This document shows positions 1 to 64,000 of a DNA stretch of 64,000 bases, piece by piece; the stretch's first letter is position 1; each line of letters begins with the position of its first letter. The position numbers and the translations under genes were made by a program. The stretch comes from Syntrophobotulus glycolicus DSM 8271 (GTDB lineage Bacteria > Bacillota > Desulfitobacteriia > Desulfitobacteriales > Syntrophobotulaceae): NCBI RefSeq assembly GCF_000190635.1, contig NC_015172.1:1612001-1676000 (forward strand), in the 5' to 3' direction. The notes under the pieces are model-generated. The model made no database searches, was not told the DNA's origin, and worked only from the letters and a program-made list of their open reading frames with translations.

Positions 1-1
1 G

Positions 2-97
2 ACCGATACCCCTGTTACTCCATTGGAAACAATGAACATGGCAAAAGAAACAGGCCGGAAAAACGGGCTGAAAAATGTTTATTTGGGTAATGTTTAA
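2..97 (+). CDS. C-terminal end of a PflA-like radical SAM protein (partial)
   Basis: An open frame runs in from the window edge and stops at 95-97. Its last residues, TPLETMNMAKETGRKNGL followed by KNVYLGNV, resemble the end of the AmmeMemoRadiSam-system / pyruvate formate-lyase-activating-enzyme-like radical SAM family, where a helix like this leads into a 'YVYLGN' strand. Family members known to me usually run on into a cysteine-rich tail after this strand, so the stop here is early. Only about 31 codons are visible and neither the SAM cysteine motif nor the start is in view. The call rests on this short match. Confidence 0.45.
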   Translation, partial: TDTPVTPLETMNMAKETGRKNGLKNVYLGNV

Positions 98-149
98 ATG
101 AGCGGGAGCTGTTTCTTAGAATCTTGCAACAAAGAGAAGGGGAAAGAGG

Positions 150-1028
150 ATGAACCTGAAAGACTATTGTTTTTTCGGAAATAAACCTTTTGTCATTGAG
201 CAATTTGATCCGGCCCAGACCGGGAAGTTCCAGCTTAAGAATGAAGTAGAAGAATTACACCATACGAACTTGCTTAAGATGCAGGAATTGCAGGACAGGC
301 TTTATGCAGAAAATAAGGAAGCACTGTTGATTATTTTTCAGGGTATGGATGCGTCAGGTAAGGACAGTGCTGTTAAGCATGTCATGGGCGGGGTGAACCC
401 CCAGGGAATAAATGTTCATAATTTTAAAAAGCCTTCGTCCGAAGAGCTTGACCATGACTATATGTGGAGGTCTATGCGGGTGATTCCCGAGAGAGGGAAA
501 ATAGGAGTATTCAACCGTTCCTATTATGAGGATGTATTAGTTGGCAAAGTGCACAAATTATATCAGGAGTCTTATCTGCCTGACAGGTGTAAGACAGATA
601 AAATATTTGAGCAGCGTTATCAGCAGATCAAAAATTATGAAAGATACCTGTACGAAAACGGGATAAGAGTCATAAAGTTTTTTCTTCATATTTCCAAGGA
701 AGAGCAGAAGAAACGTTTCCTGGAACGAATAGAGGATGATCAGAAAAACTGGAAATTCTCCGATTCTGATATGATTGAGCGTGATTACTGGGAAGAATAC
801 CAAAGGGCCTATCATGATGCGATCAATGCCACGGCAACAAGGATTGCTCCATGGTATGTCGTGCCTTCCGATAAAAAGTGGTTTGGACACTTCATCATTT
901 CAGAAACGATCATTGATACGCTCGAAAAGATCAATCCTCAATATCCGGCAGTCACCAGGGAAAGGAAAGAAAGGCTTCTGGAATTCCGAAGCAAGCTTTT
1001 GCGGGAAGAAGAACAGAGCAGTTTTTGA
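150..1028 (+). CDS. Polyphosphate kinase 2 family phosphotransferase
   Basis: 292 residues. The Walker A motif GMDASGKD lies at residues 65-72. It is followed by a GVNPQG stretch, EELDHDYMWR and FNRSYYEDVLVGKV, all hallmarks of the PPK2 family, and the wording is closest to the class III polyphosphate:nucleotide phosphotransferases. These cytosolic enzymes move phosphate between polyphosphate and nucleotides (AMP/ADP or GDP depending on class). The ATG at 150 follows a GGGGAAAGAGG ribosome site. It stands as a single gene, and length is normal for the family. The exact nucleotide preference cannot be read from sequence alone. Confidence 0.92.
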   Translation: MNLKDYCFFGNKPFVIEQFDPAQTGKFQLKNEVEELHHTNLLKMQELQDRLYAENKEALLIIFQGMDASGKDSAVKHVMGGVNPQGINVHNFKKPSSEELDHDYMWRSMRVIPERGKIGVFNRSYYEDVLVGKVHKLYQESYLPDRCKTDKIFEQRYQQIKNYERYLYENGIRVIKFFLHISKEEQKKRFLERIEDDQKNWKFSDSDMIERDYWEEYQRAYHDAINATATRIAPWYVVPSDKKWFGHFIISETIIDTLEKINPQYPAVTRERKERLLEFRSKLLREEEQSSF

Positions 1029-1045
1029 AAATTCCCTTTTTCATT

Positions 1046-1074
1046 TATGATTTTCCTCTTTCAAATGATATAAT
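1046..1074 (+). promoter_or_regulatory. Probable sigma-A promoter for lemA-TPM genes
   Basis: A perfect TATAAT -10 lies at 1069-1074, 58 bases before the LemA start. The -35 region (around 1045-1051) is weak. The element sits in the short gap after the PPK2 gene. Confidence 0.45.
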
Positions 1075-1132
1075 AAAGAAGATCTTAGGCTTATCGAAGA
1101 TGAAGCAAAAGGGAAAAACAGGAGGGTTAATG

Positions 1133-1702
1133 ATGAAGAAGTGGTTAATTGCGGCAGGTATTGTTGTAGTTTTGGTTATGCTGCTTGTTTCCGGGTATAA
1201 TAATCTTGTAAAAATGTCGGAAAGTGTTGACGGCAGTTGGGCTCAGGTTGAAAATCAGCTGCAGCGCCGGCTTGATCTGATTCCTAATTTGGTCGAAACA
1301 GTCAAGGGATATGCCGCTCAGGAGCAGGAAGTCTTTGGTCAGGTTTCCGATGCCCGGGCCAAACTGGCGGGAACGGTACAGGGAAATGCTACGGCAAGTG
1401 AGACAGCACAGGCTGATCAGGCCTTAACAAGCGCGGTCGGAAGATTATTGGCAATAGCTGAGAACTATCCTCAGTTAAAATCGGACGCCAACTTCCGTGC
1501 CCTTCAGGATGAGCTTGCCGGGACAGAAAACCGTATTGCTACAGTCAGGATGGATTATAATAATGCGGTTCAGGCTTATAATGCAAAAATAAAAACTTTC
1601 CCTACCCTGATTTATGCCAACATTTTTGGTTTTGACGAAAGAGATTATTTTAAAGCTGATGAAGGTGCAGCCAATGTTCCGAACGTTGATTTTTCGAAAT
1701 AG
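1133..1702 (+). CDS. lemA: LemA family membrane protein
   Basis: 189 residues from the chosen ATG at 1133, which has GGAGGG six bases upstream; the ATG at 1130 is possible but too close. One N-terminal membrane segment (LIAAGIVVVLVMLLVSG) is followed by a long helical region with the family motifs NNLVKMSESVDGSWAQVENQ, RRLDLIPNLVETVKGYA and YNNAVQAYN. LemA proteins are four-helix proteins with the N-terminus outside and one membrane anchor; their biochemical role is unclear. The next gene, 26 bases on, encodes a TPM-domain protein, and this LemA-TPM pairing is common in bacteria, suggesting a shared envelope function. Confidence 0.92.
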   Translation: MKKWLIAAGIVVVLVMLLVSGYNNLVKMSESVDGSWAQVENQLQRRLDLIPNLVETVKGYAAQEQEVFGQVSDARAKLAGTVQGNATASETAQADQALTSAVGRLLAIAENYPQLKSDANFRALQDELAGTENRIATVRMDYNNAVQAYNAKIKTFPTLIYANIFGFDERDYFKADEGAANVPNVDFSK

Positions 1703-1728
1703 GTAGAGAATGAAGGGAATGGGACTAC

Positions 1729-2499
1729 ATGAAGAGAATATCCCTTCTTGCCTTGTCTGTACTGTTTTCTATTCTGATTGTTTCGTCTTCAGGGCTGGCG
1801 GCAATATCCATTCCCCAGCCCGGCAGTCAGTTTTATGTTTTGGATCAGGCCAATGTTCTTGATCAGAGCACGGAACAAACGATTATCCAGACATCTGCCG
1901 CCTTGCAGCAGAAAACGAAAGCGCAGGTCGTCGTGCTCACCGTCAGCAGTCTGAATGGGGCTTCTCTGGAAGATTATGCATTGGCGGTCTTAAGGGGATG
2001 GGGCATCGGGGACCAGAAGCTGAATAACGGTCTGTTGATTCTTGTGTCTCCACAGGATAAATTGTCAAGGATAGAAGTGGGTTATGGACTGGAAGGGGCT
2101 TTGCCTGATGCGAAGACCGGACAAATCCAGGACAATTATATGATTCCCTATTTTAAAAACAATGACTATAACCAGGGAATCTTAAATGGGTACAGCGCAG
2201 TCCTGCAGGAGGTCGCCAAGGAATATCAGGTTGCGATCGATATTCAGGACCCGCAGGCTCTGCCTGTTTCTACTACAGATGAAAATGCCGGTCAAATGCC
2301 TCTTTGGGCGATCATTCTGATCCTTATTCTGCTTATTCCGCTTTTCTACCTGGATCACCGTTATCTGAACGGGTTTATCTTTGGAATGATCCTGGGAATG
2401 CTGTTCCGAAGAGGCGGCGGAGGCGGCTTCGGCGGAGGTGGTGGATTTGGCGGAGGCGGCGGGTCCGGGGGCGGCGGAGGCAGCTCCAGAGGCTGGTAG
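1729..2499 (+). CDS. TPM domain (YgcG-type) membrane protein with glycine-rich tail
   Basis: 256 residues. An N-terminal signal peptide or anchor (LLALSVLFSILIVSSSGLAA) precedes a TPM domain at about residues 35-175, with the typical start FYVLDQANVLD and the VGYGLEGALPDA motif. A membrane segment near residues 190-205 (WAIILILILLIPLFYL) follows, then a tail of almost pure Gly/Ser/Phe. TPM domains sit outside the membrane in bacteria; a metal-linked phosphatase activity is known for a plant homologue, but the bacterial role is unsettled. It lies in an operon with LemA. The glycine tail produces a GGC/GGA-rich stretch that is coding, not a repeat element. Confidence 0.9.
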   Translation: MKRISLLALSVLFSILIVSSSGLAAISIPQPGSQFYVLDQANVLDQSTEQTIIQTSAALQQKTKAQVVVLTVSSLNGASLEDYALAVLRGWGIGDQKLNNGLLILVSPQDKLSRIEVGYGLEGALPDAKTGQIQDNYMIPYFKNNDYNQGILNGYSAVLQEVAKEYQVAIDIQDPQALPVSTTDENAGQMPLWAIILILILLIPLFYLDHRYLNGFIFGMILGMLFRRGGGGGFGGGGGFGGGGGSGGGGGSSRGW

Positions 2500-2528
2500 G
2501 CAGGGCCAAGAAGGAAATACACGAGTAA

Positions 2529-2566
2529 AGAAGAACTATATTAGTAAAATGATATGGTTCTTTTTT
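2529..2566 (+). terminator. Rho-independent terminator after the TPM gene
   Basis: Stem AAGAACTATAT (2531-2541) pairs with ATATGGTTCTT (2552-2562), with G-T pairs allowed, and runs into six T at 2561-2566. Confidence 0.7.
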
Positions 2567-2598
2567 CATTGAACTATGGTGATAAGGGGGCTTTGATG

Positions 2599-2874
2599 AT
2601 GACTCATGAAGAGAGAATGCAAAGGATTAACGAGTTATACAGGAAATCTCAGGCTGAAGGCCTGACAGAAGAGGAAAAGCTGGAACAGCAGCAGCTTCGC
2701 CAGGAATATTTGGGCGTATTCCGGGAAAATTTCCGGAAACAATTGGAATCGATAGAAATTGTTGATGTTGACGGTGAAGGCAGGATTATCCACACAGGGC
2801 ATTCGGACTGTGGATGTTCTGCTTGCACAAGTAAACGGCTGGTCAGGAAAAAAGACGGCAATAACCGGAGCTGA
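2599..2874 (+). CDS. DUF896 (YnzC/UPF0291-type) small protein with cysteine tail
   Basis: 91 residues from the ATG at 2599, eight bases after AAGGGGG; an ATG at 2596 is almost as good. The N-terminal 60 residues match the DUF896 family (EERMQRINELYRKSQ, EGLTEEEKLEQQQLRQEYL), a short two-helix cytosolic protein of unknown function; the best studied relative is YnzC, encoded in the Bacillus subtilis LexA/SOS-controlled yneA operon. Beyond the usual family end this copy adds a basic tail with three clustered cysteines (DCGCSAC). That tail could bind a metal or form disulfides; this is inference. It is monocistronic, between a terminator and the icd promoter. Confidence 0.85.
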   Translation: MTHEERMQRINELYRKSQAEGLTEEEKLEQQQLRQEYLGVFRENFRKQLESIEIVDVDGEGRIIHTGHSDCGCSACTSKRLVRKKDGNNRS

Positions 2875-2904
2875 CCTTTCCTTATACTGTATACTTGCTT
2901 AATC

Positions 2905-2936
2905 TTGTTAAATCGGAATCTTATCTATAGTATAAT
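2905..2936 (+). promoter_or_regulatory. Probable promoter of isocitrate dehydrogenase gene
   Basis: A perfect TATAAT lies at 2931-2936. The best -35-like hexamer, TTGTTA at 2905-2910, is spaced by 20 bases, longer than ideal, so only the -10 is firm. Confidence 0.45.
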
Positions 2937-3004
2937 ATTCCTGACGCTGATGTTGGCTGCTGGAGGAGAAGCTTTTATTGATACATATCTTTAAGGAGGA
3001 AAAA

Positions 3005-4213
3005 ATGGCAAAGATTCAAATGAATGTTCCGCTCGTAGAGATGGATGGAGATGAGATGACCAGAATCATCTGGAAGTCTATTAAAGAAATCCTGCTGGTG
3101 CCCTATATTGACCTGAAAACAGAGTATTTTGACCTGGGGCTGCCCAAAAGGGATGAAACCGATGATCAAATTACAGTTGATGCGGCCCTGGCCACGAAAA
3201 AATATGGCGTGGCAGTCAAATGCGCAACCATAACTCCCAATGGGCAGAGAATGAAGGAGTATGACCTTAAGCAGATGTGGAAAAGTCCCAATGGAACAAT
3301 CAGGGCTATTTTAGACGGCACTGTATTTCGTTCTCCCATCATTGTCAACGGAATCCACCCTTTAGTATCCAATTGGAAAAGACCAATTACGATCGCCAGG
3401 CATGCCTACGGGGATATTTACAGAAATGTCGAGTACCGGGTGGAAGAAGCGGGAAAAGCAGAACTTGTGTTCACCAATCAAAAAGGGGAAGAATCCCGCC
3501 AAACCATCTTTGAGTTTAAGGACAAAGGTGTTCTGATGGGAATGCATAATTTAGACCAGTCGATTGCCAGCTTTGCCCGCGCTTGTTTTAATTATGCTTT
3601 GGACATCAAACAGGATCTTTGGTTTTCCACCAAAGACACCATTTCGAAACAATATGATCACACATTTAAGGATATTTTCCAGGAGATTTTCGAGAAGGAG
3701 TACCAGGATAAATTTAAAGCGGCCAATATTGAATATTTCTATACCCTGATTGATGATGCCGTTGCCCGCATAATGCGGTCGGAAGGCGGTTATTTATGGG
3801 CTTGCAAGAACTACGACGGAGATGTCATGTCCGATATGGTGGCGACAGCTTTTGGCAGCCTGGCTATGATGACTTCCGTTTTGGTTTCTCCGGAAGGCAA
3901 TTACGAATTTGAAGCAGCCCACGGTACGGTTACACAGCATTATTACAGGCACTTAAAAGGGGAAGAAACATCCACCAATTCGATGGCTACGATTTTTGCC
4001 TGGACAGGGGCTTTAAGAAAACGCGGAGAACTGGACGGGCTGGCAGACCTGGTTTTATTTGCCGATAAGCTGGAAAGTGCTTCTCTGAAGACGATTGAAG
4101 CCGGCCTGATGACAAAAGACCTTTCTTTGATTTCTGAGCTTCCGAACAAAAAAACGGTCAATACTGAACAATTTTTAATTGAAGTCAGAAAGACCTTTGA
4201 CAGCATAAAATAA
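3005..4213 (+). CDS. icd: NADP-dependent isocitrate dehydrogenase
   Basis: 402 residues from the ATG at 3005, which has AAGGAGG (2993-2999) upstream; a TTG at 2978 is in frame but lies upstream of that site. The sequence matches the eukaryotic-like (type II) homodimeric [20 protein letters not shown] at the N-terminus, [34 protein letters not shown] (the isocitrate-binding serine and arginine region), [14 protein letters not shown]-type metal-binding aspartates, and [10 protein letters not shown] with the NADP-binding loop. It oxidatively decarboxylates isocitrate to 2-oxoglutarate, giving NADPH and a glutamate precursor. It appears monocistronic. Confidence 0.96.
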
Positions 4214-4246
4214 GAAGGATATTTCTTCATAGAGTTTTAAACACAA

Positions 4247-4290
4247 GGCTTGTCTGCTATGATGCGAATGCTTTTTAGCAGACAGGAGCC
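4247..4290 (+). other. Stable RNA hairpin in the icd-surface protein gap
   Basis: GGCT plus TGTCTGCTA (4247-4259) pairs with TAGCAGACA (4276-4284) and AGCC (4287-4290), forming a 13-bp stem with a two-base bulge. It has no T-run. It lies immediately upstream of the terminator at 4298. Together they could be the 3' end of icd or a leader of the surface-protein gene. Confidence 0.5.
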
Positions 4291-4297
4291 AGAGCGT

Positions 4298-4331
4298 AAC
4301 CGGCCGGGAGGCCGGTTATTGTTTATTTTTG
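4298..4331 (+). terminator. Rho-independent terminator (icd end or leader attenuator)
   Basis: A perfect 8-bp stem, AACCGGCC (4298-4305) with GGCCGGTT (4310-4317) around a GGGA loop, is followed by the T-rich run ATTGTTTATTTTT. It terminates transcription 120 bases before the next start codon. Confidence 0.8.
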
Positions 4332-4450
4332 AAATGTAGTTTTTGCATTTTTTATTGGAAAAAGAAGGGAAGGGGTTTTGGAAGTCGAATAATATACCAG
4401 AGAAGAGAAATGAAGAGAATTCTGTAAAGAGAAAAGAGGGGATTGAAAGA

Positions 4451-6841
4451 ATGAAAAAAGCAGAACTGAGACCAGTTTGTCTGGTGCTCACCTTGGTGAT
4501 GTCATTATTGCTGTTTCCAAATACTGTTGTGGCGGCTGTTCCGTCAGCACCAGAGAAGCTTAAAGCGACTACGGTCAGTTCCAGTCAGATAAAACTAGAA
4601 TGGGATCCTGTCGATGACGCAACCGGCTACTATGTTTATATGGCGACATCATTAGACGGTTCTTATAAAAAACAAGCCACAGTAACGACAACATCCTATA
4701 AAAATAAAACAAAAGAATTGGCTCCATCCACTGCCTATTACTTTAAAATTAAGGCATACAACAGCAGCGGATCAAGCGAGTATTCCAGGGAAACGTCAGC
4801 GAAAACGGCAGCGCCGACGGAAGAACCGGGGACGCCGGGTGATTTTTCAGCAGCGGCTACCGGTCCCGCTGAAATCGAGCTCACCTGGGATGCCGCCAGG
4901 GATGCGACAGAATATTACATTTACCGGTCGACATCTTCAGATAGCTCCTATACTCAAATCGCAAAAGTGAAAGAAACGTATTATACAAATTCCGGTCTGA
5001 TCGCAGACAGGACCTATTATTACAAAATCAGGGCATATAATAAAATTGGTCTGGGCAACTTCTCCAGGATGGACAGTGCGACGACCTTTGAGGAAGCGAG
5101 TACGCTTGACGCCCCTTCAGAGCTCACGGCAACCGCGCAAGGTTCGGGTAAAATATACCTGACCTGGGATTCGGTTTTAGATGCCGCGTCATATTATGTT
5201 TACAGATCCACTTCATACAATGGCACCTATACCAAAATAGGTACGGCCACGACAGAGTCTTATTCGGATACCGGTCTTATGGATAAGACGACCTATTATT
5301 ATAAAGTGAGAGCTCATCACAGTGAAGAGACAAGTGAGGAGTCTTCCGTGGCCTATGTGACGACGGGGACAGCCGGTTCCATATCAGGAAGCACAGTGCG
5401 TTTAGCCGGTCAAAACAGATATGGGACTTCGGCGGCGGTCGCTAAATCCGGATGGTCGTCCTCTTATTATGCAGTGGTCGTCAGTGGGGAAGATTTCCCC
5501 GATGCTTTGTGCAGCGCTCCTCTCGCCCAAACCTACAATGCTCCTGTTTTATTGACCTCAAAGTACAAATTGGACGACCAAACCAAAAATCAATTGTCCG
5601 GGCTTCAGGTTAAACAGGTATTTATTGTCGGGGGAACCGGAGTGATCGCTTCCAACGTGGAACTGGCAATTAAAGGGATGGGGATTGCCGTTGTCAGGAT
5701 CGCCGGGAATGACCGTTATGAGACATCTGTTCTGGTGGCCAGGGCTCTTCTCAGTCAGACGGATAAGGCGGTGATTACCAACGGGGACAATTTTTCTGAC
5801 GCTTTGTCGATTTCTTCGATCGCGGCCATCAAAGGGTATCCTATCCTCCTCACGGCCAGAGATTATACTCCGCCTGCTCTAAAACAATACTTAAAGGACA
5901 ATATTAGCAGTACCTATGTTATCGGGGGTTCCGCGGCGGTAAGCAATACCGTTTACAATTCGCTTCCTGCACCGGCCCGGATCAGCGGAACCGACAGGTA
6001 TGAAACCAACTTGAATATCCTGAAAACCTTTGACAGTGATTTTGATTTTGCAACCTGCTACCTTTCTACCGGTGTCAATTATCCGGATGCCTTGTCAGGT
6101 TCGGCTTTGGCGGCCAAAAATAAAGCTCCGATTATCCTGACAAAAAATTCCCTGAACCAGTCCGCCAAAAGTTATTTAGAAGGGAAAAACATTGAAAAAA
6201 TCGTAGGCTTGGGCGGGAGCGGAGTGATTTCGGACAATTTTCTCAAAAGCCTGGCCAGTATGGTATCAAGCTCTCCTGAAACTCCCGCTGCCCCTGACCG
6301 TGTTGTCCCCTCTGTCCCCGCCAATTTCACCGTAAAGGCTTCCAGTTCCAGTGAAATAGACTTGGACTGGGATTCAGTCAGTCATGCTGTGGCCTACGAT
6401 GTTTACAGAGCAAAGTCATCAAGCGGGAATTATTCCAAGATTGGGACAGTAACCTCTTCCAGTTACACGGACCACGGTTTAAAAGAGGATACCACTTATT
6501 ATTACAAGGTTCAGGCCCGCAACAGTTACGGGACAAGCGCATATTCCGCCAAAGACCACGCAACAACCAAAATCGTGCTCGATGCTCCTGATGATCTGGA
6601 AGCAACCGCTGTGGACTCAGATGAGATAGAGCTGACCTGGGATGAAGTAAGCGGAGCCACAGCATATTATGTTTATCGGTCCGTAGCGGGGGGAGCTTAT
6701 ACCAAGATCGCGACGGTAAGAACTGAATATTATTCCAATACCGGCCTTTCCTCGGGGAAAACCTATTCCTATCGGGTGAGAGCTTACAGGGGCGGCGAGC
6801 TAAGCTCCTATTCTTCAACTGTTTCCGCCACCACAGACTGA
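4451..6841 (+). CDS. Secreted surface protein: five FN3 domains flanking three CWB2 repeats
   Basis: 796 residues from the ATG at 4451, nine bases after GAGGGG; the open frame extends 36 codons upstream without a ribosome site. A signal peptide (residues 1-29, ending NTVVAA) is followed by three fibronectin type III domains (about 30-310), three cell-wall-binding-2 repeats (about 316-605, starting VRLAGQNRYGTSAAVA, VRIAGNDRYETSVLVA and ARISGTDRYETNL), and two more FN3 domains (about 620-796). CWB2 triplets bind anionic wall polymers in Clostridia and hold proteins at the surface; FN3 modules act as spacers or carbohydrate/protein contacts. No catalytic domain is visible, so it is probably structural or adhesive. 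A second CWB2 protein lies at the end of the window. Confidence 0.93.
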   Translation: MKKAELRPVCLVLTLVMSLLLFPNTVVAAVPSAPEKLKATTVSSSQIKLEWDPVDDATGYYVYMATSLDGSYKKQATVTTTSYKNKTKELAPSTAYYFKIKAYNSSGSSEYSRETSAKTAAPTEEPGTPGDFSAAATGPAEIELTWDAARDATEYYIYRSTSSDSSYTQIAKVKETYYTNSGLIADRTYYYKIRAYNKIGLGNFSRMDSATTFEEASTLDAPSELTATAQGSGKIYLTWDSVLDAASYYVYRSTSYNGTYTKIGTATTESYSDTGLMDKTTYYYKVRAHHSEETSEESSVAYVTTGTAGSISGSTVRLAGQNRYGTSAAVAKSGWSSSYYAVVVSGEDFPDALCSAPLAQTYNAPVLLTSKYKLDDQTKNQLSGLQVKQVFIVGGTGVIASNVELAIKGMGIAVVRIAGNDRYETSVLVARALLSQTDKAVITNGDNFSDALSISSIAAIKGYPILLTARDYTPPALKQYLKDNISSTYVIGGSAAVSNTVYNSLPAPARISGTDRYETNLNILKTFDSDFDFATCYLSTGVNYPDALSGSALAAKNKAPIILTKNSLNQSAKSYLEGKNIEKIVGLGGSGVISDNFLKSLASMVSSSPETPAAPDRVVPSVPANFTVKASSSSEIDLDWDSVSHAVAYDVYRAKSSSGNYSKIGTVTSSSYTDHGLKEDTTYYYKVQARNSYGTSAYSAKDHATTKIVLDAPDDLEATAVDSDEIELTWDEVSGATAYYVYRSVAGGAYTKIATVRTEYYSNTGLSSGKTYSYRVRAYRGGELSSYSSTVSATTD

Positions 6842-6881
6842 GACTGGGGTGGGGGACAAAAGGACTGATCTTCCTAAAAAG

Positions 6882-6918
6882 ACAGCGGGGTAAGGCGTAA
6901 TGTGCCTAACCCCGCTGC
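6882..6918. terminator. Bidirectional terminator between convergent genes
   Basis: CAGCGGGGTAAGGC (6883-6896) pairs with GCCTAACCCCGCTG (6904-6917) with one mismatch. T-rich sequence follows on the plus strand and A-rich sequence precedes it, so it can serve both the surface-protein gene and the minus-strand YgiQ gene. The YgiQ stop codon (6906-6908) lies inside the stem. Confidence 0.8.
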
Positions 6919-8786
6919 TTTTGCTTCTTTCTGTGATTGGTCGGATGGCTTTGAGGTTTTTTATTCTCTGCAGCCTTTCTTCTTGGTCTGATCAGGCATT
7001 TTGGCCCAAAACCGATCAGGTCGGATCTGCCGGCTTGAAACAAGGCTGAATAAACCAAATGATAATTTTTGGGATCCCGATATTGCAAAAGGGCCCTTTG
7101 CATCGCTTTTTCAGTCTTTTTTTTAGGGATATAGACTGTTTCTTCCGTCAGAGGATCAATTCCGGTATAGTACATGGTGGTGGACAGGGTTCCGGGTGTG
7201 GGGTAAAAATCCTGGACTTGTTCGGGCTGATAATGAATATCTCTTAAGTATTCCGCCAGTTCTATGGCTGTCGCTAAGGTGCTTCCGGGATGGCTGGACA
7301 TAAAGTAAGGAACGAGAAACTGATTTTTCCCTAAGGTTTCATTCAAGTGCATATACGTTTTCCTGAACTGGTCAAATGTTTTTCCCGCGGGCTTTCTCAT
7401 GTACTTTAATACTTCCGCGGAAACGTGCTCCGGCGCTACCTTAAGCTGGCCGCTGATATGATGCTTCACCAGCTCTTTAAGAAATTTGCCGTTCTTCTCC
7501 GCCATAATGTAATCATACCTTAAGCCTGAACGGACAAAGACTTTTTTGACTTTGGACAGATTTCTTAATTGCTGTAAAAGGTTTAAATAGTCGGAGTGGT
7601 CAACATCAAGGTTTTTACAGAGGGAAGGAGATAAACAATTTTTGCTTTGACAAACCCCTTCTGAAAGCTGTTTTCGACAGGCGGGCTGCCGGAAATTGGC
7701 CGTGGGTCCTCCGACATCATGGATATACCCTTTGAAATCTTCCAGGCTTGTCATCTTCACCGCTTCATTGATAATAGATTGGGAACTCCTGCTCTGAACG
7801 ATTCTGCCCTGATGAAAAGCGATTGAACAAAAGGCGCAATTGCCGAAACACCCTCTTGAGCTGACAATACTGAATCTGACCTCTTCCAGGGCCGGGACTC
7901 CCCCTTGTTTTTCGTAGATGGGATGACTGTTTCTGGTGTAAGGCAGGGAATAGACCTGATCCAATTCTGACCGGTTAAGAGGGATCTGAGGCCTGTTTTG
8001 AACGAGGTATTTGTTGGCGTGCCGCTGAACAAGGACTTTGCCTTTAAGCGGATCCTGCTCCCGGTACTGAAGCTTAAACGCTTCCGCATAGGCTTCTTTT
8101 TCATCCGAGACTTTTTTAAAAGACGGGATTTCCCGATATTGACCAAGGGAAGCCAGGTCTTTTTCTTCAACAATAAAGCAGGTCCCTGAAACATGGCGGA
8201 TATATTGAACCTCATAGCCGTCATTTAAGCAGCGGGCGATTTCAACGATTTGTTTTTCCCCCATCCCATAGACCAGTAAGTCAGCGCCGCTGTCAATCAG
8301 GATAGACCTGCGGACGGTATCATTCCAATAATCATAATGGGCAAATCTTCTTAAACTTGCTTCTACTCCGCCGATGATCACAGGGATATTTTTGTAGGCT
8401 TCCCGAATTCTGTTGCAATAGACGATTGTCGCCCGGTCAGGTCGTAATCCCGTTTTTCCGCCCGGGGAATAATAATCTTTTTCTCTCGGTTTCTTATTGA
8501 CTGTATAATGATTGACCAGAGAATCCATATTCCCGGCGGTGACCAAAAAACCCAGTCTCGGCTGACCCAGCCGCCTGAAGTCATGGGCGCTTTTCCAGTC
8601 CGGCTGGGCGATGATGCCCACTTTGAAGCCTTCATTTTCCAATACCCTGGAAATTACTGCCGTGCAGAAACTATGGTGATCAACATAGGCATCGCCACTG
8701 ACTAAAATAAAATCAGGCTGATTCCAGCCTCTGGCGGTCATCTCTTCGATACTGACAGGTAAAAATGGATTGTCGATCATCGTCAC
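6906..8786 (-). CDS. YgiQ family radical SAM protein
   Basis: 626 residues. The radical SAM cluster motif is in the middle, not the N-terminus, as usual for YgiQ/UPF0313: [20 protein letters not shown] near residue 310, giving CX3CX2C. The N-terminal part ([20 protein letters not shown]) and C-terminal [18 protein letters not shown] region also match. Proteins of this family bind a 4Fe-4S cluster and SAM, but the reaction is unknown. The listed start is a GTG at 8786 (GTG-ACG-ATG); an ATG two codons later at 8780 is equally possible because the ribosome site is weak. It is monocistronic and convergent with the surface-protein gene. Confidence 0.9.
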
Positions 8787-9222
8787 TTTCTCAAACCTGA
8801 CCTTCTTTACGAATAAATTAAGGAATAAATCAAGCGACTATCTTAAGATAATCGCTTTCAAGCCCCAAAATACCCAAAATATTTTGCTTACATTATACCG
8901 ACTGGAGAGGATAAAGTAAAGCTGAGATTCCAGATTTTTTCAATTAAAAGCAATCAAGATAGAATGTAAATCAGCACAAAAAATGTGTATAATGGTGTAT
9001 ATATATTTTTAAGATTGAGTTCATCGCAGTCCCAACTTGTTAAAAATTACTCAAATTTAAATATTTGTTAATCATGGAGGATTTTTTGTTTTTTCAGAGA
9101 ATAAGATAAAACATTATTTAGCTATTTTTGCTGAAAAAGTAAGTTATAACTATGATTTGGTAATGTTTTGTAATGAAAAAATAGATGAAATTTCTATGAA
9201 CTAAATAATAAAGGGTGAAAAC
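8787..9222. other. Divergent intergenic region upstream of the polysaccharide operon
   Basis: This 436-base AT-rich gap separates ygiQ (minus) from the polysaccharide operon (plus). It holds a near-perfect palindrome at 8832-8857 and a TATAAT at 8988-8993 (with weak TGTAAA at 8965-8970, 17-base spacing) that probably drives the operon, which would leave a leader of about 220 bases. A GGAGG at 9076-9080 sits in that leader but no convincing gene follows. A short open stretch at 9061-9195 has no usable start. Confidence 0.5.
8832..8857. promoter_or_regulatory. 26-bp palindrome, candidate operator
   Basis: AAGCGACTATCTT (8832-8844) and AAGATAATCGCTT (8845-8857) form an inverted repeat with 12 of 13 pairs matching and no loop. 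It lies 46 bases upstream of the ygiQ start. There is no T-run, so an operator is more likely than a terminator; the regulator is unknown. Confidence 0.45.
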
Positions 9223-10614
9223 ATGGACAAAAGAAACAGGTTTGCCTATGCCAATATCGTACAGCTCCCCATTGATATCTTTTTTTTAATTTTGACTTAC
9301 AGTCTATCCTACATGATCGCTTTGAATTTTAGCTCGCTTCGAAGTCTCTATGATTATTTGTGGATTTTAATTATATTTGTTCCGTTATGGATTGCGGCAA
9401 TGAATTTTCGGGGCATGTATAACAATACGACTTTTTTCTATCTTGACCGGATATTCCGCAATGTTTTTTGGGCTACTTTTTTTGCGGGATTGCTTGTTCT
9501 CTCTCTCTTTTTCTTTATCAAGGAGACAAATACGAGCCGGCTGTTTATCAGTATATTTTTAACGCTGTGCCTGGTGATGATGTTTCTGGAACGCTGGGCG
9601 TTCAGGCTGATCAGCCGCTATTGGAATCCGTCGATGGATAAGAATAGAATTATTTTAGTATGCTCGGATGAAACTTATCATGTGTTTACCCATTACCTGC
9701 AAAAAACAAATATCCATTACAATATCATTGGGATTATCCCGATCGGAGAGCAGTCTATCGGGGAGGAATTGTGCCTGGGGCAGCTGGATAATCTGGAAAA
9801 TATCCTGAAAGAACAAGTTGTCGATCAGGTAATTTTTGCTTTTCCCAAAGGCTATACCGGTGAAATAGAGAAGCATATGAACTTGTGTCTGCAAATGGGT
9901 CTGACCGTCCAGAATGTGATGAATTATAACCCTGGCTTAGCCCGTGTCTATGTTTCCATGCTCGGACCGATCCCGATGCTGACCTATCACACGGTCTCGC
10001 TTAACCCTCTCCGCAAGGTAATGAAACGGACCATCGATATTACCGGGGCCCTGGTCGGCATTATCCTGACTTTAATTTGTGCCGTTTTTATTGTGCCGGC
10101 TATTAAGCTTGATTCCCCCGGGCCGATCCTGTTCAAACAAAAAAGAGTCGGCCGGTATGGGCGGATTTTTAATTGTTATAAATTCAGGACCATGTGTATC
10201 GATGCCGAGGAAAAAAAGAAAAAACTTGAAGCATTAAATGAATACAAAGACGGTACGTTTTTTAAGATTAAAGACGATCCCAGAATTACCAAGATTGGAG
10301 ATTTTTTGCGCAAGACCAGTCTGGATGAGCTGCCCCAGTTTTTCAATGTGCTAAAAGGAGAGATGAGCCTGGTAGGAACCCGCCCGCCAACCCTGGATGA
10401 GGTGGCCAATTATGATATTGAACACTGGCGCCGGATCAGTATTAAGCCGGGTATTACGGGTTTCTGGCAGATCAATGGGCGAAGCAGCATTAAGGATTTT
10501 GACCAGATCGTCGCCCTGGATACCCAGTACATTGACAAGTGGTCAATCTGGCTGGATATTTCTATTCTTTATAAGACGGTATGGCTGGTCGTGAAGAAGG
10601 AATCGGCGTACTGA
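9223..10614 (+). CDS. Initiating sugar-1-phosphate transferase (polyprenyl phosphoglycosyltransferase)
   Basis: 463 residues with the WbaP/CpsE architecture: four to five N-terminal membrane segments (about 15-120), a soluble nucleotide-binding-like domain (about 130-250), then the catalytic bacterial sugar transferase domain from residue 267 (KRTIDITGALVG, membrane segment, SPGPILFKQKRVGRYG, YKFRTM, TSLDELPQFFNVLKGEMS, LVGTRPP). It transfers a sugar-1-phosphate from a nucleotide sugar to undecaprenyl phosphate at the inner face of the membrane, the first step of repeat-unit assembly. The ATG at 9223 follows AAGGGTG. It is the first gene of the 19-kb polysaccharide operon. Sugar specificity cannot be read from sequence. 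Confidence 0.93.
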   Translation: MDKRNRFAYANIVQLPIDIFFLILTYSLSYMIALNFSSLRSLYDYLWILIIFVPLWIAAMNFRGMYNNTTFFYLDRIFRNVFWATFFAGLLVLSLFFFIKETNTSRLFISIFLTLCLVMMFLERWAFRLISRYWNPSMDKNRIILVCSDETYHVFTHYLQKTNIHYNIIGIIPIGEQSIGEELCLGQLDNLENILKEQVVDQVIFAFPKGYTGEIEKHMNLCLQMGLTVQNVMNYNPGLARVYVSMLGPIPMLTYHTVSLNPLRKVMKRTIDITGALVGIILTLICAVFIVPAIKLDSPGPILFKQKRVGRYGRIFNCYKFRTMCIDAEEKKKKLEALNEYKDGTFFKIKDDPRITKIGDFLRKTSLDELPQFFNVLKGEMSLVGTRPPTLDEVANYDIEHWRRISIKPGITGFWQINGRSSIKDFDQIVALDTQYIDKWSIWLDISILYKTVWLVVKKESAY

Positions 10615-10723
10615 AGGATCATGCAATGAAATCCGTTATAGGCACCAAAGCAACGGAATTGTCATGTTGGATACCCAGTAATATCTAGTAGGATGATATC
10701 ATTAATTGGCTGGAGGATAGTAT

Positions 10724-13700
10724 ATGAATGAAAATGAAATATCTCAAACTTTTTTATCGCAAACCTATCAAGATGCCTGGAGTGATTACATCTATTCAGT
10801 AAGCACTGAAAAAGCGGATAGTTGGGATTGGATTATTATTACTGCATCTAATGACCGTCAGGCCGAAGCTTACCAAATAGAAATTGATAAGAGAAAGATT
10901 GAAGGAAGCCTGCCTTTAAAAACAAAATTCGCAATAATAGCCGATCCTGAAGGTAAGCGAGTCGGTTCCGGCGGAGCGACCTTGAATGCATTAAAATACA
11001 TAAACGAAAAGAAGCAAGGGAACCAGAACATTAAAGAGATGAAAATTGCTATTTTACATTCAGGGGGGGATAGTAAACGTGTCCCGCAGTATTCAGCCTG
11101 CGGCAAATTGTTTTCTCCTGTCCCAAGGCTTCTGCCTAATGGTAAGCGTTCAGCAATTTTCGATGAGCTGATCATATCTTTATCGGGTATTCCGGGACGG
11201 ATGAATAGCGGTCTCTTAGTAATTCCGGGAGATACGGTCATTGTTTTTAATCCGCTTCAGTTAGATTTAAAATCGGCAGACTCTGCTGCATTATCCATTA
11301 AGACGAGTGTAACAGAAGGAAAAGACCACGGAGTATTTATTAATGGCGAAAATAATCTTGTATCTGAGTTTCTCCATAAACAGCCTGAGTCTGTATTAAA
11401 GGCAAAAGGAGCAGTAAATGGAGAAAATCAAGTTGATGTTGATACAGGGTTCATCTGGTTCGGTGGTAATATCATGCAAGAGTTGTTGAACCTTATAAGT
11501 ACTGATGGGAAAATTGACGAAGAAAAATGCAATAGATTTATCAATGATACGGTTAGTTTGAATTTTTATGCGGATTTTGTTTTTCCTCTGGCCCAAAATT
11601 GTACTTTGGAAGAGTATCAGAGAGAAGCACCGGAGGGTGCTTTTTCGATGGAATTGACCGATTGCAGGAATGATATCTGGAAGTGCTTATATGGCTTTTC
11701 TATGAAACTGGTTAGGATGACTCCAGCGCGTTATATTCATTTCGGAACCACAAATGAACTTTTTGATTTAATGGTTAAAGATATCATAAAGTATCATTAC
11801 TTAGGATGGGATAAAATAGTTCTTTGTAATCTTGAAGATAAACATAAAGGATCAGTTAGTAATTGTTTGATTATGCCAAAAGCGAAAATTAACAGCCAAA
11901 GTTATTTAGAGGACAGTATTATTGGGGCTGAAGTGACAATTGGCAAAAATTCAATTATTTCAGGTATAGAATTAATAGATGAAAAAGTTCCTGACGAAGT
12001 TGTGCTCCATTGTCTTCAATTAAAAGACGGAAAATATGTTTGCAGGATTTATGGAATCAATGATAATCCAAAGAGTTCAGCAGATGGACGTTTTCTAAAC
12101 ACGACATTGCGCAAAATCTTGGACAAATATAGGCTGAAGAATCTTGATGTCTGGGATGAAACTCCGCCATCCTTATGGAATGCAAAATTGTATCCTATAT
12201 GTGGAACAATGGCTGAAGCAATTCAATATGCCTTTTTAATCTATAGGATATCCGCTGAAACTGCAAGAGATTATGAAGTCATAGAATGGATAAAAACGGA
12301 TCGTACAAGTTTAAAATCCAGTTTCAATTCAGCGGATACAAAAGCAACATTAGAATGGCGGAAGCAAATTGAGATTGCAATCCGCGTTTATAAATGTATT
12401 TTTTTACTGGAGCAAAACGAAGAAATGGCTGAAGCACTTCTAGTTCTGGACAAAGGAGAGAATCTTGAAAAAGAGGCTTTGGCATTATTAGAAAAGTCTA
12501 GAAATTCCTCATACCAGCTAAAAATGCGTATTTATTTGGCATTATCCGCCCTATGTAATGAGAGCAGGACAAATTTACTTGGACTTAAGGCAGAAGAATA
12601 TGAGGATAAAGCATACCAGGCGATTAGAGATAGTGTTATTGGTGCTGCTATGGATAAGCATCCGTTTGATCCAAGTAAGGCTACTTTTATAACGGATAAA
12701 GTTGAAGTTGAATTGCCTATACGAGTGAATTTCTGCGGCAGTCCTTCAGATGCAGCGCCGTATTGTCTTGAACATGGGGGCACAATGCTTGATGCCGCCC
12801 TGTTGTTGAAAGGAAAGAACCCGATTCGTGTTATTGTTAAAAGATTGTCTGAAAAAGTTGTCACCTTTGAAAGCATAGATTTGAAAATAAGTAGAACATA
12901 TACTGATATTGATGAAATCAGAAATAACGGTAATCCATTTGATACGTTTGCTCTTCATAAAGCCGTTTTAGTGGCAACAGGACTTATTCCTTTGGATAGT
13001 GAAAAATTCTCTTTGTTAAATATTTTGGATAGAATTGGCGGAGGGTTATGTTTATCGACATCTGCAGAAGTGCCAATAGGTTCTGGTCTTGGTACAAGTA
13101 GTATTGTTGCTGCAGCTTGTGTAAAAGCAGTCAACCAAATCCTTAATCAAGATATCAGTGATGATTGTATTTATGCGCAAGTCTTTGCTGCTGAGCAACT
13201 GATGTCAACAGGTGGCGGTTGGCAGGATCAAGTTGGCGGCCTGACCAGAGGTATTAAGTTGATCAGGTCAAAACCTGGCATATACCAAAGCATTAAAGTC
13301 GATTACTTACACTTGGAGCCAAATATATTGCAGGAATTGCAGGATAGATTTGTATTGATCTTTTCTGGACAGAGAAGATTAGCACGTAATGTTCTGCGTG
13401 AAGAATTAAACCAATGCATAAGAAATGATAGGGTTGCTATGGCATCTTTAGAAAGAATACGGCATATTTGCGTTTTGATGAAATATGAGTTGGAACGTGG
13501 AGATGTGACAGCTTTTGCCAAATATATTTCGGAACAGTTTGAGTTAGTTAAGAAGCTGGATAAGGGTGCTTCTAATACCTGTATTGAGTTTATTTTTGAT
13601 GTCTGTGCTGACTTGTTAGATGGTAAAAGCATTTGTGGAGCTGGCGGCGGCGGATTCTTACAAGTCATATTGAAAAAAGGTGTTTCAAAATCACAACTTG

Positions 13701-13786
13701 AAGCAAGGCTGAAGTCCGTTTTTCAAGATTGTGGTGTTGAAGTTTGGGATAGTACCTTTGTTATTGATGTTAAGGATGGAAAATAA
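10724..13786 (+). CDS. Bifunctional FKP-like sugar kinase / GDP-sugar pyrophosphorylase
   Basis: 1020 residues, similar in size and layout to Bacteroides FKP (about 950). The N-terminal half is the fucose-1-P guanylyltransferase domain (ADPEGKRVGSGGATLNAL near residues 73-90, HSGGDSKRVPQYSACGKLF near 112-130). The C-terminal half is a GHMP kinase (substrate region VNFCGSPSDAAPY near 668, ATP loop PIGSGLGTSSI near 782, WQDQVGG near 832, GAGGGGF near 972). FKP enzymes phosphorylate L-fucose at C1 and form GDP-L-fucose; homologues also use D-arabinose, which has the same ring configuration without the C6 methyl. GGAGGA precedes the ATG. The stop is one base before the next gene. The neighbours favour D-arabinose as substrate (inference). 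Confidence 0.88.
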   Translation: MNENEISQTFLSQTYQDAWSDYIYSVSTEKADSWDWIIITASNDRQAEAYQIEIDKRKIEGSLPLKTKFAIIADPEGKRVGSGGATLNALKYINEKKQGNQNIKEMKIAILHSGGDSKRVPQYSACGKLFSPVPRLLPNGKRSAIFDELIISLSGIPGRMNSGLLVIPGDTVIVFNPLQLDLKSADSAALSIKTSVTEGKDHGVFINGENNLVSEFLHKQPESVLKAKGAVNGENQVDVDTGFIWFGGNIMQELLNLISTDGKIDEEKCNRFINDTVSLNFYADFVFPLAQNCTLEEYQREAPEGAFSMELTDCRNDIWKCLYGFSMKLVRMTPARYIHFGTTNELFDLMVKDIIKYHYLGWDKIVLCNLEDKHKGSVSNCLIMPKAKINSQSYLEDSIIGAEVTIGKNSIISGIELIDEKVPDEVVLHCLQLKDGKYVCRIYGINDNPKSSADGRFLNTTLRKILDKYRLKNLDVWDETPPSLWNAKLYPICGTMAEAIQYAFLIYRISAETARDYEVIEWIKTDRTSLKSSFNSADTKATLEWRKQIEIAIRVYKCIFLLEQNEEMAEALLVLDKGENLEKEALALLEKSRNSSYQLKMRIYLALSALCNESRTNLLGLKAEEYEDKAYQAIRDSVIGAAMDKHPFDPSKATFITDKVEVELPIRVNFCGSPSDAAPYCLEHGGTMLDAALLLKGKNPIRVIVKRLSEKVVTFESIDLKISRTYTDIDEIRNNGNPFDTFALHKAVLVATGLIPLDSEKFSLLNILDRIGGGLCLSTSAEVPIGSGLGTSSIVAAACVKAVNQILNQDISDDCIYAQVFAAEQLMSTGGGWQDQVGGLTRGIKLIRSKPGIYQSIKVDYLHLEPNILQELQDRFVLIFSGQRRLARNVLREELNQCIRNDRVAMASLERIRHICVLMKYELERGDVTAFAKYISEQFELVKKLDKGASNTCIEFIFDVCADLLDGKSICGAGGGGFLQVILKKGVSKSQLEARLKSVFQDCGVEVWDSTFVIDVKDGK

Positions 13787-13787
13787 C

Positions 13788-14750
13788 ATGAGTAAGATAG
13801 AAATAGCAAAACGTGTATTTGATGCTGAAATTAGTGCATTGCAAAAGATAGCTGACAATCTGGATGAAACTTTTGATAGAATATTGGACTTGATTCTTAA
13901 CTGTCAGGGAAAAATTATTATTATTGGCATGGGGAAAAGTGGGCATGTTGGAGGAAAAATTGCAGCTACAATGTCCAGTCTTGGAGTTCCAACAATATTT
14001 GTTCATCCTGGTGAGGCTATGCATGGCGATTTAGGTATGATACAGAAGCAGGATGTGGTAATAGCAATTAGTTATAGCGGTGAGAGTGATGAAATAATAA
14101 AAATACTGCCTAATATCAGGATAATCGGTGCTCCTATTATTGGCATAACGAACAACGGTAATTCAACATTGGCTCATAATAGTGCCATTGTTCAAGTATT
14201 TGAAAACCTTAAAGAAGCTTGTCAGCTGGGGTTGGCACCTACTGCGAGTACTACAGTTGCTATGGTCTATGGGGATGCTCTGGCGATTGCAGCATCTGAG
14301 ACGATCAATTTTGGTAAACAGGATTTTGCCTTGTATCATCCGGCAGGGTCATTAGGAAAAAAGTTAACCATTCGAGTTTCTGACCTTATGAAGCACCTTA
14401 TGGAATCAGATACGGTTAATGAAGGCTCCTTATTGAAACAGGCAATAATTGCTTTTAGCAGAACGGGAGCAGATGTAGTGGCCGTTGTTGATAAAACAAA
14501 GAAATTAATCGGGATTATTACCAATGGGGAGATAGAACGTGCTATTAATATGGGATCCGATATATATAAAACAACAATATTTGATATGGTTAATAGATTT
14601 CCCGTGTATATAAACTCGGAGGAAATGGCTGTTGATGCCCTAAAGATTATGATGGAGAAAAACATTCATTCTATACCTGTAGTTAAAGAAGAGAGAATTG
14701 TCGGCATTATTAGTAAACAATCTATATTAGATATAGGCATATATGTTTAA
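13788..14750 (+). CDS. KpsF/KdsD-type arabinose-5-phosphate isomerase (SIS plus two CBS domains)
   Basis: 320 residues from the ATG at 13788, one base after the FKP stop. The SIS domain has every residue usually tied to D-arabinose-5-P isomerase activity: Lys in IIIGMGKSGHVGGKIAATM, His in HPGEAMHGDLGMI, Glu in SYSGESDEI and His in LYHPAGSLGKKL. Two CBS domains fill residues about 205-320. The enzyme interconverts D-ribulose-5-P and D-arabinose-5-P. Classic roles are Kdo synthesis in Gram-negatives, but no Kdo genes are seen here and the host looks Gram-positive. Its place between an FKP-like enzyme and a HAD phosphatase suggests it feeds GDP-D-arabinose synthesis (inference). Confidence 0.88.
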   Translation: MSKIEIAKRVFDAEISALQKIADNLDETFDRILDLILNCQGKIIIIGMGKSGHVGGKIAATMSSLGVPTIFVHPGEAMHGDLGMIQKQDVVIAISYSGESDEIIKILPNIRIIGAPIIGITNNGNSTLAHNSAIVQVFENLKEACQLGLAPTASTTVAMVYGDALAIAASETINFGKQDFALYHPAGSLGKKLTIRVSDLMKHLMESDTVNEGSLLKQAIIAFSRTGADVVAVVDKTKKLIGIITNGEIERAINMGSDIYKTTIFDMVNRFPVYINSEEMAVDALKIMMEKNIHSIPVVKEERIVGIISKQSILDIGIYV

Positions 14751-14768
14751 GAAAGGTAAGTAGTATTG

Positions 14769-15587
14769 ATGGATTATCGTGTTTTAGCACTAGACTTGGA
14801 TGGCACTTTGACAAATTCGAAAAAGATAATTACTGAAAAAACGAAAACCGCCGTCGAGAAAGCAATAGAAAAAGGAGTCTCTATTGTTTTAGCTTCAGGA
14901 AGGCCTGTCCTTGGAATCCGAAAATTGGCAGATGAGCTTGGATTGTCGGAATTGGGAGGATATATTCTGGCTTATAACGGAGGACACATTATAGATTGTA
15001 AAACGAAAAAAGATATCGTTAGACAAACTGTTCCTAAGGAATATTTTCATGAAATCTGTGAATGTGCCCGTATTTTTGGGGTCAGCGCTTTGACCTACGA
15101 TACTCATGGCGTGGTTACTGAATGTGCTGATGCTTCATATGTGATCAAAGAAGCTTACAATAATACAATTCCTATCCGTCAGGTAGAAAGTTTAGAAAGT
15201 TTTGTCGATTATGATGTCACTAAATTCATGATCGTAGGCGAAGCCAATGAGTTGAAAGCAGCATTAAAATATCTGCAAGATAAATTTGAAAAAAAACTGA
15301 GTGTTTTTCTTTCTGAGCCGTATTTTATGGAAATAGGTCCACTTGGTGTCGAAAAAGCATCAGCACTGGCTAAATTGTTAGAGCATTTGGAAACAGATAG
15401 GGAGCATCTCATGGCTTGCGGCGACGGACTGAATGATATACCAATGCTCAAATATGCAGGGTTTGCAGTTGCTATGGAAAACGCATATCCAGAAACGAAA
15501 GCAGTTGCGGATTTCATTACATTTTCAAATGAAGAAGACGGAGTTGCCTATGCAATTAATAGATTTATTTTAGGGTTAGAAGAATAA
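14769..15587 (+). CDS. Cof-type HAD-IIB sugar phosphatase
   Basis: 272 residues from the ATG at 14769 (a TTG lies one codon upstream). Motif I is LALDLDGTLTNS with both aspartates, motif II is the serine in IVLASGRP, and motifs III/IV are a Lys followed by MACGDGLNDIPMLKYAGFAVAM; a large C2 cap lies between. Such enzymes remove phosphate from small sugar phosphates in the cytosol. It lies 18 bases after the isomerase gene and 13 bases before fucU, so it is tightly coupled to the GDP-sugar module. The likely job in that setting is arabinose-5-P to free D-arabinose (inference; Cof enzymes are promiscuous). Confidence 0.88.
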   Translation: MDYRVLALDLDGTLTNSKKIITEKTKTAVEKAIEKGVSIVLASGRPVLGIRKLADELGLSELGGYILAYNGGHIIDCKTKKDIVRQTVPKEYFHEICECARIFGVSALTYDTHGVVTECADASYVIKEAYNNTIPIRQVESLESFVDYDVTKFMIVGEANELKAALKYLQDKFEKKLSVFLSEPYFMEIGPLGVEKASALAKLLEHLETDREHLMACGDGLNDIPMLKYAGFAVAMENAYPETKAVADFITFSNEEDGVAYAINRFILGLEE

Positions 15588-15600
15588 ATGTGAGGTTAAT

Positions 15601-16035
15601 ATGTTAAGAGGAATATCACCATTAATATCACCTGAATTACTAAAAATATTATGCGAGATGGGTCATGGAGATGATATCCTTATTGCTGATGCCAATTTTC
15701 CGGCGGCAAGCATGGGGAGAATCGTGCTCCAGTGTCCGGGTATTGATGCGTGTAGCCTTTTGGCTGCAATATTAAAGCTGTTTCCCCTAGACCATTTAGT
15801 TGATGCTCCGATGAGGCTGATGGCGGTGGAAGAAGGAGATCAATATCTTGGAATACCTGAAATATGGAACAGGTTTCAAAAAGTGGCTGAGACATATCAG
15901 TATGGAGTAAAGATGCTGCAAATAGAACGTCAAGAATTCTATCGTCAAAGCAGACAGGCTTATGCAATCATTCAAACCGGAGAAAAAGCGTTATACGGGA
16001 ATTTGTTACTCAAAAAAGGTGTAATCAGAGAATAA
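15601..16035 (+). CDS. fucU: FucU/RbsD family sugar mutarotase
   Basis: 144 residues, full length for the FucU branch. The N-terminal signature LRGISPLISPELLKILCEMG followed by HGDDILIADANFPA contains the conserved His and Asp of the RbsD/FucU fold, and the C-terminal QTGEKALYGNLLLKKG supplies the conserved Tyr-Gly-Asn segment. FucU interconverts the alpha and beta anomers of L-fucose; RbsD acts on D-ribose. In this operon it would supply the correct pyranose anomer to the FKP-like kinase. No fucose uptake or catabolic gene is nearby, which argues against a plain salvage role. GAGGTTAAT precedes the ATG. Confidence 0.9.
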   Translation: MLRGISPLISPELLKILCEMGHGDDILIADANFPAASMGRIVLQCPGIDACSLLAAILKLFPLDHLVDAPMRLMAVEEGDQYLGIPEIWNRFQKVAETYQYGVKMLQIERQEFYRQSRQAYAIIQTGEKALYGNLLLKKGVIRE

Positions 16036-16090
16036 AAGACTGTTACAATTGTGTCTTGGATGTAATATAATTGAAGGAAAAGGAAGTAAA

Positions 16091-17344
16091 ATGGATAATA
16101 AAGTATTAAAAAGGAAAATGCTAATCTATGCCCATTATTATTATCCGGATGTGGCCTCAACATCTCAGATGCTGACCGAATTGGCGGAAGGCATGGCTGG
16201 CATATTTGAAATAACAGTAATCTGTGTAGTGCCAAGCTATACTGGAAAAATATTGCCGGAATACAAGACAAAAAGATTTTATCACGAGAAAATTAATGAC
16301 ATCAATGTCGTTCAAATAAAAGTTCCGGAATTTTCAAAAGAAAGTAAAGTAAGCAGAATCAAAAATATTCTTGCTTATTTCTTCTTTGCGATTGTAGCAA
16401 CATTTAAGGTGGGGAAACAGGATTATATTTTCACTTTATCTCAGCCTCCCATACTGGGTGGGTTGCTCGGAGTGATCGGGAAATGGATTAAACATGCTAA
16501 GCTGATCTATAATATCCAGGATTATAATCCTGAACAAACGATCGCAGTAAGATACAGTGAAAATAAAGCCGTCTTAAGTTTAATGATGTGGCTGGATAAG
16601 TTTTCCTGCAGAAGAACGGATAAAGTTATTGTTGTCGGCAGGGATATGTTGGAAACTTTGGTTAAGAGATTTTCCGGGAAAAAGGTGCCAAAAGCTTGCT
16701 GTATTAACAGTTGGGTAGATGAAACGGAGATTTATCCTTTGGATGATAAGCATCCCAAAATAATTAAGTTTAAAGAGGAGCATGGGCTTTCCGATAAATA
16801 CGTTATCATGTATTCCGGTAATATCGGCTTGTATTATGATCTGGAAAAAATTTTTGAAATAGTAAAAGAATTTAAGAACGAACCCAATGTCGTTTTTGCT
16901 TTTGTAGGACAAGGTTCAATCAAGGAAAAACTTATTTCGTATAAAGAAAAAAATCAACTGGATAATGTCATTTTTATTCCGTATCAAGCAAAGAAAGATC
17001 TGATTTATAGTTTAAACGCAGCGGATATTCACTGGGTTATTAATGCAAAAGGTATTAAGGGGGTTTCCATGCCCAGTAAGCTTTATGGAGTAATGGCTGC
17101 GGGAAAACCGGCAATTGGTGTTTTAGAAGAGGGCACTGAGGGAAGAATACTGATCAAAGAATCCGGATGCGGGATACTGGCCGAGCCTGGCAAATATGAG
17201 GAAATCAAAGCATTGATAAGACAGTCCATAGATGAAAAGGACAGTATAAGAGCTATGGGGCCGAAAGGCAGGGATTATTATATGAAATATCTGGTTAAAG
17301 ATGTTTCGATCGAAAAGTATATCAATGAAATATGGAATATCTAA
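16091..17344 (+). CDS. Group 1 (GT4, WbuB-like) glycosyltransferase
   Basis: 417 residues from the ATG at 16091, preceded by AAGGAAAAGGAAG; the frame is open 14 codons further upstream without a ribosome site. It shows GT-B architecture, with an N-terminal acceptor domain (YAHYYYPDVASTSQMLTELAEG), a hydrophobic membrane-association patch, and a C-terminal donor domain (YVIMYSGNIGLYYDLEKIFE, VVFAFVGQGSIKEKL, and AGKPAIGVLEEGTEGRILIKE where the GT4 nucleotide-sugar Glu lies). The overall wording recalls WbuB/WcaI-type transferases. It adds a sugar to the growing lipid-linked repeat unit on the cytosolic face. Specificity is unknown. Confidence 0.85.
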   Translation: MDNKVLKRKMLIYAHYYYPDVASTSQMLTELAEGMAGIFEITVICVVPSYTGKILPEYKTKRFYHEKINDINVVQIKVPEFSKESKVSRIKNILAYFFFAIVATFKVGKQDYIFTLSQPPILGGLLGVIGKWIKHAKLIYNIQDYNPEQTIAVRYSENKAVLSLMMWLDKFSCRRTDKVIVVGRDMLETLVKRFSGKKVPKACCINSWVDETEIYPLDDKHPKIIKFKEEHGLSDKYVIMYSGNIGLYYDLEKIFEIVKEFKNEPNVVFAFVGQGSIKEKLISYKEKNQLDNVIFIPYQAKKDLIYSLNAADIHWVINAKGIKGVSMPSKLYGVMAAGKPAIGVLEEGTEGRILIKESGCGILAEPGKYEEIKALIRQSIDEKDSIRAMGPKGRDYYMKYLVKDVSIEKYINEIWNI

Positions 17345-17384
17345 TTTTAGAATTATCCTACATATTATATAAGATGGAGAATAT

Positions 17385-18251
17385 ATGATGTCAGATGTAA
17401 CAGCGATAATTCTTACTATGAATGAGAGTAAGAATATAGGAGATTGTATAAAATCAATTCAAAATTTTGTTTCCCGTATTGTTGTAATTGACAGCGGGAG
17501 CAGTGACAATACGGTTGAGATAGCGAAAAGTCTCGGCGCTGATGTTTATTTTCATGAGTTTGAAAATTATGCTAAACAGTTTAATTGGGGGCTGGACAAT
17601 ACTAATATAGCTACAAAATGGGCGCTTAGATTGGATGCTGATGAAAGGTTCACACATGAGTTGTCTGAAGAAGCCAAACAAGCTATTGCAGAGCATAATG
17701 ATGATGATGTGAATGGATTTGTTTTACGGCTTAGAGTATTCTTTTTAGGAAGATGGATGAGACATGGTTCTGTTTATCCGTTTAGAAAGCTGATGTTGTT
17801 TAAATTTGGAATTGGACGAATAGAGCAAAGAAATATGGATGAGCAAACGACATTGAGTTGTGGAAAGTCTATCGAATTAAATAATGATGCACTGCATTTT
17901 GATTTTAAAAATCTTAATTACTGGATAAATAAACATAATTGGTATGCAACAAGAGAAATGCAGGACTATTTAGAAATGAAAATAAATAAAAACATACAGC
18001 AGATATCCGACGAGCATATTAAAAATCGCAGGCGGCAAAAATTGATTTATTATAAGTTTCCAATATTTATACGACCATTATTTTATTTTATTTATATTTA
18101 TTTTATAAAATTGGGATTTTTAGACGGGAAAGAAGGTCTGATTTATCATTTCCTAAGAATATTTTGGTATAGGTTTTTAGTCGATGCTAAAATATATGAA
18201 CATGAAAAGATAGGTGGGGAAATTGAGCGGACAGGGGCTTTACGTTCTTAG
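17385..18251 (+). CDS. GT2 family glycosyltransferase (WaaE/LgtF-like)
   Basis: 288 residues (ATG at 17385 or 17388). The N-terminal GT-A fold reads TAIILTMNESKNIGDCIKSI, VVIDSGSSDNTVEIA and WALRLDADERF, where the DAD triplet binds the metal and nucleotide sugar. The closest family pattern is the WaaE/KdtX/LgtF group, which adds a single beta-linked hexose. A basic, aromatic C-terminal region (KFPIFIRPLFYFIYIYFIKLGF) probably contacts the membrane. It is the first of the strongly AT-rich genes in the operon. Confidence 0.87.
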   Translation: MMSDVTAIILTMNESKNIGDCIKSIQNFVSRIVVIDSGSSDNTVEIAKSLGADVYFHEFENYAKQFNWGLDNTNIATKWALRLDADERFTHELSEEAKQAIAEHNDDDVNGFVLRLRVFFLGRWMRHGSVYPFRKLMLFKFGIGRIEQRNMDEQTTLSCGKSIELNNDALHFDFKNLNYWINKHNWYATREMQDYLEMKINKNIQQISDEHIKNRRRQKLIYYKFPIFIRPLFYFIYIYFIKLGFLDGKEGLIYHFLRIFWYRFLVDAKIYEHEKIGGEIERTGALRS

Positions 18252-18296
18252 AAATATTAATAAAATATATTAATCGCCTGAAAATTTGGAGGTAGA

Positions 18297-19400
18297 ATGA
18301 GAAAGAAAGGGTTAGTTTTTGCTGAATTTCCTTCACCATATAGAGTGAAGGTTATGGAAGAACTTGCAAAAGAATATAATTTGACTGTTTTTTTTAATAG
18401 TGAAAATGAAGAAAGGAATCCAAACTATGTAATAAAAAATTCTACAATTAATTATTATTTACTTGACAATAATAATGGAAAAAAAGAATTTATAAAATGT
18501 TGTAAAAAATTGAACTATTTTGATTTTGTTTTAAATTATAATATTGGGATATTTAATGGCGTACGGATAATGTGGGCATGTATTGTAAATAATGTTCCTT
18601 GTTTTGTAAATAGTGACGGACAGTTTATTAATAACAAGAATATATTAAAATCTTTAATCAAAAAATTTCTTATAAGTAGGGCTGCTTTATGTTTTGGCTC
18701 AGGCGAGTCTTCTAAAAGATACTTTTTGACTTATGGGGCGAAAGAAGAAAATATCAGATGCCATCATTTTACTTCACTAGAAGATGAGGACATTTTGAAG
18801 GGAATTTTATCTGAAGATGAAAAAATAAATTTAAAAAAACAAATGAATTTAATTAATAAAAAAATAGTTCTAACTGTGGGAAGATTTATACCTAGTAAAG
18901 GATTTGATGTTTTACTTGAAGCTTGGAAACATGTAAAAAGAGACTATCAGCTTCTGATAATTGGGGGAGGAAGTCTGGAACAAAGCTATATGGACTATAT
19001 TAATGAGAATAAATTGGAGAATATAAAAATAATAGATTATAAACCCAAGAAGGATCTTTTTAATTATTACAAAGCTTCAGATTTATTTGTTTTGCCCACC
19101 AGATGGGATGTTTGGGGACTTGTAATTAATGAAGCAATGGCTTGTGGACTGCCTATAGTAACCACCAATATGTGTATAGCTGGGCTAGAGTTAATTGAGA
19201 ATGGAGTGAATGGGTACATTATTCCGGTTGATGATCAGGAGGCTTTAGCAAATAAAATAAATATGATACTGCAAAATGGTGAGCTTGCCAAAGCGATGTC
19301 AATTAATAATGTGAATAAAATTCAAGGGTATACGATGGCAAATATGGGTAAGAAAAACATTAAAGATATCAATGATTATTTTTTGATTAATAAAGGATGA
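18297..19400 (+). CDS. GT4 family glycosyltransferase
   Basis: 367 residues; the ATG at 18297 follows GGAGGTAGA. The C-terminal GT4 donor domain is clear: KIVLTVGRFIPSKGFDVLLEAW, YQLLIIGGGSLEQSY, YKASDLFVLPTRWDVWGLVINEAMACGLPIV, where the E-x7-E type pattern binds the nucleotide sugar. The N-terminal domain (FAEFPSPYRVKVMEELAKEY) matches acceptor domains that start from the cytosolic lipid carrier. It is very AT-rich, with AAA/AAT/ATA codons dominating, unlike the flanking housekeeping genes, in keeping with horizontal acquisition. Confidence 0.85.
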   Translation: MRKKGLVFAEFPSPYRVKVMEELAKEYNLTVFFNSENEERNPNYVIKNSTINYYLLDNNNGKKEFIKCCKKLNYFDFVLNYNIGIFNGVRIMWACIVNNVPCFVNSDGQFINNKNILKSLIKKFLISRAALCFGSGESSKRYFLTYGAKEENIRCHHFTSLEDEDILKGILSEDEKINLKKQMNLINKKIVLTVGRFIPSKGFDVLLEAWKHVKRDYQLLIIGGGSLEQSYMDYINENKLENIKIIDYKPKKDLFNYYKASDLFVLPTRWDVWGLVINEAMACGLPIVTTNMCIAGLELIENGVNGYIIPVDDQEALANKINMILQNGELAKAMSINNVNKIQGYTMANMGKKNIKDINDYFLINKG

Positions 19401-19406
19401 TCGAAT

Positions 19407-20303
19407 ATGGTGTATATGGAAAATTTTTTATCGATTGTAATTATTACATGCAATCGGAAAAAGGAATTAGAGAAGACACTAAAATCTTGTATGTCTTTTG
19501 CAGATATGAATTGTGAAATTATTATTGTTGACAACAATTCAAATGACGGAACAAAGGAAATGGTAGAACAATTTGAAACTCCTAAGCATGTGATTATCCG
19601 GCCTTTTTTTATGCACGAGAATTTAGGGGTAGCTGGTGCTAGAAATTACGGTTTTAAGATGGCAAATAGCAAAGTCGTTTATTTTATTGATGATGATGCC
19701 TATTTTGATGAAGATAGTAAGAAATTGAGTTATGCTTATTATTATTTGCTTAATAATCACAATGTTTTTGCCATTGCAACGGAAATCAATGACCTCAAAA
19801 AAAAATGCATGCTTAAAGAACGAAGTGAGAAAGGAAACGTTCAAAAAGTATTTTCATTTATTGGAGCCAGTCATTTCATTAGAAAGGACTATGTTAAAAC
19901 AAAAGATTTGTATCCTGAAAAATTATTTTATGGTTCGGAGGAGAGATACGCCTGCTTATGCGCCTATAAGGACGGTCTTGATATTGCTTATTGTGAAGAA
20001 ATTAAGGTGATTCACGATCCTAGTACTTTCACTAGAGCAAGTAATTATGAAAATATCCGAAATATATATATAAATACATTCATTGTTAAAAGACTTACCT
20101 TACCAAAAAGCTTATTGCCCATTTCAACAATAATGTTTTATCTACGCTTGGTTAGATTTTGCAATTGGCGTATTGATAGGTACTTCGAATGTTATAAACT
20201 ATATAAAGAAAGATATATCGACAACAAATACGGGACATATAGGTTGCCTTTTAAATCTGCATTACAGTTGATGAAAAGATTTGGGATTAAGATGGTTTTA
20301 TAA
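19407..20303 (+). CDS. GT2 family glycosyltransferase
   Basis: 298 residues. The start used is the ATG at 19407 after AAGGATGATCG; an ATG three codons on is possible. The GT-A core has LSIVIITCNRKKELEKTL, EIIIVDNNSNDGTKEM and VYFIDDDAYFD, with the DDD triplet as the metal site, plus a GVAGARNYG loop. It lies six bases after the previous GT and is presumably translationally coupled. The C-terminal part is basic. Function is repeat-unit assembly; sugar and linkage are unknown. Confidence 0.86.
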   Translation: MVYMENFLSIVIITCNRKKELEKTLKSCMSFADMNCEIIIVDNNSNDGTKEMVEQFETPKHVIIRPFFMHENLGVAGARNYGFKMANSKVVYFIDDDAYFDEDSKKLSYAYYYLLNNHNVFAIATEINDLKKKCMLKERSEKGNVQKVFSFIGASHFIRKDYVKTKDLYPEKLFYGSEERYACLCAYKDGLDIAYCEEIKVIHDPSTFTRASNYENIRNIYINTFIVKRLTLPKSLLPISTIMFYLRLVRFCNWRIDRYFECYKLYKERYIDNKYGTYRLPFKSALQLMKRFGIKMVL

Positions 20304-20346
20304 ATGTAGTAAAATTATGCAACCAATTGCCCTAGGGGAGATTAGA

Positions 20347-21456
20347 ATGGAATTATCTTTATTCAGCAGTGTTTTTTTGTATGTTTCGATCGTAATTTTA
20401 TCCAGTCTCCTAATACGTCTGGCCGAAAAAGAAGGGATATTCCAAAAATTATTCGTTTTTCTGGCTTTTCTAGTCGTAGCCTTGCCATCTGCCTTCAGAT
20501 ATGAAGTTGGTTTAGACTATACTACCTATACCACTATCTACGATATTATAGTCGGTGCTGGCAGCATTACGGACAGTGTACGTTTTTTTAATATAGAATA
20601 TTCTTTTAGAGTATTATCTTTCATTTCCCATGATTTGCTAGATTCACCACAAATGATATTTTCTTTTTATGCAGTATTTACTAATTTGTTTATGGTTTTA
20701 GGAATTTATTTTTACCGTAAACAGACTCGCATGAGTACGATGATGTTTATGTATACCACTTTGTACTATTTATTGTCAATGAATATTGCCAGACAAATGC
20801 TTGCTGTCTCGATTATTTTCTTTGCCAGTAAATACATTTTAAAGAAGTCATTTATTAAATATCTAATTTTTGTTTTGCTTGCTGCTTGTTTTCATAAATC
20901 GTCAATCGTTGCCATAGTATTATATTTTATTTCAATAAAAACTGGTATAAGTAACAAGGTTGTAACTGTTTTTAAATACGTATTTCCTATTATAATTATT
21001 TTTTTTATGCATCAATTTCTCAACTTATTTGCTTCCGTAAGTTTTTTTCAAAAATATTTGATCAACTATCATGTAACATCTCAGCTAACGATAGGATTAG
21101 GCATTGTATTACAATTAGGTTTATGTTTGATATTTTATATTGTTTATAAAAAGAATTTATTAGGATCTTCTAAAGCAACTCAATATTTTATTGTCCAAAC
21201 AATGATTTTTGGAACGATATTATTTTTGCTTCAATACAGAATTGATAATTTTGGTGGAAGAATGGGTCTATACTTTAACATATTTTCCATTGTGGCGCTA
21301 TCACTTCTGGCAAACTCTGCCGATAGAAAAAAAACAGGATTGAAGTATGATTTTCAATTGATTCCTTATATGTATGCACTTTTGCTATTTATAATGGATT
21401 TAATCAACGATTCCCAAGGATGTTTGCCATATACGTTTTGGACAGGGTTTAATTAG
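20347..21456 (+). CDS. EpsG-type membrane polymerase (Wzy role)
   Basis: 369 residues from the ATG at 20347, with AGGGGAG six bases upstream. About ten membrane segments are visible. The EpsG-family signature is present: LPSAFRYEVGLDYTTYTTIYD near residue 50 (R-x-x-x-G-x-D-Y), then segments containing NIARQMLAVSIIFFASKYIL and AACFHKSSIVAI. EpsG/Wzy proteins polymerise lipid-linked repeat units on the outer face of the membrane. It lies directly before the flippase gene, as expected for a Wzx/Wzy pathway. Confidence 0.85.
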   Translation: MELSLFSSVFLYVSIVILSSLLIRLAEKEGIFQKLFVFLAFLVVALPSAFRYEVGLDYTTYTTIYDIIVGAGSITDSVRFFNIEYSFRVLSFISHDLLDSPQMIFSFYAVFTNLFMVLGIYFYRKQTRMSTMMFMYTTLYYLLSMNIARQMLAVSIIFFASKYILKKSFIKYLIFVLLAACFHKSSIVAIVLYFISIKTGISNKVVTVFKYVFPIIIIFFMHQFLNLFASVSFFQKYLINYHVTSQLTIGLGIVLQLGLCLIFYIVYKKNLLGSSKATQYFIVQTMIFGTILFLLQYRIDNFGGRMGLYFNIFSIVALSLLANSADRKKTGLKYDFQLIPYMYALLLFIMDLINDSQGCLPYTFWTGFN

Positions 21457-21494
21457 CTTGTTATTTAATATTCTCAAGTGTATAGGAGAATAAA

Positions 21495-22952
21495 TTGGAA
21501 GAAAATGATTTAGCGATAAAAGCTGGCGACGCTGCAAAATGGTCTACGATTACGGAAATCGCGGCAAAACTAATAATACCAATAACCAATATGATTCTGG
21601 CAAGGTTTTTAGCTCCAGAAGCATTCGGTGTTGTTACCACAATCACAATGATCATCAGTTTTGCCGGATTATTTTCGGATGCTGGTTTTCAAAGTTATTT
21701 GATTCAGCGTGAGTTTAAAGATGAAGAAGAAAGAAAAAAGAGTACAAATGTCGCATTTATAACCAACCTAACGATTGCGTTTGCTCTATGGGGTCTAATC
21801 GCATTATTTCGTGATCAAATTGCTCGTTCCGCTGGTAATCCTGATTTGGGCTTGGTTGTTGCGATCGCCTGCGTTCAAATACCTTTAACTTCTTTCTCAA
21901 GTATACAGACAGCATTATTTCGAAGAGAGTTTAATTTTAAATCATTATTTTTGGCTAGAATCGTTTCATCGGTAATCCCGCTTATTATCACAGTCCCTTT
22001 GGCTATGATTGGATTTCAGTATTGGTCTTTGATTATTGGTTCAACTTGTGGAATACTCGCAAACGCCATAATGTTAACAGTTAAATCCAAATGGAGACCA
22101 GAGTTATACTACAATTTTGCTTTATTAAGAGAAATGTTTTCTTTCAGTGTTTGGTCACTAATGGAAGCTATCTCAATTTGGTTTACATTATGGATTGATG
22201 CATTAATCATTGGAAACAGCTTCAGTGCATATTATCTAGGACTTTACAAAAATTCCCTTAATATGGTTAATTCATTCATGAGTCTCGTAACGGCTTCGAT
22301 AATTCCTATCCTTTTCTCTGTATTATCACGTTTGCAGAACGACGATACTGAATTTCAAGCAATGTATTATAAGACTCAAAGATTTATATCTTACTTGGTT
22401 TTGCCTTTGGGATTCGGAATATTTCTTTACAGTGACTTAGTGACGAATATTATGTTTGGCAGTCAATGGATTGAGGCAAGCAATATTATCGGTATTTGGG
22501 CTTTTGTTGCAGCCTTCGGAATCATATTTTCAAATTTTAATGGTGAGGTATATAGGTCTAAAGGAAAACCACGTCTTTCTTTCATTTATCAGATAATACA
22601 TTTGACGTTTCTTATCCCTACCTGCTTAATAAGTATGAAGTTTGGATTTTGGTCTCTAGTATACGCCAGATCACTGATAAGATTTCAGGGAACAATTGTA
22701 GGTTTTATATTTATGCGTGCTTTTATGGGGTTTTCCCTAAAGGACATGTTGAGTAATGTTGCAAAGCCTCTTTGCAGTACATTGCTGATGAGCTTAATTG
22801 CAATCGGGTTGAAGCAAATTTCCTCAGCAGTTATTTGGAGCTTTATTTCAATTCTAATATGCGCATTTATGTATGTAAGCTTCATCATTTTAATTGACCG
22901 AGGTCAAATTTCGGAAATAATAAAGTTATTTAGGGATAAAACCAAAAGATAG
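21495..22952 (+). CDS. Wzx-type polysaccharide flippase
   Basis: 485 residues with about 12-14 membrane segments. The N-terminal pattern AAKWSTITEIAAKLIIPITN, ILARFLAPEAFGVVTTITM and FSDAGFQSYLIQ is typical of the polysaccharide transporter/RfbX group of the MOP superfamily. It flips the undecaprenyl-linked repeat unit across the membrane. The start is a TTG at 21495 with AGGAG (21484-21488) six bases upstream; no in-frame ATG near the N-terminus would keep the first conserved residues, so I accept TTG. Confidence 0.9.
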   Translation: MEENDLAIKAGDAAKWSTITEIAAKLIIPITNMILARFLAPEAFGVVTTITMIISFAGLFSDAGFQSYLIQREFKDEEERKKSTNVAFITNLTIAFALWGLIALFRDQIARSAGNPDLGLVVAIACVQIPLTSFSSIQTALFRREFNFKSLFLARIVSSVIPLIITVPLAMIGFQYWSLIIGSTCGILANAIMLTVKSKWRPELYYNFALLREMFSFSVWSLMEAISIWFTLWIDALIIGNSFSAYYLGLYKNSLNMVNSFMSLVTASIIPILFSVLSRLQNDDTEFQAMYYKTQRFISYLVLPLGFGIFLYSDLVTNIMFGSQWIEASNIIGIWAFVAAFGIIFSNFNGEVYRSKGKPRLSFIYQIIHLTFLIPTCLISMKFGFWSLVYARSLIRFQGTIVGFIFMRAFMGFSLKDMLSNVAKPLCSTLLMSLIAIGLKQISSAVIWSFISILICAFMYVSFIILIDRGQISEIIKLFRDKTKR

Positions 22953-23003
22953 CCTCTATTTTTATTACTCTAAAGGTACTTTGATTAAAGGAGCACTAAA
23001 ACG

Positions 23004-24074
23004 ATGAAAATCGGGATTATGTCAATGCAACGGATTAAGAATTATGGTTCATTTCTACAAGCATTCGGGTTAAAAATGACTCTCGAAAATTTAGGACATG
23101 AAGTAATATTTGTAGATTATAAGATTGAAAAACCAATTGTTTCATATAAAGAGAAAGGTATTATTTATAGAATTGTCAGAAAAGCATATCGCATAATAAA
23201 TAAGATTATATTAAGGAAGGAAACATTGTCCAGTCTTTTCGATAAAAAATATTTTTCTATGCTTGGTCTAAGCAAGCATAGAATATATAGGACAAAAGTT
23301 GATGTCTTAGTAATAGGTAGCGATGAGGTATTCAATTGTTTACAGACAAATCCTGATGTAGGGTATTCGAAGGAACTGTTTGGCAAAGATAATAACGCAG
23401 GAAAAGTAATAAGTTATGCAGCTAGTTTTGGACATACAACCATAAAGGGACTCGGAAAATATGGAATAGACTCAGAAATCAGTCAAATGCTTACTTCATT
23501 TTCCAGAATTTCTGTGAGAGATAATAATTCTTATGAGATAGTCAAAAATCTTACAGGTAAACCGCCTGTCATAAATGTGGATCCAGTTATGATTTCTGAT
23601 TTTGATAAATTGATTCCACCACAGCTCAGTTTGGACAATTACATATTGATTTATGCTTACGGAGACAGGATTAGCTCGGAAGTTGAGATAAACGCTATCA
23701 AGCGATTCGCTGAGAAATATAATAAAAAAACAGTTTCCATTGGGACACATCAGAAATGGACGGATTTAAAGCTAGAAGCTGATCCGTTTGAACTATTAGC
23801 TTATGTAAAAGGTGCTGACTATATAATAACCGATACATTTCACGGGACAATCTATTCAATAAAATATAACATACCATTTATAACGATTATTCGAGAAAGC
23901 AATAAGCAAAAGCTTAGTGATTTATTACAAAGATTTTCGGTTGATGACAGAGAACTTAAGGATATCAACGAGCTAGAGAACATTTTGCTGAATCCAATAA
24001 ACTTTGATAAAGTTAATGATATTATTGGTTTGGAGACAGAAAAGTCAAAGAAATATCTAAAAGAAAATATCTGA
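23004..24074 (+). CDS. Polysaccharide pyruvyl transferase family protein
   Basis: 356 residues. The N-terminus (KIGIMSMQRIKNYGSFLQAF) and the C-terminal block DYIITDTFHGTIYSIKYNIPFI with the conserved D-x-F/R-H-G motif define the PS_pyruv_trans domain. Members transfer pyruvate from PEP to form a ketal on a hexose, giving the polymer a negative charge; some act in other wall polymers. AAAGGAG precedes the ATG. A second domain of this family is fused to a glycosyltransferase two genes on. Confidence 0.87.
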   Translation: MKIGIMSMQRIKNYGSFLQAFGLKMTLENLGHEVIFVDYKIEKPIVSYKEKGIIYRIVRKAYRIINKIILRKETLSSLFDKKYFSMLGLSKHRIYRTKVDVLVIGSDEVFNCLQTNPDVGYSKELFGKDNNAGKVISYAASFGHTTIKGLGKYGIDSEISQMLTSFSRISVRDNNSYEIVKNLTGKPPVINVDPVMISDFDKLIPPQLSLDNYILIYAYGDRISSEVEINAIKRFAEKYNKKTVSIGTHQKWTDLKLEADPFELLAYVKGADYIITDTFHGTIYSIKYNIPFITIIRESNKQKLSDLLQRFSVDDRELKDINELENILLNPINFDKVNDIIGLETEKSKKYLKENI

Positions 24075-24139
24075 ATTTTGAAGATAATTAAAGATTGGGG
24101 ATTTTAAGATTGTGAGAAAAATTGAAAGCAAGGGATTTT

Positions 24140-25342
24140 ATGATTTTATATAATGATAAAAAAGAGTGTTCTGGTTGTGCCGCTTGCCTGAACATTTGTG
24201 CGAAGCAAGCTATTACAATGCAGCCAGATGAGGATGGTTTTATATATCCGACAGTCAATGATAACTTATGTATAGAATGCGGACACTGTAGAACAGTTTG
24301 TGCTTTTCAAATTGGGGTGGTAACCGCTGATGTTCCGCTTGCTACATATGTTGCTATCAATAAGAATCAATCTGTTCTTGCAGCCAGCTCATCAGGAGGG
24401 GCATTTGCGGCACTTGCTTCAATAATATTTGAGCAGAACGGTGTTGTTTTTGGATGTACCTATAATAGTGATATGGAGCCAATGCATATCGGTATCGACA
24501 ACTTAACTGATATGAAGAAGCTTCAAGGTTCTAAATATGTGCAAAGCAATATCAATCATACCTATCTCGAAGCAAAAAAGTATCTAGAACTGGGAAATAG
24601 GGTTTTATTTACTGGTGCTCCCTGTCAAATAGCTGGATTGAAATCATATTTACGGACGGATTATGAGAATCTCATCACCGCTGATATAATTTGCCATGGC
24701 GTTCCAAGCGCAGAGTTCTTCAAAGGTTATATTAAACATCTGGAGGCTAAGCTGAAGGGTAAAGTTATAGACTTCAGGTTCAGAGATAAAGAAAAAGGCT
24801 GGGGTCTAATGGGGAAGATTATTTATATAAAAAACGGAGTAGTACTAGAACAATTGATACCACCAATCACGTCCTATTACTATAGCTGTTTTTTGAAAGG
24901 GGAGATCTATCGCGAGAGCTGCTACGATTGTAAGTATGCTGGTGGAGGTAGACAGGGAGATTTCACTATGGGTGACTATTGGGGCATAGAAAAAAGCCAT
25001 CCTGAAATCGACATAAAAAACGGTATATCCGTCTTATTGGTGAATAGTGCAAAGGGGATAAAGTTAATTGAAAAACTCGAAAAACATTTAACCTTAGTGC
25101 ATTCTACGTTTGAGCAAGCCCGGGTGCATAATGAACAATTAAGACAGCCAACCAAGAGGAGCGAAAAAAGGGCAGCAATACTTAAAATTTGGCGAGAGGG
25201 TGGATATCAAGCCATTGCTGATCGGTATTATAGGTTAAATAGAAGGAAAATGATATCATACAGGATTAAGAAGTTGATACCGCCGCGAGTTAAGGAGCTA
25301 GTAAAACTGATCATGATAAAAGAGAGCTTGGATAAACGATAG
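24140..25342 (+). CDS. FrhB-like iron-sulfur protein of polysaccharide clusters
   Basis: 400 residues from the ATG at 24140 (AAGGGA upstream); a TTG at 24122 has no ribosome site. Two 4Fe-4S motifs open the protein: CSGCAACLNIC and CIECGHCRTVC. The FrhB_FdhB N and C domains of the coenzyme F420 hydrogenase/dehydrogenase beta family follow (LFTGAPCQIAGLKSYL, ADIICHGVPSAEFFKGY, ESCYDCKYA, GDFTMGDYWGI). Such proteins bind FAD and move electrons; members that sit next to pyruvyl transferases in polysaccharide operons have no proven reaction. The neighbours are pyruvyl transferases on both sides. An added redox step on a sugar or pyruvyl group is an inference. Confidence 0.87.
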   Translation: MILYNDKKECSGCAACLNICAKQAITMQPDEDGFIYPTVNDNLCIECGHCRTVCAFQIGVVTADVPLATYVAINKNQSVLAASSSGGAFAALASIIFEQNGVVFGCTYNSDMEPMHIGIDNLTDMKKLQGSKYVQSNINHTYLEAKKYLELGNRVLFTGAPCQIAGLKSYLRTDYENLITADIICHGVPSAEFFKGYIKHLEAKLKGKVIDFRFRDKEKGWGLMGKIIYIKNGVVLEQLIPPITSYYYSCFLKGEIYRESCYDCKYAGGGRQGDFTMGDYWGIEKSHPEIDIKNGISVLLVNSAKGIKLIEKLEKHLTLVHSTFEQARVHNEQLRQPTKRSEKRAAILKIWREGGYQAIADRYYRLNRRKMISYRIKKLIPPRVKELVKLIMIKESLDKR

Positions 25343-25422
25343 ACTTAAGAGTAAAGGCCGCGTATGGGGCGCAGCAAAGGTACAAAATCCTTATAAATGT
25401 ATCTGAAGGAGAGAACCTCAAA

Positions 25423-27471
25423 ATGGTTAGTAACGTGTTAGAACTTAATCTTGACAAGATAAGTGTAATCATACCTATCTATAATGTCCAATGTTTTCTG
25501 AGAAGGTGTATTGAATCTGTCATTAACCAAACATATCAAAACCTTGAAATTATCTTAGTTGATGATGGTTCTATAGACAATTGTCCATTTATCTGCGATG
25601 AGTATGCATGCTTGGATAATAGAATTAAGGTTATTCATAAGAAGCACGGTGGGGTGTCAGATGCAAGAAACGTTGGGATTGAAAGTTCATCAGGAGATTA
25701 TATTGGGTTCGTTGATAGTGACGATTGGATTGAGAATGATATGTATGAAATATTGCACGCCAAAGCTGTTTCACTTAACACTGATATTACTATTTGCGGA
25801 TATCATATTGTTCAAAAAAACAAACAACATTTTTCGTATTTCATTAAGGAAGATACCGTAGTATCAGGCACAGAGGGATCAGAAATATTATTGAATGACA
25901 CAATGATCAAAAACTATCCTTGGAATAAATTGTATAAAAAAGAATTGTTTAACCACATACGATATCCGGTAGGGATGAACTACGAAGACATTGCTACAAC
26001 ATTTAAATTGTTTGCTTTATCTAAAAGAATTGCCATTATTCCTGATTATCTTTATTATTATATACTCCGTGATGAAGGTATTTCCCAACAAAAAACTTTT
26101 CATAATCTCTATGATTTATATAAAGCATATGAATACCGGTTGAATGACCTGGTAAAGATCTTACCTGAATATAAATTATTTATGTTCGAATTGACAGTTT
26201 CTACCTCTCTGCTTGTTTACAATTTGAGTTTAAAAGAAAAATTGTCGATAGCTGATCAAGAAAAAATACCAATATTGATTTCTTCTTTAAAAGAATACAG
26301 TAAGATGCCTGAGGTAAAGGCGTTAAAAAAGCTTGATAGAATAAGATTGAATATAATTACAAAATTTAAAATACTATATAAATTGTTGTATTTTATTTAC
26401 ACTGTTCTCAGTCCAAAAATAGCGAAGCATCCTTCGCTGAGATGTCGGCTTCTTTCTCTATTTGGATATTTAAATTACAATAAGAAATATCAAAGAGACA
26501 TTATTCAGAAAAAGGCGATCTACTTATTTGGGACACCAGAACATAATAATATAGGGGATCATGCCATTGCTATTGCAACAAAAAAATATTTGAAGAATAT
26601 ACTGCCGGATCATAAAATAATTGAAATTCCAGAAAATAAGTTGCTTATTTATTTGCCAGGTATTAAAAAGAACATTAAAAAAAACGATTATATTGTTTAC
26701 AGTGGGGGAGGAAATATTGGCAATCAATACCAATATATTGAAAATATCAGACGGGTAGTCATCAAAGCGTTTCCCAAAAATAAAATTATGCTCTTCCCGC
26801 AAACCATTTTTTTCACCGATGATTATAGCGGGAGAAAGGCATTCAAACAGAGTAAAAGAATATACAGTAAGCATCCTAATCTTATAATTGTGGCACGTGA
26901 ACAATATTCACATAAAATCTTGAAAAAATACTTTACAAATAATAAAATCTTAATTGCTCCAGATATGGCCATGTATATAGAACAAACGAAAGAGGGTAAA
27001 TGTGTTCGTGAGGGCGCGGTAATATGTTTAAGAAATGATAGCGAAAGTATTTTAAAGTCTAAAGACCGTAATTATATTAAAGAATGCCTGGATAAATACT
27101 ACCACAAGGTAACAGAAACAGACACTTGCTCCTATCGAAATATTATTAACGAAAATGAACGAGTTTTGGAATTAAAAGCAAAGTTATTTCAATTTAAACA
27201 GGCAGAAATGGTAGTAACCGATCGTTTGCATGGTATGATATTTTCGGCCTTTACAGGTACTCCCTGTATCGTAATAAATAATTATAACTATAAGATATGT
27301 GGAACGTATCACTGGTTAAGGCATTTAAATTATATAAAATTTCTTAATGATCTAAGTAATATAGAAAAAAGCATTGATCAGTTAATTGCGTTGGACGATA
27401 ATATAGAATACAATAATGAATTTACAAAACAATATTACGCCAAAATGACAGAAGAACTGACAAAAAGATAA
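25423..27471 (+). CDS. Fusion protein: GT2 glycosyltransferase plus polysaccharide pyruvyl transferase
   Basis: 682 residues. Residues about 10-300 form a GT2 domain (ISVIIPIYNVQCFLRRCIES, IILVDDGSIDNCP, GVSDARNVGIESSSGDYIGF, VDSDDWIEND). After a basic linker, residues about 365-680 form a pyruvyl transferase domain (KAIYLFGTPEHNNIGDHAIA, YSGGGNIGNQY, KIMLFPQTIFF, MVVTDRLHGMIFSAFTGTPC). The same polypeptide could therefore add a sugar and decorate it with a pyruvate ketal. The frame is unbroken, so the fusion is not an artefact of a sequencing frameshift within this window. GAAGGAGAG precedes the ATG. Confidence 0.87.
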   Translation: MVSNVLELNLDKISVIIPIYNVQCFLRRCIESVINQTYQNLEIILVDDGSIDNCPFICDEYACLDNRIKVIHKKHGGVSDARNVGIESSSGDYIGFVDSDDWIENDMYEILHAKAVSLNTDITICGYHIVQKNKQHFSYFIKEDTVVSGTEGSEILLNDTMIKNYPWNKLYKKELFNHIRYPVGMNYEDIATTFKLFALSKRIAIIPDYLYYYILRDEGISQQKTFHNLYDLYKAYEYRLNDLVKILPEYKLFMFELTVSTSLLVYNLSLKEKLSIADQEKIPILISSLKEYSKMPEVKALKKLDRIRLNIITKFKILYKLLYFIYTVLSPKIAKHPSLRCRLLSLFGYLNYNKKYQRDIIQKKAIYLFGTPEHNNIGDHAIAIATKKYLKNILPDHKIIEIPENKLLIYLPGIKKNIKKNDYIVYSGGGNIGNQYQYIENIRRVVIKAFPKNKIMLFPQTIFFTDDYSGRKAFKQSKRIYSKHPNLIIVAREQYSHKILKKYFTNNKILIAPDMAMYIEQTKEGKCVREGAVICLRNDSESILKSKDRNYIKECLDKYYHKVTETDTCSYRNIINENERVLELKAKLFQFKQAEMVVTDRLHGMIFSAFTGTPCIVINNYNYKICGTYHWLRHLNYIKFLNDLSNIEKSIDQLIALDDNIEYNNEFTKQYYAKMTEELTKR

Positions 27472-27499
27472 TTAATTGATTGAACTTTTTGGAGAAGGT

Positions 27500-28663
27500 A
27501 TGAATACAATCCAAATAAAACTTCTTAATTTAATAAATTCCGCAGTAAATGGTCAAAAGATTAAATCCGATTTGTTTCATAACGTAAATCAGAGTGAGCT
27601 ATTGAATTTAGCAATGGAACAGAAAGTTTCGGCCTATTTATATACACTAGTCGGAAAAAAATTTGATGTTGGACTATTGGATGAGAAGATAAAAGAAGAA
27701 TGGAAGAAATCTACAGTGATGATCGCAGTTCAGCAATTATCTATGTTTGCACAGATAAACAATATCATAGGATTGTTTAAAGCGAAAGGAACACCTGCAA
27801 TTGCACTAAAAGGTATTGTTCTTAAACAGCTTTATCCGCAGCCCGAGCTTCGAAGTATGTGTGATCTTGATCTATTAGTTAAAATAGAAGATATCCCAAA
27901 AGCAATTGAACTGATGAAGAGCTTTGGTTATCAAATCCCCCCAGGTTTTGATGTGAATGATCCTGGACATATGCATATTGAAATGTATAAATTAGGGTAT
28001 ATTACTGTAGAACTTCATAAAACGCTTTGGAATCCACGTTATATGAAAAAAAGAAATAACCCGTTTCCATTAGAACGTATTTGGGACAATGTTCGCGTTA
28101 TAGAGATCGGAGGCATACAATTAACAGCTTTATCACTTGAGGATGAGTATATAAATATGGTAATACACTTAGCTACTCATCTTATTTATTCTGGATGTAA
28201 TCTCAGGCAACTTTGTGATTTTGTTTTGTTTTTTAATACCTATTATGATAATCTGGATTTTCATTACATTGATTCTACTATAACGTCAATAGAGCTTTTC
28301 AAGTTTTATCAATATCTTCTTCTTACTTGTCATTTATTTTTTGGATTAGAAATATCCTTAAACAGCAATTTAGATGATAATTTGCCCGAAATGCTCATGA
28401 ATGATATTTTTACTAGTATGAACAAGACAACCGATACGGAAAGTTGGTTAAAACTTACCGGGCGTTATCCTTTTTACCGCAATAATCAATTGTTTTTTCC
28501 TTTTGTTTTTATGATAGAAATAGGGAGGCAATGGATTAAATATAGAAAAAATTTATTACGTAGTATATATTGCGCCAAAGAATCTTTTAAAAAATTTAAT
28601 GCAAGAGCCAAATTGCTAAAAAATATTGGGCTACATGTAAAAATCAATAAAAAGTTCAAATAA
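27500..28663 (+). CDS. Nucleotidyltransferase family protein (NTP_transf_5-like)
   Basis: 387 residues from the ATG at 27500, with GGAGAAGG just upstream; an earlier TTG at 27476 lacks a site. The core (FKAKGTPAIALKGIVLKQLY, ELRSMCDLDLLVKIEDIPKA, MHIEMYKLGYITVELHKTLW) has the lysine-glycine and paired D-x-D motif of the uncharacterised nucleotidyltransferase family PF14907. These proteins occur in polysaccharide clusters and also in lasso peptide clusters of Firmicutes. It is the last gene of the operon, facing a shared terminator. The substrate is unknown. Confidence 0.75.
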   Translation: MNTIQIKLLNLINSAVNGQKIKSDLFHNVNQSELLNLAMEQKVSAYLYTLVGKKFDVGLLDEKIKEEWKKSTVMIAVQQLSMFAQINNIIGLFKAKGTPAIALKGIVLKQLYPQPELRSMCDLDLLVKIEDIPKAIELMKSFGYQIPPGFDVNDPGHMHIEMYKLGYITVELHKTLWNPRYMKKRNNPFPLERIWDNVRVIEIGGIQLTALSLEDEYINMVIHLATHLIYSGCNLRQLCDFVLFFNTYYDNLDFHYIDSTITSIELFKFYQYLLLTCHLFFGLEISLNSNLDDNLPEMLMNDIFTSMNKTTDTESWLKLTGRYPFYRNNQLFFPFVFMIEIGRQWIKYRKNLLRSIYCAKESFKKFNARAKLLKNIGLHVKINKKFK

Positions 28664-28665
28664 AC

Positions 28666-28711
28666 AAATAGGTTAATCAGGTACAATCAATGTCGCCTAA
28701 TTAACCTATTT
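28666..28711. terminator. Terminator between convergent operon end and glycosidase gene
   Basis: AAATAGGTTAAT (28666-28677) and ATTAACCTATTT (28700-28711) form a perfect 12-bp stem. T-richness after it is moderate on both strands, fitting a bidirectional terminator. Confidence 0.65.
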
Positions 28712-28732
28712 CGATATTATTGAATCGATACC

Positions 28733-30277
28733 TCAGTTTGTTATCTCAGAAGCTATTGTAAATCCGGTTCCTGTCTTGTCTATCGAATCAGGGATCAAAG
28801 CGTCTAATACCTCAAGACGGAACATGCCTTTCCATGGAGCAAATACGCCGAAGCCCGCATTGAATTCCCAATAAGTCCATGAAATGTTTCGTTCTTCTGC
28901 TGTTTCGCGTACAAAATCTGTCCATATGGCTCTATCATCGGAAGGGGCTAAGTTATAAACACCGAATTCGTCCAATATAACCGGCCTATTGTTAGTTACA
29001 GCCCAATCCGCAACTAAATCAAATAGATCAGAAATCGCATACTTTTCTTTAACGGTCCCTGACCACGGGACTCCTTTTTGGCTCTTCAAACTGTCGAAAA
29101 TCCAATCAGTTCCTTGGTGGGTAAATGCTATAGGCTCATAGAAGTGTATGGAAACAATAAGATGGCGGTCGTTTTCAGGAAGCTCAAGCATATTGACACT
29201 TCGAACTCCGCTCCAGCGGGTATGCGGTACAATTAGGTTTCTTGTTGGATTTGTTTCCCTGATTATGGACAAGGACTTCTGAAGGATTGAATTTAACTTC
29301 TCTGATCCAATATACCAGTCAGGTTCGTCTAATATTTGAAAATATAAATTATCGGAATACTGGCTGTAACGGTTGGATAGCTGTGTCCAAAAAGCAAAAT
29401 AACGTTCCTCGTCTAATTTTTTGTTTGTTCCTTCAGTCAAAATTGGATAGTTATGGAGATCTAGAATAACATTTAAGTCCTTAGCCAGTGCTTGTGCAAT
29501 GGCTAAATCAACTAACTCCAAATAGTCTTCGTTGATCGTATAGGGTGCCGTCTCCAAAGATTGATCGTTCAGTTTTATGGGTAAACGGATATGATCGAAA
29601 CCGCTGTTTCTTATTAGATCCAAATTTGATTGATTTAAGGTATTATTACCTTCTTTTAAAGTGCTGAGAGAAGTTGTATAGCTCACACCCTTACGTAGTC
29701 CTGGTACGGTTGGGCATGTCTTAACCTCATCCGATTTAATCCTAATAGCGTCGATCCAGAGAGAACCAGATTGTCCATGTTCTGTTTCCAGATCAAAACC
29801 ATAGCTGGAAAATGGAGCATTGCCCTCTGGATCAACCCGATAAGATAAATTAAACCATTTTCCTCTGACTAACCCTTCATCATTATGAAACCAAGACTCA
29901 TCTCGATTTCCCTCAGAATCAATTGAATAAAAATATATGCGATTCAGATTCGAGCTTTTGGGGATAAATATCCAGTATTCTATACGATCTCCAGGATTTA
30001 TAGTTTCTGGCTCAGGGCCGGTAATGACATATTTGGTTGAGCCGGAATATTCAATCCTAAGAGATTGTTTCCCTTCATAAGCTTTAGCTGTGTCAGTCTG
30101 TAGTGTACAGCTTCCGACATTCTCCTGAAGAATAGCGCTTCCACTCCATCCATCAGTCTGCCCGGATTCGAACGAATAAGAGAAAGCTGTTAAACTAAAA
30201 ACGTTTTGAGGATAAACACTTAATGAAAGGGCAGCGATCAATATAAAAACCGTTAACTTTTGAAAAAATCTTTTCAT
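28733..30277 (-). CDS. Secreted GH5-family glycosidase with N-terminal carbohydrate-binding-like domain
   Basis: 514 residues from the ATG at 30277, which has GGAGG seven bases upstream; an ATG at 30292 overlaps that site. A signal peptide (about 1-30) is followed by a jelly-roll-like domain (about 30-185, FESGQTDGWSGSA to GSLWIDAIRI) and a GH5 cellulase-type barrel (about 195-490). The proposed acid/base is Glu318 in FQILDEPDW and the nucleophile Glu437 in PVILDEFGVY. The usual GH5 Asn before the acid/base (NEP) is Asp here. It should act outside the cell on a beta-glycan, perhaps the adjacent exopolysaccharide (inference). Two c-di-GMP riboswitches lie in its leader. Confidence 0.88.
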   Translation of the reverse strand: MKRFFQKLTVFILIAALSLSVYPQNVFSLTAFSYSFESGQTDGWSGSAILQENVGSCTLQTDTAKAYEGKQSLRIEYSGSTKYVITGPEPETINPGDRIEYWIFIPKSSNLNRIYFYSIDSEGNRDESWFHNDEGLVRGKWFNLSYRVDPEGNAPFSSYGFDLETEHGQSGSLWIDAIRIKSDEVKTCPTVPGLRKGVSYTTSLSTLKEGNNTLNQSNLDLIRNSGFDHIRLPIKLNDQSLETAPYTINEDYLELVDLAIAQALAKDLNVILDLHNYPILTEGTNKKLDEERYFAFWTQLSNRYSQYSDNLYFQILDEPDWYIGSEKLNSILQKSLSIIRETNPTRNLIVPHTRWSGVRSVNMLELPENDRHLIVSIHFYEPIAFTHQGTDWIFDSLKSQKGVPWSGTVKEKYAISDLFDLVADWAVTNNRPVILDEFGVYNLAPSDDRAIWTDFVRETAEERNISWTYWEFNAGFGVFAPWKGMFRLEVLDALIPDSIDKTGTGFTIASEITN

Positions 30278-30292
30278 TTTTGAAACCTCCAT

Positions 30293-30366
30293 CTTTGGTA
30301 GCTGGCTGCCATGTTACAGGCCCTTTAGCTTTGCGTCGCTGCTTTTCAGCAGGTTTGCCATTGTCA
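30293..30366 (-). ncRNA. c-di-GMP-I riboswitch (GEMM), copy proximal to the GH5 gene
   Basis: Read on the minus strand it has, in order, the class I core GGCAAACC, a CTGCT-GAAA-AGCAG hairpin with GNRA tetraloop, GACGCAAAGC, GGGCCT and GGCAGCCAGCTACC. These are the signature blocks of the c-di-GMP-I aptamer. Its 3' end is about 8 bases from the GGAGG ribosome site of the GH5 gene, which suggests control of translation initiation, although a terminator role is not excluded. Confidence 0.93.
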
Positions 30367-30401
30367 GTATTGAGCTTCAAAGAGAAAACAAAAAAAACTA
30401 A

Positions 30402-30475
30402 CTTTGGTAGCTGGCTGCCATGTTACAGGCCCTTTAGCTTTGCGTCGCTGCTTTTCAGCAGGTTTGCCATTGTCA
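30402..30475 (-). ncRNA. c-di-GMP-I riboswitch (GEMM), upstream copy
   Basis: A 74-base block identical to the copy at 30293-30366, repeated with a 109-base period. On the minus strand it comes first in the transcript. The linker after it carries a run of eight T (plus-strand A-run around 30390-30397), so this copy may have its own terminator-like output. Tandem aptamers of this class are known in other bacteria and can sharpen or combine responses. Confidence 0.92.
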
Positions 30476-30663
30476 ATAATAGTTTTAAACAAAAATACGC
30501 TTTCCTATTACAAAAATAGCATATTATTCTCATATAGTAAAGACTTTCCTAGGATAATTTCATAAAAATATAAAAAATGAGTCAATTTGGGGATTCATAG
30601 CTTTTTTAGCCCGAATATCTTGTTTTTGGCGAATTATTATTCCATTAGTAATGGTTCCTGTTC

Positions 30664-30670
30664 TTTTATT
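30664..30670. repeat. Left 7-bp target-site duplication of the IS21 element
   Basis: TTTTATT lies directly outside the left IS end and is repeated at 33109-33115 directly outside the right end. Confidence 0.8.
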
Positions 30671-30722
30671 TGTAAGCAGTCAAGCAAAATACAGAGTTTT
30701 TCGCCACAAAGTGCAGAGTTTT

Positions 30723-31454
30723 TCAGGTAATGCTTTTGCGGTGCTCTAAGCGGTAACTGTTGCCCGTCATGTTGAGGATCTCGCAGCGGTGAATCAGACG
30801 GTCTAGGATAGCGGTTGTAATGGTCGCATCGCCAAGGAACTCGGCCCACTCGTCAAACCCTTTGTTGGATGTAATAATCAGCGAAGTGCGCTCGGCCATG
30901 GAAGATACAAAGCTAAAGAACAGATTGGCCTCTGCTGGCGAGAGCGGCATAAAACCCACTTCATCAACAATTACCAGCGCAGCCTTGCTTAGATATTTGA
31001 GCCGCCGTTTGCTGGCCCCGGAGATTTCGGCCGTCTTGAGAATCTTCATCAGGTTGTCTAAGGTTTCAAAGGCCACCGCATAGCCCAAGTCCAGCCCCTT
31101 CACAGCCAGGGACAGAGCAAGATGTGTTTTTCCAACGCCGGGAGGCCCCAGAAAACAAACGTTGTACGCTTGCTCAACCCAAGTCATATCGCTCAGTCGC
31201 AGCATCTGCTCCTTGGAAACACTGCGCTGGAATCCAAAGTCAAACGAATCCATGGTTTTCTCAGCCGGTAAGTTGGCTCTGCGGCAGCGCAACAGATTTT
31301 GCTTTTGTATCCGAAGCCGTTGCTGTTCCTGCAAAAACAGCTCTACGCTTTCCACGGGGGTCAAGGTGTTCTTCCCAGCAAAAAGTGCTTCAAAATCTAT
31401 GGGGTTCATGCGCAAGTCGGAAAGCAGTCCACTTACCCGGTCAATGGGGCGCAT
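30723..31454 (-). CDS. istB: IS21 transposition helper ATPase IstB
   Basis: 243 residues. The AAA+ ATPase has Walker [18 protein letters not shown] and Walker [16 protein letters not shown], followed by sensor [13 protein letters not shown]. IstB binds DNA non-specifically and helps IstA capture target DNA. Its ATG overlaps the istA stop by one base (TAATG), so it is translationally coupled. No frameshift is seen; the element may be active. Confidence 0.95.
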
Positions 31455-32962
31455 TATTTAGCACCTCCCGCCTTGGCATAGACGCTAAGGGAGCGCTTTT
31501 GCGTTGTCACATGGTATTTTGCACTGCTCACCGGAAGGAGCAGCGCTGGCGGTTCGGGCTGTTTAGGGACCCTGTGCTCCAGATAGCCTTTTATGTAGTT
31601 GGCACTGTAGAGTTTGCTGTCATGACAAAAATCAGCCGCTTCCAGGACAGCCTCAATACCATACTGGTCGCAGAGTGTGTGGATCAGTTTAAACTGGTCT
31701 CTGGCATACCGGGATTTCTCGGTACGGATCTCCTGGAGGAAATCATCCGCCTTGCCAAGCAGAAGCACGCCTAGTGCAGCTTGCATCTGATCCAGGGAAC
31801 TGGTCCTATCGCGTTGGTGGCTTGTACTTTGGATAAGCAGACCTCTCCCGCTGGAAAGGCGGTGCTCGCAGATTGGCTCTCCAAAAACCGTCTGGATGAA
31901 TAACATGCCGTCCTTAGGCACAATGCAAACCTCTTTCTGCCTGTTGTAAGTGCCAAGCGGAACGGAATATCGGTTGCTGTCATAAAGAATGGTATTGTCC
32001 TTGCGGACCGTTCTGCAAAGGGTGGCGCCATGAGTTTCTGCGCACTCGACCAGTGGACGCAGGTGTTCCCGTTCTTCGGCAAAGACTTCCGCAGGAACGC
32101 GCTTGGTTGTTCCGTGGATTTTGGCATTGGCGGTACGTTCCAGCCAATCCAGGCAGCTGCTGTTTAGGATATCATCATCCACGTAGAGTCGGTTTTCCAG
32201 GAAATTGCCCTTCACATATTTTACGGTGCTTTCTATCTTGCCTTTGCTTTCCGGGTCGGCGCCACGGCACATATAAATGCTCAGTTTGCATTCCTGCCGG
32301 AGTTTTTCAAACTCATAGGTATGGATGATATCGCCAGCATTTTCTGCCACACAAACGATACTGTCCTGGTCTAAGACCAGTTCTTGCGGGATTCCCCCCA
32401 TATACCGAAAGCAGTGGTGGCAGGCTCGCACTAAATCGGTAGCGGCGTAGGGGCGACTCTGCAGCTCGGCATATTTAAAACGGGAGTGGGCCAGAACAAA
32501 GGCGGCTGTATAGACCTTGGTGCGGCCACTGCCTACGTTTTTCAACCACTTCTCGCCAAAATCCACTTGCAGCTGCTGCCCCATGGGCAATTCCGGAACG
32601 GCTGCATAGTCTCGTGGATTGGGGGCTTTGCGGAGATCATACGTGTTGCGCAGGTCTTTCACATATCGGGAGACCGTGCGTTCGCTAAAGGTCGCTTTGT
32701 AGTGTTCTTTTAACCAATCACAAACCTGAGCCGCACTCAGTGTGGGATAATCCCGCAGCCAGCAGACGATGGTGTCCTGGTAATCGTCCAGCAGTCTGAC
32801 CTTGCACACGCTGGCTGTGTTGGTTTCATACTCATCTACGGTCATCTTCCAATAGCGGTCCACCGTTCTCCAGTTAAGGCCAAGGCTTTTTGCCACGGCA
32901 TCTTTTCGGAATCCTTGTTCTTTGAGTTGCTGTATTTTACTATACACAGAATATCCCTTCAT
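31454..32962 (-). CDS. istA: IS21 family transposase IstA
   Basis: 502 residues. An N-terminal helix-turn-helix ([20 protein letters not shown] and following) precedes a DDE integrase core with Asp in [12 protein letters not shown], Asp in [12 protein letters not shown] and Glu in [15 protein letters not shown], and a C-terminal beta-barrel-like region ([13 protein letters not shown]). IstA cuts and joins the IS ends. The full frame is intact. Confidence 0.95.
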
Positions 32963-33108
32963 TTCTCACAGCCTCCATCCTCAGCCTGTCTCCATTGTAT
33001 CAGCTGGCTGAAAACTGTGTAGTTGTTGGCGAAAAACTGTGTACTTTGTGGCGAGAAAGTCTGTAGTTCTATTGGCTTAAAACTCTGTACTTTAGTTTAC
33101 CATTTACA

Positions 33109-33115
33109 TTTTATT
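33109..33115. repeat. Right 7-bp target-site duplication of the IS21 element
   Basis: TTTTATT, an exact copy of 30664-30670. The AT-rich stretch from here to 33358 holds a TATAAT at 33261-33266 that may serve capA; I see no gene in it. Confidence 0.8.
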
Positions 33116-33358
33116 TCTTCTTGCCAAAATTTTGTACTAAAAATTGACGTTTTTGGCATTTCCTTTTGCTCCATATTTATAGTGTATTATATGGCTATTT
33201 TGCTCAGAAAAGTTTAAATTATTCAATTAAAGAAGTATAGTAAAATTATGTTTATTCTTATATAATTATACACAAGTTATATCTTTGATAGACAGTAGTG
33301 TGTAATGTTTGGATATGACTCGAGAAAAACACTATTTTATTGAAAGGAAAAAAACGAG

Positions 33359-34030
33359 ATGGAGATCAGACGATTGTTATATTCGATAATTCATAAGTGG
33401 TGGTTAATTTTATTTTTTGTTATAATAAGCGGGGGAATAGGATATTATTTGAATATATTTTCAAACCAGCCGATGTACGGAGCTGACACCACACTTTTTG
33501 TTTTGAACCGGGAAAAAGTGGAGGCTGGACAAGCTTTGAGTTCTCAGGATTTGGTATTTGGTCAAGAATTGGTTAAACAGTATTCGGAAATTTTTTATAG
33601 CAGGTCTGTTATTTCAGAAACATCAAATAAACTTGCTGAGTACAATATTTCACCAGAGATGCTTGCTTCAATGGTTACTATATCCAGTCAAAAAGATTCA
33701 AACATATTGACAGTTCATGCAGTTTCCTTTGATCCTGAAGTTGCTGCGATAACTGCAAATGCTATGGCGGAAGAATTTACAGCAATGATACGTGACCTTA
33801 CGAAAAGTGATTATATTAGCATTTTGGATCAAGCACAGGTTGCACAATATCCGATGCCAAATAATGGTGTTCAAAAAACCTTTATTTGGCTTATGGCCGG
33901 GTTGGTTATTGCTTGCGGTATTATCTATATCATTGAATACCTTAATACAACCGTACGTTCAGCAGAAGAGATCGAAAGTCAATTGAGTCTGCGTGTAATT
34001 GGAATTATTCCGGAACACGATATCCGCTGA
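33359..34030 (+). CDS. Polysaccharide co-polymerase / kinase activator (CapA, Wzz-type)
   Basis: 223 residues. Two membrane segments (about 15-35 and 175-195) enclose an outer Wzz domain (PMYGADTTLFVLNREKVEAG through VSFDPEVAAITANAMAEEF), with a proline-rich motif before the second segment (QYPMPNNG) and a short cytosolic tail. In Gram-positives this protein sets chain length and activates the separate tyrosine kinase encoded next (gap 14 bases). GGAAAAAAACGAG precedes the ATG; the ribosome site is weak. Confidence 0.9.
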   Translation: MEIRRLLYSIIHKWWLILFFVIISGGIGYYLNIFSNQPMYGADTTLFVLNREKVEAGQALSSQDLVFGQELVKQYSEIFYSRSVISETSNKLAEYNISPEMLASMVTISSQKDSNILTVHAVSFDPEVAAITANAMAEEFTAMIRDLTKSDYISILDQAQVAQYPMPNNGVQKTFIWLMAGLVIACGIIYIIEYLNTTVRSAEEIESQLSLRVIGIIPEHDIR

Positions 34031-34044
34031 AGGAGGAAAGAAAT

Positions 34045-34803
34045 ATGCAATTGAAAACTTTCAATGTGTATGATAATGAGAATAAAGCTGTTCAAGATGC
34101 TTATGATATGCTCACGGCAAAAATACACATTAACAATAGTCTTAAAAAACAAAAATCGTTTGTTTTGATAAGCTGCAGACCGGAAGAGGGGAAAACTTCG
34201 CTGGCCATCAGTCTTTCCATTTCAATGGCTCATTCGGGCTGGAAGGTACTTCTTGTTGATGCAGATATGCGTAAACCACCTGCGGCCAAGAGGCTGAATC
34301 AAGAATTTCAATTGGGTTTGTCCGATTACCTGACAGGAAAAATAGAATTCAGCGAGGCGCTTAGCGAAACGAATATTACAAATCTCACTTATCTGTCTTG
34401 TGGTTTGGAGCAAAGCAATCCGGTTGAATTATTATGTTCTTCTCGTTTTCAGGAACTGATAGAACAAGCGCAAAGCGATTATGACTTTGTGCTTTTTGAC
34501 ACTCCGGCTCTTGAAAGTGTCGTCGATGGAGCTATCGTCGCTTCGAAGGTTGATGCGTCTTTAATGGTGGTAGAAATGGGCTCGACAAAAATGAAAAGTG
34601 TAACTCGTGCCAAAGAACAGCTGGAAAGTATAAATGCGGTTATTTTAGGTGTGGTATTAAATAAAGTGAAAAAACATGATTATAAAAGATATTATGGTTC
34701 CTACAATTATTTTTTAAACACCAAGCGATCTTTCATAAAACGCCGTAAGAAAAAGTATGTGCCATTAGATAGTGGGACAACGGAGCATGTATTAAAAGCT
34801 TAA
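34045..34803 (+). CDS. CpsD/CapB family tyrosine-protein kinase
   Basis: 252 residues. It is a BY-kinase with Walker A SCRPEEGKTSLAISLS (about 43-58), Walker A' VLLVDADMRKPP (about 71-82) and Walker B YDFVLFDTPAL (about 146-156). A tyrosine cluster near the C-terminus (HDYKRYYGSYNYF) is the likely autophosphorylation site. With CapA it regulates polysaccharide polymerisation and export. AAGGAGG precedes the ATG. The Walker A consensus is slightly unusual (RPEEGKTS rather than GPGEGKST), as in several Firmicute relatives. Confidence 0.92.
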   Translation: MQLKTFNVYDNENKAVQDAYDMLTAKIHINNSLKKQKSFVLISCRPEEGKTSLAISLSISMAHSGWKVLLVDADMRKPPAAKRLNQEFQLGLSDYLTGKIEFSEALSETNITNLTYLSCGLEQSNPVELLCSSRFQELIEQAQSDYDFVLFDTPALESVVDGAIVASKVDASLMVVEMGSTKMKSVTRAKEQLESINAVILGVVLNKVKKHDYKRYYGSYNYFLNTKRSFIKRRKKKYVPLDSGTTEHVLKA

Positions 34804-34840
34804 TCGCGGCTGGGAAAATTCAATTATGAGTCAGTCGTGC

Positions 34841-34892
34841 CGAGGATTCATGAAGTCGCCTTATTATCGGCTGAGGCGACCTCGTTTTTTTA
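34841..34892 (+). terminator. Terminator after the kinase gene
   Basis: GTCGCCT (34855-34861) pairs with AGGCGAC (34874-34880), with outer CGAGG (34841-34845) able to pair with CCTCG (34880-34884), followed by seven T (34885-34891). It lies 11 bases upstream of the VanZ start. Confidence 0.75.
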
Positions 34893-34903
34893 TTGAGGTA
34901 ACG

Positions 34904-35440
34904 ATGGGAAAACTAATAAAAAGGAATTTCTTAAATAAGAGAATGATTTTGATTGTTGTTTTATTTTCCTTATTGATTTCACTGGTTGTTGTCTCATGGG
35001 AATTAAGTGCTGAAAATGGAGAACAGTCCAATCAAGTCAGTCAGCAAATTGCTGAGAAAGTAGAAAATTGCCTGGGAAAGCATTTTCCAATAGATCCAAG
35101 CGATACTTTTTGGAGAGTAACCTTTAATCTGGTATTACGCAAAGCTGCTCATTTTGTAGAATATTTTGCTATTGGCACAGTGATGTGCGCGATGTTGAAT
35201 GTCATAAGCCGGAAAGTTTTTCCGGCTGCTTCAATATCGGTTTTGCTTTGCCTGATGATGGCCCTTACGGATGAGTACCACCAAATGTTTACAATGCGCA
35301 AACCGAGGTTATTCGATGTATATATTGATGCAACGGGAGCATTGGCGGGTGTACTAATTGTCAGCATCTTTTTTGGGGTATTCAATTATATCAGTCATTT
35401 AAAAAACCGCATAAAAGAGTATGAGGAAAAAGAGATCTGA
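34904..35440 (+). CDS. VanZ family membrane protein
   Basis: 178 residues from the ATG at 34904, with GAGG five bases upstream; the longer frame from 34826 runs through the terminator. Membrane segments follow RMILIVVLFSLLISLVVVSW, then VLRKAAHFVEYFAIGTVMCAM, the KxxHFxEY-type VanZ signature, and DEYHQMFTMRKPRLFDVYID with the conserved D-E-x-x-Q and R-x-x-x-x-D motifs. VanZ proteins give low-level teicoplanin resistance in enterococci; their general role is unclear. It depends on read-through of the terminator or its own promoter. Confidence 0.87.
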   Translation: MGKLIKRNFLNKRMILIVVLFSLLISLVVVSWELSAENGEQSNQVSQQIAEKVENCLGKHFPIDPSDTFWRVTFNLVLRKAAHFVEYFAIGTVMCAMLNVISRKVFPAASISVLLCLMMALTDEYHQMFTMRKPRLFDVYIDATGALAGVLIVSIFFGVFNYISHLKNRIKEYEEKEI

Positions 35441-35535
35441 GCGGGGTGCCAATAGGTAAAAATAATGGTCCTTCTAAATAATTATTTGGGAAAGCAGGCA
35501 GAACCACAAAAAGTTGGAAAAGCGCGGTGAAAATC

Positions 35536-37494
35536 ATGAGTGTAATATGGGGACTCTACCAAAAAAAAGGCAATGGAATTGAAAAAGAAAAGTATGCGAA
35601 AATGATTGCGCCGTTAACATCCATACAGTTTGACCGGCTGGATGCTTTTAATTGTAAGGATGTTTATTTTGGATGCGGGCACCAGTATATTACCCCTGAG
35701 TCGGTGTATGAGATTCTTCCCCGCAGTGAAGAGAAAACAGGGCTTTGTATTACAGCTGATGCCATTATTGATAATCGCCGGGAGTTATTTGAGACACTTG
35801 CCGTTGATAAGGAGTTGCAGGAGATAATAACTGACAGTGAACTGATTCTTCTTGCCTATCGGAAATGGGGACAAGACTGCCCCAAGTATTTAGTGGGAGA
35901 CTTTGCCTTTGTCATAAAGGATGATCATAAAAACGAGATTTTTTGTGCCAGAGACCACGTGGGAAAACGAACGCTGTATTATGATGACTCGGAAAATGTC
36001 TTTGCCTTTTCCACCCTGATGAAGCCCTTGCTTGCCAGACAAGACCATATGGCGTTAAATGAGAGGTGGATCGCTGACTTTCTCGCCATAGAAACGACTA
36101 TACACGAAACTGAATGCGGCGAAACGGTCTATCAGGGAATCAATCAACTGCCGCCGGCATTTTGGATGCGCGTCGGAAACGGTGGCACTGTAAAAAAGCA
36201 ATATTGGGATCCGCTGAGGGAAGTAAAACCGTTGATTCTCAAAACAGATGAGGAATATGAGGAGGCCTTTAGAAAAGTATTTGATGAGGCTGTAGCCTGC
36301 CGGTTGCGCAGTACCGGCGAGGTCGGGATCAAAATGAGCGGTGGTATTGACTCCGGATCAATCGGTTGTATCGCGGCGGCACAGCTAGCAAAAAAAAATA
36401 AAAAGCTGTATTCTTTCAGTTCCATTCCGATGGAAGGATTTAAAGAACAGCCTAAGAAAAACCATATCGTTGACGAGAGTGAGAACATTCAGGCGATCAT
36501 TGATTTTGCGGGGAATATTGAAGGAGAGCTGCTGCGGAGCGAGGGGAAGCATGCGCTGACAGATGCGGATAAAGTTGTGGACATGTTGGAGCAGCCGTAT
36601 AAAATCTTTCGCAATATGTACTGGCAGCTCCATGTGACGGAACGGGCCGCTCAAAAAGGCTGCAAGGTGCTTTTATCCGGTTCATACGGAAATTTTACGA
36701 TTTCTTATGGGGATTTTAATACGAATACCAAAACCTTGTTTAAAAAGGGGAAACTCATTACCCTGTATAAGGAAATTTCTGTTTTAAGCAAATCAGCCGG
36801 AGTCTCTGCCAGAACAATTGCTAAAGGAGTATTTACTTATATAGTGCCATATCAATTAAAAGATTTTCTAAGGTTACTGCGTTTAAGGGAATGGGACCGA
36901 TTTTCTCTAACGGTTGTAAACCCTCAACTGATAAAAAAATGGAATGTAGAAAGCCGATTTAAGCTTCTGGGCTTAAATCCGCGTACTTATCGCACCGATG
37001 ACTATGAAGCATTTAAAAAACAGAGAGTAAACTGGATATTTTTTTCACATGTTGGGGCGGTGGAAGTTAAACAAGCCGTCTATTCTGGTGTTATTCTTCG
37101 GGATCCTTCAAGAGATAAACGTCTGATTGAATTTTGTCTGAGTTTACCTGCCGAACAGTTTGTTAGAAACGGCGAAGACAGGTTTTTGATACGGCGGGCA
37201 ATGAAGGGGAGAATGCCGGATAAAATATTGTTTGGGCACGCTATTGGCGTGCAATGCGCGGATTGGCTCCAGAGAATAAAGCCCTATTGGGAAAAGATCT
37301 TCACTGAGCTTGATCATATCGTAAAAGACCAGACAATAAATAATTATATCGATATAGAGAAGGTCAACAGAGAGCTGATTTTGGCAAGAGAGAATGAGGC
37401 ACATATTAATGGGGATTCCGTCAATAAATTATTAACGACCATTGTATTTTCCAGATTTATTTCCTGGTATACAAAATATTCCCCAAACAATTAA
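35536..37494 (+). CDS. Lasso peptide cyclase (asparagine synthetase-like C protein)
   Basis: 652 residues from the ATG at 35536 (GGTGA upstream); a GTG at 35527 is in frame. It resembles class B asparagine synthetase: an N-terminal Ntn domain that lacks the catalytic Cys2 (starts MSVIWGLYQ) and so cannot use glutamine, then the AMP-forming domain with PPi loop SGGIDSGSIG near residue 266. In lasso clusters such proteins adenylate an Asp/Glu side chain of the core peptide and close the macrolactam with its N-terminus. A precursor gene, B1, B2, kinase and exporter genes lie within 4 kb, which makes this role much more likely than asparagine synthesis. Confidence 0.9.
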   Translation: MSVIWGLYQKKGNGIEKEKYAKMIAPLTSIQFDRLDAFNCKDVYFGCGHQYITPESVYEILPRSEEKTGLCITADAIIDNRRELFETLAVDKELQEIITDSELILLAYRKWGQDCPKYLVGDFAFVIKDDHKNEIFCARDHVGKRTLYYDDSENVFAFSTLMKPLLARQDHMALNERWIADFLAIETTIHETECGETVYQGINQLPPAFWMRVGNGGTVKKQYWDPLREVKPLILKTDEEYEEAFRKVFDEAVACRLRSTGEVGIKMSGGIDSGSIGCIAAAQLAKKNKKLYSFSSIPMEGFKEQPKKNHIVDESENIQAIIDFAGNIEGELLRSEGKHALTDADKVVDMLEQPYKIFRNMYWQLHVTERAAQKGCKVLLSGSYGNFTISYGDFNTNTKTLFKKGKLITLYKEISVLSKSAGVSARTIAKGVFTYIVPYQLKDFLRLLRLREWDRFSLTVVNPQLIKKWNVESRFKLLGLNPRTYRTDDYEAFKKQRVNWIFFSHVGAVEVKQAVYSGVILRDPSRDKRLIEFCLSLPAEQFVRNGEDRFLIRRAMKGRMPDKILFGHAIGVQCADWLQRIKPYWEKIFTELDHIVKDQTINNYIDIEKVNRELILARENEAHINGDSVNKLLTTIVFSRFISWYTKYSPNN

Positions 37495-37506
37495 GTTTGG
37501 GGAATA
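37477..37506. terminator. Terminator hairpin between cyclase and precursor genes
   Basis: TATTCCCCAAAC (37477-37488) and GTTTGGGGAATA (37495-37506) form a perfect 12-bp stem around AATTAA, which contains the cyclase stop codon. It ends transcription of the two convergent genes. Confidence 0.75.
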
Positions 37507-37545
37507 AAGATCAAGAACTAAAATGATAAATAGCACCTAAAGTCA

Positions 37546-37677
37546 TTAGGAGAAAGAATAGTAAGTATGACCGTTATAAGGGAAGCTGTCATCAATATTA
37601 CCATTAGGTTCGGTGCCAAGCATTGTTTTGTCAAGACTTAAAGATGTAATGGTTGGATTATTCCATTCTTTTTTCAT
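37546..37677 (-). CDS. Lasso peptide precursor (paeninodin-like)
   Basis: 43 residues, found by reading the minus strand in the gap between cyclase and kinase genes. The ATG (37675-37677) follows AAAGGAGAGG. The leader begins MKKEWNNPTITSLSLDKTML. It carries W-x-x-P in place of the usual Y-x-x-P recognised by the B1/RRE protein, and a Thr-Met near the cleavage site as in paeninodin. The best core starts at Gly21: ring GTEPNGNID closed between Gly1 and Asp9, then a 14-residue tail ending HTYYSFS. That gives a 23-residue core with a nine-residue ring, the same dimensions as paeninodin, and a C-terminal serine, the residue phosphorylated in paeninodin. If cleavage is instead one residue earlier, Thr would be at the usual -2 position but Asp would be residue 10. 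Confidence 0.87.
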   Translation of the reverse strand: MKKEWNNPTITSLSLDKTMLGTEPNGNIDDSFPYNGHTYYSFS

Positions 37678-37695
37678 TATTTCCTCTCCTTTCCT

Positions 37696-37722
37696 TTTAT
37701 ATAAATTAAAAAATTATGTCAA
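37696..37722 (-). promoter_or_regulatory. Probable promoter of the lasso precursor gene
   Basis: On the minus strand a consensus TTGACA (37717-37722) is followed 15 bases on by TATAAA (37696-37701), just upstream of the precursor ribosome site. The spacing is short. The precursor could also be reached by transcription from the upstream kinase gene. Confidence 0.45.
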
Positions 37723-37816
37723 TATTCAGGCTAAACGTTGATCTTAAAGCATATCTTACATTAAAATTTACATGAATTCAAGTCCCAAATTAGTTAAAAT
37801 TTATCAGAAAGAGATT

Positions 37817-38716
37817 TTAGAGATCGTTAATCCTTTGCAAAATCAAATCCGTCAGCTCATCCACTGTAAATAAGGCGCGGGGTCTGGTCATCCGAAATAC
37901 AGGGATATGATCGACGACAGCAGCGCACTGGGAAAAATGGTTTGCTCCAATCCCCAAATCATTGACGGCTTCGATTCGATAAGTATTGCTCATGAGGGCA
38001 ATGAGTCCGAGATGTTTATTGAGCCTGGAGGACACTACCGATCCGGTGTCGCCGGGTATCAATTCAAAGATAGCGGAAAGGTCCGCAGGTTCATTCCAAA
38101 ATCCGTTATTGGCGGGCAGAAAGTATTTGTCTCTTTCTCCCTCAATACGAACGAGATGATCGGCATTTTTCTCGAGAAAATACTCTGCGCTGTCTTTCCA
38201 GAGCTTTTGCTGGGGATACCCGGGCAGTACCCGGATAGCTCCGTTCTGATCAATCGTCAAAGGGGCTATATCATCGGTATGGAGAGGGTACCCCAGTTTC
38301 CTGAATGCGGATAATAAGGTGGATTTGCCTGCTCCTGAGGCACCTGTGATGATGACGCTCTTTCCATTAAAAATAAACGCGCTGCCATGAATCGGCAGCA
38401 ATCCTCGTTGCAAGAGAAGTATCCCAAAAGCGGTGCCCAACAGGTAGGGTTTAAAAGCGGAAGAACCGGAAGCGCCTAAAGGTTCAACGATGATTTTGTT
38501 CCCATTGGAGACCTTGAATTTTCCGACATTTGGCGCTAGAAATGAAAAATTTGTTTCGAAAGTACTTTTTTTATCCGACAGAGTTGGCTGCCGGGGGGCA
38601 TCGGAAACGAGCCCCTTTTCAATCATAACATCCGCCGATGAATCATCACCGGACAAAAGCTCATTGAAAGCAACTTCGGAAGCGATCTGTAAGCCAAAAG
38701 CAGTGTATTTGTACAT
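37817..38716 (-). CDS. HprK-like kinase of lasso clusters (predicted precursor C-terminal serine kinase)
   Basis: 299 residues. The region LPIHGSAFIFNGKSVIITGASGAGKSTLL (P-loop near residues 124-132) and YPLHTDDIAPL match HPr kinase/phosphorylase-like proteins, preceded by an N-terminal domain with no clear family (YTAFGLQIASEVAFNELLSG). In the paeninodin cluster a homologous kinase phosphorylates the C-terminal Ser of the precursor. Here the precursor, 139 bases downstream on the same strand, also ends in Ser. A role on HPr itself is unlikely because the true HprK N-terminal domain is missing. GAGG precedes the ATG. Confidence 0.82.
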   Translation of the reverse strand: MYKYTAFGLQIASEVAFNELLSGDDSSADVMIEKGLVSDAPRQPTLSDKKSTFETNFSFLAPNVGKFKVSNGNKIIVEPLGASGSSAFKPYLLGTAFGILLLQRGLLPIHGSAFIFNGKSVIITGASGAGKSTLLSAFRKLGYPLHTDDIAPLTIDQNGAIRVLPGYPQQKLWKDSAEYFLEKNADHLVRIEGERDKYFLPANNGFWNEPADLSAIFELIPGDTGSVVSSRLNKHLGLIALMSNTYRIEAVNDLGIGANHFSQCAAVVDHIPVFRMTRPRALFTVDELTDLILQRINDL

Positions 38717-38912
38717 TAGTATAAATACCTCTGAAATTAAATTTGGACAACGGTAACATATTTGCTTATTTTATATTATAATTGTATTTCAATTAGTTTC
38801 AACAGGTAAAAAAAATATTTTAAAATTTTAGTAAATATGGTATATTTTTATATAATATTCCTCGTTAAACTGGATATTTCGCCATTTTTGTAAGTAAAAG
38901 GAATGAGACTAT
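38717..38912. promoter_or_regulatory. Divergent promoter region between kinase and B2 genes
   Basis: A very AT-rich gap of 196 bases holding several TATAAT-like boxes (for example around 38775-38780 and 38850-38856) without clear -35 partners. It must drive the kinase/precursor to the left and B2-B1-exporter to the right. No open frame is seen in it. Confidence 0.4.
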
Positions 38913-39365
38913 TTGGTTTTTAAGCGCAGGTGGATGAAATTTTCTCATCTTTCTATGAAAGAAAAACTGCTGCTGGCAGGTTCGTTCTTGCTATTGGGTG
39001 CTGTGCGTTTAACCATCTTGGTCATTCCCTTTAGGTATATTGTCCCTGTTATCGGAAAGAAAATGGCAGAGTCCGCCCAAACGATGGACCGGAGGACCTA
39101 TAGGAAAGCGGCAAAAATCGGCTGGGCGATAGACACGATGAGCCGGTATACGCCATGGGAAAGTAAATGCCTGGTACAAGCTGTGACAGCTCTGCTGTTT
39201 CTGAGGATCTTTGGGATACCCTATACCCTTTATTTGGGGTTGGATCGGGATGAAGCCAATCAATTGGTTGCTCATGCCTGGCTGCGCTGCGGTGAGCTCA
39301 TTGTAACAGGAAATGCGGGAAAGGAGCGGTTCCGGGTGGTGTCGCAGTTTGCGCGCAATCAGTGA
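38913..39365 (+). CDS. Lasso peptide leader protease B2 (transglutaminase-like)
   Basis: 150 residues from a TTG at 38913 with AAAGGA ten bases upstream; an ATG at 38934 is possible. The N-terminal part is hydrophobic with basic flanks (LLLAGSFLLLGAVRLTILVIPF), then the B2 core: Cys86 in TPWESKCLVQAVTALLFLR, GIPYTLYLGL, and His121 in LVAHAWLRCGELIVTGN. Cys-His-Asp proteases of this family remove the leader peptide. The third catalytic residue is not obvious; the position after the AHAW block reads Cys-Gly-Glu. It is the first gene of the B2-B1-exporter operon. Confidence 0.88.
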   Translation: MVFKRRWMKFSHLSMKEKLLLAGSFLLLGAVRLTILVIPFRYIVPVIGKKMAESAQTMDRRTYRKAAKIGWAIDTMSRYTPWESKCLVQAVTALLFLRIFGIPYTLYLGLDRDEANQLVAHAWLRCGELIVTGNAGKERFRVVSQFARNQ

Positions 39366-39407
39366 AAGGCTCGTTCGTTTGATCGTTGCAAAGGCTGAAG
39401 GAAATAA

Positions 39408-39731
39408 GTGAAGAAGGGAATGATTGAGATGTCTTCGAAATCTGAGAGAATTGGCCTGGATTCTTGTGTTGGAAGACCCAAAGAGCTGCCAACGGCGGAA
39501 GTTGGCGGGGAAGTTGTGATGATGAGTTTGGATAAAGGAAAATATTTTGCCCTGGATTCTGTAGGGAGCCGTATTTGGGAGCTGATGGAGAAGCCGCAAA
39601 CGGTCAAAGAGATTATTCAATGCTTACTGGAGGAATATGAAGTTGATGAGCAGACCTGCAGAAATAATGTGCTCGAATTTCTCAACAAGCTGGATGAAGA
39701 AGGGCTCATGGAACTGATTGAAGACAGATAA
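39408..39731 (+). CDS. Lasso peptide B1 protein (PqqD-like leader recognition element)
   Basis: 107 residues from a GTG at 39408 (AAGGA upstream); an ATG at 39429 with AAGGGA nine bases upstream would give 100 residues and is about as likely. The winged-helix RRE pattern is clear: EVVMMSLDKGKYFALDSVGS, RIWELMEKPQTVKEIIQCLL and EYEVDEQTCRNNVLEFLNKL. In split lasso systems this protein binds the precursor leader, especially the Y-x-x-P-like motif, and delivers it to B2. It lies between B2 and the exporter. Confidence 0.9.
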   Translation: MKKGMIEMSSKSERIGLDSCVGRPKELPTAEVGGEVVMMSLDKGKYFALDSVGSRIWELMEKPQTVKEIIQCLLEEYEVDEQTCRNNVLEFLNKLDEEGLMELIEDR

Positions 39732-39835
39732 TCGGAATCGGTCACATAATAAGAATCGAAGACATTTCCTGAAGTATCCGGAAGCAAAAAATCCTCTGAA
39801 AGCATCCTGGGAGGATAATTGGAGCAGAATGATTA

Positions 39836-41548
39836 ATGAAAGTAAAAGCTGAATTCTCAAAGCTGATCAATTTTATTAACTGGATTAAACCGGATATCAG
39901 GCCGTTTTTGCCCAGACTTGTCGTCATATTACTTCTTGGGGTGGCCGGATCTCTTTGCGGAGTAGGTATAGCGATTGCGTCCAAGAATGTGATCGATTAC
40001 GCCGTGGCCGGAGAACTGGGTAAGGCAGGGATTGCCATCGGGATATTTGGCGGGATTATTGTGATGAGCGTCCTAATCAATATTGGCGAAGCCCTCCTAG
40101 AGGTCAGGGTGTCCGAAGCCTTTTCCAATGTCATGCGCCAGCGGTTTTTTAAACGGCTGCTGGAAACGGAATGGCTGCCGCTTTCAGGCTACCATAGCGG
40201 AGACCTTTTAACACGACTGACCAGTGATGTGGGCAATATCACAAATTTTTTTGTTCGTGTTTTTCCGGGTATTCTTAGTCTGGGGGTACAGTTGGCGGCT
40301 TCTTTTGCCACTTTGCTGTATTATGAGCCGAGACTGGCTATTATTGCTTTTATTATGGGGCCCTCTACCGTACTCTTCAGCCGGTTATGGGGGCACAGGC
40401 TGAAGGTTCTGAATCTCAAGGTCCAGGAATCGGAGAGCCGCTACCGTTCTCATATTCAGGAAGCGCTTCAAAATTTTATTGTCATTAAAATTTTTGGCTT
40501 AGAAGAGCATAATCGTGATACCTTGCAGGGGCTGCATCAAGACCGGATGGACTGGATCCTGAAAAGGAACCGGACAACGTTGTCAGCAGACATGATCATC
40601 TCACTGGGTTTTTGGGCCGGATATTTTGTGGCTTTTAGCTGGGGGATAATCAGACTTTATCAAAAAGCAATTTCTTTCGGGACCTTAACAGCCTTTATCA
40701 CGTTGGTCCAGCAGATCCAAGTCCCCTTTGTCGGCTTGGCGAGAACCTTCCCCCAGATCATTGCGATGCTGGCTTCCACCGAACGCTTAATGGAACTGGA
40801 AAAGATGCAGCTGGAAAAGAGGGAAGGAAAGATCGGGCAACCGGAAGGGGTAGGCATCAGCTTCCGGCAGGTGAGCTTTGTCTACACGGAGGAGAAGGAC
40901 AACCTTGTGCTGGATAAGGTTACGGCAGATATTGCTCCCGGAGAGCTGGTGGCACTGGTTGGTTCTTCTGGCGTGGGGAAGACGACGCTGATCAGACTTT
41001 TACTGGCTTTGGTCAGACCTTTGGAAGGGGAAGTTTTTTATACGGATGGACTGGGCAAACAGTATGAGGTCACGGCTGCCACCAGGGCTTGGGTAACCTA
41101 TGTCCCCCAGGGAAATACGCTGTTCAGCGGGACCATCGCGGACAACCTGCGCAGCGGGAGGCTGGAGGCGACACCTGATGAGATGGAAGAGGCCAGCAGA
41201 GCTGCCTGCGCCTGGGAGTTTATTCGGGAACTTCCGAATGGGCTTGATACGGTTATCGGTGAGCAAGGACACGGACTATCCGAGGGACAGGCGCAAAGAA
41301 TCGCGATTGCCAGGGCTTTCTTAAAAAGAGCGCCGGTGATGATTCTGGATGAAGCAACATCTGCTTTGGATATGGGAACGGAAATGGAAATCCTGAGGGC
41401 CATAAAAGACTTAAGCGGCAATTGTACCTGTTTGTTGATTACACACCGGCAGACTGCTTTAAAGATGTGTTCACGGGTACTGGAAATACAAAGGGGAAAA
41501 TTAATAGAAAAGAACAAGACCGAGCAAGAAAATCATCTCAGCAATTAA
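39836..41548 (+). CDS. ABC transporter of the lasso cluster (permease-ATPase fusion, D protein)
   Basis: 570 residues. Six membrane segments of a type 1 exporter fill about 1-315. The ATPase has Walker A VALVGSSGVGKTTLIRLL (about 372-390), a Q-loop in TYVPQGNTLFSG, signature LSEGQAQRIAIARA (about 481-494) and Walker B PVMILDEATSALD. The signature reads LSEGQ instead of LSGGQ, a tolerated variant. In lasso clusters the D protein exports the mature peptide and confers self-immunity. GGAG lies 11 bases before the ATG. Confidence 0.9.
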   Translation: MKVKAEFSKLINFINWIKPDIRPFLPRLVVILLLGVAGSLCGVGIAIASKNVIDYAVAGELGKAGIAIGIFGGIIVMSVLINIGEALLEVRVSEAFSNVMRQRFFKRLLETEWLPLSGYHSGDLLTRLTSDVGNITNFFVRVFPGILSLGVQLAASFATLLYYEPRLAIIAFIMGPSTVLFSRLWGHRLKVLNLKVQESESRYRSHIQEALQNFIVIKIFGLEEHNRDTLQGLHQDRMDWILKRNRTTLSADMIISLGFWAGYFVAFSWGIIRLYQKAISFGTLTAFITLVQQIQVPFVGLARTFPQIIAMLASTERLMELEKMQLEKREGKIGQPEGVGISFRQVSFVYTEEKDNLVLDKVTADIAPGELVALVGSSGVGKTTLIRLLLALVRPLEGEVFYTDGLGKQYEVTAATRAWVTYVPQGNTLFSGTIADNLRSGRLEATPDEMEEASRAACAWEFIRELPNGLDTVIGEQGHGLSEGQAQRIAIARAFLKRAPVMILDEATSALDMGTEMEILRAIKDLSGNCTCLLITHRQTALKMCSRVLEIQRGKLIEKNKTEQENHLSN

Positions 41549-41562
41549 AAAATAAAAAAACT

Positions 41563-41596
41563 AAATATTCTGTCAATAACTATTGACAGAATATTT
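41563..41596. promoter_or_regulatory. Perfect 15-bp inverted repeat over a -35 box
   Basis: AAATATTCTGTCAAT (41563-41577) and ATTGACAGAATATTT (41582-41596) are exact inverse complements around AACT. The right arm contains the -35 TTGACA of the following promoter. It may be an operator; it could also serve as a weak terminator for the exporter gene 14 bases upstream, but has no T-run. Confidence 0.65.
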
Positions 41597-41611
41597 AAAC
41601 TGGTGTATGAT
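41583..41611 (+). promoter_or_regulatory. Strong sigma-A promoter of the structured RNA
   Basis: TTGACA (41583-41588), a 17-base spacer and TATGAT (41606-41611). It is one of the best promoter matches in the window and predicts a start near 41618. Confidence 0.8.
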
Positions 41612-41617
41612 AAAACC

Positions 41618-42077
41618 ATCTTCAGAAAAGGTCAGCGACCTGAGTAAGAAGACTACCTCAAAAATCATCAGAAGCAGAGCCAGTAATGACCTGTTGAAGC
41701 AAAATGTTTGGATTTTTGCACCGAATAGTCTAGATACTGAAAGGCCGTAAGGTCAGCTAAGGTTATATTTGTTTACTGGGTCCAGCCGGAAACAGGAAGG
41801 CAGAGTTACCTTTCAAGTCAGTAATCGGTTATTCGCAAAAGAAGAAGATTTAGATAAACAGGAATTACCGGCAAAGCGAAAGACCTGGATTTTCTGAAAA
41901 TAACCGCAAGGTTAAGATCAGGAGTTAGGCAATACTGATGAGCTGTAAAAGGGATAGAAATATCAAGCTTACAGCAGAGAGGTAAAATTGAAAGGAGGCC
42001 GTACTTGATTGAAGTACACCTCAGGAAATGGATAGACAGATTCTGAAAGGAATCGGAAGTCTATCCATTTCATTTTT
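41618..42077 (+). ncRNA. Unassigned structured RNA of about 460 nt
   Basis: The 608-base gap between the exporter and the phosphoesterase has no long open frame but is packed with hairpins: GGTC-AGC-GACC (41630-41640), GGCC-GTAA-GGTC (41743-41754, GNRA loop), long-range CGGTTATT (41826-41833) with AATAACCG (41899-41906), GCTGTAA (41942-41948) with TTACAGC (41969-41975) enclosing GATA-GAAA-TATC (41953-41964, GNRA loop), and GTACTT-GATTG-AAGTAC (42001-42017) inside GAGG/CCTC. It starts at a strong promoter and ends at a strong terminator. I saw no RNase P, tmRNA, 6S, T-box or group II intron core motifs. It could be a long riboregulatory leader or an independent RNA. Confidence 0.65.
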
Positions 42078-42078
42078 G
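42025..42078 (+). terminator. Strong terminator ending the structured RNA
   Basis: GAAATGGATAGAC (42025-42037) pairs perfectly with GTCTATCCATTTC (42059-42071), with an inner GATTC/GAATC helix (42039-42043 and 42050-42054), followed by ATTTTT. Confidence 0.88.
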
Positions 42079-42156
42079 CGGAGATATACGAATTGGACGA
42101 ATGGTTATATAATAAAGATAGTTAAGGACAGGAGAAACGCATGAGGAGTTAAACAG

Positions 42157-43329
42157 GTGAATTTATCTTTTTATTTGATTGGATTATTATTTTTGGCTAT
42201 TTATTTACTTTTCAGCTTCTATGTCGGTTTAAGGAGCTTTCAGACATGCAAGGCGTTCTTTCCCGGGATGAAGGCAATGATTTTTTGGCCGATCTATATC
42301 GTCATTGCTTTCGCTTACCTGATTAATAGGGCAGAGGGATTTGAGAACGGGATCCTGGAGATTATCGGCTCATACTGGATTGCCGCTTTTCTCTATTTGT
42401 TCATCTTTTATGTCATGTTTGACCTGGTTGGCATGGCCATTTCTGCCTGGCATGCTTTTCGCCCGGCAAAAAAACGATTATCTGTATGGGCTCTTTACTG
42501 GAAAACCAGGAAACCTTATTCCCTGGTGATGATCCTTACCGCCGTCATCCTCTTCGCTGGGACATGGGCAGCCAGGAGCCCTGTTCTTTCAAAGTACGAT
42601 CTTCAGATTGCCAAAAAGGTCCCGGGAGTTCAGCAGCTCAAGCTTGTTTTTATTTCCGATCTCCATATAGAAGAATCAGCCAATACGGCCTATATGGAAA
42701 CCGCTGCCGATACAATTTCAGCCTTGCAGCCTGATCTTATTTTGCTCGGAGGAGATATTCTGGAAAGGACTCTTTCACCGGGCAATGAGAAAAAATTAGA
42801 TGCCGTCCTCAGCAGGCTGAAGGCAAAACAGGGGATTTATGCCGTTTTGGGAAACCATGAGTATTATGGGGGACAGGAAGAGCAAATCACCGCCCATCTG
42901 CAAGAGCAAGGGGTAAAGGTTTTGAGAGATCAGCTTGATGAAATTCTCAACGCACAAATCTATATTGCCGGGCGTAGTGATTACAGCGGAGGGCAGACAA
43001 AAACATCAGAGAGAAAACCGCTTGCAGAGATGCTGAAGGGGACCGACCCTTCAAAACCTCTTATTTTATTGGATCATCAGCCTCAGACCGTCGCAATTCA
43101 GGAGGCCAAAGACGCGGGGGTGGACTTGATGTTATCCGGTCATACTCATGGAGGACAGCTGTTTCCCGTACAATGGATCACTAAAGCGATTTATATTGTT
43201 GATCGGGGATTATGGCAGGACGGCAACTTAAACCTGATTGTTTCGACAGGCTTGGGTCTATGGGGGACACCTGTCCGGACTTCTTCCAGATCGGAGATTG
43301 TGGAGGTTAATGTTTGGTTCCCTCAATAA
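42157..43329 (+). CDS. Membrane-anchored calcineurin-like metallophosphoesterase
   Basis: 390 residues from a GTG at 42157 with GAGGAG eight bases upstream. Four N-terminal membrane segments (about 1-145) are followed by a catalytic domain with all metal-site motifs: LVFISDLHI, ILLGGDIL, AVLGNHEYYGG, LILLDHQPQ and LMLSGHTHGGQLFP. It matches the YkuE/YaeI-type group; some members act on phospholipid or UDP-sugar precursors, but the substrate here is unknown. It lies downstream of the structured RNA and may depend on read-through of its terminator. Confidence 0.88.
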   Translation: MNLSFYLIGLLFLAIYLLFSFYVGLRSFQTCKAFFPGMKAMIFWPIYIVIAFAYLINRAEGFENGILEIIGSYWIAAFLYLFIFYVMFDLVGMAISAWHAFRPAKKRLSVWALYWKTRKPYSLVMILTAVILFAGTWAARSPVLSKYDLQIAKKVPGVQQLKLVFISDLHIEESANTAYMETAADTISALQPDLILLGGDILERTLSPGNEKKLDAVLSRLKAKQGIYAVLGNHEYYGGQEEQITAHLQEQGVKVLRDQLDEILNAQIYIAGRSDYSGGQTKTSERKPLAEMLKGTDPSKPLILLDHQPQTVAIQEAKDAGVDLMLSGHTHGGQLFPVQWITKAIYIVDRGLWQDGNLNLIVSTGLGLWGTPVRTSSRSEIVEVNVWFPQ

Positions 43330-43368
43330 GATCCCAAAATCGCTCCGGGCTTTTTTTCATGGATATTA

Positions 43369-43396
43369 TTTAACTAATCTAAAATTAAGTTATAAT
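43369..43396 (+). promoter_or_regulatory. Probable promoter of the GerMN lipoprotein gene
   Basis: TATAAT (43391-43396) with TTTAAC (43369-43374) 16 bases upstream; the -35 is weak. Confidence 0.4.
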
Positions 43397-43434
43397 AGAA
43401 ATGAAATAAACTTTAAACAAGGTGGTGTCAGAAT

Positions 43435-44502
43435 TTGAAAAAAGTGATTTTATTTATCCTCATATTAATTCCGTTTGTCTTTTTATCCGGATGTACGGCG
43501 AATAAGGCAAATAACGCCGGTGACGATCAGAGCGGCAATCAAAACCAAAACCCGCCTGCTCAGCAATTATCAGTAAAAGATTATTTTCCGATCATAGAAA
43601 ATACCAGATATGTTTATGAGGGCCAGGGAAACGAGTATGCATCTTACACAGTGAATACTGACTATACATCTGAAACCAAAGTTCAGCAAAGAATTAATAA
43701 TGGCGGTACGATTACGGCAAAAGTTTTGGAACTGAAAGACGGCAAGCTCACCAAATTGTTGGCCAGGGGAGAGGCGTATTACCGGGAAAATCTTTTGGAA
43801 GCCAAAGAAAATGATAAAGAAATTTTATTAATGGAACCCTTAGTCCAAGGAACAACATGGAATCTTACAAATTCAAGAGTAAGGACAATTACCAATGTTG
43901 AGGCTGACGTCACGACACCATCAGGAACATATAAGGCTATTGAAGTGACAACCACCAGTTCAAATGACAAAACACTGGATTATTATGTGAAAGACGTTGG
44001 ACTGGTTAAATCAGTTACTGTTTTTGATCAGGATGAAATAAGCTCATCTCTAAGCAAAATAGAAAAAGATGTTTCGTTCGTTCAAAAAGTCAGTTTTTTC
44101 TATCCCGGTGTTAATGATGGCAAAATCTATTATCAAGAAAAAGAGTTAAGCTTCAAAACAAATGAGATGACCAGACCGGCGCTTGAAAAGGCTTATAAAG
44201 AAGTTCCGAACAGTAATGTTGGTAAGGTATTCTCGGCAAATACGAAGATTAATAGCTTATATTTAAATTCGGATGGTATGGTTTACCTTGACCTGAATGA
44301 GGCCTTTTTAAAGGAAATGAACGCAGGATCGGGATATGAATCAATGATCCTCCAGAGCGTTGCCGATACCTTCGGAAAGTATTACAATGCGCAGAAAGTC
44401 ATCCTGACCATAGACGGAAAACTTTATGAATCAGGACATCTGCGGTTTGAAAGAGGGCAGTCTTTGGAGGTTAACGATGAGAATGCCGTCCAGGTAAAAT
44501 GA
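43435..44502 (+). CDS. Lipoprotein with C-terminal GerMN domain
   Basis: 355 residues from a TTG at 43435 with AAGGTGG nine bases upstream. The lipobox is FLSGC, with the modified Cys near residue 20, followed by an Asn/Gln-rich linker. The middle region (YFPIIENTRYVYEG through VGLVKSVTVFDQ) is a beta-rich domain seen in clostridial lipoproteins. The end (ISFFYPGVNDGKIYYQ-like start, SLYLNSDGMVYLDLNEAFL, LQSVADTFGKYYNAQKVILT) is GerMN, a domain of sporulation and germination proteins such as GerM. It is held outside the membrane. Its role in sporulation is an inference from the domain. Confidence 0.87.
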   Translation: MKKVILFILILIPFVFLSGCTANKANNAGDDQSGNQNQNPPAQQLSVKDYFPIIENTRYVYEGQGNEYASYTVNTDYTSETKVQQRINNGGTITAKVLELKDGKLTKLLARGEAYYRENLLEAKENDKEILLMEPLVQGTTWNLTNSRVRTITNVEADVTTPSGTYKAIEVTTTSSNDKTLDYYVKDVGLVKSVTVFDQDEISSSLSKIEKDVSFVQKVSFFYPGVNDGKIYYQEKELSFKTNEMTRPALEKAYKEVPNSNVGKVFSANTKINSLYLNSDGMVYLDLNEAFLKEMNAGSGYESMILQSVADTFGKYYNAQKVILTIDGKLYESGHLRFERGQSLEVNDENAVQVK

Positions 44503-44539
44503 GACATGGAAGCTTTGAAGATTTTCATTTTAAGCAGTA

Positions 44540-44580
44540 AACAAAGGGACATCTGATGACGTCCCCTTTGTTTTGTTTTT
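44540..44580 (+). terminator. Rho-independent terminator after the GerMN lipoprotein gene
   Basis: AACAAAGGGAC (44540-44550) pairs with GTCCCCTTTGTT (44561-44572) with one bulge, then TTTGTTTTT. Confidence 0.85.
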
Positions 44581-44640
44581 CCGGGTGTCGATCTGTAAAA
44601 ACGGGTTTAAAATTGTCGGTTTTGTTTAGGAGGAAACATC

Positions 44641-47265
44641 ATGTTCCATAATCTCAGTGAAAATGAGGTAATCCGTCATTTTGGTTCTACGCCGGAAGGA
44701 TTAACAGATGAGGAAGCCGGCCAACGGATAAAACAATATGGTAAAAATGAGATTCCGGAAGGAAAGAAGAAAACCCTGGCCGGAATGTTCCTGGAGCAAT
44801 TCAAAAGCATTATGATCCTGATCCTCCTGATTGCCGCTGTAATTTCCGGTCTTATGCATGAGCTTACAGATACTTATATTATTCTGGTGGTGATCGTTCT
44901 CAATGCGGTTTTGGGAGTAATTCAGGAGAGTAAGGCTGAAAAGGCGCTTGAGGCACTTCAAAAAATGTCTTCCCCCTTTGTAAAAGTGAAGCGGAATGGC
45001 AAAGTCAGAGAGGTCAAAACCGAAGAAATCGTGCCCGGAGATATGGTGATCATTGAAGCGGGAGATTATGTTCCCGCCGACCTGCGTCTTATGGAGACGG
45101 CAAGCCTGAAGGTTGAGGAGGCTGCACTTACGGGAGAGTCCCTGCCTGTGGAAAAACAAACAGCAAAGCTGGAAGAGCAGGATCTGATCCTGGGAGACCG
45201 GATTAACATGGCTTATTCGGGGAGCAGTGTAACCTATGGCAGAGGAAATGGAATCGTCACGGCCACCGGAATAAATACTGAAGTAGGAAAGATCGCCCAG
45301 CATTTGGCCAGAGAAGATACCCAAAGCACTCCATTGCAGAAAAAGCTGGAGGAAATGAGCAAATATCTGAGTGTTGGTATAATCACGGTTTCCATTGTCA
45401 TATTTTTTGCGGGTATTCTTCAGGGGAGAGAATACTTTGAAATGTTTTTGACTGCTGTCAGTCTGGCGGTTGCGGCGATTCCGGAAGGTCTGCCTGCTGT
45501 GGTCACGATTGTGCTGGCTATCGGAGTACAGAAGATGGCCCGTCGCAATGCGATTATCCGCAAGTTATCGGCAGTTGAAACTTTGGGTGGGACTGAAATC
45601 ATCTGCTCGGATAAAACCGGCACCCTTACTCAAAATCAGATGACCGTTAAGAAGGTATTTGTCGGCGGCAAATTGCTTGGCGGAACAGAAATTCGGGTGG
45701 AAGAGATGGATGTCCGGTTAATGATCGAGACCATGGTCTTATGCAATGATACCAAGATTTCTACAACTGATCAGAAGATTTCTCTCGTAGGTGATCCCAC
45801 GGAAAAGGCTTTGGTTTCTTTCGCAGAAGAGAAGGGCTTATCTAAAGAAAAGATAGAGCAAATATTGCCCAGGGTGGCCGAAATACCTTTTGATTCAGAG
45901 AGAAAGCTGATGACGGTGATCAATAGGCATGACGGCAGATACAGGATGATGACGAAAGGCGCGCCCGATGTTCTTCTGGAAAGGTGCACAAAAGTATTCG
46001 ACCGGCAAAATCCCAGAGAGTTGACGGCTGAAGATGGGGCGAGAATCATTCAAGCCAATAAAGAAATGGCTTCTAAAGCATTGCGGGTTCTGGCAGTCGC
46101 CTATAAGGATATTGATCAGATTGAGGACCCGCTCGTACCGGAAAATATTGAAGGTGAACTTGTCTTTATTGGACTCGTTGGGATGATTGACCCGTTAAGG
46201 CCTGAAGCTCTGGAGGCGGTAAAAACTTGTGCTCAGGCCGGTATCAGGCCAATCATGATCACAGGGGATCATAAAGATACGGCAGCGGCTATTGCCAAAG
46301 AGCTGGGAATGATCAAAGATGATCATGAGGTAATTACAGGTAGCCAGCTCAATAAAATGAGTGACGAAGAATTCCAGAAACAGGTAAACCAATATTCTGT
46401 ATATGCCAGAGTGTCCCCGGAGCATAAGGTTAAGATTGTTGAAGCCTGGCAAAAACAAGGAAAAGTTGTGGCAATGACAGGTGACGGAGTCAATGATGCC
46501 CCGGCTCTAAAAGCTTCGGATATTGGGATTGGGATGGGGATCACCGGCACTGATGTGTCAAAAGGGGTATCCAATATGATTCTGGCGGATGATAACTTTG
46601 CGACGATTGTCATCGCAGTTGAGGAAGGCAGGAAAATTTACAGCAATATCCGCAAATCCATTCAGTTCTTATTATCTTCCAACCTGGGGGAGGTTTTCAC
46701 TCTTTTTGTGGCGACCATGCTGAACTGGACGATTTTACAGCCCATTCATATTCTATGGGTCAATCTGGTAACAGATACGCTCCCCGCCCTGGCTTTAGGA
46801 GTTGAACAGGCCGAAGAAGATATTATGAAAAACAGACCGCGCAAGTCGACAAGCAGTTTCTTTTCCGAAGGTGTCGGGGTAAGCATTTTTTATCAGGGGA
46901 TTTGTAAGGGCTTAATCACATTACTCATCTTTTATCTGGGATCTGTCTTCTATACCCAGGAAATTGCCATGACGATGGCCTTTGCGACTCTGGGCCTGAT
47001 TCAGCTGGCCCATTCCCTCAATGTCAGATCCAACAGCAAATCAATTTTCAGAATAGGTTTATTGTCCAACCGCTACCTGATCGCGGCAATCGTTTTTTCT
47101 GCTGTAATCCAATTATTCGTGATTGTTGTTCCTTATTTTCATTCTATTTTCAAAGTGAGTTCATTAAACGCTGAGCAATGGCTGATGGTATTGCTTGCCT
47201 CGGCGGCGATTATTCCGGTGGTGGAGATTGGGAAGATGATTGCCCGGAGAAAGCCCAAACAATGA
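44641..47265 (+). CDS. Calcium-transporting P-type ATPase (SERCA/PMR1-like)
   Basis: 874 residues. The cation ATPase N-terminal domain ([20 protein letters not shown]) is followed by the actuator motif TGES, the M4 motif [11 protein letters not shown], the phosphorylation site [12 protein letters not shown], the nucleotide site [13 protein letters not shown], hinge [13 protein letters not shown] and the M6 motif [16 protein letters not shown]. Glu in M4 and Asn/Asp in M6 are the site II calcium ligands, so it should pump Ca2+ (or Mn2+) out at the cost of ATP. TTAGGAGG precedes the ATG. It may be co-transcribed with the deaminase gene 26 bases on. Confidence 0.95.
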
Positions 47266-47291
47266 TGTGAAAACAGGGAGGACTGAACATC

Positions 47292-47756
47292 ATGAATTTA
47301 TTTATGCAGCAGGCTTACAGGGAAGCAAAAACAGGAATGACAGCCGGAGAAGGAGGGCCTTTTGGCGCGGTCGTCGTTAGGGAAGGAAAAGTAATAGCGA
47401 GTGCACATAATATCGTTTTATTAACACAGGATTCCACTGCTCATGCCGAAATCGTGGCGATCAGAAAAGCTGAACGCCTTTTGGGAACACACGATCTTTC
47501 AGGTTGTGAATTATACACGACAAGCTACCCTTGTCCGATGTGTCTGGGAGCCATCATGTGGGCCAGGATTTCTAAAGTTTATTACGGGTGTACTCCGGAA
47601 CAGGTTTCCAAAATCGGGTTTGATGATAAAGTCTTTTATGAAGCCATAGAAGACCCCAATGCCAGCGGTCTGATATCCCTGGAACATTCGGACAGCGGGG
47701 AATGTCTAAAGCTTTTGGCTGACTGGATCAAAAAAGAGGACCGTAAATTATATTAG
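47292..47756 (+). CDS. guaD: Guanine deaminase-type nucleoside deaminase
   Basis: 154 residues, the size of Bacillus GuaD. The zinc site is HAEIVAIRKA with catalytic His and Glu, plus PCPMCLGAIMWARISKVYYG with the two Cys ligands. The C-terminal SKIGFDDKVFYEAI segment is typical of GuaD, where swapped C-terminal residues complete the active site. It converts guanine to xanthine in purine salvage. Assignment over TadA rests on the C-terminus and on the GuaD-like residues around the zinc motif. GGGAGGA precedes the ATG. Confidence 0.87.
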   Translation: MNLFMQQAYREAKTGMTAGEGGPFGAVVVREGKVIASAHNIVLLTQDSTAHAEIVAIRKAERLLGTHDLSGCELYTTSYPCPMCLGAIMWARISKVYYGCTPEQVSKIGFDDKVFYEAIEDPNASGLISLEHSDSGECLKLLADWIKKEDRKLY

Positions 47757-47812
47757 GATCAGGAAAAACGGAAGATTTCGATTCAATCTGAAAGGATAAA
47801 ATTACAGGTATT

Positions 47813-49393
47813 ATGACGAGTATTGCTATTATTCTTGCCGTTATGTTCATCGGTGTGATCTTGATGATGATTGCATATGCAAGTGCTTACAGCAAAACGG
47901 AAAGGAAAAGCGGAAAGTTTAAGCGGGTCATTCTGAATATTTGCCGGAGTGCCAGCGAAAGAAAAAAAATAGAAGATGCCCTGAGGGAAAATGAGCGTTT
48001 GTTGCAGGAATGCCAGAAAGTGGCCAATATTGGCAGCTATGTTTATGACTTGACGACGATGATCTGGAGCAGCAGTACAGAACTGGAGAAAATATTTGGT
48101 ATTGATCAGGAGTATCCTCATACTTTTGAAGGATGGATTGAGATCATTCATCCGGACTGGCGTGAAAAAATGAGGAAATATTATCACACAGTGATAGAAG
48201 AAAAGCTGCGCTTCGATGACGAGTATAGAATACTGCGCGTAAAAGACCGGCAAGAACGATGGGTACATGGCTTAGGTGAACTGGAATTTGATGAGCAGGG
48301 AAACCCGGTCCGTTTATTTGGTACGATTCAGGATATTACCAAGCGGAAGGACACGGAAAATGAAATTTTGCATTTGAGTTATCGTGATGTATTAACAGGC
48401 TTATATAACAGAAGATTTTATGAAGAAGAAATCAGAAGACTCAATACAGAGAGAAACCTCCCGATTTCAATCATCATGGCTGATGTGAACAGTTTGAAAT
48501 TCTTCAATGACGCGTTTGGGCACCAGACAGGGGATGAGCTTCTGCAAAAAGCCGCCCTGGCAATCAAAAGCGCCTGCCGTGCTGATGATATCGTGGCCCG
48601 CTGGGGAGGGGATGAATTTGTCGTCCTTTTACCCAGAACGGATAAAGAAGCGGTGAAGGGGATTGTAAAAAGAATTAAAGAGTTCTACTCTAATCAATCC
48701 GTAAATGATTTGAGTATCAGTATTTCAGTTGGGTGGAGTACAAAGAACTCTATGGATGAAGATATTGTAAAAGTGATCAATCACGCCGAAGACTTTATGT
48801 ATAAACATAAAATAGTGGAGAATGAAGGCAAGAGGGGAAATACGATAACAACGATTATCCGTACCCTTCATGAAAAAAATCCCAAAGAAGAAGAACATGC
48901 AAAGAGGGTAAGCGAAATAAGTGAGAAAATAGGAACAGCTTTAGAATTGTCTGAAATGGAAGTAAGTGAACTAAAGGTTGTCGGGCTTATCCATGATATC
49001 GGTAAAATTGCCATTGAGGAAGGGATTCTAAATAAGCCCGGAGTATTAACCGATCAGGAAATGGAAGAAATCCGCCGTCATCCGGATATTGGATTCCGAA
49101 TTTTAAGTTCATCCCATGAAATGCTGGAGTTGGCCGATTGTATCCTGTCCCATCATGAAAGGTGGGATGGAAAAGGCTATCCCAGAGGGCTGGAGGGGGA
49201 GGAAATACCAAGAACGGCCAGAATCATTGCTCTGGCTGACAGTTATGATGCGATGCTCAGTGAACGTCCGTACAGAAAAACATTGAGTGAAGAAACGATG
49301 ATCAAAGAAATACACAAGAAGGCAGGCACACAGTTTGATCCGGAAATTGCCAGATTGTTTGTAGAAAAAGTATTGAATAAAGCATGGCCATAA
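47813..49393 (+). CDS. PAS-GGDEF-HD-GYP c-di-GMP signalling protein
   Basis: 526 residues. One N-terminal membrane segment (about 2-25) precedes a PAS/PAC domain (about 65-180, ending LFGTIQDITKRK), a GGDEF domain (about 185-345) and an HD-GYP domain (about 350-525). The GGDEF signature RWGGDEFVV is intact, with an RADD inhibitory I-site five residues before it. The HD-GYP motifs HDIGKI, HPDIGF and HHERWDGKGYPRGL are intact too. The protein can in principle both make and break down c-di-GMP. The c-di-GMP riboswitches upstream of the GH5 gene are possible local readers of that signal. Confidence 0.93.
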   Translation: MTSIAIILAVMFIGVILMMIAYASAYSKTERKSGKFKRVILNICRSASERKKIEDALRENERLLQECQKVANIGSYVYDLTTMIWSSSTELEKIFGIDQEYPHTFEGWIEIIHPDWREKMRKYYHTVIEEKLRFDDEYRILRVKDRQERWVHGLGELEFDEQGNPVRLFGTIQDITKRKDTENEILHLSYRDVLTGLYNRRFYEEEIRRLNTERNLPISIIMADVNSLKFFNDAFGHQTGDELLQKAALAIKSACRADDIVARWGGDEFVVLLPRTDKEAVKGIVKRIKEFYSNQSVNDLSISISVGWSTKNSMDEDIVKVINHAEDFMYKHKIVENEGKRGNTITTIIRTLHEKNPKEEEHAKRVSEISEKIGTALELSEMEVSELKVVGLIHDIGKIAIEEGILNKPGVLTDQEMEEIRRHPDIGFRILSSSHEMLELADCILSHHERWDGKGYPRGLEGEEIPRTARIIALADSYDAMLSERPYRKTLSEETMIKEIHKKAGTQFDPEIARLFVEKVLNKAWP

Positions 49394-49408
49394 GCTTTTG
49401 ATCAATTA

Positions 49409-49441
49409 CCCATTGATCAATGGGAGAAACAATGCTATAAT
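49409..49441 (+). promoter_or_regulatory. Promoter of the aroF T-box transcript, with palindrome over the -35
   Basis: TTGATC (49413-49418), a 17-base spacer and TATAAT (49436-49441). The perfect 16-bp palindrome CCCATTGATCAATGGG (49409-49424) covers the -35, and a second TTGATCAAT lies just upstream (49398-49406). This suggests a repressor site in addition to the T-box. Confidence 0.7.
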
Positions 49442-49472
49442 TTTGGTTAAACTATTTAATATGTAATCATCA

Positions 49473-49752
49473 AAAGTGATGATAGGGAAAAGTAAACGGT
49501 ATGATTTTTTCAGGGAGGAAGCGTCATAGACTGAAAGCGCTTCTAAACGATCGGCTGTTGAAAGTTCACCCTTGAACTGCCGGGCTGAAACCTTTTGGTA
49601 AGTAGGCTGGGACGGAGACTTCCACCGTTACAGGGAAGGGGGTATAAGGAATATGATGTTCCCGTACCTGCTGAAAGAGGAGTCTGAGGACTCAATTAGG
49701 GTGGTACCGCGAAAAACACTTTTCGTCCCTTCAGGGATGAAAGGTTTTTTTA
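49473..49752 (+). ncRNA. T-box riboswitch upstream of DAHP synthase, probably phenylalanine-specific
   Basis: The T-box sequence AGGGTGGTACCGCG is at 49698-49711. Stem I has the loop-E pair AGTA (49491-49494) and GAA (49560-49562), an AGGGAG/GAAA distal arm, and a base helix AGGG/CCCT. By position relative to the GAA and the closing CCC, the specifier triplet is TTC at 49565-49567, followed by a purine, which reads phenylalanine. The competing terminator is TTTCGTCCC (49721-49729) with GGGATGAAA (49734-49742) and seven T. Uncharged tRNA would stabilise the antiterminator and switch aroF on. Confidence 0.92.
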
Positions 49753-49807
49753 TTTTGTACCGCTTGGTCAATCAAGAAATGAGGGTACTGCGGAAGGAGA
49801 AAAGATC

Positions 49808-50836
49808 ATGAGTATGAGGTTTATAAAAAGAATTCCCGGGGCGGCGGAAATCATTAAGCAAATTCCTCTGCCCGGCCACATTAAAGAGATCAAGAAAGAA
49901 AAGGACCATCAGATCAAGAAAATTTTTGAAAACAAGGATGACCGGTTCCTTCTGATCATAGGCCCCTGCTCGGCCGACAATGAGGATTCGGTGTGCGAGT
50001 ATATCAGCAGGCTGGCTAAAATACAGGAAAAGGTTCAGGACAGGATTTTCATCATTCCCAGGATTTACACCAATAAGCCCCGGACGACCGGTGAGGGGTA
50101 TAAAGGAATGGTCCATCAGCCTGATCCAAGTAAAGAGCCGGATTTGTGCGAGGGCATCAAAGCGATACGCAGGATGCATATCCGTTCTCTGTCTGAATTC
50201 CATATGCCGGCGGCAGATGAAATGCTTTACCCCGAGAACTATTCCTACCTTTCCGATGTTCTGGGATATATTGCGGTGGGGGCCCGTTCGGTAGAAAACC
50301 AGCAGCACAGGCTGACCGTCAGTGGTGTTGAGATGCCGGTCGGCATGAAAAACCCGACCGGCGGGGATTTGACGGTGATGTTAAATTCGATTAAAGCTGC
50401 TCAAAGCAGTCATGCTTTTCTGTACAACGGCTGGCAGGTAGAAACCACCGGCAATACCCTTGCGCACGCCATATTAAGAGGTGCGGTCGATTCTTACGGC
50501 AGGAATATCCCGAATTATCATTATGAGGATCTGATCTTTACCGCCTCTGAATATGAAAAACACCAGCTGGCTCATCCCAGTATTATTGTGGATACCAATC
50601 ATGCCAATTCCATGAAATGCTATTATGAGCAGCCGAGAATCGCGCGTGAAATATTAATGAGCCGGAAATACGACACTGCTCTGAAAAAGATGATCAAAGG
50701 TCTGATGATCGAGAGCTATCTTGTAGAAGGCAGACAGGAAATAGGTGAAAATATTTACGGAAAATCAATTACGGATGCTTGCCTGGGCTGGGAAAGCACG
50801 GAAAGATTGATCTGTTATATCGCCGAAAATGTTTAA
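49808..50836 (+). CDS. aroF: 3-deoxy-7-phosphoheptulonate synthase (AroFGH type)
   Basis: 342 residues. Motifs of the type I-alpha enzyme are plain: LLIIGPCSADNEDSV, IIPRIYTNKPRTTGEGYKG, SEFHMPAADEMLYPEN, GARSVENQQHR, GMKNPTGGDL and IIVDTNHANSMKC. It condenses PEP with erythrose-4-P in the first step of the shikimate pathway. GGAG precedes the ATG. The T-box places it under aromatic amino acid control. It is monocistronic as far as the sequence shows. Confidence 0.95.
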   Translation: MSMRFIKRIPGAAEIIKQIPLPGHIKEIKKEKDHQIKKIFENKDDRFLLIIGPCSADNEDSVCEYISRLAKIQEKVQDRIFIIPRIYTNKPRTTGEGYKGMVHQPDPSKEPDLCEGIKAIRRMHIRSLSEFHMPAADEMLYPENYSYLSDVLGYIAVGARSVENQQHRLTVSGVEMPVGMKNPTGGDLTVMLNSIKAAQSSHAFLYNGWQVETTGNTLAHAILRGAVDSYGRNIPNYHYEDLIFTASEYEKHQLAHPSIIVDTNHANSMKCYYEQPRIAREILMSRKYDTALKKMIKGLMIESYLVEGRQEIGENIYGKSITDACLGWESTERLICYIAENV

Positions 50837-50946
50837 GAATTTTTGGAAGAGATCATTGTCCTCTCTCTCCTGATATTGATGTTGGCAGATAAACTGATTT
50901 TTCGTTTTTCAACTTGACGCCAGGGTGAGGGGATATGTATATATTC

Positions 50947-50976
50947 TTGACACTTGGCAGGATAATATAGTAGATT
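50947..50976 (+). promoter_or_regulatory. Probable promoter of the CNNM/CorC gene
   Basis: Consensus TTGACA (50947-50952) with TAGATT (50971-50976) 18 bases downstream. The predicted start near 50983 excludes the longer open frame beginning at 50980 and supports the TTG start at 51031. Confidence 0.55.
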
Positions 50977-51030
50977 TAATTGATAAGTCGGATTGTAAAG
51001 GGTTGGAAGAAATTCTGGAGGAAACATCAT

Positions 51031-52341
51031 TTGTTTAGCCAAATTGTCATCTTATTCGTACTCATAGTATTGAATGCTTTTTTTGCGGCATCGGAAATCG
51101 CCCTGATCTCCCTGAACGACAACAAAATAAGGCTGTTGGCCGAAGAAGGGGACAAGAAGGCCCGCCAGCTGCAGCGATTATTGAGTGAACCGAGTAAGTT
51201 TCTGGCAACCATTCAAATCGGGATAACTTTAGCTGGCTTTTTAGCCAGTGCGTTTGCGGCGGAAAGCTTTTCCGGTAAGCTGGTTGATCTGATAAAAATT
51301 TTTCACTTGCCTGTCTCTGATATCCTCTTGAAAAATATTTCCCTGGTCTTGATTACGGTTATACTCTCCTATTTTACGCTTGTTTTGGGAGAGCTGGTTC
51401 CCAAAAGGCTGGCGATGAAAAAAGCCGAGCCGATTGCATTGTTTGTCGTGAGGCCATTATTGATTTTGTCTGCGGCTACATCGCCATTTATTGCTTTTTT
51501 AACGATGTCAACAAATTCTTTTGTCCGGTTGTTTGGTGTTGACCCTAATGAGGAGGAGGATCAGGTCACAGAAGAAGAAATCCGGATGATGGTTGATGTC
51601 GGTGAAGAGAAGGGTGCGATCGACGAGAGCGAAAGGCTGATGATCAATAATGTTTTTGAATTTAATAATAAGACTGCGGAAGATATTATGACTCATCGTA
51701 CGGACATTTTCGCACTGCCCGTTGACGCCGATCTCAAAACAGTGATTCACTTTATCAATACAGAAAAGTTCTCCAGAATCCCGATATATCAGGATGATAT
51801 CGACCATATCGTCGGAGTGCTTCACTCCAAGGATATTCTTCATTGCTTGCTGGAGGATTGTGATAAGGAGAAATTTGAGTTAAAAAAAATTATCCGCCAG
51901 CCTTATTTTGTGCCCATTTCCAAAAGGACCGATGAACTGTTTAAAGAACTGCAACGAAAGAAGGTCCATCTGGCCATCATTATTGATGAATATGGCGGTA
52001 CCGCGGGAATTGTGACATTAGAAGATTTGATCGAAGAAATTGTCGGAAATATCTTTGATGAATACGATGAGGAAATCAAGGATTTTGAAAAGCTGGATGA
52101 AGACACTTGTCTGATCAACGGCACAACCAGTCTCGATGCAGTCAGTGACTATCTGGATACCGAGCTTCCGGTAGAGGAGTATGACACCTTAAGCGGCTTT
52201 GTGATCGGGCAGCTGGACCGAATTCCCGGAGAAGACGAGAGACCGGCGGTTGAATACAATGGATTTCTTTTTGAGGTAGAAGAGGTTGAAGAAAAAAGGG
52301 TGGCAATGGTCAAGGTATCTAAAATCCACCTTTCTGTATGA
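51031..52341 (+). CDS. CNNM/CorC (TlyC) family transporter-like protein
   Basis: 436 residues from a TTG at 51031 with GGAGG nine bases upstream. The DUF21 membrane domain fills about 1-180 (VLNAFFAASEIALISLNDNK, ATIQIGITLAGFLASAFAAE, LVLGELVPKRLAM). Two CBS domains follow (about 205-325, HRTDIFALPVDADLKTVI, GVLHSKDILH) and a CorC_HlyC domain ends the protein (about 340-430). Family members are Mg2+/Co2+ exporters or regulators; older names call them hemolysins without good reason. It appears monocistronic. Confidence 0.9.
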   Translation: MFSQIVILFVLIVLNAFFAASEIALISLNDNKIRLLAEEGDKKARQLQRLLSEPSKFLATIQIGITLAGFLASAFAAESFSGKLVDLIKIFHLPVSDILLKNISLVLITVILSYFTLVLGELVPKRLAMKKAEPIALFVVRPLLILSAATSPFIAFLTMSTNSFVRLFGVDPNEEEDQVTEEEIRMMVDVGEEKGAIDESERLMINNVFEFNNKTAEDIMTHRTDIFALPVDADLKTVIHFINTEKFSRIPIYQDDIDHIVGVLHSKDILHCLLEDCDKEKFELKKIIRQPYFVPISKRTDELFKELQRKKVHLAIIIDEYGGTAGIVTLEDLIEEIVGNIFDEYDEEIKDFEKLDEDTCLINGTTSLDAVSDYLDTELPVEEYDTLSGFVIGQLDRIPGEDERPAVEYNGFLFEVEEVEEKRVAMVKVSKIHLSV

Positions 52342-52404
52342 TCATACAAAAAGGTGGATGATTGTTCCTGACAGATCGTCATTCCGGAAGAGTATAGATG
52401 AATA

Positions 52405-52446
52405 AAAAGGAAGTGCTTTCAGTTCGGCTGAACACACTTCCTTTCC
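52405..52446. terminator. Terminator shared by the CNNM and UspA genes
   Basis: AAAGGAAGTG (about 52406-52415) pairs with CACTTCCTTT (about 52435-52444), with inner TTCAG/CTGAA. A-rich sequence before and T-rich after allow action on both strands. Confidence 0.75.
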
Positions 52447-52451
52447 TCATT

Positions 52452-52922
52452 TCACCAGGCAACAACAGTGTCGGATGTCGTCTGGGGATCAGGGTCTTTG
52501 ACGATCAGAACCGCACATTCCGCCCCAACCAATACCTTTTGAGAAACGCTTCCGAGAATCGCTCCTTTAAACGGACCGTTGCCGCGGCTTCCCATAACAA
52601 TTAAATCGTATTGATGATCTATGGATTCCCTGATAATCATCTGCGCGGGATTTCCGGAGGAGGTTTTCTCCGTGATACGGACATTGCTTTCATCTGCCTC
52701 TTTTCTCACGTCATGAATGATGCTTCGGCTTATTTTCTCTAATTGTTCATCTGTTAGAGAGAGACCAAACATGATATCTCCTCTTGCAGAATATTCAGGG
52801 GAAGAACAAACCTGAAGGATGGTTAGTTCTGCGTGGGAAAGTCTTGCGAGATCAAGTGCTTTTAAGTAGGCCAGTTTGGAGAATTTGGAATCATCCACAG
52901 GAACAAGAATTTTTTTAAACAC
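52452..52922 (-). CDS. Universal stress protein (UspA family)
   Basis: 156 residues from a GTG at 52922 (reading VFKKILVPVDDSKFSK) with AGGGGG seven bases upstream; the open frame continues 17 codons further up without a site. The ATP-binding UspA motif is present: LIVMGSRGNGPFKGAILGSV followed by SQKVLVGAECAVLIVKD. These cytosolic proteins bind ATP and are induced under stress or growth arrest. It is convergent with the CNNM gene and divergent from degV. Confidence 0.92.
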   Translation of the reverse strand: MFKKILVPVDDSKFSKLAYLKALDLARLSHAELTILQVCSSPEYSARGDIMFGLSLTDEQLEKISRSIIHDVRKEADESNVRITEKTSSGNPAQMIIRESIDHQYDLIVMGSRGNGPFKGAILGSVSQKVLVGAECAVLIVKDPDPQTTSDTVVAW

Positions 52923-53060
52923 AGATATTCCCCCTTTTGTTGTTTGTACAAATCCAAATCTTACATCTATCATATAATAAAATGCCAGAGCAAGCTATAT
53001 TTTTCCTGAAATTTCTGAAAATTCTTTTTATACATGAAGATCAAGATCACGAATTTTGTT

Positions 53061-53088
53061 TTGCATTGGCAAGAAAGTGTTTTATAAT
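53061..53088 (+). promoter_or_regulatory. Probable promoter of the degV operon
   Basis: TATAAT (53083-53088) with TTGCAT (53061-53066) 16 bases upstream. Confidence 0.5.
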
Positions 53089-53123
53089 GTTAATGATTGC
53101 TATTGAGAAAGGACAAGAGGAAT

Positions 53124-53984
53124 ATGGGTGTTCAGATATTAACGGACAGCACAAGCTACTTGCCAAAAGACATCATTGAGGAATTGGGGATTAATGTCGC
53201 TTCGCTTAATATTTCATTTGATGGGGAAAGCAGACGTGAAATAGATATCGATAATCAAACATTTTATCAGACAATGTCTGAACGGGGAATCCCTAAGTCA
53301 TCACAGCCTTCAGCCGGCGAATTATATCACATGATGTTTTCTGCGATTGAAAAAGGAGACAGTCTTTGCTGCATATTTTTATCTTCAGAAATGAGCGGAA
53401 CCTTTACCGCGGCATATACAGTTAAAGAAATGATTTTAAGGGAAAAAAAAGATGCCGAAATCGAAATCATTGATTCCAAATCCAATTCCATGCAATTGGG
53501 ATTTGCGGTGATCACAGCGGCCAGGGCGGCAAAAGCGGGCAAAACGTTGAGTGAAGTGAAAGAAGCGGTTCTTCAAAACATCAAAAGAAGCCGGTTTTTG
53601 TTTATTCCGGACAGTTTGGAATACCTGAAAAAAGGCGGAAGAATCGGTAATGCAAGTGCATTGATCGGAAATTTGTTTAAAATCATTCCCATACTTACTG
53701 TGGAAAGCGGCAAAACAACGACCTTTATGAAAGTCAGAACGAAAAAAAACGCCGTCCAGGCCATGCTGGAAAAAATGATGGAGGATATCGCTAAATTTGG
53801 ACTTGGAGAAGTTATTGTCCACCATATTAATTGTTGGGATGAAGCAAAAGAAATCGTCCAGGTGATTGAGCGTAGATTGAAAGTAATGGCCAAAATCATC
53901 AGCATCGGGCCAGTCATCGGCCTTCATGTCGGCCCGGGTTCAATCGGAATTGTTTATTATACCAATCAGGATATGAGGGAATGA
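53124..53984 (+). CDS. DegV family fatty acid-binding protein
   Basis: 286 residues from the ATG at 53124 (AAAGGA ten bases upstream; an earlier in-frame start at 53097 lacks support). The family start VQILTDSTSYLPKDIIEELG, the SSQPSAGELYHMM block with the fatty-acid-binding serine region, and CIFLSSEMSGTFTAA are all present. DegV/FakB proteins hold a fatty acid for phosphorylation by FakA. No fakA is seen here. The thioesterase gene follows after seven bases, suggesting joint work on acyl groups. Confidence 0.92.
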   Translation: MGVQILTDSTSYLPKDIIEELGINVASLNISFDGESRREIDIDNQTFYQTMSERGIPKSSQPSAGELYHMMFSAIEKGDSLCCIFLSSEMSGTFTAAYTVKEMILREKKDAEIEIIDSKSNSMQLGFAVITAARAAKAGKTLSEVKEAVLQNIKRSRFLFIPDSLEYLKKGGRIGNASALIGNLFKIIPILTVESGKTTTFMKVRTKKNAVQAMLEKMMEDIAKFGLGEVIVHHINCWDEAKEIVQVIERRLKVMAKIISIGPVIGLHVGPGSIGIVYYTNQDMRE

Positions 53985-53991
53985 TGTACAG

Positions 53992-54396
53992 ATGAATAAA
54001 ATCATTAAGTTTTTTGAGAAAGATCAATTTGCTGCGATGTGCGGCATAAAGCTGATTGAGGCAAGGCCAGGCTATGCTCTGGCGCGGGTCAATATTTCAG
54101 AAGACCATCTGAATGCCGTCCGTATTGTTCAGGGAGGATTAATCTTTACGCTCGCTGATCTGGCTTTTGCCGCTGCGATAAATTCTTATGGGCAAGTCGC
54201 CGTTTCGATCAGCTCCAATATTTCTTATTTTAAATCGGCAAGGGGCGGTGAGCTTTTGGCGGAGGCAAAAGAAGTTTCCGTCAACCAAAAGCTTGCCAAT
54301 TATGATATCGAAATATTCGATGAGAATAAAGAATTGATTGCCAAATTCAATGGCACAGCTTATATCAAAAAAGAACAGATAGATTTTGAGAAATAA
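53992..54396 (+). CDS. PaaI-type hotdog thioesterase
   Basis: 134 residues. Hotdog fold with LNAVRIVQGGLIFTLADLAF, where the Asp-Leu-Ala region on the central helix aligns with the PaaI active site, and SISSNISYFKSARGGELLAE. It should hydrolyse small acyl-CoA or aryl-CoA thioesters. It lies seven bases after degV and 26 bases before panE, in one operon. Confidence 0.88.
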   Translation: MNKIIKFFEKDQFAAMCGIKLIEARPGYALARVNISEDHLNAVRIVQGGLIFTLADLAFAAAINSYGQVAVSISSNISYFKSARGGELLAEAKEVSVNQKLANYDIEIFDENKELIAKFNGTAYIKKEQIDFEK

Positions 54397-54422
54397 ATAG
54401 AGTTGAAAAGAGTGACGGTTGG

Positions 54423-55376
54423 ATGAATGCGTTATTAATCGGCCCCGGAGCAGTGGGGCTTGGTATTGCTGCGTCTCTGCTTGATTCAGGATGGAAGCTG
54501 GATATCCTTGCGGCAGGGAAAACCAAAGAAAGCCTTGATACTTTTGGAATAATCCGTAGAGGGCTCTTTAAAGAAATAACAGTTCCGGCGGCAGAAGTAA
54601 AGACTTTCAGCACTCTCGATGAAATTCAGAATCAATATGATTTTGTTTTAGTTTGCACCAAGACGACAGCGTCTTTGGATGTTGCCGCTGAGTTAAGTCA
54701 AAATAAGCATAAATTAAAGAGACAGGGGAAAATTGTACTTTTCCAGAACGGATTTGGAAATGATGAAGTGTTTTTAGAAACCTTCTCAAAAGACCGGATT
54801 TATTCGGCCCGGATTATTACCGGGTTCAGCAGGCCGGAGCGATACATCAGCGAAGTGACGGTCCATGCCGCTCCGATACTGATCGGGAGTTTATATGGTG
54901 AAGATCTGGAGTGTATGATCCCTCTTGTAGAAGCCATTAATAGCGGAGGATTGCCTTGTGCCATAACCGAAGAGATAGAAAAAGCTTTATGGGCCAAGAT
55001 GCTTTATAATTGTACGCTGAATCCCTTAAGTGCGGTATTGAACGCAAATTATGGAGAGCTTGCTGAAGATCGTCATACGATTGAAATTATGGATGGATTG
55101 ATTGAGGAGATATTTCAGGTTATGAGGATCTCCGGATACAGTTCTTATTGGGATGACCCTGAAGCGTATAAAAAAGAATTTTATGAACAGCTGATTCCGC
55201 CCACATGTGATCATCGGTCTTCCACTTTGCAGGATATAGAAAAAAAGATAAAGACTGAAATTGACAGCCTGACCGGAGTGATCGTGAAGTTGGGAAATCA
55301 ACATCATATTCCCGTTCCTTTGAACCAAATGCTGTTTCATCTAATTAAGGCAAAAGAAAACGCTGCTGTCAGATAA
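54423..55376 (+). CDS. panE: 2-dehydropantoate 2-reductase family protein
   Basis: 317 residues. A Rossmann GxGxxG motif opens the protein (ALLIGPGAVGLGIAASLL), then VLVCTKTTASLDVAAEL, the catalytic-Lys region ALWAKMLYNCTLNPLSAVL, and a C-terminal ApbA domain with ehS/T-type STLQDIEKK. It reduces ketopantoate to pantoate with NADPH in pantothenate synthesis. The family also contains paralogues with other 2-keto substrates, and no other pan gene is in view, so the symbol is provisional. The ATG at 54423 follows a weak site. Confidence 0.85.
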   Translation: MNALLIGPGAVGLGIAASLLDSGWKLDILAAGKTKESLDTFGIIRRGLFKEITVPAAEVKTFSTLDEIQNQYDFVLVCTKTTASLDVAAELSQNKHKLKRQGKIVLFQNGFGNDEVFLETFSKDRIYSARIITGFSRPERYISEVTVHAAPILIGSLYGEDLECMIPLVEAINSGGLPCAITEEIEKALWAKMLYNCTLNPLSAVLNANYGELAEDRHTIEIMDGLIEEIFQVMRISGYSSYWDDPEAYKKEFYEQLIPPTCDHRSSTLQDIEKKIKTEIDSLTGVIVKLGNQHHIPVPLNQMLFHLIKAKENAAVR

Positions 55377-55441
55377 AGTTTCCAGTGAATTCCCAGATCA
55401 TTGCTATACAATTGGTAACTTACTTTCCAAAAAGTGCTTAC

Positions 55442-55470
55442 TTGTTTATCAAAATTAAAGGGATTATAGT
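55442..55470 (+). promoter_or_regulatory. Possible promoter of the Fe-ADH / MFS genes
   Basis: TATAGT (55465-55470) with TTGTTT (55442-55447) 17 bases upstream; no gene lies between this and the ADH start. Confidence 0.4.
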
Positions 55471-55525
55471 ATATAGGACAGAAATCATCCTGTAAACAGG
55501 AAACAAGGATCAGGAGGTTTTAGAT

Positions 55526-56704
55526 ATGAAGTTTAATTATAATATGCCAACTAAAATTTTGTTTGGCCCCGGAAAGCTGAATAGCTTGAAAAAAGAGAAG
55601 CTTCCCGGGAAAAAAGCATTAATCGTCATCTCGGCAGGGAATTCCATGAAAAGCAACGGATACTTGGACAGGGTCATCGAAATTCTCAATTCCAAGGGAA
55701 TCAAAGCTGTAATCTTTGATCAAATCCTCCCCAATCCCGTAAAAGCTCATGTCATGGAAGGAGCAAAGATCGCTGTTCGGGAAGAATGTGATTTTGTGAT
55801 TGGTCTTGGCGGCGGGAGCAGCATCGATTCGGCAAAGAGCATTGCGGTAATGGCAAAGAATCCTGGTGACTACTGGGATTACATCAGCGGAGGAACAGGA
55901 AAAGGAAAGCCTGTTGAAAACGGAGCGCTGCCGGTAGTGGCCATTACAACTACCGCCGGTACCGGAACAGAAGCTGACCCATGGACTGTAATTACAAAAG
56001 AAGACACGAAGGAAAAAATTGGTTTTGGAAATGCGGATACTTTCCCGGTATTATCTGTAGTTGACCCTGAGCTAATGCTGACCGTACCGAAGAAGCTTAC
56101 CGCTTATCAGGGATTTGACGCGTTTTTTCATGCGACGGAAGGTTATATTGCCAAAATAGCAAATCCGTTCAGTGATCTCTATGCGTTAAAGAGTATCGAG
56201 CTTATTGCCCGGTACCTGCCGCGAGCGGTTAAAGACGGCAACGATCTTGAAGCACGGACACAGGTTGCTTTGGCCAACACTCTTTCAGGCTTTGTCGAGT
56301 CTACTTCCAGCTGTACATCCGAACATTCCATGGAACATGCTTTAAGTGCCTATTACCCTGATCTTCCGCATGGAGCAGGACTGATCATGTTGTCTGAGGC
56401 GTATTATACGTTCTTTGCCTCCAAAGTTCCTGAACGGTTTATTTCTATGGCTGAAGCAATGGGAGTGAATGTTGATCTTCTTCCTGAAAACGAGCGGCCA
56501 ATGGCTTTTGTTCAGGCCCTGGTCAAACTTCAGCAAGATTGTGAAGTTGACGGGCTGAAAATGTCCGATTATGGGATAAAAAGGGAGGAAATAACCTTGC
56601 TGGCCGATCATGCCAGAGAGACAATGGGCGGGCTGTTTACTGTTGATCCATACAGCCTGTCGCTGGAAGAGACAACGGAAATCATGAAAAACGCTTATAA
56701 ATAG
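55526..56704 (+). CDS. Iron-containing alcohol dehydrogenase
   Basis: 392 residues. It has the NAD(P) loop VIGLGGGSSIDSAKSIAVMA, the TAGTGTEADPW block and the iron site around HATEGYIAK, SEHSMEHALSAYYPDLPHGAG (metal His residues). Type III ADHs act on primary alcohols, diols or aldehydes; the wording resembles butanol/lactaldehyde-type enzymes but the substrate cannot be fixed. AGGAGG precedes the ATG. The MFS gene starts 24 bases after the stop, so the two are probably co-transcribed. Confidence 0.92.
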   Translation: MKFNYNMPTKILFGPGKLNSLKKEKLPGKKALIVISAGNSMKSNGYLDRVIEILNSKGIKAVIFDQILPNPVKAHVMEGAKIAVREECDFVIGLGGGSSIDSAKSIAVMAKNPGDYWDYISGGTGKGKPVENGALPVVAITTTAGTGTEADPWTVITKEDTKEKIGFGNADTFPVLSVVDPELMLTVPKKLTAYQGFDAFFHATEGYIAKIANPFSDLYALKSIELIARYLPRAVKDGNDLEARTQVALANTLSGFVESTSSCTSEHSMEHALSAYYPDLPHGAGLIMLSEAYYTFFASKVPERFISMAEAMGVNVDLLPENERPMAFVQALVKLQQDCEVDGLKMSDYGIKREEITLLADHARETMGGLFTVDPYSLSLEETTEIMKNAYK

Positions 56705-56728
56705 TTTCCGAATGAAAAAGAGGAGAAA

Positions 56729-57943
56729 ATGTTGAGCAAACCGGATAAAGAAGAATTTGCTTTGAATAGGCCCCTTATCCTATTAATGGCTGCCGCTGCC
56801 GGAATAGCGGTAGCCAATTTATATTATATTCAGCCCCTTCTTTCTGAAATCGCCGAATATTTCAAGGTATCCCAAGCAACCGCAGGCATGGCGGCAACTC
56901 TTACTCAGGTAGGCTATGCTCTGGGTCTTTTTTGCTTTGTGCCCCTGGGAGATATCAAAGAACGCCGTTCAACAATCGTTCTGTTTCTCGTGTTGACCTC
57001 AGCTTCATTATTATTGATGGCGCTCTCAACAAATATGAGCATGGTGTTGGTCTCTTCCCTGGGAATAGGTTTTTTTACCATTATCCCTCAGTTGATTATT
57101 CCCTTTGCCGCTCATCTGGCTAATCCCGAAGAAAGGGGGAGAATACTGGGAACCGTTTTGAGCGGAGTTCTCATCGGTATTCTTCTTTCAAGAACATTCA
57201 GCGGGATCATCGGTTCGGCCTTTGGCTGGAGAATAGTTTACTTGGCGGCAGCGGGGATGATTCTGCTTCTTGCTGTTTTGACGCGAAAATTCCTGCCGCG
57301 AAGTCTGCCCGCTTCAAAGATCCCTTATTGGAGTCTTATCCGTTCTTTAAAAGGCTTAATGAAAAGTGAACCTGTTTTGAAAGAGGCGGCAGTGAATGGA
57401 GCCCTGATGTTTGGAGCATTCAGCGCTTTTTGGACATCGCTGGTCTTTCTTTTGGAAACCCCTGTTTATCATTTGGGAACACAGGAAGCGGGAATGTTTG
57501 GACTGGTTGGGGTTGTCGGAGCCCTGGCCGCCCCTTTGGTCGGAAGAATCTCCGACCAACGCAGCCCCAGATTTACAGTGGGCATTTCAGTTATTCTTTC
57601 TTTCCTCTCCTTTATCTGTTTTATTCTGATCGGAGAAAAACTGATCGGGCTGATTATCGGTATTCTCCTTTTAGACCTGGGGACACAAGGAGGACAGGTT
57701 TCCAACCAGGCAAGGATTCAGGCTTTGAGGGGAGAGATCAGGAACCGGCTGAACACGGTGTTTATGGTTTCTTATTTTACGGGAGGGTCATTAGGTTCGT
57801 TTTTAAGTACGCTTGCCTGGAAGCAATTTGGCTGGACGGGGGTTTGTTCAGTCGGATTGATTTTTCAATTACTGGCAGTTTTGTTCCATTATGTGATCTT
57901 TAAACCAGAGCAAAACATCTGCGGTGAAAAATGCCGGGAATGA
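56729..57943 (+). CDS. MFS transporter (drug/proton antiporter type)
   Basis: 404 residues with 12 membrane segments. Features of the DHA-type MFS: AVANLYYIQPLLSEIAEYF, a loop 2-3 motif A variant FVPLGDIKERRSTI, and GVLIGILLSRTFSGIIGSAF. The pattern is close to YbcL/YgaY-like exporters with an N-terminal 'NLYYIQPLL' signature. GAGGAGAAA precedes the ATG. The substrate is unknown. Immediately downstream begins the tandem-repeat promoter of the lipoprotein gene. Confidence 0.9.
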   Translation: MLSKPDKEEFALNRPLILLMAAAAGIAVANLYYIQPLLSEIAEYFKVSQATAGMAATLTQVGYALGLFCFVPLGDIKERRSTIVLFLVLTSASLLLMALSTNMSMVLVSSLGIGFFTIIPQLIIPFAAHLANPEERGRILGTVLSGVLIGILLSRTFSGIIGSAFGWRIVYLAAAGMILLLAVLTRKFLPRSLPASKIPYWSLIRSLKGLMKSEPVLKEAAVNGALMFGAFSAFWTSLVFLLETPVYHLGTQEAGMFGLVGVVGALAAPLVGRISDQRSPRFTVGISVILSFLSFICFILIGEKLIGLIIGILLLDLGTQGGQVSNQARIQALRGEIRNRLNTVFMVSYFTGGSLGSFLSTLAWKQFGWTGVCSVGLIFQLLAVLFHYVIFKPEQNICGEKCRE

Positions 57944-57960
57944 CTGGCTGAGGGAAGAAA

Positions 57961-58037
57961 ATTCAGGAAACTTTCAGCTTGAATTCAAGCAGGTTTCAGT
58001 GAACATTAAGGAAATATTCAGGAAGGTATTTTATAGT
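57961..58037 (+). promoter_or_regulatory. Six tandem 11-bp repeats plus -10 box: regulated promoter of the lipoprotein gene
   Basis: Six contiguous 11-base units start at 57961, 57972, 57983, 57994, 58005 and 58016, with consensus (A/T)TTCAGGAAAC; for example ATTCAGGAAAC, TTTCAGTGAAC and ATTCAGGAAGG. Five bases after the last unit comes TATAGT (58032-58037). There is no proper -35; the repeats occupy its place. Helically phased 11-bp direct repeats are the usual target of OmpR/PhoB-family response regulators. Confidence 0.75.
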
Positions 58038-58089
58038 AATAATGAAGTGTTTCCAAAAATAAGAAAGATAAACATGGAGGATGCAGAAG

Positions 58090-58620
58090 TTGAAGAAGAA
58101 AATGCTTACTGTAATGGGAACTTTGTTATTGCTGATCGCCCTGATCGTCACCGGATGTTCACGCGGAGCTGCCGACGACGCCGCTGCGGATGACGCCGCT
58201 GCCGGCAAGCAGGAAAATGCCGGAAATCATGACAGGCAGCCTGGCGACGGGCAGAATAGCATGCAAGCTTTGATGCCTGATATTGCCAAGGCCTTGAATA
58301 TGGAACAGACGGAACTGGAAACCCAGCTGCAGTCAGGCAAGAAACTCGCGGATATTGCCGGTGAAAAAAATGTTGCGGTAGACAGTCTGATTGCACAGAT
58401 CAAGTCATTGTTGGATGCTGATATTGATCAAGCGGTCCAGGAGGAAAAAATCACCTCGGACCAGGCGAGCAAACAAAAGGAACAAACTACGCAGAGAGCC
58501 ACTGATATGGTAAATGGCAAGACCCCCGAGCCTGGATCAGGCGGAGGTCCGAAAGACGGAGAGAGACCGGACGGTCAACAGGGGAACCCTCCGGATGCGC
58601 CAGACGCCTCAACAAAATAG
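58090..58620 (+). CDS. Small secreted lipoprotein with helical repeat-like domain
   Basis: 176 residues from a TTG at 58090, nine bases after GGAGG; the ATG at 58081 directly abuts that site and is unlikely. A lipobox (LLLLIALIVTGC) is followed by an Ala/Asp linker and a helical domain (DIAKALNMEQTELETQLQSG, KKLADIAGEKNVAVDSLIAQ, DIDQAVQEEKITSDQASKQK). This pattern of 'elt-leaqLqsGksLadIA' is frequent in secreted Firmicute and actinobacterial proteins of unknown function. The C-terminus is Gly/Pro/Asp-rich. Its promoter shares repeats with the export operon that follows, so it is probably a partner, sensor or chaperone of that system (inference). Confidence 0.8.
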   Translation: MKKKMLTVMGTLLLLIALIVTGCSRGAADDAAADDAAAGKQENAGNHDRQPGDGQNSMQALMPDIAKALNMEQTELETQLQSGKKLADIAGEKNVAVDSLIAQIKSLLDADIDQAVQEEKITSDQASKQKEQTTQRATDMVNGKTPEPGSGGGPKDGERPDGQQGNPPDAPDASTK

Positions 58621-58627
58621 ATACTTA

Positions 58628-58662
58628 AAGGATCGCTTGATTAACGTCATCAAGCGATCCTT
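58628..58662 (+). terminator. Hairpin terminator after the lipoprotein gene
   Basis: A perfect 14-bp stem, AAGGATCGCTTGAT (58628-58641) with ATCAAGCGATCCTT (58649-58662). The following T-tract is short, so efficiency is uncertain. Confidence 0.65.
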
Positions 58663-58704
58663 ATGATTTACATATTGAAAAAAACAAAAGGTCTATTCAA
58701 CAAA

Positions 58705-58770
58705 TTCCGGCAAACTTTCAGGGAATTTTCAGGAAACGTAAAGGTCTGATTCAGAAAATGATTTTATAGT
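58705..58770 (+). promoter_or_regulatory. Tandem 11-bp repeats plus -10 box: regulated promoter of the export operon
   Basis: Units TTCCGGCAAAC (58705), TTTCAGGGAAT (58716), TTTCAGGAAAC (58727), a degenerate unit (58738) and ATTCAGAAAAT (58749) run in 11-base register. TATAGT (58765-58770) lies five bases after the last, exactly the spacing seen upstream of the lipoprotein gene, and both share the context ATTTTATAGT. The same regulator should control both. Confidence 0.75.
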
Positions 58771-58839
58771 ATAAACTGTATTCCTGCAATATCCAGATAG
58801 AAAAAGCGAATATACTCGGAAGTGGAAGGAGAGCAATAG

Positions 58840-60447
58840 GTGAAATTTAATTTGAAAAATCCCGCCGGTTTCCTAAAAAACGGCTCAAAAACAGCAGGCG
58901 CCTTTTTGCACAGCAAGCTCAATACAAGGAAAAAGAAAATCATTGCGGGTTTACTGGCCTCAGTCCTGATTATTGGGGGAAGCTATAGTGTTTACCATGC
59001 CTTTGCCAAAAAAACTCCCGCGGCCACGGCAGTGACAAATATCGTGAAAAAGGGCAGTATTGTCAAGTCAATTGATGCCACTGGGACAGTAAATTATCCG
59101 AATGCCGTAAAACTGGGGTTTGAACAAAGTGGAAGCGGCTCCTTGCAGATCACAGAATTGAATGTGAAACAAGGAGATAAGGTCAGTCAGGGACAAGTGT
59201 TGGCCAAGATAGACGACACGACACTTGAGCAGACCCTTTCCCAAAAGGAATTGAATCTTGCTTCGGCCCAGGCCAAATATCAGGAGGCGTTGGAAGGTTC
59301 AAATTCAACCATATTATCGACGTTGGCCAGTGCCATGACGAAATTAAATGAGGCCCAGGAGTCTTTAAATACGGCGAAGCGGGAGGCAGACCCCGCCTAT
59401 TTGACCAACCAGGTTTTCCTGGCCAAACAGAAAGTTGAAGCGGCGAGTGAGGCGTTGACCAAAGCCCAGCAGTCCGGTGTAACGACCAATGTGCCATCCG
59501 CTCAGGCCTCATTAGATGAGGCGGAAAAAGCGTTAAAAACCGCTCAGGACGCCCAAAACGGGGAAGCGGGGAAGGTCCTGGAATCGGCCGAGAATGCTTA
59601 CGAAGCGGCGAAAACCAATCTCGAAGCGGCCCAGGCTCAGGCCAAGAGATATTCAACCAGTGATTCGCCTACCCTTCTGGCGGCCATGGCTTCACTGGCC
59701 CAGGCTCAGGCAGATCTCTCGGAGGCTCAGGACAATTATGCCAATGCTTCCATTGTCGCGCCTATGGATGGCGTCATTGTCACAGTCTCAGTGGAAAACT
59801 ATGAGACGGTTTCATCTTCGGACAGTATCATTACAATGGTTGCGGCGACAGATGTTTTTGACATCGAGACGACTGTCGATCAGTCGGATATTACGAAAAT
59901 CGAGGTTGGACAAAAAGCGGTCGTCACTCTTGATACTCTGGCGGATACAGAAATAAGCGCCACGGTATCACAGGTTGATCTGGAAGGGACAATTACCTCA
60001 GGGGTTACCAGCTTTAGTGTAAAGGTGACGATAGACGAACCAAGCTCCGTTTTGCGGTCGGGAATGAATGCCGATGTCAGCATTATCCTGGCGCAGTCTC
60101 AGGATGTCCTGACCATACCCAGTGAAGCGCTTGTCGAAAGAGATAATCGTTCTTATGTCCGGGTTCCCAAAAACGAAAATGCCATGGATATTACCCAGGC
60201 CGATGTCAACCTGGTTGAGGTAGAAACAGGGCTTGATAATGATACCGATGTCGAAATCAAAAGCGGATTGACAGAGGGTCAGAAGATCATTGTAAGCTTT
60301 AAGGCTGTGGAATCTTCCCCGGCGGACTCTTCATCATCCGGCGGCAGCGGAAACAATTCTAACAGCGGTTTTGGCCAGCGCTCATCGGGAGGCGCTATGG
60401 GCGGTATGACCGGAGGTCCGAGCGGTGGTCCTCCTCCCGGAAACTGA
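58840..60447 (+). CDS. Membrane fusion protein of a MacAB-type exporter (HlyD family)
   Basis: 535 residues from a GTG at 58840 preceded by GGAAGGAGAG. One N-terminal membrane segment (IIAGLLASVLIIGGSYSVYHAF) is followed by a biotinyl-lipoyl half (ELNVKQGDKVSQGQVLAKID), a long Ala/Glu/Gln-rich coiled coil (about 130-295), the second lipoyl half (ASIVAPMDGVIVTVSVENYE) and a beta-barrel domain. The Ser/Gly/Met-rich tail (GGAMGGMTGGPSGGPPPGN) is unusual and may be disordered. In Gram-positives this protein joins the ATPase-permease pair encoded next. Cargo is unknown; the downstream CWB2 protein or peptides are candidates. Confidence 0.9.
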   Translation: MKFNLKNPAGFLKNGSKTAGAFLHSKLNTRKKKIIAGLLASVLIIGGSYSVYHAFAKKTPAATAVTNIVKKGSIVKSIDATGTVNYPNAVKLGFEQSGSGSLQITELNVKQGDKVSQGQVLAKIDDTTLEQTLSQKELNLASAQAKYQEALEGSNSTILSTLASAMTKLNEAQESLNTAKREADPAYLTNQVFLAKQKVEAASEALTKAQQSGVTTNVPSAQASLDEAEKALKTAQDAQNGEAGKVLESAENAYEAAKTNLEAAQAQAKRYSTSDSPTLLAAMASLAQAQADLSEAQDNYANASIVAPMDGVIVTVSVENYETVSSSDSIITMVAATDVFDIETTVDQSDITKIEVGQKAVVTLDTLADTEISATVSQVDLEGTITSGVTSFSVKVTIDEPSSVLRSGMNADVSIILAQSQDVLTIPSEALVERDNRSYVRVPKNENAMDITQADVNLVEVETGLDNDTDVEIKSGLTEGQKIIVSFKAVESSPADSSSSGGSGNNSNSGFGQRSSGGAMGGMTGGPSGGPPPGN

Positions 60448-60460
60448 TGAAGGAGGAAAA

Positions 60461-61180
60461 ATGATTACACTTAAGGGAATCAAAAAGATTTATGCAAACG
60501 GGGAGATCCAGGTCGCAGCCTTAAGAGGAGTTGACCTGCAGGTTGATGAGGGAGAGTTTGTGGCGATAATGGGCCCTTCCGGTTCTGGAAAATCGACGAT
60601 GATGAATATTCTCGGCTGTTTAGACAGACCGACGGAGGGGAGTTATGTCCTGGATGGAATAGATGTCTCCCGGGCTTCCAGTGATGAGCTGTCCGTTGTC
60701 CGCAATACGAAGATCGGCTTTGTCTTTCAGGGCTTTAACCTGCTTGCGCGGACGACGGCGGTCGAAAATGTTGAGCTGCCAATGTTATATGCCGGAGTTC
60801 CGGCAAAGGAAAGACGGGAGCGGGCCTTGGCGGCTTTAGAATCAGTCGGGCTGGGAGCACGTGTTTATCACCGCCCCAAGGAATTATCCGGGGGGCAGCA
60901 GCAAAGGGTGGCCGTTGCCAGGGCTTTGGTGAATAGACCGGCAATTATTCTGGCCGATGAACCGACAGGAAACTTAGATACAAAATCCAGTATCGAGGTA
61001 ATGGCGATTTTTCAAAGGCTTCACCAGAATGGAAATACCATCGCTTTGGTCACCCATGAGCCGGATATCGCCGAACATACCAAAAGAAAAATTTTCTTCA
61101 GGGACGGGGCGGTGGAAAGTGACGAGAAAATAGAAATTCAGAGAATCGCTGATCCTTCAAAGTTCCAGGAAGGGGCATAA
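60461..61180 (+). CDS. MacB/LolD-type ABC transporter ATPase
   Basis: 239 residues from the ATG at 60461 with AAGGAGG upstream. Walker A MGPSGSGKSTMMNILG, Q-loop GFVFQGFNLL, signature LSGGQQQRVAVARA, Walker B IILADEPTGNLD and H-loop ALVTHEPD are intact. It is the energy-coupling subunit for the FtsX-type permease that follows three bases after its stop. Confidence 0.95.
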   Translation: MITLKGIKKIYANGEIQVAALRGVDLQVDEGEFVAIMGPSGSGKSTMMNILGCLDRPTEGSYVLDGIDVSRASSDELSVVRNTKIGFVFQGFNLLARTTAVENVELPMLYAGVPAKERRERALAALESVGLGARVYHRPKELSGGQQQRVAVARALVNRPAIILADEPTGNLDTKSSIEVMAIFQRLHQNGNTIALVTHEPDIAEHTKRKIFFRDGAVESDEKIEIQRIADPSKFQEGA

Positions 61181-61183
61181 GAA

Positions 61184-62413
61184 ATGAACTTTTGGGAATC
61201 TGTAAAAATATCCCTTCGGGCCTTGATTTCCAATAAACTGCGTTCAATACTGACGATGCTTGGAATTATCATTGGTGTAGGCGCGGTGATCGCTATGGTC
61301 GGTATCGGCAATGGGGCGACATCAGATATTACTTCGAGTATCCAAGGATTGGGCGCGAATTTATTGACTGTTTCACCGGGGCAATCAAGCTCAAATGGGG
61401 TCAGAAGCGCGGCCGGGAGTATGAATTCTTTAAAAATGAGCGATGCGGAAGAAATTGCAGCCTTGGGTGATTCCATTAAGGCGGTTGCCCCGACAAATAA
61501 CAAATCAGGGGTACAGGTCGTTTTGGGCGCGGAAAATACCAATACCACAATTACCGGAGCGACCGAGACGTATACCGAGGTTCGCAACCTGGAAATCAGT
61601 ACAGGGAGATTCATTACTGCGGAGGATGTTCAGGACTATGCGAAGGTAGCGGTAGTCGGGCCGTCAGTGGTAAGCTCACTTTTGGGAAGCGAAGACGCCG
61701 ACATCGTGGGCCAGAAGATTAAGATCAATAACATTCCTTTTAAGGTTGTGGGGGTGACAGTCAGTCAGGGTTCTTCGGGAATGAACAGCAGTGATGATAT
61801 GATCTTTATTCCGATTACGACCAATGCCAGCCGTCTGGTGGGCAATAAGTACCTGCGGACTATTTACGTAGCGGCAGCGTCCGAAGAAATGATGGATCAG
61901 GCCGAAGCGGAGATTATCGCCGTTTTGGAAAAAGCCCACGGTATTGATACCGGGGCGGGTGAAAGTGATGATTTTACGGTGCAAAACCAGGAAACGATTT
62001 TGGAAACCGTGCAAAGTGTCTCCAAGACCATGTCTATGCTTCTGGGAGGAATAGCCGGAATCTCCCTGTTGGTCGGCGGGATTGGGATCATGAATATTAT
62101 GCTGGTCTCAGTGACGGAAAGAACAAGGGAGATCGGAATCCGTAAAGCAATCGGTGCCAAGGAAAAAGACATTATGCTTCAGTTTCTGACGGAAGCTGTT
62201 GTTCTTTGCCTTCTGGGCGGAATGATCGGCATAGGGTTCGGCTATGCCGCCTCCGCACTTGTTTCCAAGTTTTTGAGCATGGGATCGAGTATTTCTGTTT
62301 CTTCCATCATCATTGCCTTTTGTTTTTCGGCCTTGATCGGCGTTGTTTTTGGGGTCGTGCCGGCCAGAAAAGCGGCAAAAATGGATCCGATTGATGCTTT
62401 GAGATTTGAATAA
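61184..62413 (+). CDS. MacB-type FtsX permease
   Basis: 409 residues. The N-terminal MacB-PCD region begins FWESVKISLRALISNKLRSI and LTMLGIIIGVGAVIAMVGIG, followed by a large extracytoplasmic domain (about 45-275). The FtsX domain then supplies three membrane segments (LLGGIAGISLLVGGIGIMNI, VSVTERTREIGIRKAIGAKE, VVPARKAAKMDPIDALRFE). This is the mechanotransmission permease of type VII ABC systems. It is co-transcribed with the MFP and ATPase. Confidence 0.94.
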   Translation: MNFWESVKISLRALISNKLRSILTMLGIIIGVGAVIAMVGIGNGATSDITSSIQGLGANLLTVSPGQSSSNGVRSAAGSMNSLKMSDAEEIAALGDSIKAVAPTNNKSGVQVVLGAENTNTTITGATETYTEVRNLEISTGRFITAEDVQDYAKVAVVGPSVVSSLLGSEDADIVGQKIKINNIPFKVVGVTVSQGSSGMNSSDDMIFIPITTNASRLVGNKYLRTIYVAAASEEMMDQAEAEIIAVLEKAHGIDTGAGESDDFTVQNQETILETVQSVSKTMSMLLGGIAGISLLVGGIGIMNIMLVSVTERTREIGIRKAIGAKEKDIMLQFLTEAVVLCLLGGMIGIGFGYAASALVSKFLSMGSSISVSSIIIAFCFSALIGVVFGVVPARKAAKMDPIDALRFE

Positions 62414-62427
62414 GAAGGAGAAAGACA

Positions 62428-64000
62428 ATGAAAAAAAAGACAATATTTGTATTGTTCATGACTATGCTTTTGGTCATCGCCACGGTGATTCCTCAAACTG
62501 CTTTTGCTTCTGAAGAGCTGGATGATATAGAATTTTTGACTTCATCAGATTATCGGCTGACAACAGGGGTCAGCACAACAATTAACTTTAAGCTCTATGA
62601 TGATAATGGAGATCTGTTCACAGGAAGTGTTACCGCAATCCTGTACGATTCAGACGGAAAAGGCACATCTTACATGCCATCCGGAAGCTCCGGCTATTAT
62701 TCGATCAACAATGTGACAGTAGATGTTGCCGGTGATTACGATTTGGTGGTAGAAAGTTCGGATGGGGATAAGGTTACCGTCCCGATTGAAGTGGCTGATC
62801 CGGGCATTGATATTACAGGCTCATTGATCATCAACGACGCAAATCCTTCTCACAAAATTACAATAGAGCTGGGGGATGCGCATGGAGAGGCCATTCGCAG
62901 ACAGTCTGTGACGATTGACGGAACCTCGGTTGGAGCGGGAACTCTGAGTCTGACCACAGATTATCTTGGGAAGGCGAGCTTTTCCATGACTCCGACGATG
63001 TTTGGCAATGCCGATATCCTTCTGGAAGGGCATATTATTGGGACGATTCCGGTCGTTAAAGCTTACACGGAAGGAGAGCGGATCGGGGAAAACGGAAAGG
63101 GAAGTGCGGGCCTGTCAGTCGCCGTAGCTGAAGAGGGATGGGAAAGTTCAAGTATTGTCATCTTAACCCGGGATGATATTTTAGCAGATGCAATGGCCGC
63201 TGTCCCACTGTCGAAAAAGTTGGACGCGCCGATATTAATGACGTCCTCAAGCTCGTTGGATTCAGAGGTTCTCTCCAAGATTCAGGAGCTTGGGGCCAGT
63301 CAGGTATTTATTATTGGCGGAGCAGAGGCCATATCCAAAGAGATAGAAGCCAGTCTCAGTTCTTCAGGGCTAACCATCTCCCGTCTAAGTGGAAAAAATC
63401 GATATGATACAGCCGCACAAATCGCGGCCCAGATCGGCAGCGCGGATGTTGTGTATATGACCTATGGTCATGGTGAGGCCGATGCAATGGCGATAAGCTC
63501 ATTCGCCGCCGCACAGGGGTCCCCAATTCTCTTGACAGATCAAGATACCATTCCGGGTGAAACCCTGGCGGCGTTGAAAACAGTCTCTCCCCACAAGATT
63601 ATTCTTATCGGTGGAACGGGAATAATCAGCCCAAATATTGAAAAGCAGCTTGCGGGCAATTATACGGTGGAACGATGGGGCGGTACAGACAGGTATAATA
63701 CGGAGCAGATCATTCTGGAAAACCTGCTCGATAAGCAGTCCGCGCGGCCGGTATACTTTGCTTCAGCATTGGTTGCTTCCAGTGATGTTTCAGGAGGCAA
63801 ACCATTTGGAGACGCCTTGCTGGCGTCCGCGTTAGCAGCAAAGAATAACGGGTTTGTCATCGTTGTTCCGCAAAACACGCTTCCTTCATCAATCCAGTAT
63901 TTCCTGTCCTATAATAAGGGTTATCTGACCAAAGGAACGGTCGTAGGAAGCACCTCCGCAATCAGCCGGGGCCTGCAGGAACAGTTGTCTGCCTTAATAG
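62428..64000 (+). CDS. Secreted CWB2 cell-wall-binding protein (3' end outside window)
   Basis: 524 codons are visible from the ATG at 62428 (AAGGAG upstream), and the frame is open to the window edge. A signal peptide (about 1-27, ending PQTAFA) precedes Ig-like/filamin-like beta domains (about 30-215) and then CWB2 repeats from residue 227: IVILTRDDILADAMAAVPLS, QVFIIGGAEAISKEIEASL, ISRLSGKNRYDTAAQIAAQI, KIILIGGTGIISPNIEKQL, WGGTDRYNTEQIILENLL. It lies 14 bases after the permease gene and so is in the exporter operon. The link suggests that it works at the wall with the exporter or is its cargo (inference). Confidence 0.9.
   Translation, partial: MKKKTIFVLFMTMLLVIATVIPQTAFASEELDDIEFLTSSDYRLTTGVSTTINFKLYDDNGDLFTGSVTAILYDSDGKGTSYMPSGSSGYYSINNVTVDVAGDYDLVVESSDGDKVTVPIEVADPGIDITGSLIINDANPSHKITIELGDAHGEAIRRQSVTIDGTSVGAGTLSLTTDYLGKASFSMTPTMFGNADILLEGHIIGTIPVVKAYTEGERIGENGKGSAGLSVAVAEEGWESSSIVILTRDDILADAMAAVPLSKKLDAPILMTSSSSLDSEVLSKIQELGASQVFIIGGAEAISKEIEASLSSSGLTISRLSGKNRYDTAAQIAAQIGSADVVYMTYGHGEADAMAISSFAAAQGSPILLTDQDTIPGETLAALKTVSPHKIILIGGTGIISPNIEKQLAGNYTVERWGGTDRYNTEQIILENLLDKQSARPVYFASALVASSDVSGGKPFGDALLASALAAKNNGFVIVVPQNTLPSSIQYFLSYNKGYLTKGTVVGSTSAISRGLQEQLSALI

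Follow-up and report, generated by a model that had tools for sequence, protein, structure and literature searches.

Organization of the gene cluster

The window analysed here, 64,000 nucleotides of the genome of Syntrophobotulus glycolicus DSM 8271 (contig NC_015172.1, positions 1,612,001 to 1,676,000), contains a complete paeninodin-type, kinase-bearing lasso peptide gene set (Table 1). An AsnB-like cyclase (C), a B1 protein with a RiPP recognition element (RRE), a B2 Cys peptidase and a precursor (A) are found together, accompanied by an HprK-like kinase (K) and an exporter (D). An earlier note on this DNA had placed these six genes here and described a cyclase without Cys2, all of which the open reading frames and the NCBIfam and Pfam matches bore out. 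The reading frame call of C begins at a GTG at position 35527; relatives begin at MSAI or MSVI, and 35536 was therefore taken as the start. Precursor A and K lie on the strand opposite to C, B1, B2 and D, and are followed by a terminator with a folding energy of -23.9 kcal/mol (z -4.64). In three related loci (L016, L018 and L031) the gene order is C-K-A, which suggests that the K-A unit was inverted in the S. glycolicus lineage. When the cluster was scanned for inverted repeats that might explain this orientation, none was found besides the terminator and one AT palindrome.

Table 1. Genes and regulatory features of the lasso peptide cluster (positions in the window)
Feature	Position	Strand	Basis and remarks
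C, lasso macrolactam cyclase	35536-37494	+	Asparagine-synthetase fold without Cys2; probable Sgly_1617
A, lasso precursor MKKEWNNPTITSLSLDKTM / LGTEPNGNIDDSFPYNGHTYYSFS	37546-37677	-	43 codons; profile matches and ribosome site
K, HprK-like lasso precursor kinase	37817-38716	-	TIGR04352 match and conserved residues; C-terminal Ser is the predicted target
B2, leader peptidase, transglutaminase-like, Cys86/His121	38913-39365	+	NF033537 match, conserved residues
B1, RiPP recognition element, PqqD fold	39408-39731	+	NF033536 match
D, ABC exporter	39836-41548	+	PF00664 and PF00005
Intrinsic terminator of the K-A transcript	37477-37506	-	Overlaps the 3' end of C; 12-bp perfect stem and T-rich tail
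Candidate promoter of K-A, TTGAAA-16-TATAAT (11/12)	38775-38802	-	Consensus match only; divergent from B2-B1-D

Conservation of the biosynthetic enzymes

Cyclase C matches PF00733 and PF13537, scores 381 bits (E 1.2e-113) against NF033535, under the cut-off of 525, and groups with cyclases of lasso clusters on the tree. Its AlphaFold2 model has a pLDDT of 92, with TsnB9, asparagine synthetase and beta-lactam synthetase as the nearest folds in the PDB. The frame is unbroken and deviates at 3 of 93 conserved cyclase columns. Two of these deviations, R568L and N570G, fall together with a one-residue deletion before Gly in the motif RLNxxxRGxQ, which reads LFGHAI-GVQ in C. This change could leave the activity tuned, altered or lost. 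R568L is shared with two other cyclases (L035 and L038), and further ones vary at the Arg preceding Gly. The cyclases of Clostridium oryzae and Paenibacillus zanthoxyli retain more of the motif than C does.

The kinase matches TIGR04352 at an E of 4.5e-6, far under the cut-off of that model, and keeps His110, Lys131, Asp148 and Asp149, each about 99% conserved among 82 homologues; these correspond to the His-Lys-Asp-Asp set reported in lasso kinases (PMC9266682). Because K keeps them and precursor A ends in Ser, phosphorylation of the product of A is to be expected. The peptidase and the RRE protein both exceed the cut-offs of their family models, B2 with 107.9 bits against NF033537 (cut-off 33) and B1 with 90.4 bits against NF033536 (cut-off 80). 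The conserved residues of B2 are intact, including Cys86 and His121, and every conserved position of B1 is kept.

Identification of the precursor

Precursor A scores 22.4 bits (E 7.6e-5) against NF033524, the PadeA/paeninodin family model, below the curated cut-off of 27, which would explain why it was missed by annotation. We built an HMM from eight Clostridium and Paenibacillus precursors of the YSFS group, whose acid lies at core position 10 (see below), excluding the window sequence, and searched the 1,791 frames of the window with it. The model matched A end to end and nearly without gaps at an E of 4.2e-10, while the next best frame had an E of 0.2. The pattern W..P.{9}T.{10,11}D likewise has a single match among these frames, which is A, and the gene has a strong ribosome site (AAAGGAGAGG). 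The features common to A and its relatives are WxxP, a Thr 13 residues after the Trp, a Gly, and an Asp eleven residues after the Thr, and the tail ends in (F/Y/W)(Y/F)SFS in most relatives.

On this sequence evidence the 43-codon minus-strand frame is a genuine lasso precursor, as the earlier note had proposed from its good ribosome site, and the frame is kept in related clusters, a conservation on which that note had staked its reading; its view of a paeninodin-like, kinase-bearing cluster whose real precursor escapes the curated models is equally supported. That A is a chance frame and the true precursor lies elsewhere, as the score under the NF033524 cut-off might allow, is extremely improbable in view of the full-length, nearly gapless profile match, the single pattern match, the ribosome site and terminator at A, and the lack of any other NF033524 match in the genome.

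Genomic setting and origin

The S. glycolicus genome is one contig of 3,406,739 bp, the size reported for strain FlGlyR (PMC3156405). In a genome search, the B2 of the window was the sole B2, B1 the sole PqqD-family match, and precursor A the sole NF033524 match. A related cyclase occurs in 8 of the 151 genomes searched, with no other match within the family of S. glycolicus itself, which makes horizontal acquisition of the cluster probable. A lasso cluster of S. glycolicus DSM 8271 with the asparagine synthase Sgly_1617 is listed in a survey of anaerobe RiPPs from 2014, which notes HPr kinases in some lasso clusters and gives most clusters without a conclusively annotated precursor (PMC4289311). 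The genome search gave no related cyclase besides C, from which we infer that C is Sgly_1617. The cluster itself was thus already known, and the precursor assignment and the ring-spacing observations appear to be new.

Directly upstream of the cluster are genes for a Wzz-like protein, a tyrosine-kinase-like ATPase and a VanZ-like protein, and Wzz and kinase homologues are also found within 14 of the related loci. This agrees with a published report that paeninodins are found together with capsule genes; the same report describes their biological role as unknown (PMC13381572). Elsewhere in the window, two tandem c-di-GMP-I riboswitches (30294-30369 and 30403-30478, both on the minus strand; 64.7 and 65.1 bits) lie just upstream of an exported cellulase-like frame (28733-30292, minus strand), which resembles a polysaccharide-degrading enzyme, the family being assigned by reading only. 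An IstA/IstB-like pair (30723-32962, minus strand), of IS21 type by sequence reading only, separates the cellulase from the polysaccharide and lasso regions, and a T-box leader is located at 49470-49733 on the plus strand (124.5 bits).

Core start and position of the acid

WxxP is a hallmark of the paeninodin leader type (PMC13381572), and the true precursors that were checked, A included, have Thr 13 residues after Trp. Since the leader is numbered W-15, P-12 and L-10 in the PbaB1-PbaA structure (PMC13381572), a Thr 13 residues after the Trp corresponds to position -2, which makes Met -1, Leu +1 and the acceptor Asp core residue 10. Counted in this way, the core reads LGTEPNGNID DSFPYNGHTYYSFS, with acids at positions 4, 10 and 11 and no Asp or Glu at positions 7-9, where a lasso core is expected to carry one. 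The Thr-to-Asp spacing is 11 and the C-terminal residue is Ser. Paeninodin and pseudomycoidin cores start with AGPG and have Asp at position 9 (PMC12427821), and AGPG follows directly after Thr-X in the precursors of this type in our locus set.

The earlier note had rightly aligned the leader with that of paeninodin up to Thr-Met, but its nine-residue Gly1-Asp9 ring in a 23-residue core conflicts with this alignment, as it drops the Leu after Thr-Met and needs Thr at -3. A leader aligned to Thr-Met makes Leu core residue 1 and Asp residue 10 of a 24-residue core. Its claim of a new core sequence is supported, since the literature searched contains no lasso peptide like it.

Comparison with known and related systems

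The window shares with the paeninodin system of Paenibacillus dendritiformis (AGPGTSTPDAFQPDPDEDVHYDS) the gene set A, C, K, B1, B2 and D, the WxxP leader type with Thr 13 residues after Trp, the C-terminal Ser, and an HprK-like kinase with His-Lys-Asp-Asp. It differs in that the acid is at position 10 rather than 9 (with Thr at -2), residue 1 is Leu rather than Ala, the tail is unrelated, A and K are on the opposite strand, and the precursor scores under the family model cut-off. Pseudomycoidin of Bacillus pseudomycoides (AGPGKRLVDQVFEDEDEQGALHHS), whose C-terminal Ser is phosphorylated, also combines a 24-residue core with a kinase, but it has Asp at position 9 and a nucleotidyltransferase gene, PsmN, which is absent among the six genes of the window.

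Among precursors from 80 cyclase loci of named genomes plus earlier loci, which were picked by similarity to the window cyclase so that the counts are not population frequencies, 74 have the acid at position 9 and 21, from 20 loci, solely at position 10 (acid-10 precursors). The latter include near relatives of A in uncharacterised loci of Clostridium oryzae, C. akagii, Paenibacillus rhizophilus, P. zanthoxyli, P. methanolicus, P. soyae and P. spiritus. Like A, these have (Y/L)G(T/S/N) followed by Asp at position 10, a Thr-to-Asp spacing of 11 and, in most, a tail ending in (F/Y/W)(Y/F)SFS; their loci bear a kinase and their cyclases are among the nearest to C. They differ from A in having Tyr at +1 where A has Leu, and most have A and K on the strand of C.

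A quick tree of the cyclases shows the acid-10 state throughout the part to which the window and its closest relatives belong. The state appears again in a clade of Bacillus and Paenibacillus and in a pair from Sporomusa, and the tree implies a minimum of five switches between acid-9 and acid-10. Residues of the cyclase, B2 and B1 that separate the two kinds of system were limited to differences confounded with phylogeny, and we claim no determinant. In a small set, the Arg of xRGxQ seemed more variable in acid-10 cyclases; this was rejected because most members of both groups have it (96 cyclases).

Some further loci stand out. In two precursors beside lasso cyclases (L026 6514 and L048 5289) no usable acid comes before core position 11, with Thr at -2, and they might give eleven-residue rings or another product. 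A precursor-like frame (L066 12214; core KGWYPGGGGGSDDDDDDDDCEPISGES) has no acid before position 12, followed by a run of Asp. The Bacillus suaedae cyclase (L058) shows one TGA within the genome-search match, yet its locus contains a 645-residue frame.

A ten-residue ring or a shifted leader cut

The sequence shows which genes are present, that precursor A is homologous to those of related clusters, that K and B2 have their catalytic residues, and that the Thr-to-Asp spacing is 11; from this we infer the following chemistry. B1 would recognise the leader through WxxP, with W at -15, whereupon K would phosphorylate the C-terminal Ser and B2 would cut after Thr(-2)-Met(-1). C would then activate Asp10 and close a ten-residue macrolactam from Leu1 around the 14-residue tail, in which Tyr and Phe residues may serve as plugs, and D would export the product. 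We regard such a native Leu1-Asp10 ring, in a 24-residue and probably phosphorylated peptide, as the rather probable outcome. It is supported by the Leu1 given for lagmysin and stlassin in a review, by the ability of the fusilassin enzymes to accept an engineered 10-residue ring (PMC13352647), and by the intact conserved residues of K, B2 and B1. The likeness to the fusilassin/fuscanodin variants lies in a lasso cyclase accepting this ring size; those variants are engineered, actinobacterial and natively nine-membered, whereas the spacing in the window is natural and recurrent. Counting against such a ring, reviews put natural lasso rings at 7-9 residues, one calling larger rings too loose to hold the tail, and the motif of C deviates, with both C and A below curated cut-offs. 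We found no natural 10-residue lasso ring in the open literature searched, and a report outside it is possible; one mining study sought the acid at position 8 or 9.

Among the window's neighbours on the tree, Leu or Tyr is followed by a nearly invariant Gly. This Gly also counts against Leu1, as it makes a Gly1-Asp9 ring with Thr at -3 chemically attractive. In that case B2 would cut one residue later, after Thr-Met-Leu, and release a 23-residue core with an ordinary ring, Gly1 and eight- or nine-residue rings being common lasso features. A Gly follows the extra residue in 12 of the 21 acid-10 precursors; in the acid-9 precursors, however, Gly at T+3 is conserved more still (66 of 74) and is residue 2, as in paeninodin. 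Four observations favour an unchanged cut and a ten-residue ring. In Alkalihalobacillus sp. BA299 a single B1 and a single B2 serve an acid-10 cyclase-precursor pair as well as an acid-9 pair. Clostridium polyendosporum (L013), with a cyclase close to that of the window, carries a single C-B1-B2 set between two precursors (9142 and 11172), of which one has its acid at 10 and the other at 9. Two relatives (L084 and L065) with the identical junction VNQTM/L differ in the position of Asp, 9 or 10, and the indel lies inside the ring. Finally, a shifted cut would replace Thr at P2 of the acid-10 precursors with Glu, Met, Gln or Ala. The same Thr-Glu junction moreover occurs in acid-9 precursors. 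We therefore consider a shifted cut unlikely, although it is the strongest competitor of the ten-residue ring.

The cluster might instead be decaying, its cyclase having lost part of a conserved motif, with a linear phosphopeptide or nothing as the product. The changes in RLNxxxRGxQ (R568L, N570G and the missing residue) and the opposite strand of A and K, suggestive of rearrangement, fit this explanation. We nevertheless think decay improbable, since 90 of the 93 conserved cyclase columns and all frames are intact, the cyclase model is confident, R568L and a variable Arg before Gly occur in other cyclases, the conserved residues of the other enzymes are intact, and A is conserved across its full length.

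Implications for ring size in lasso peptides

Taken across the relatives, the data lead us to lean, by a little, toward a recurrent natural lasso subfamily of the Bacillota with ten-residue rings, represented by the window, in which natural rings would extend beyond 7-9 residues, the size would change by small indels inside the ring, and relatives like that of Desulfocucumis might possibly reach eleven. Should Asp10 be the cyclisation site in the acid-10 group, ring sizes so far known only by engineering would also exist in nature, and precursors that break the 7-9 rule would become findable. Paired clusters with one peptidase would then be a natural experiment on ring-size control, and the C. 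polyendosporum locus is a natural case in which to see whether a single machinery makes rings of two sizes. If the cut site moved instead, the Thr(-2) rule would have a large natural exception. The ten-residue ring and the shifted cut differ by 113 Da in mass, and either answer would be informative.
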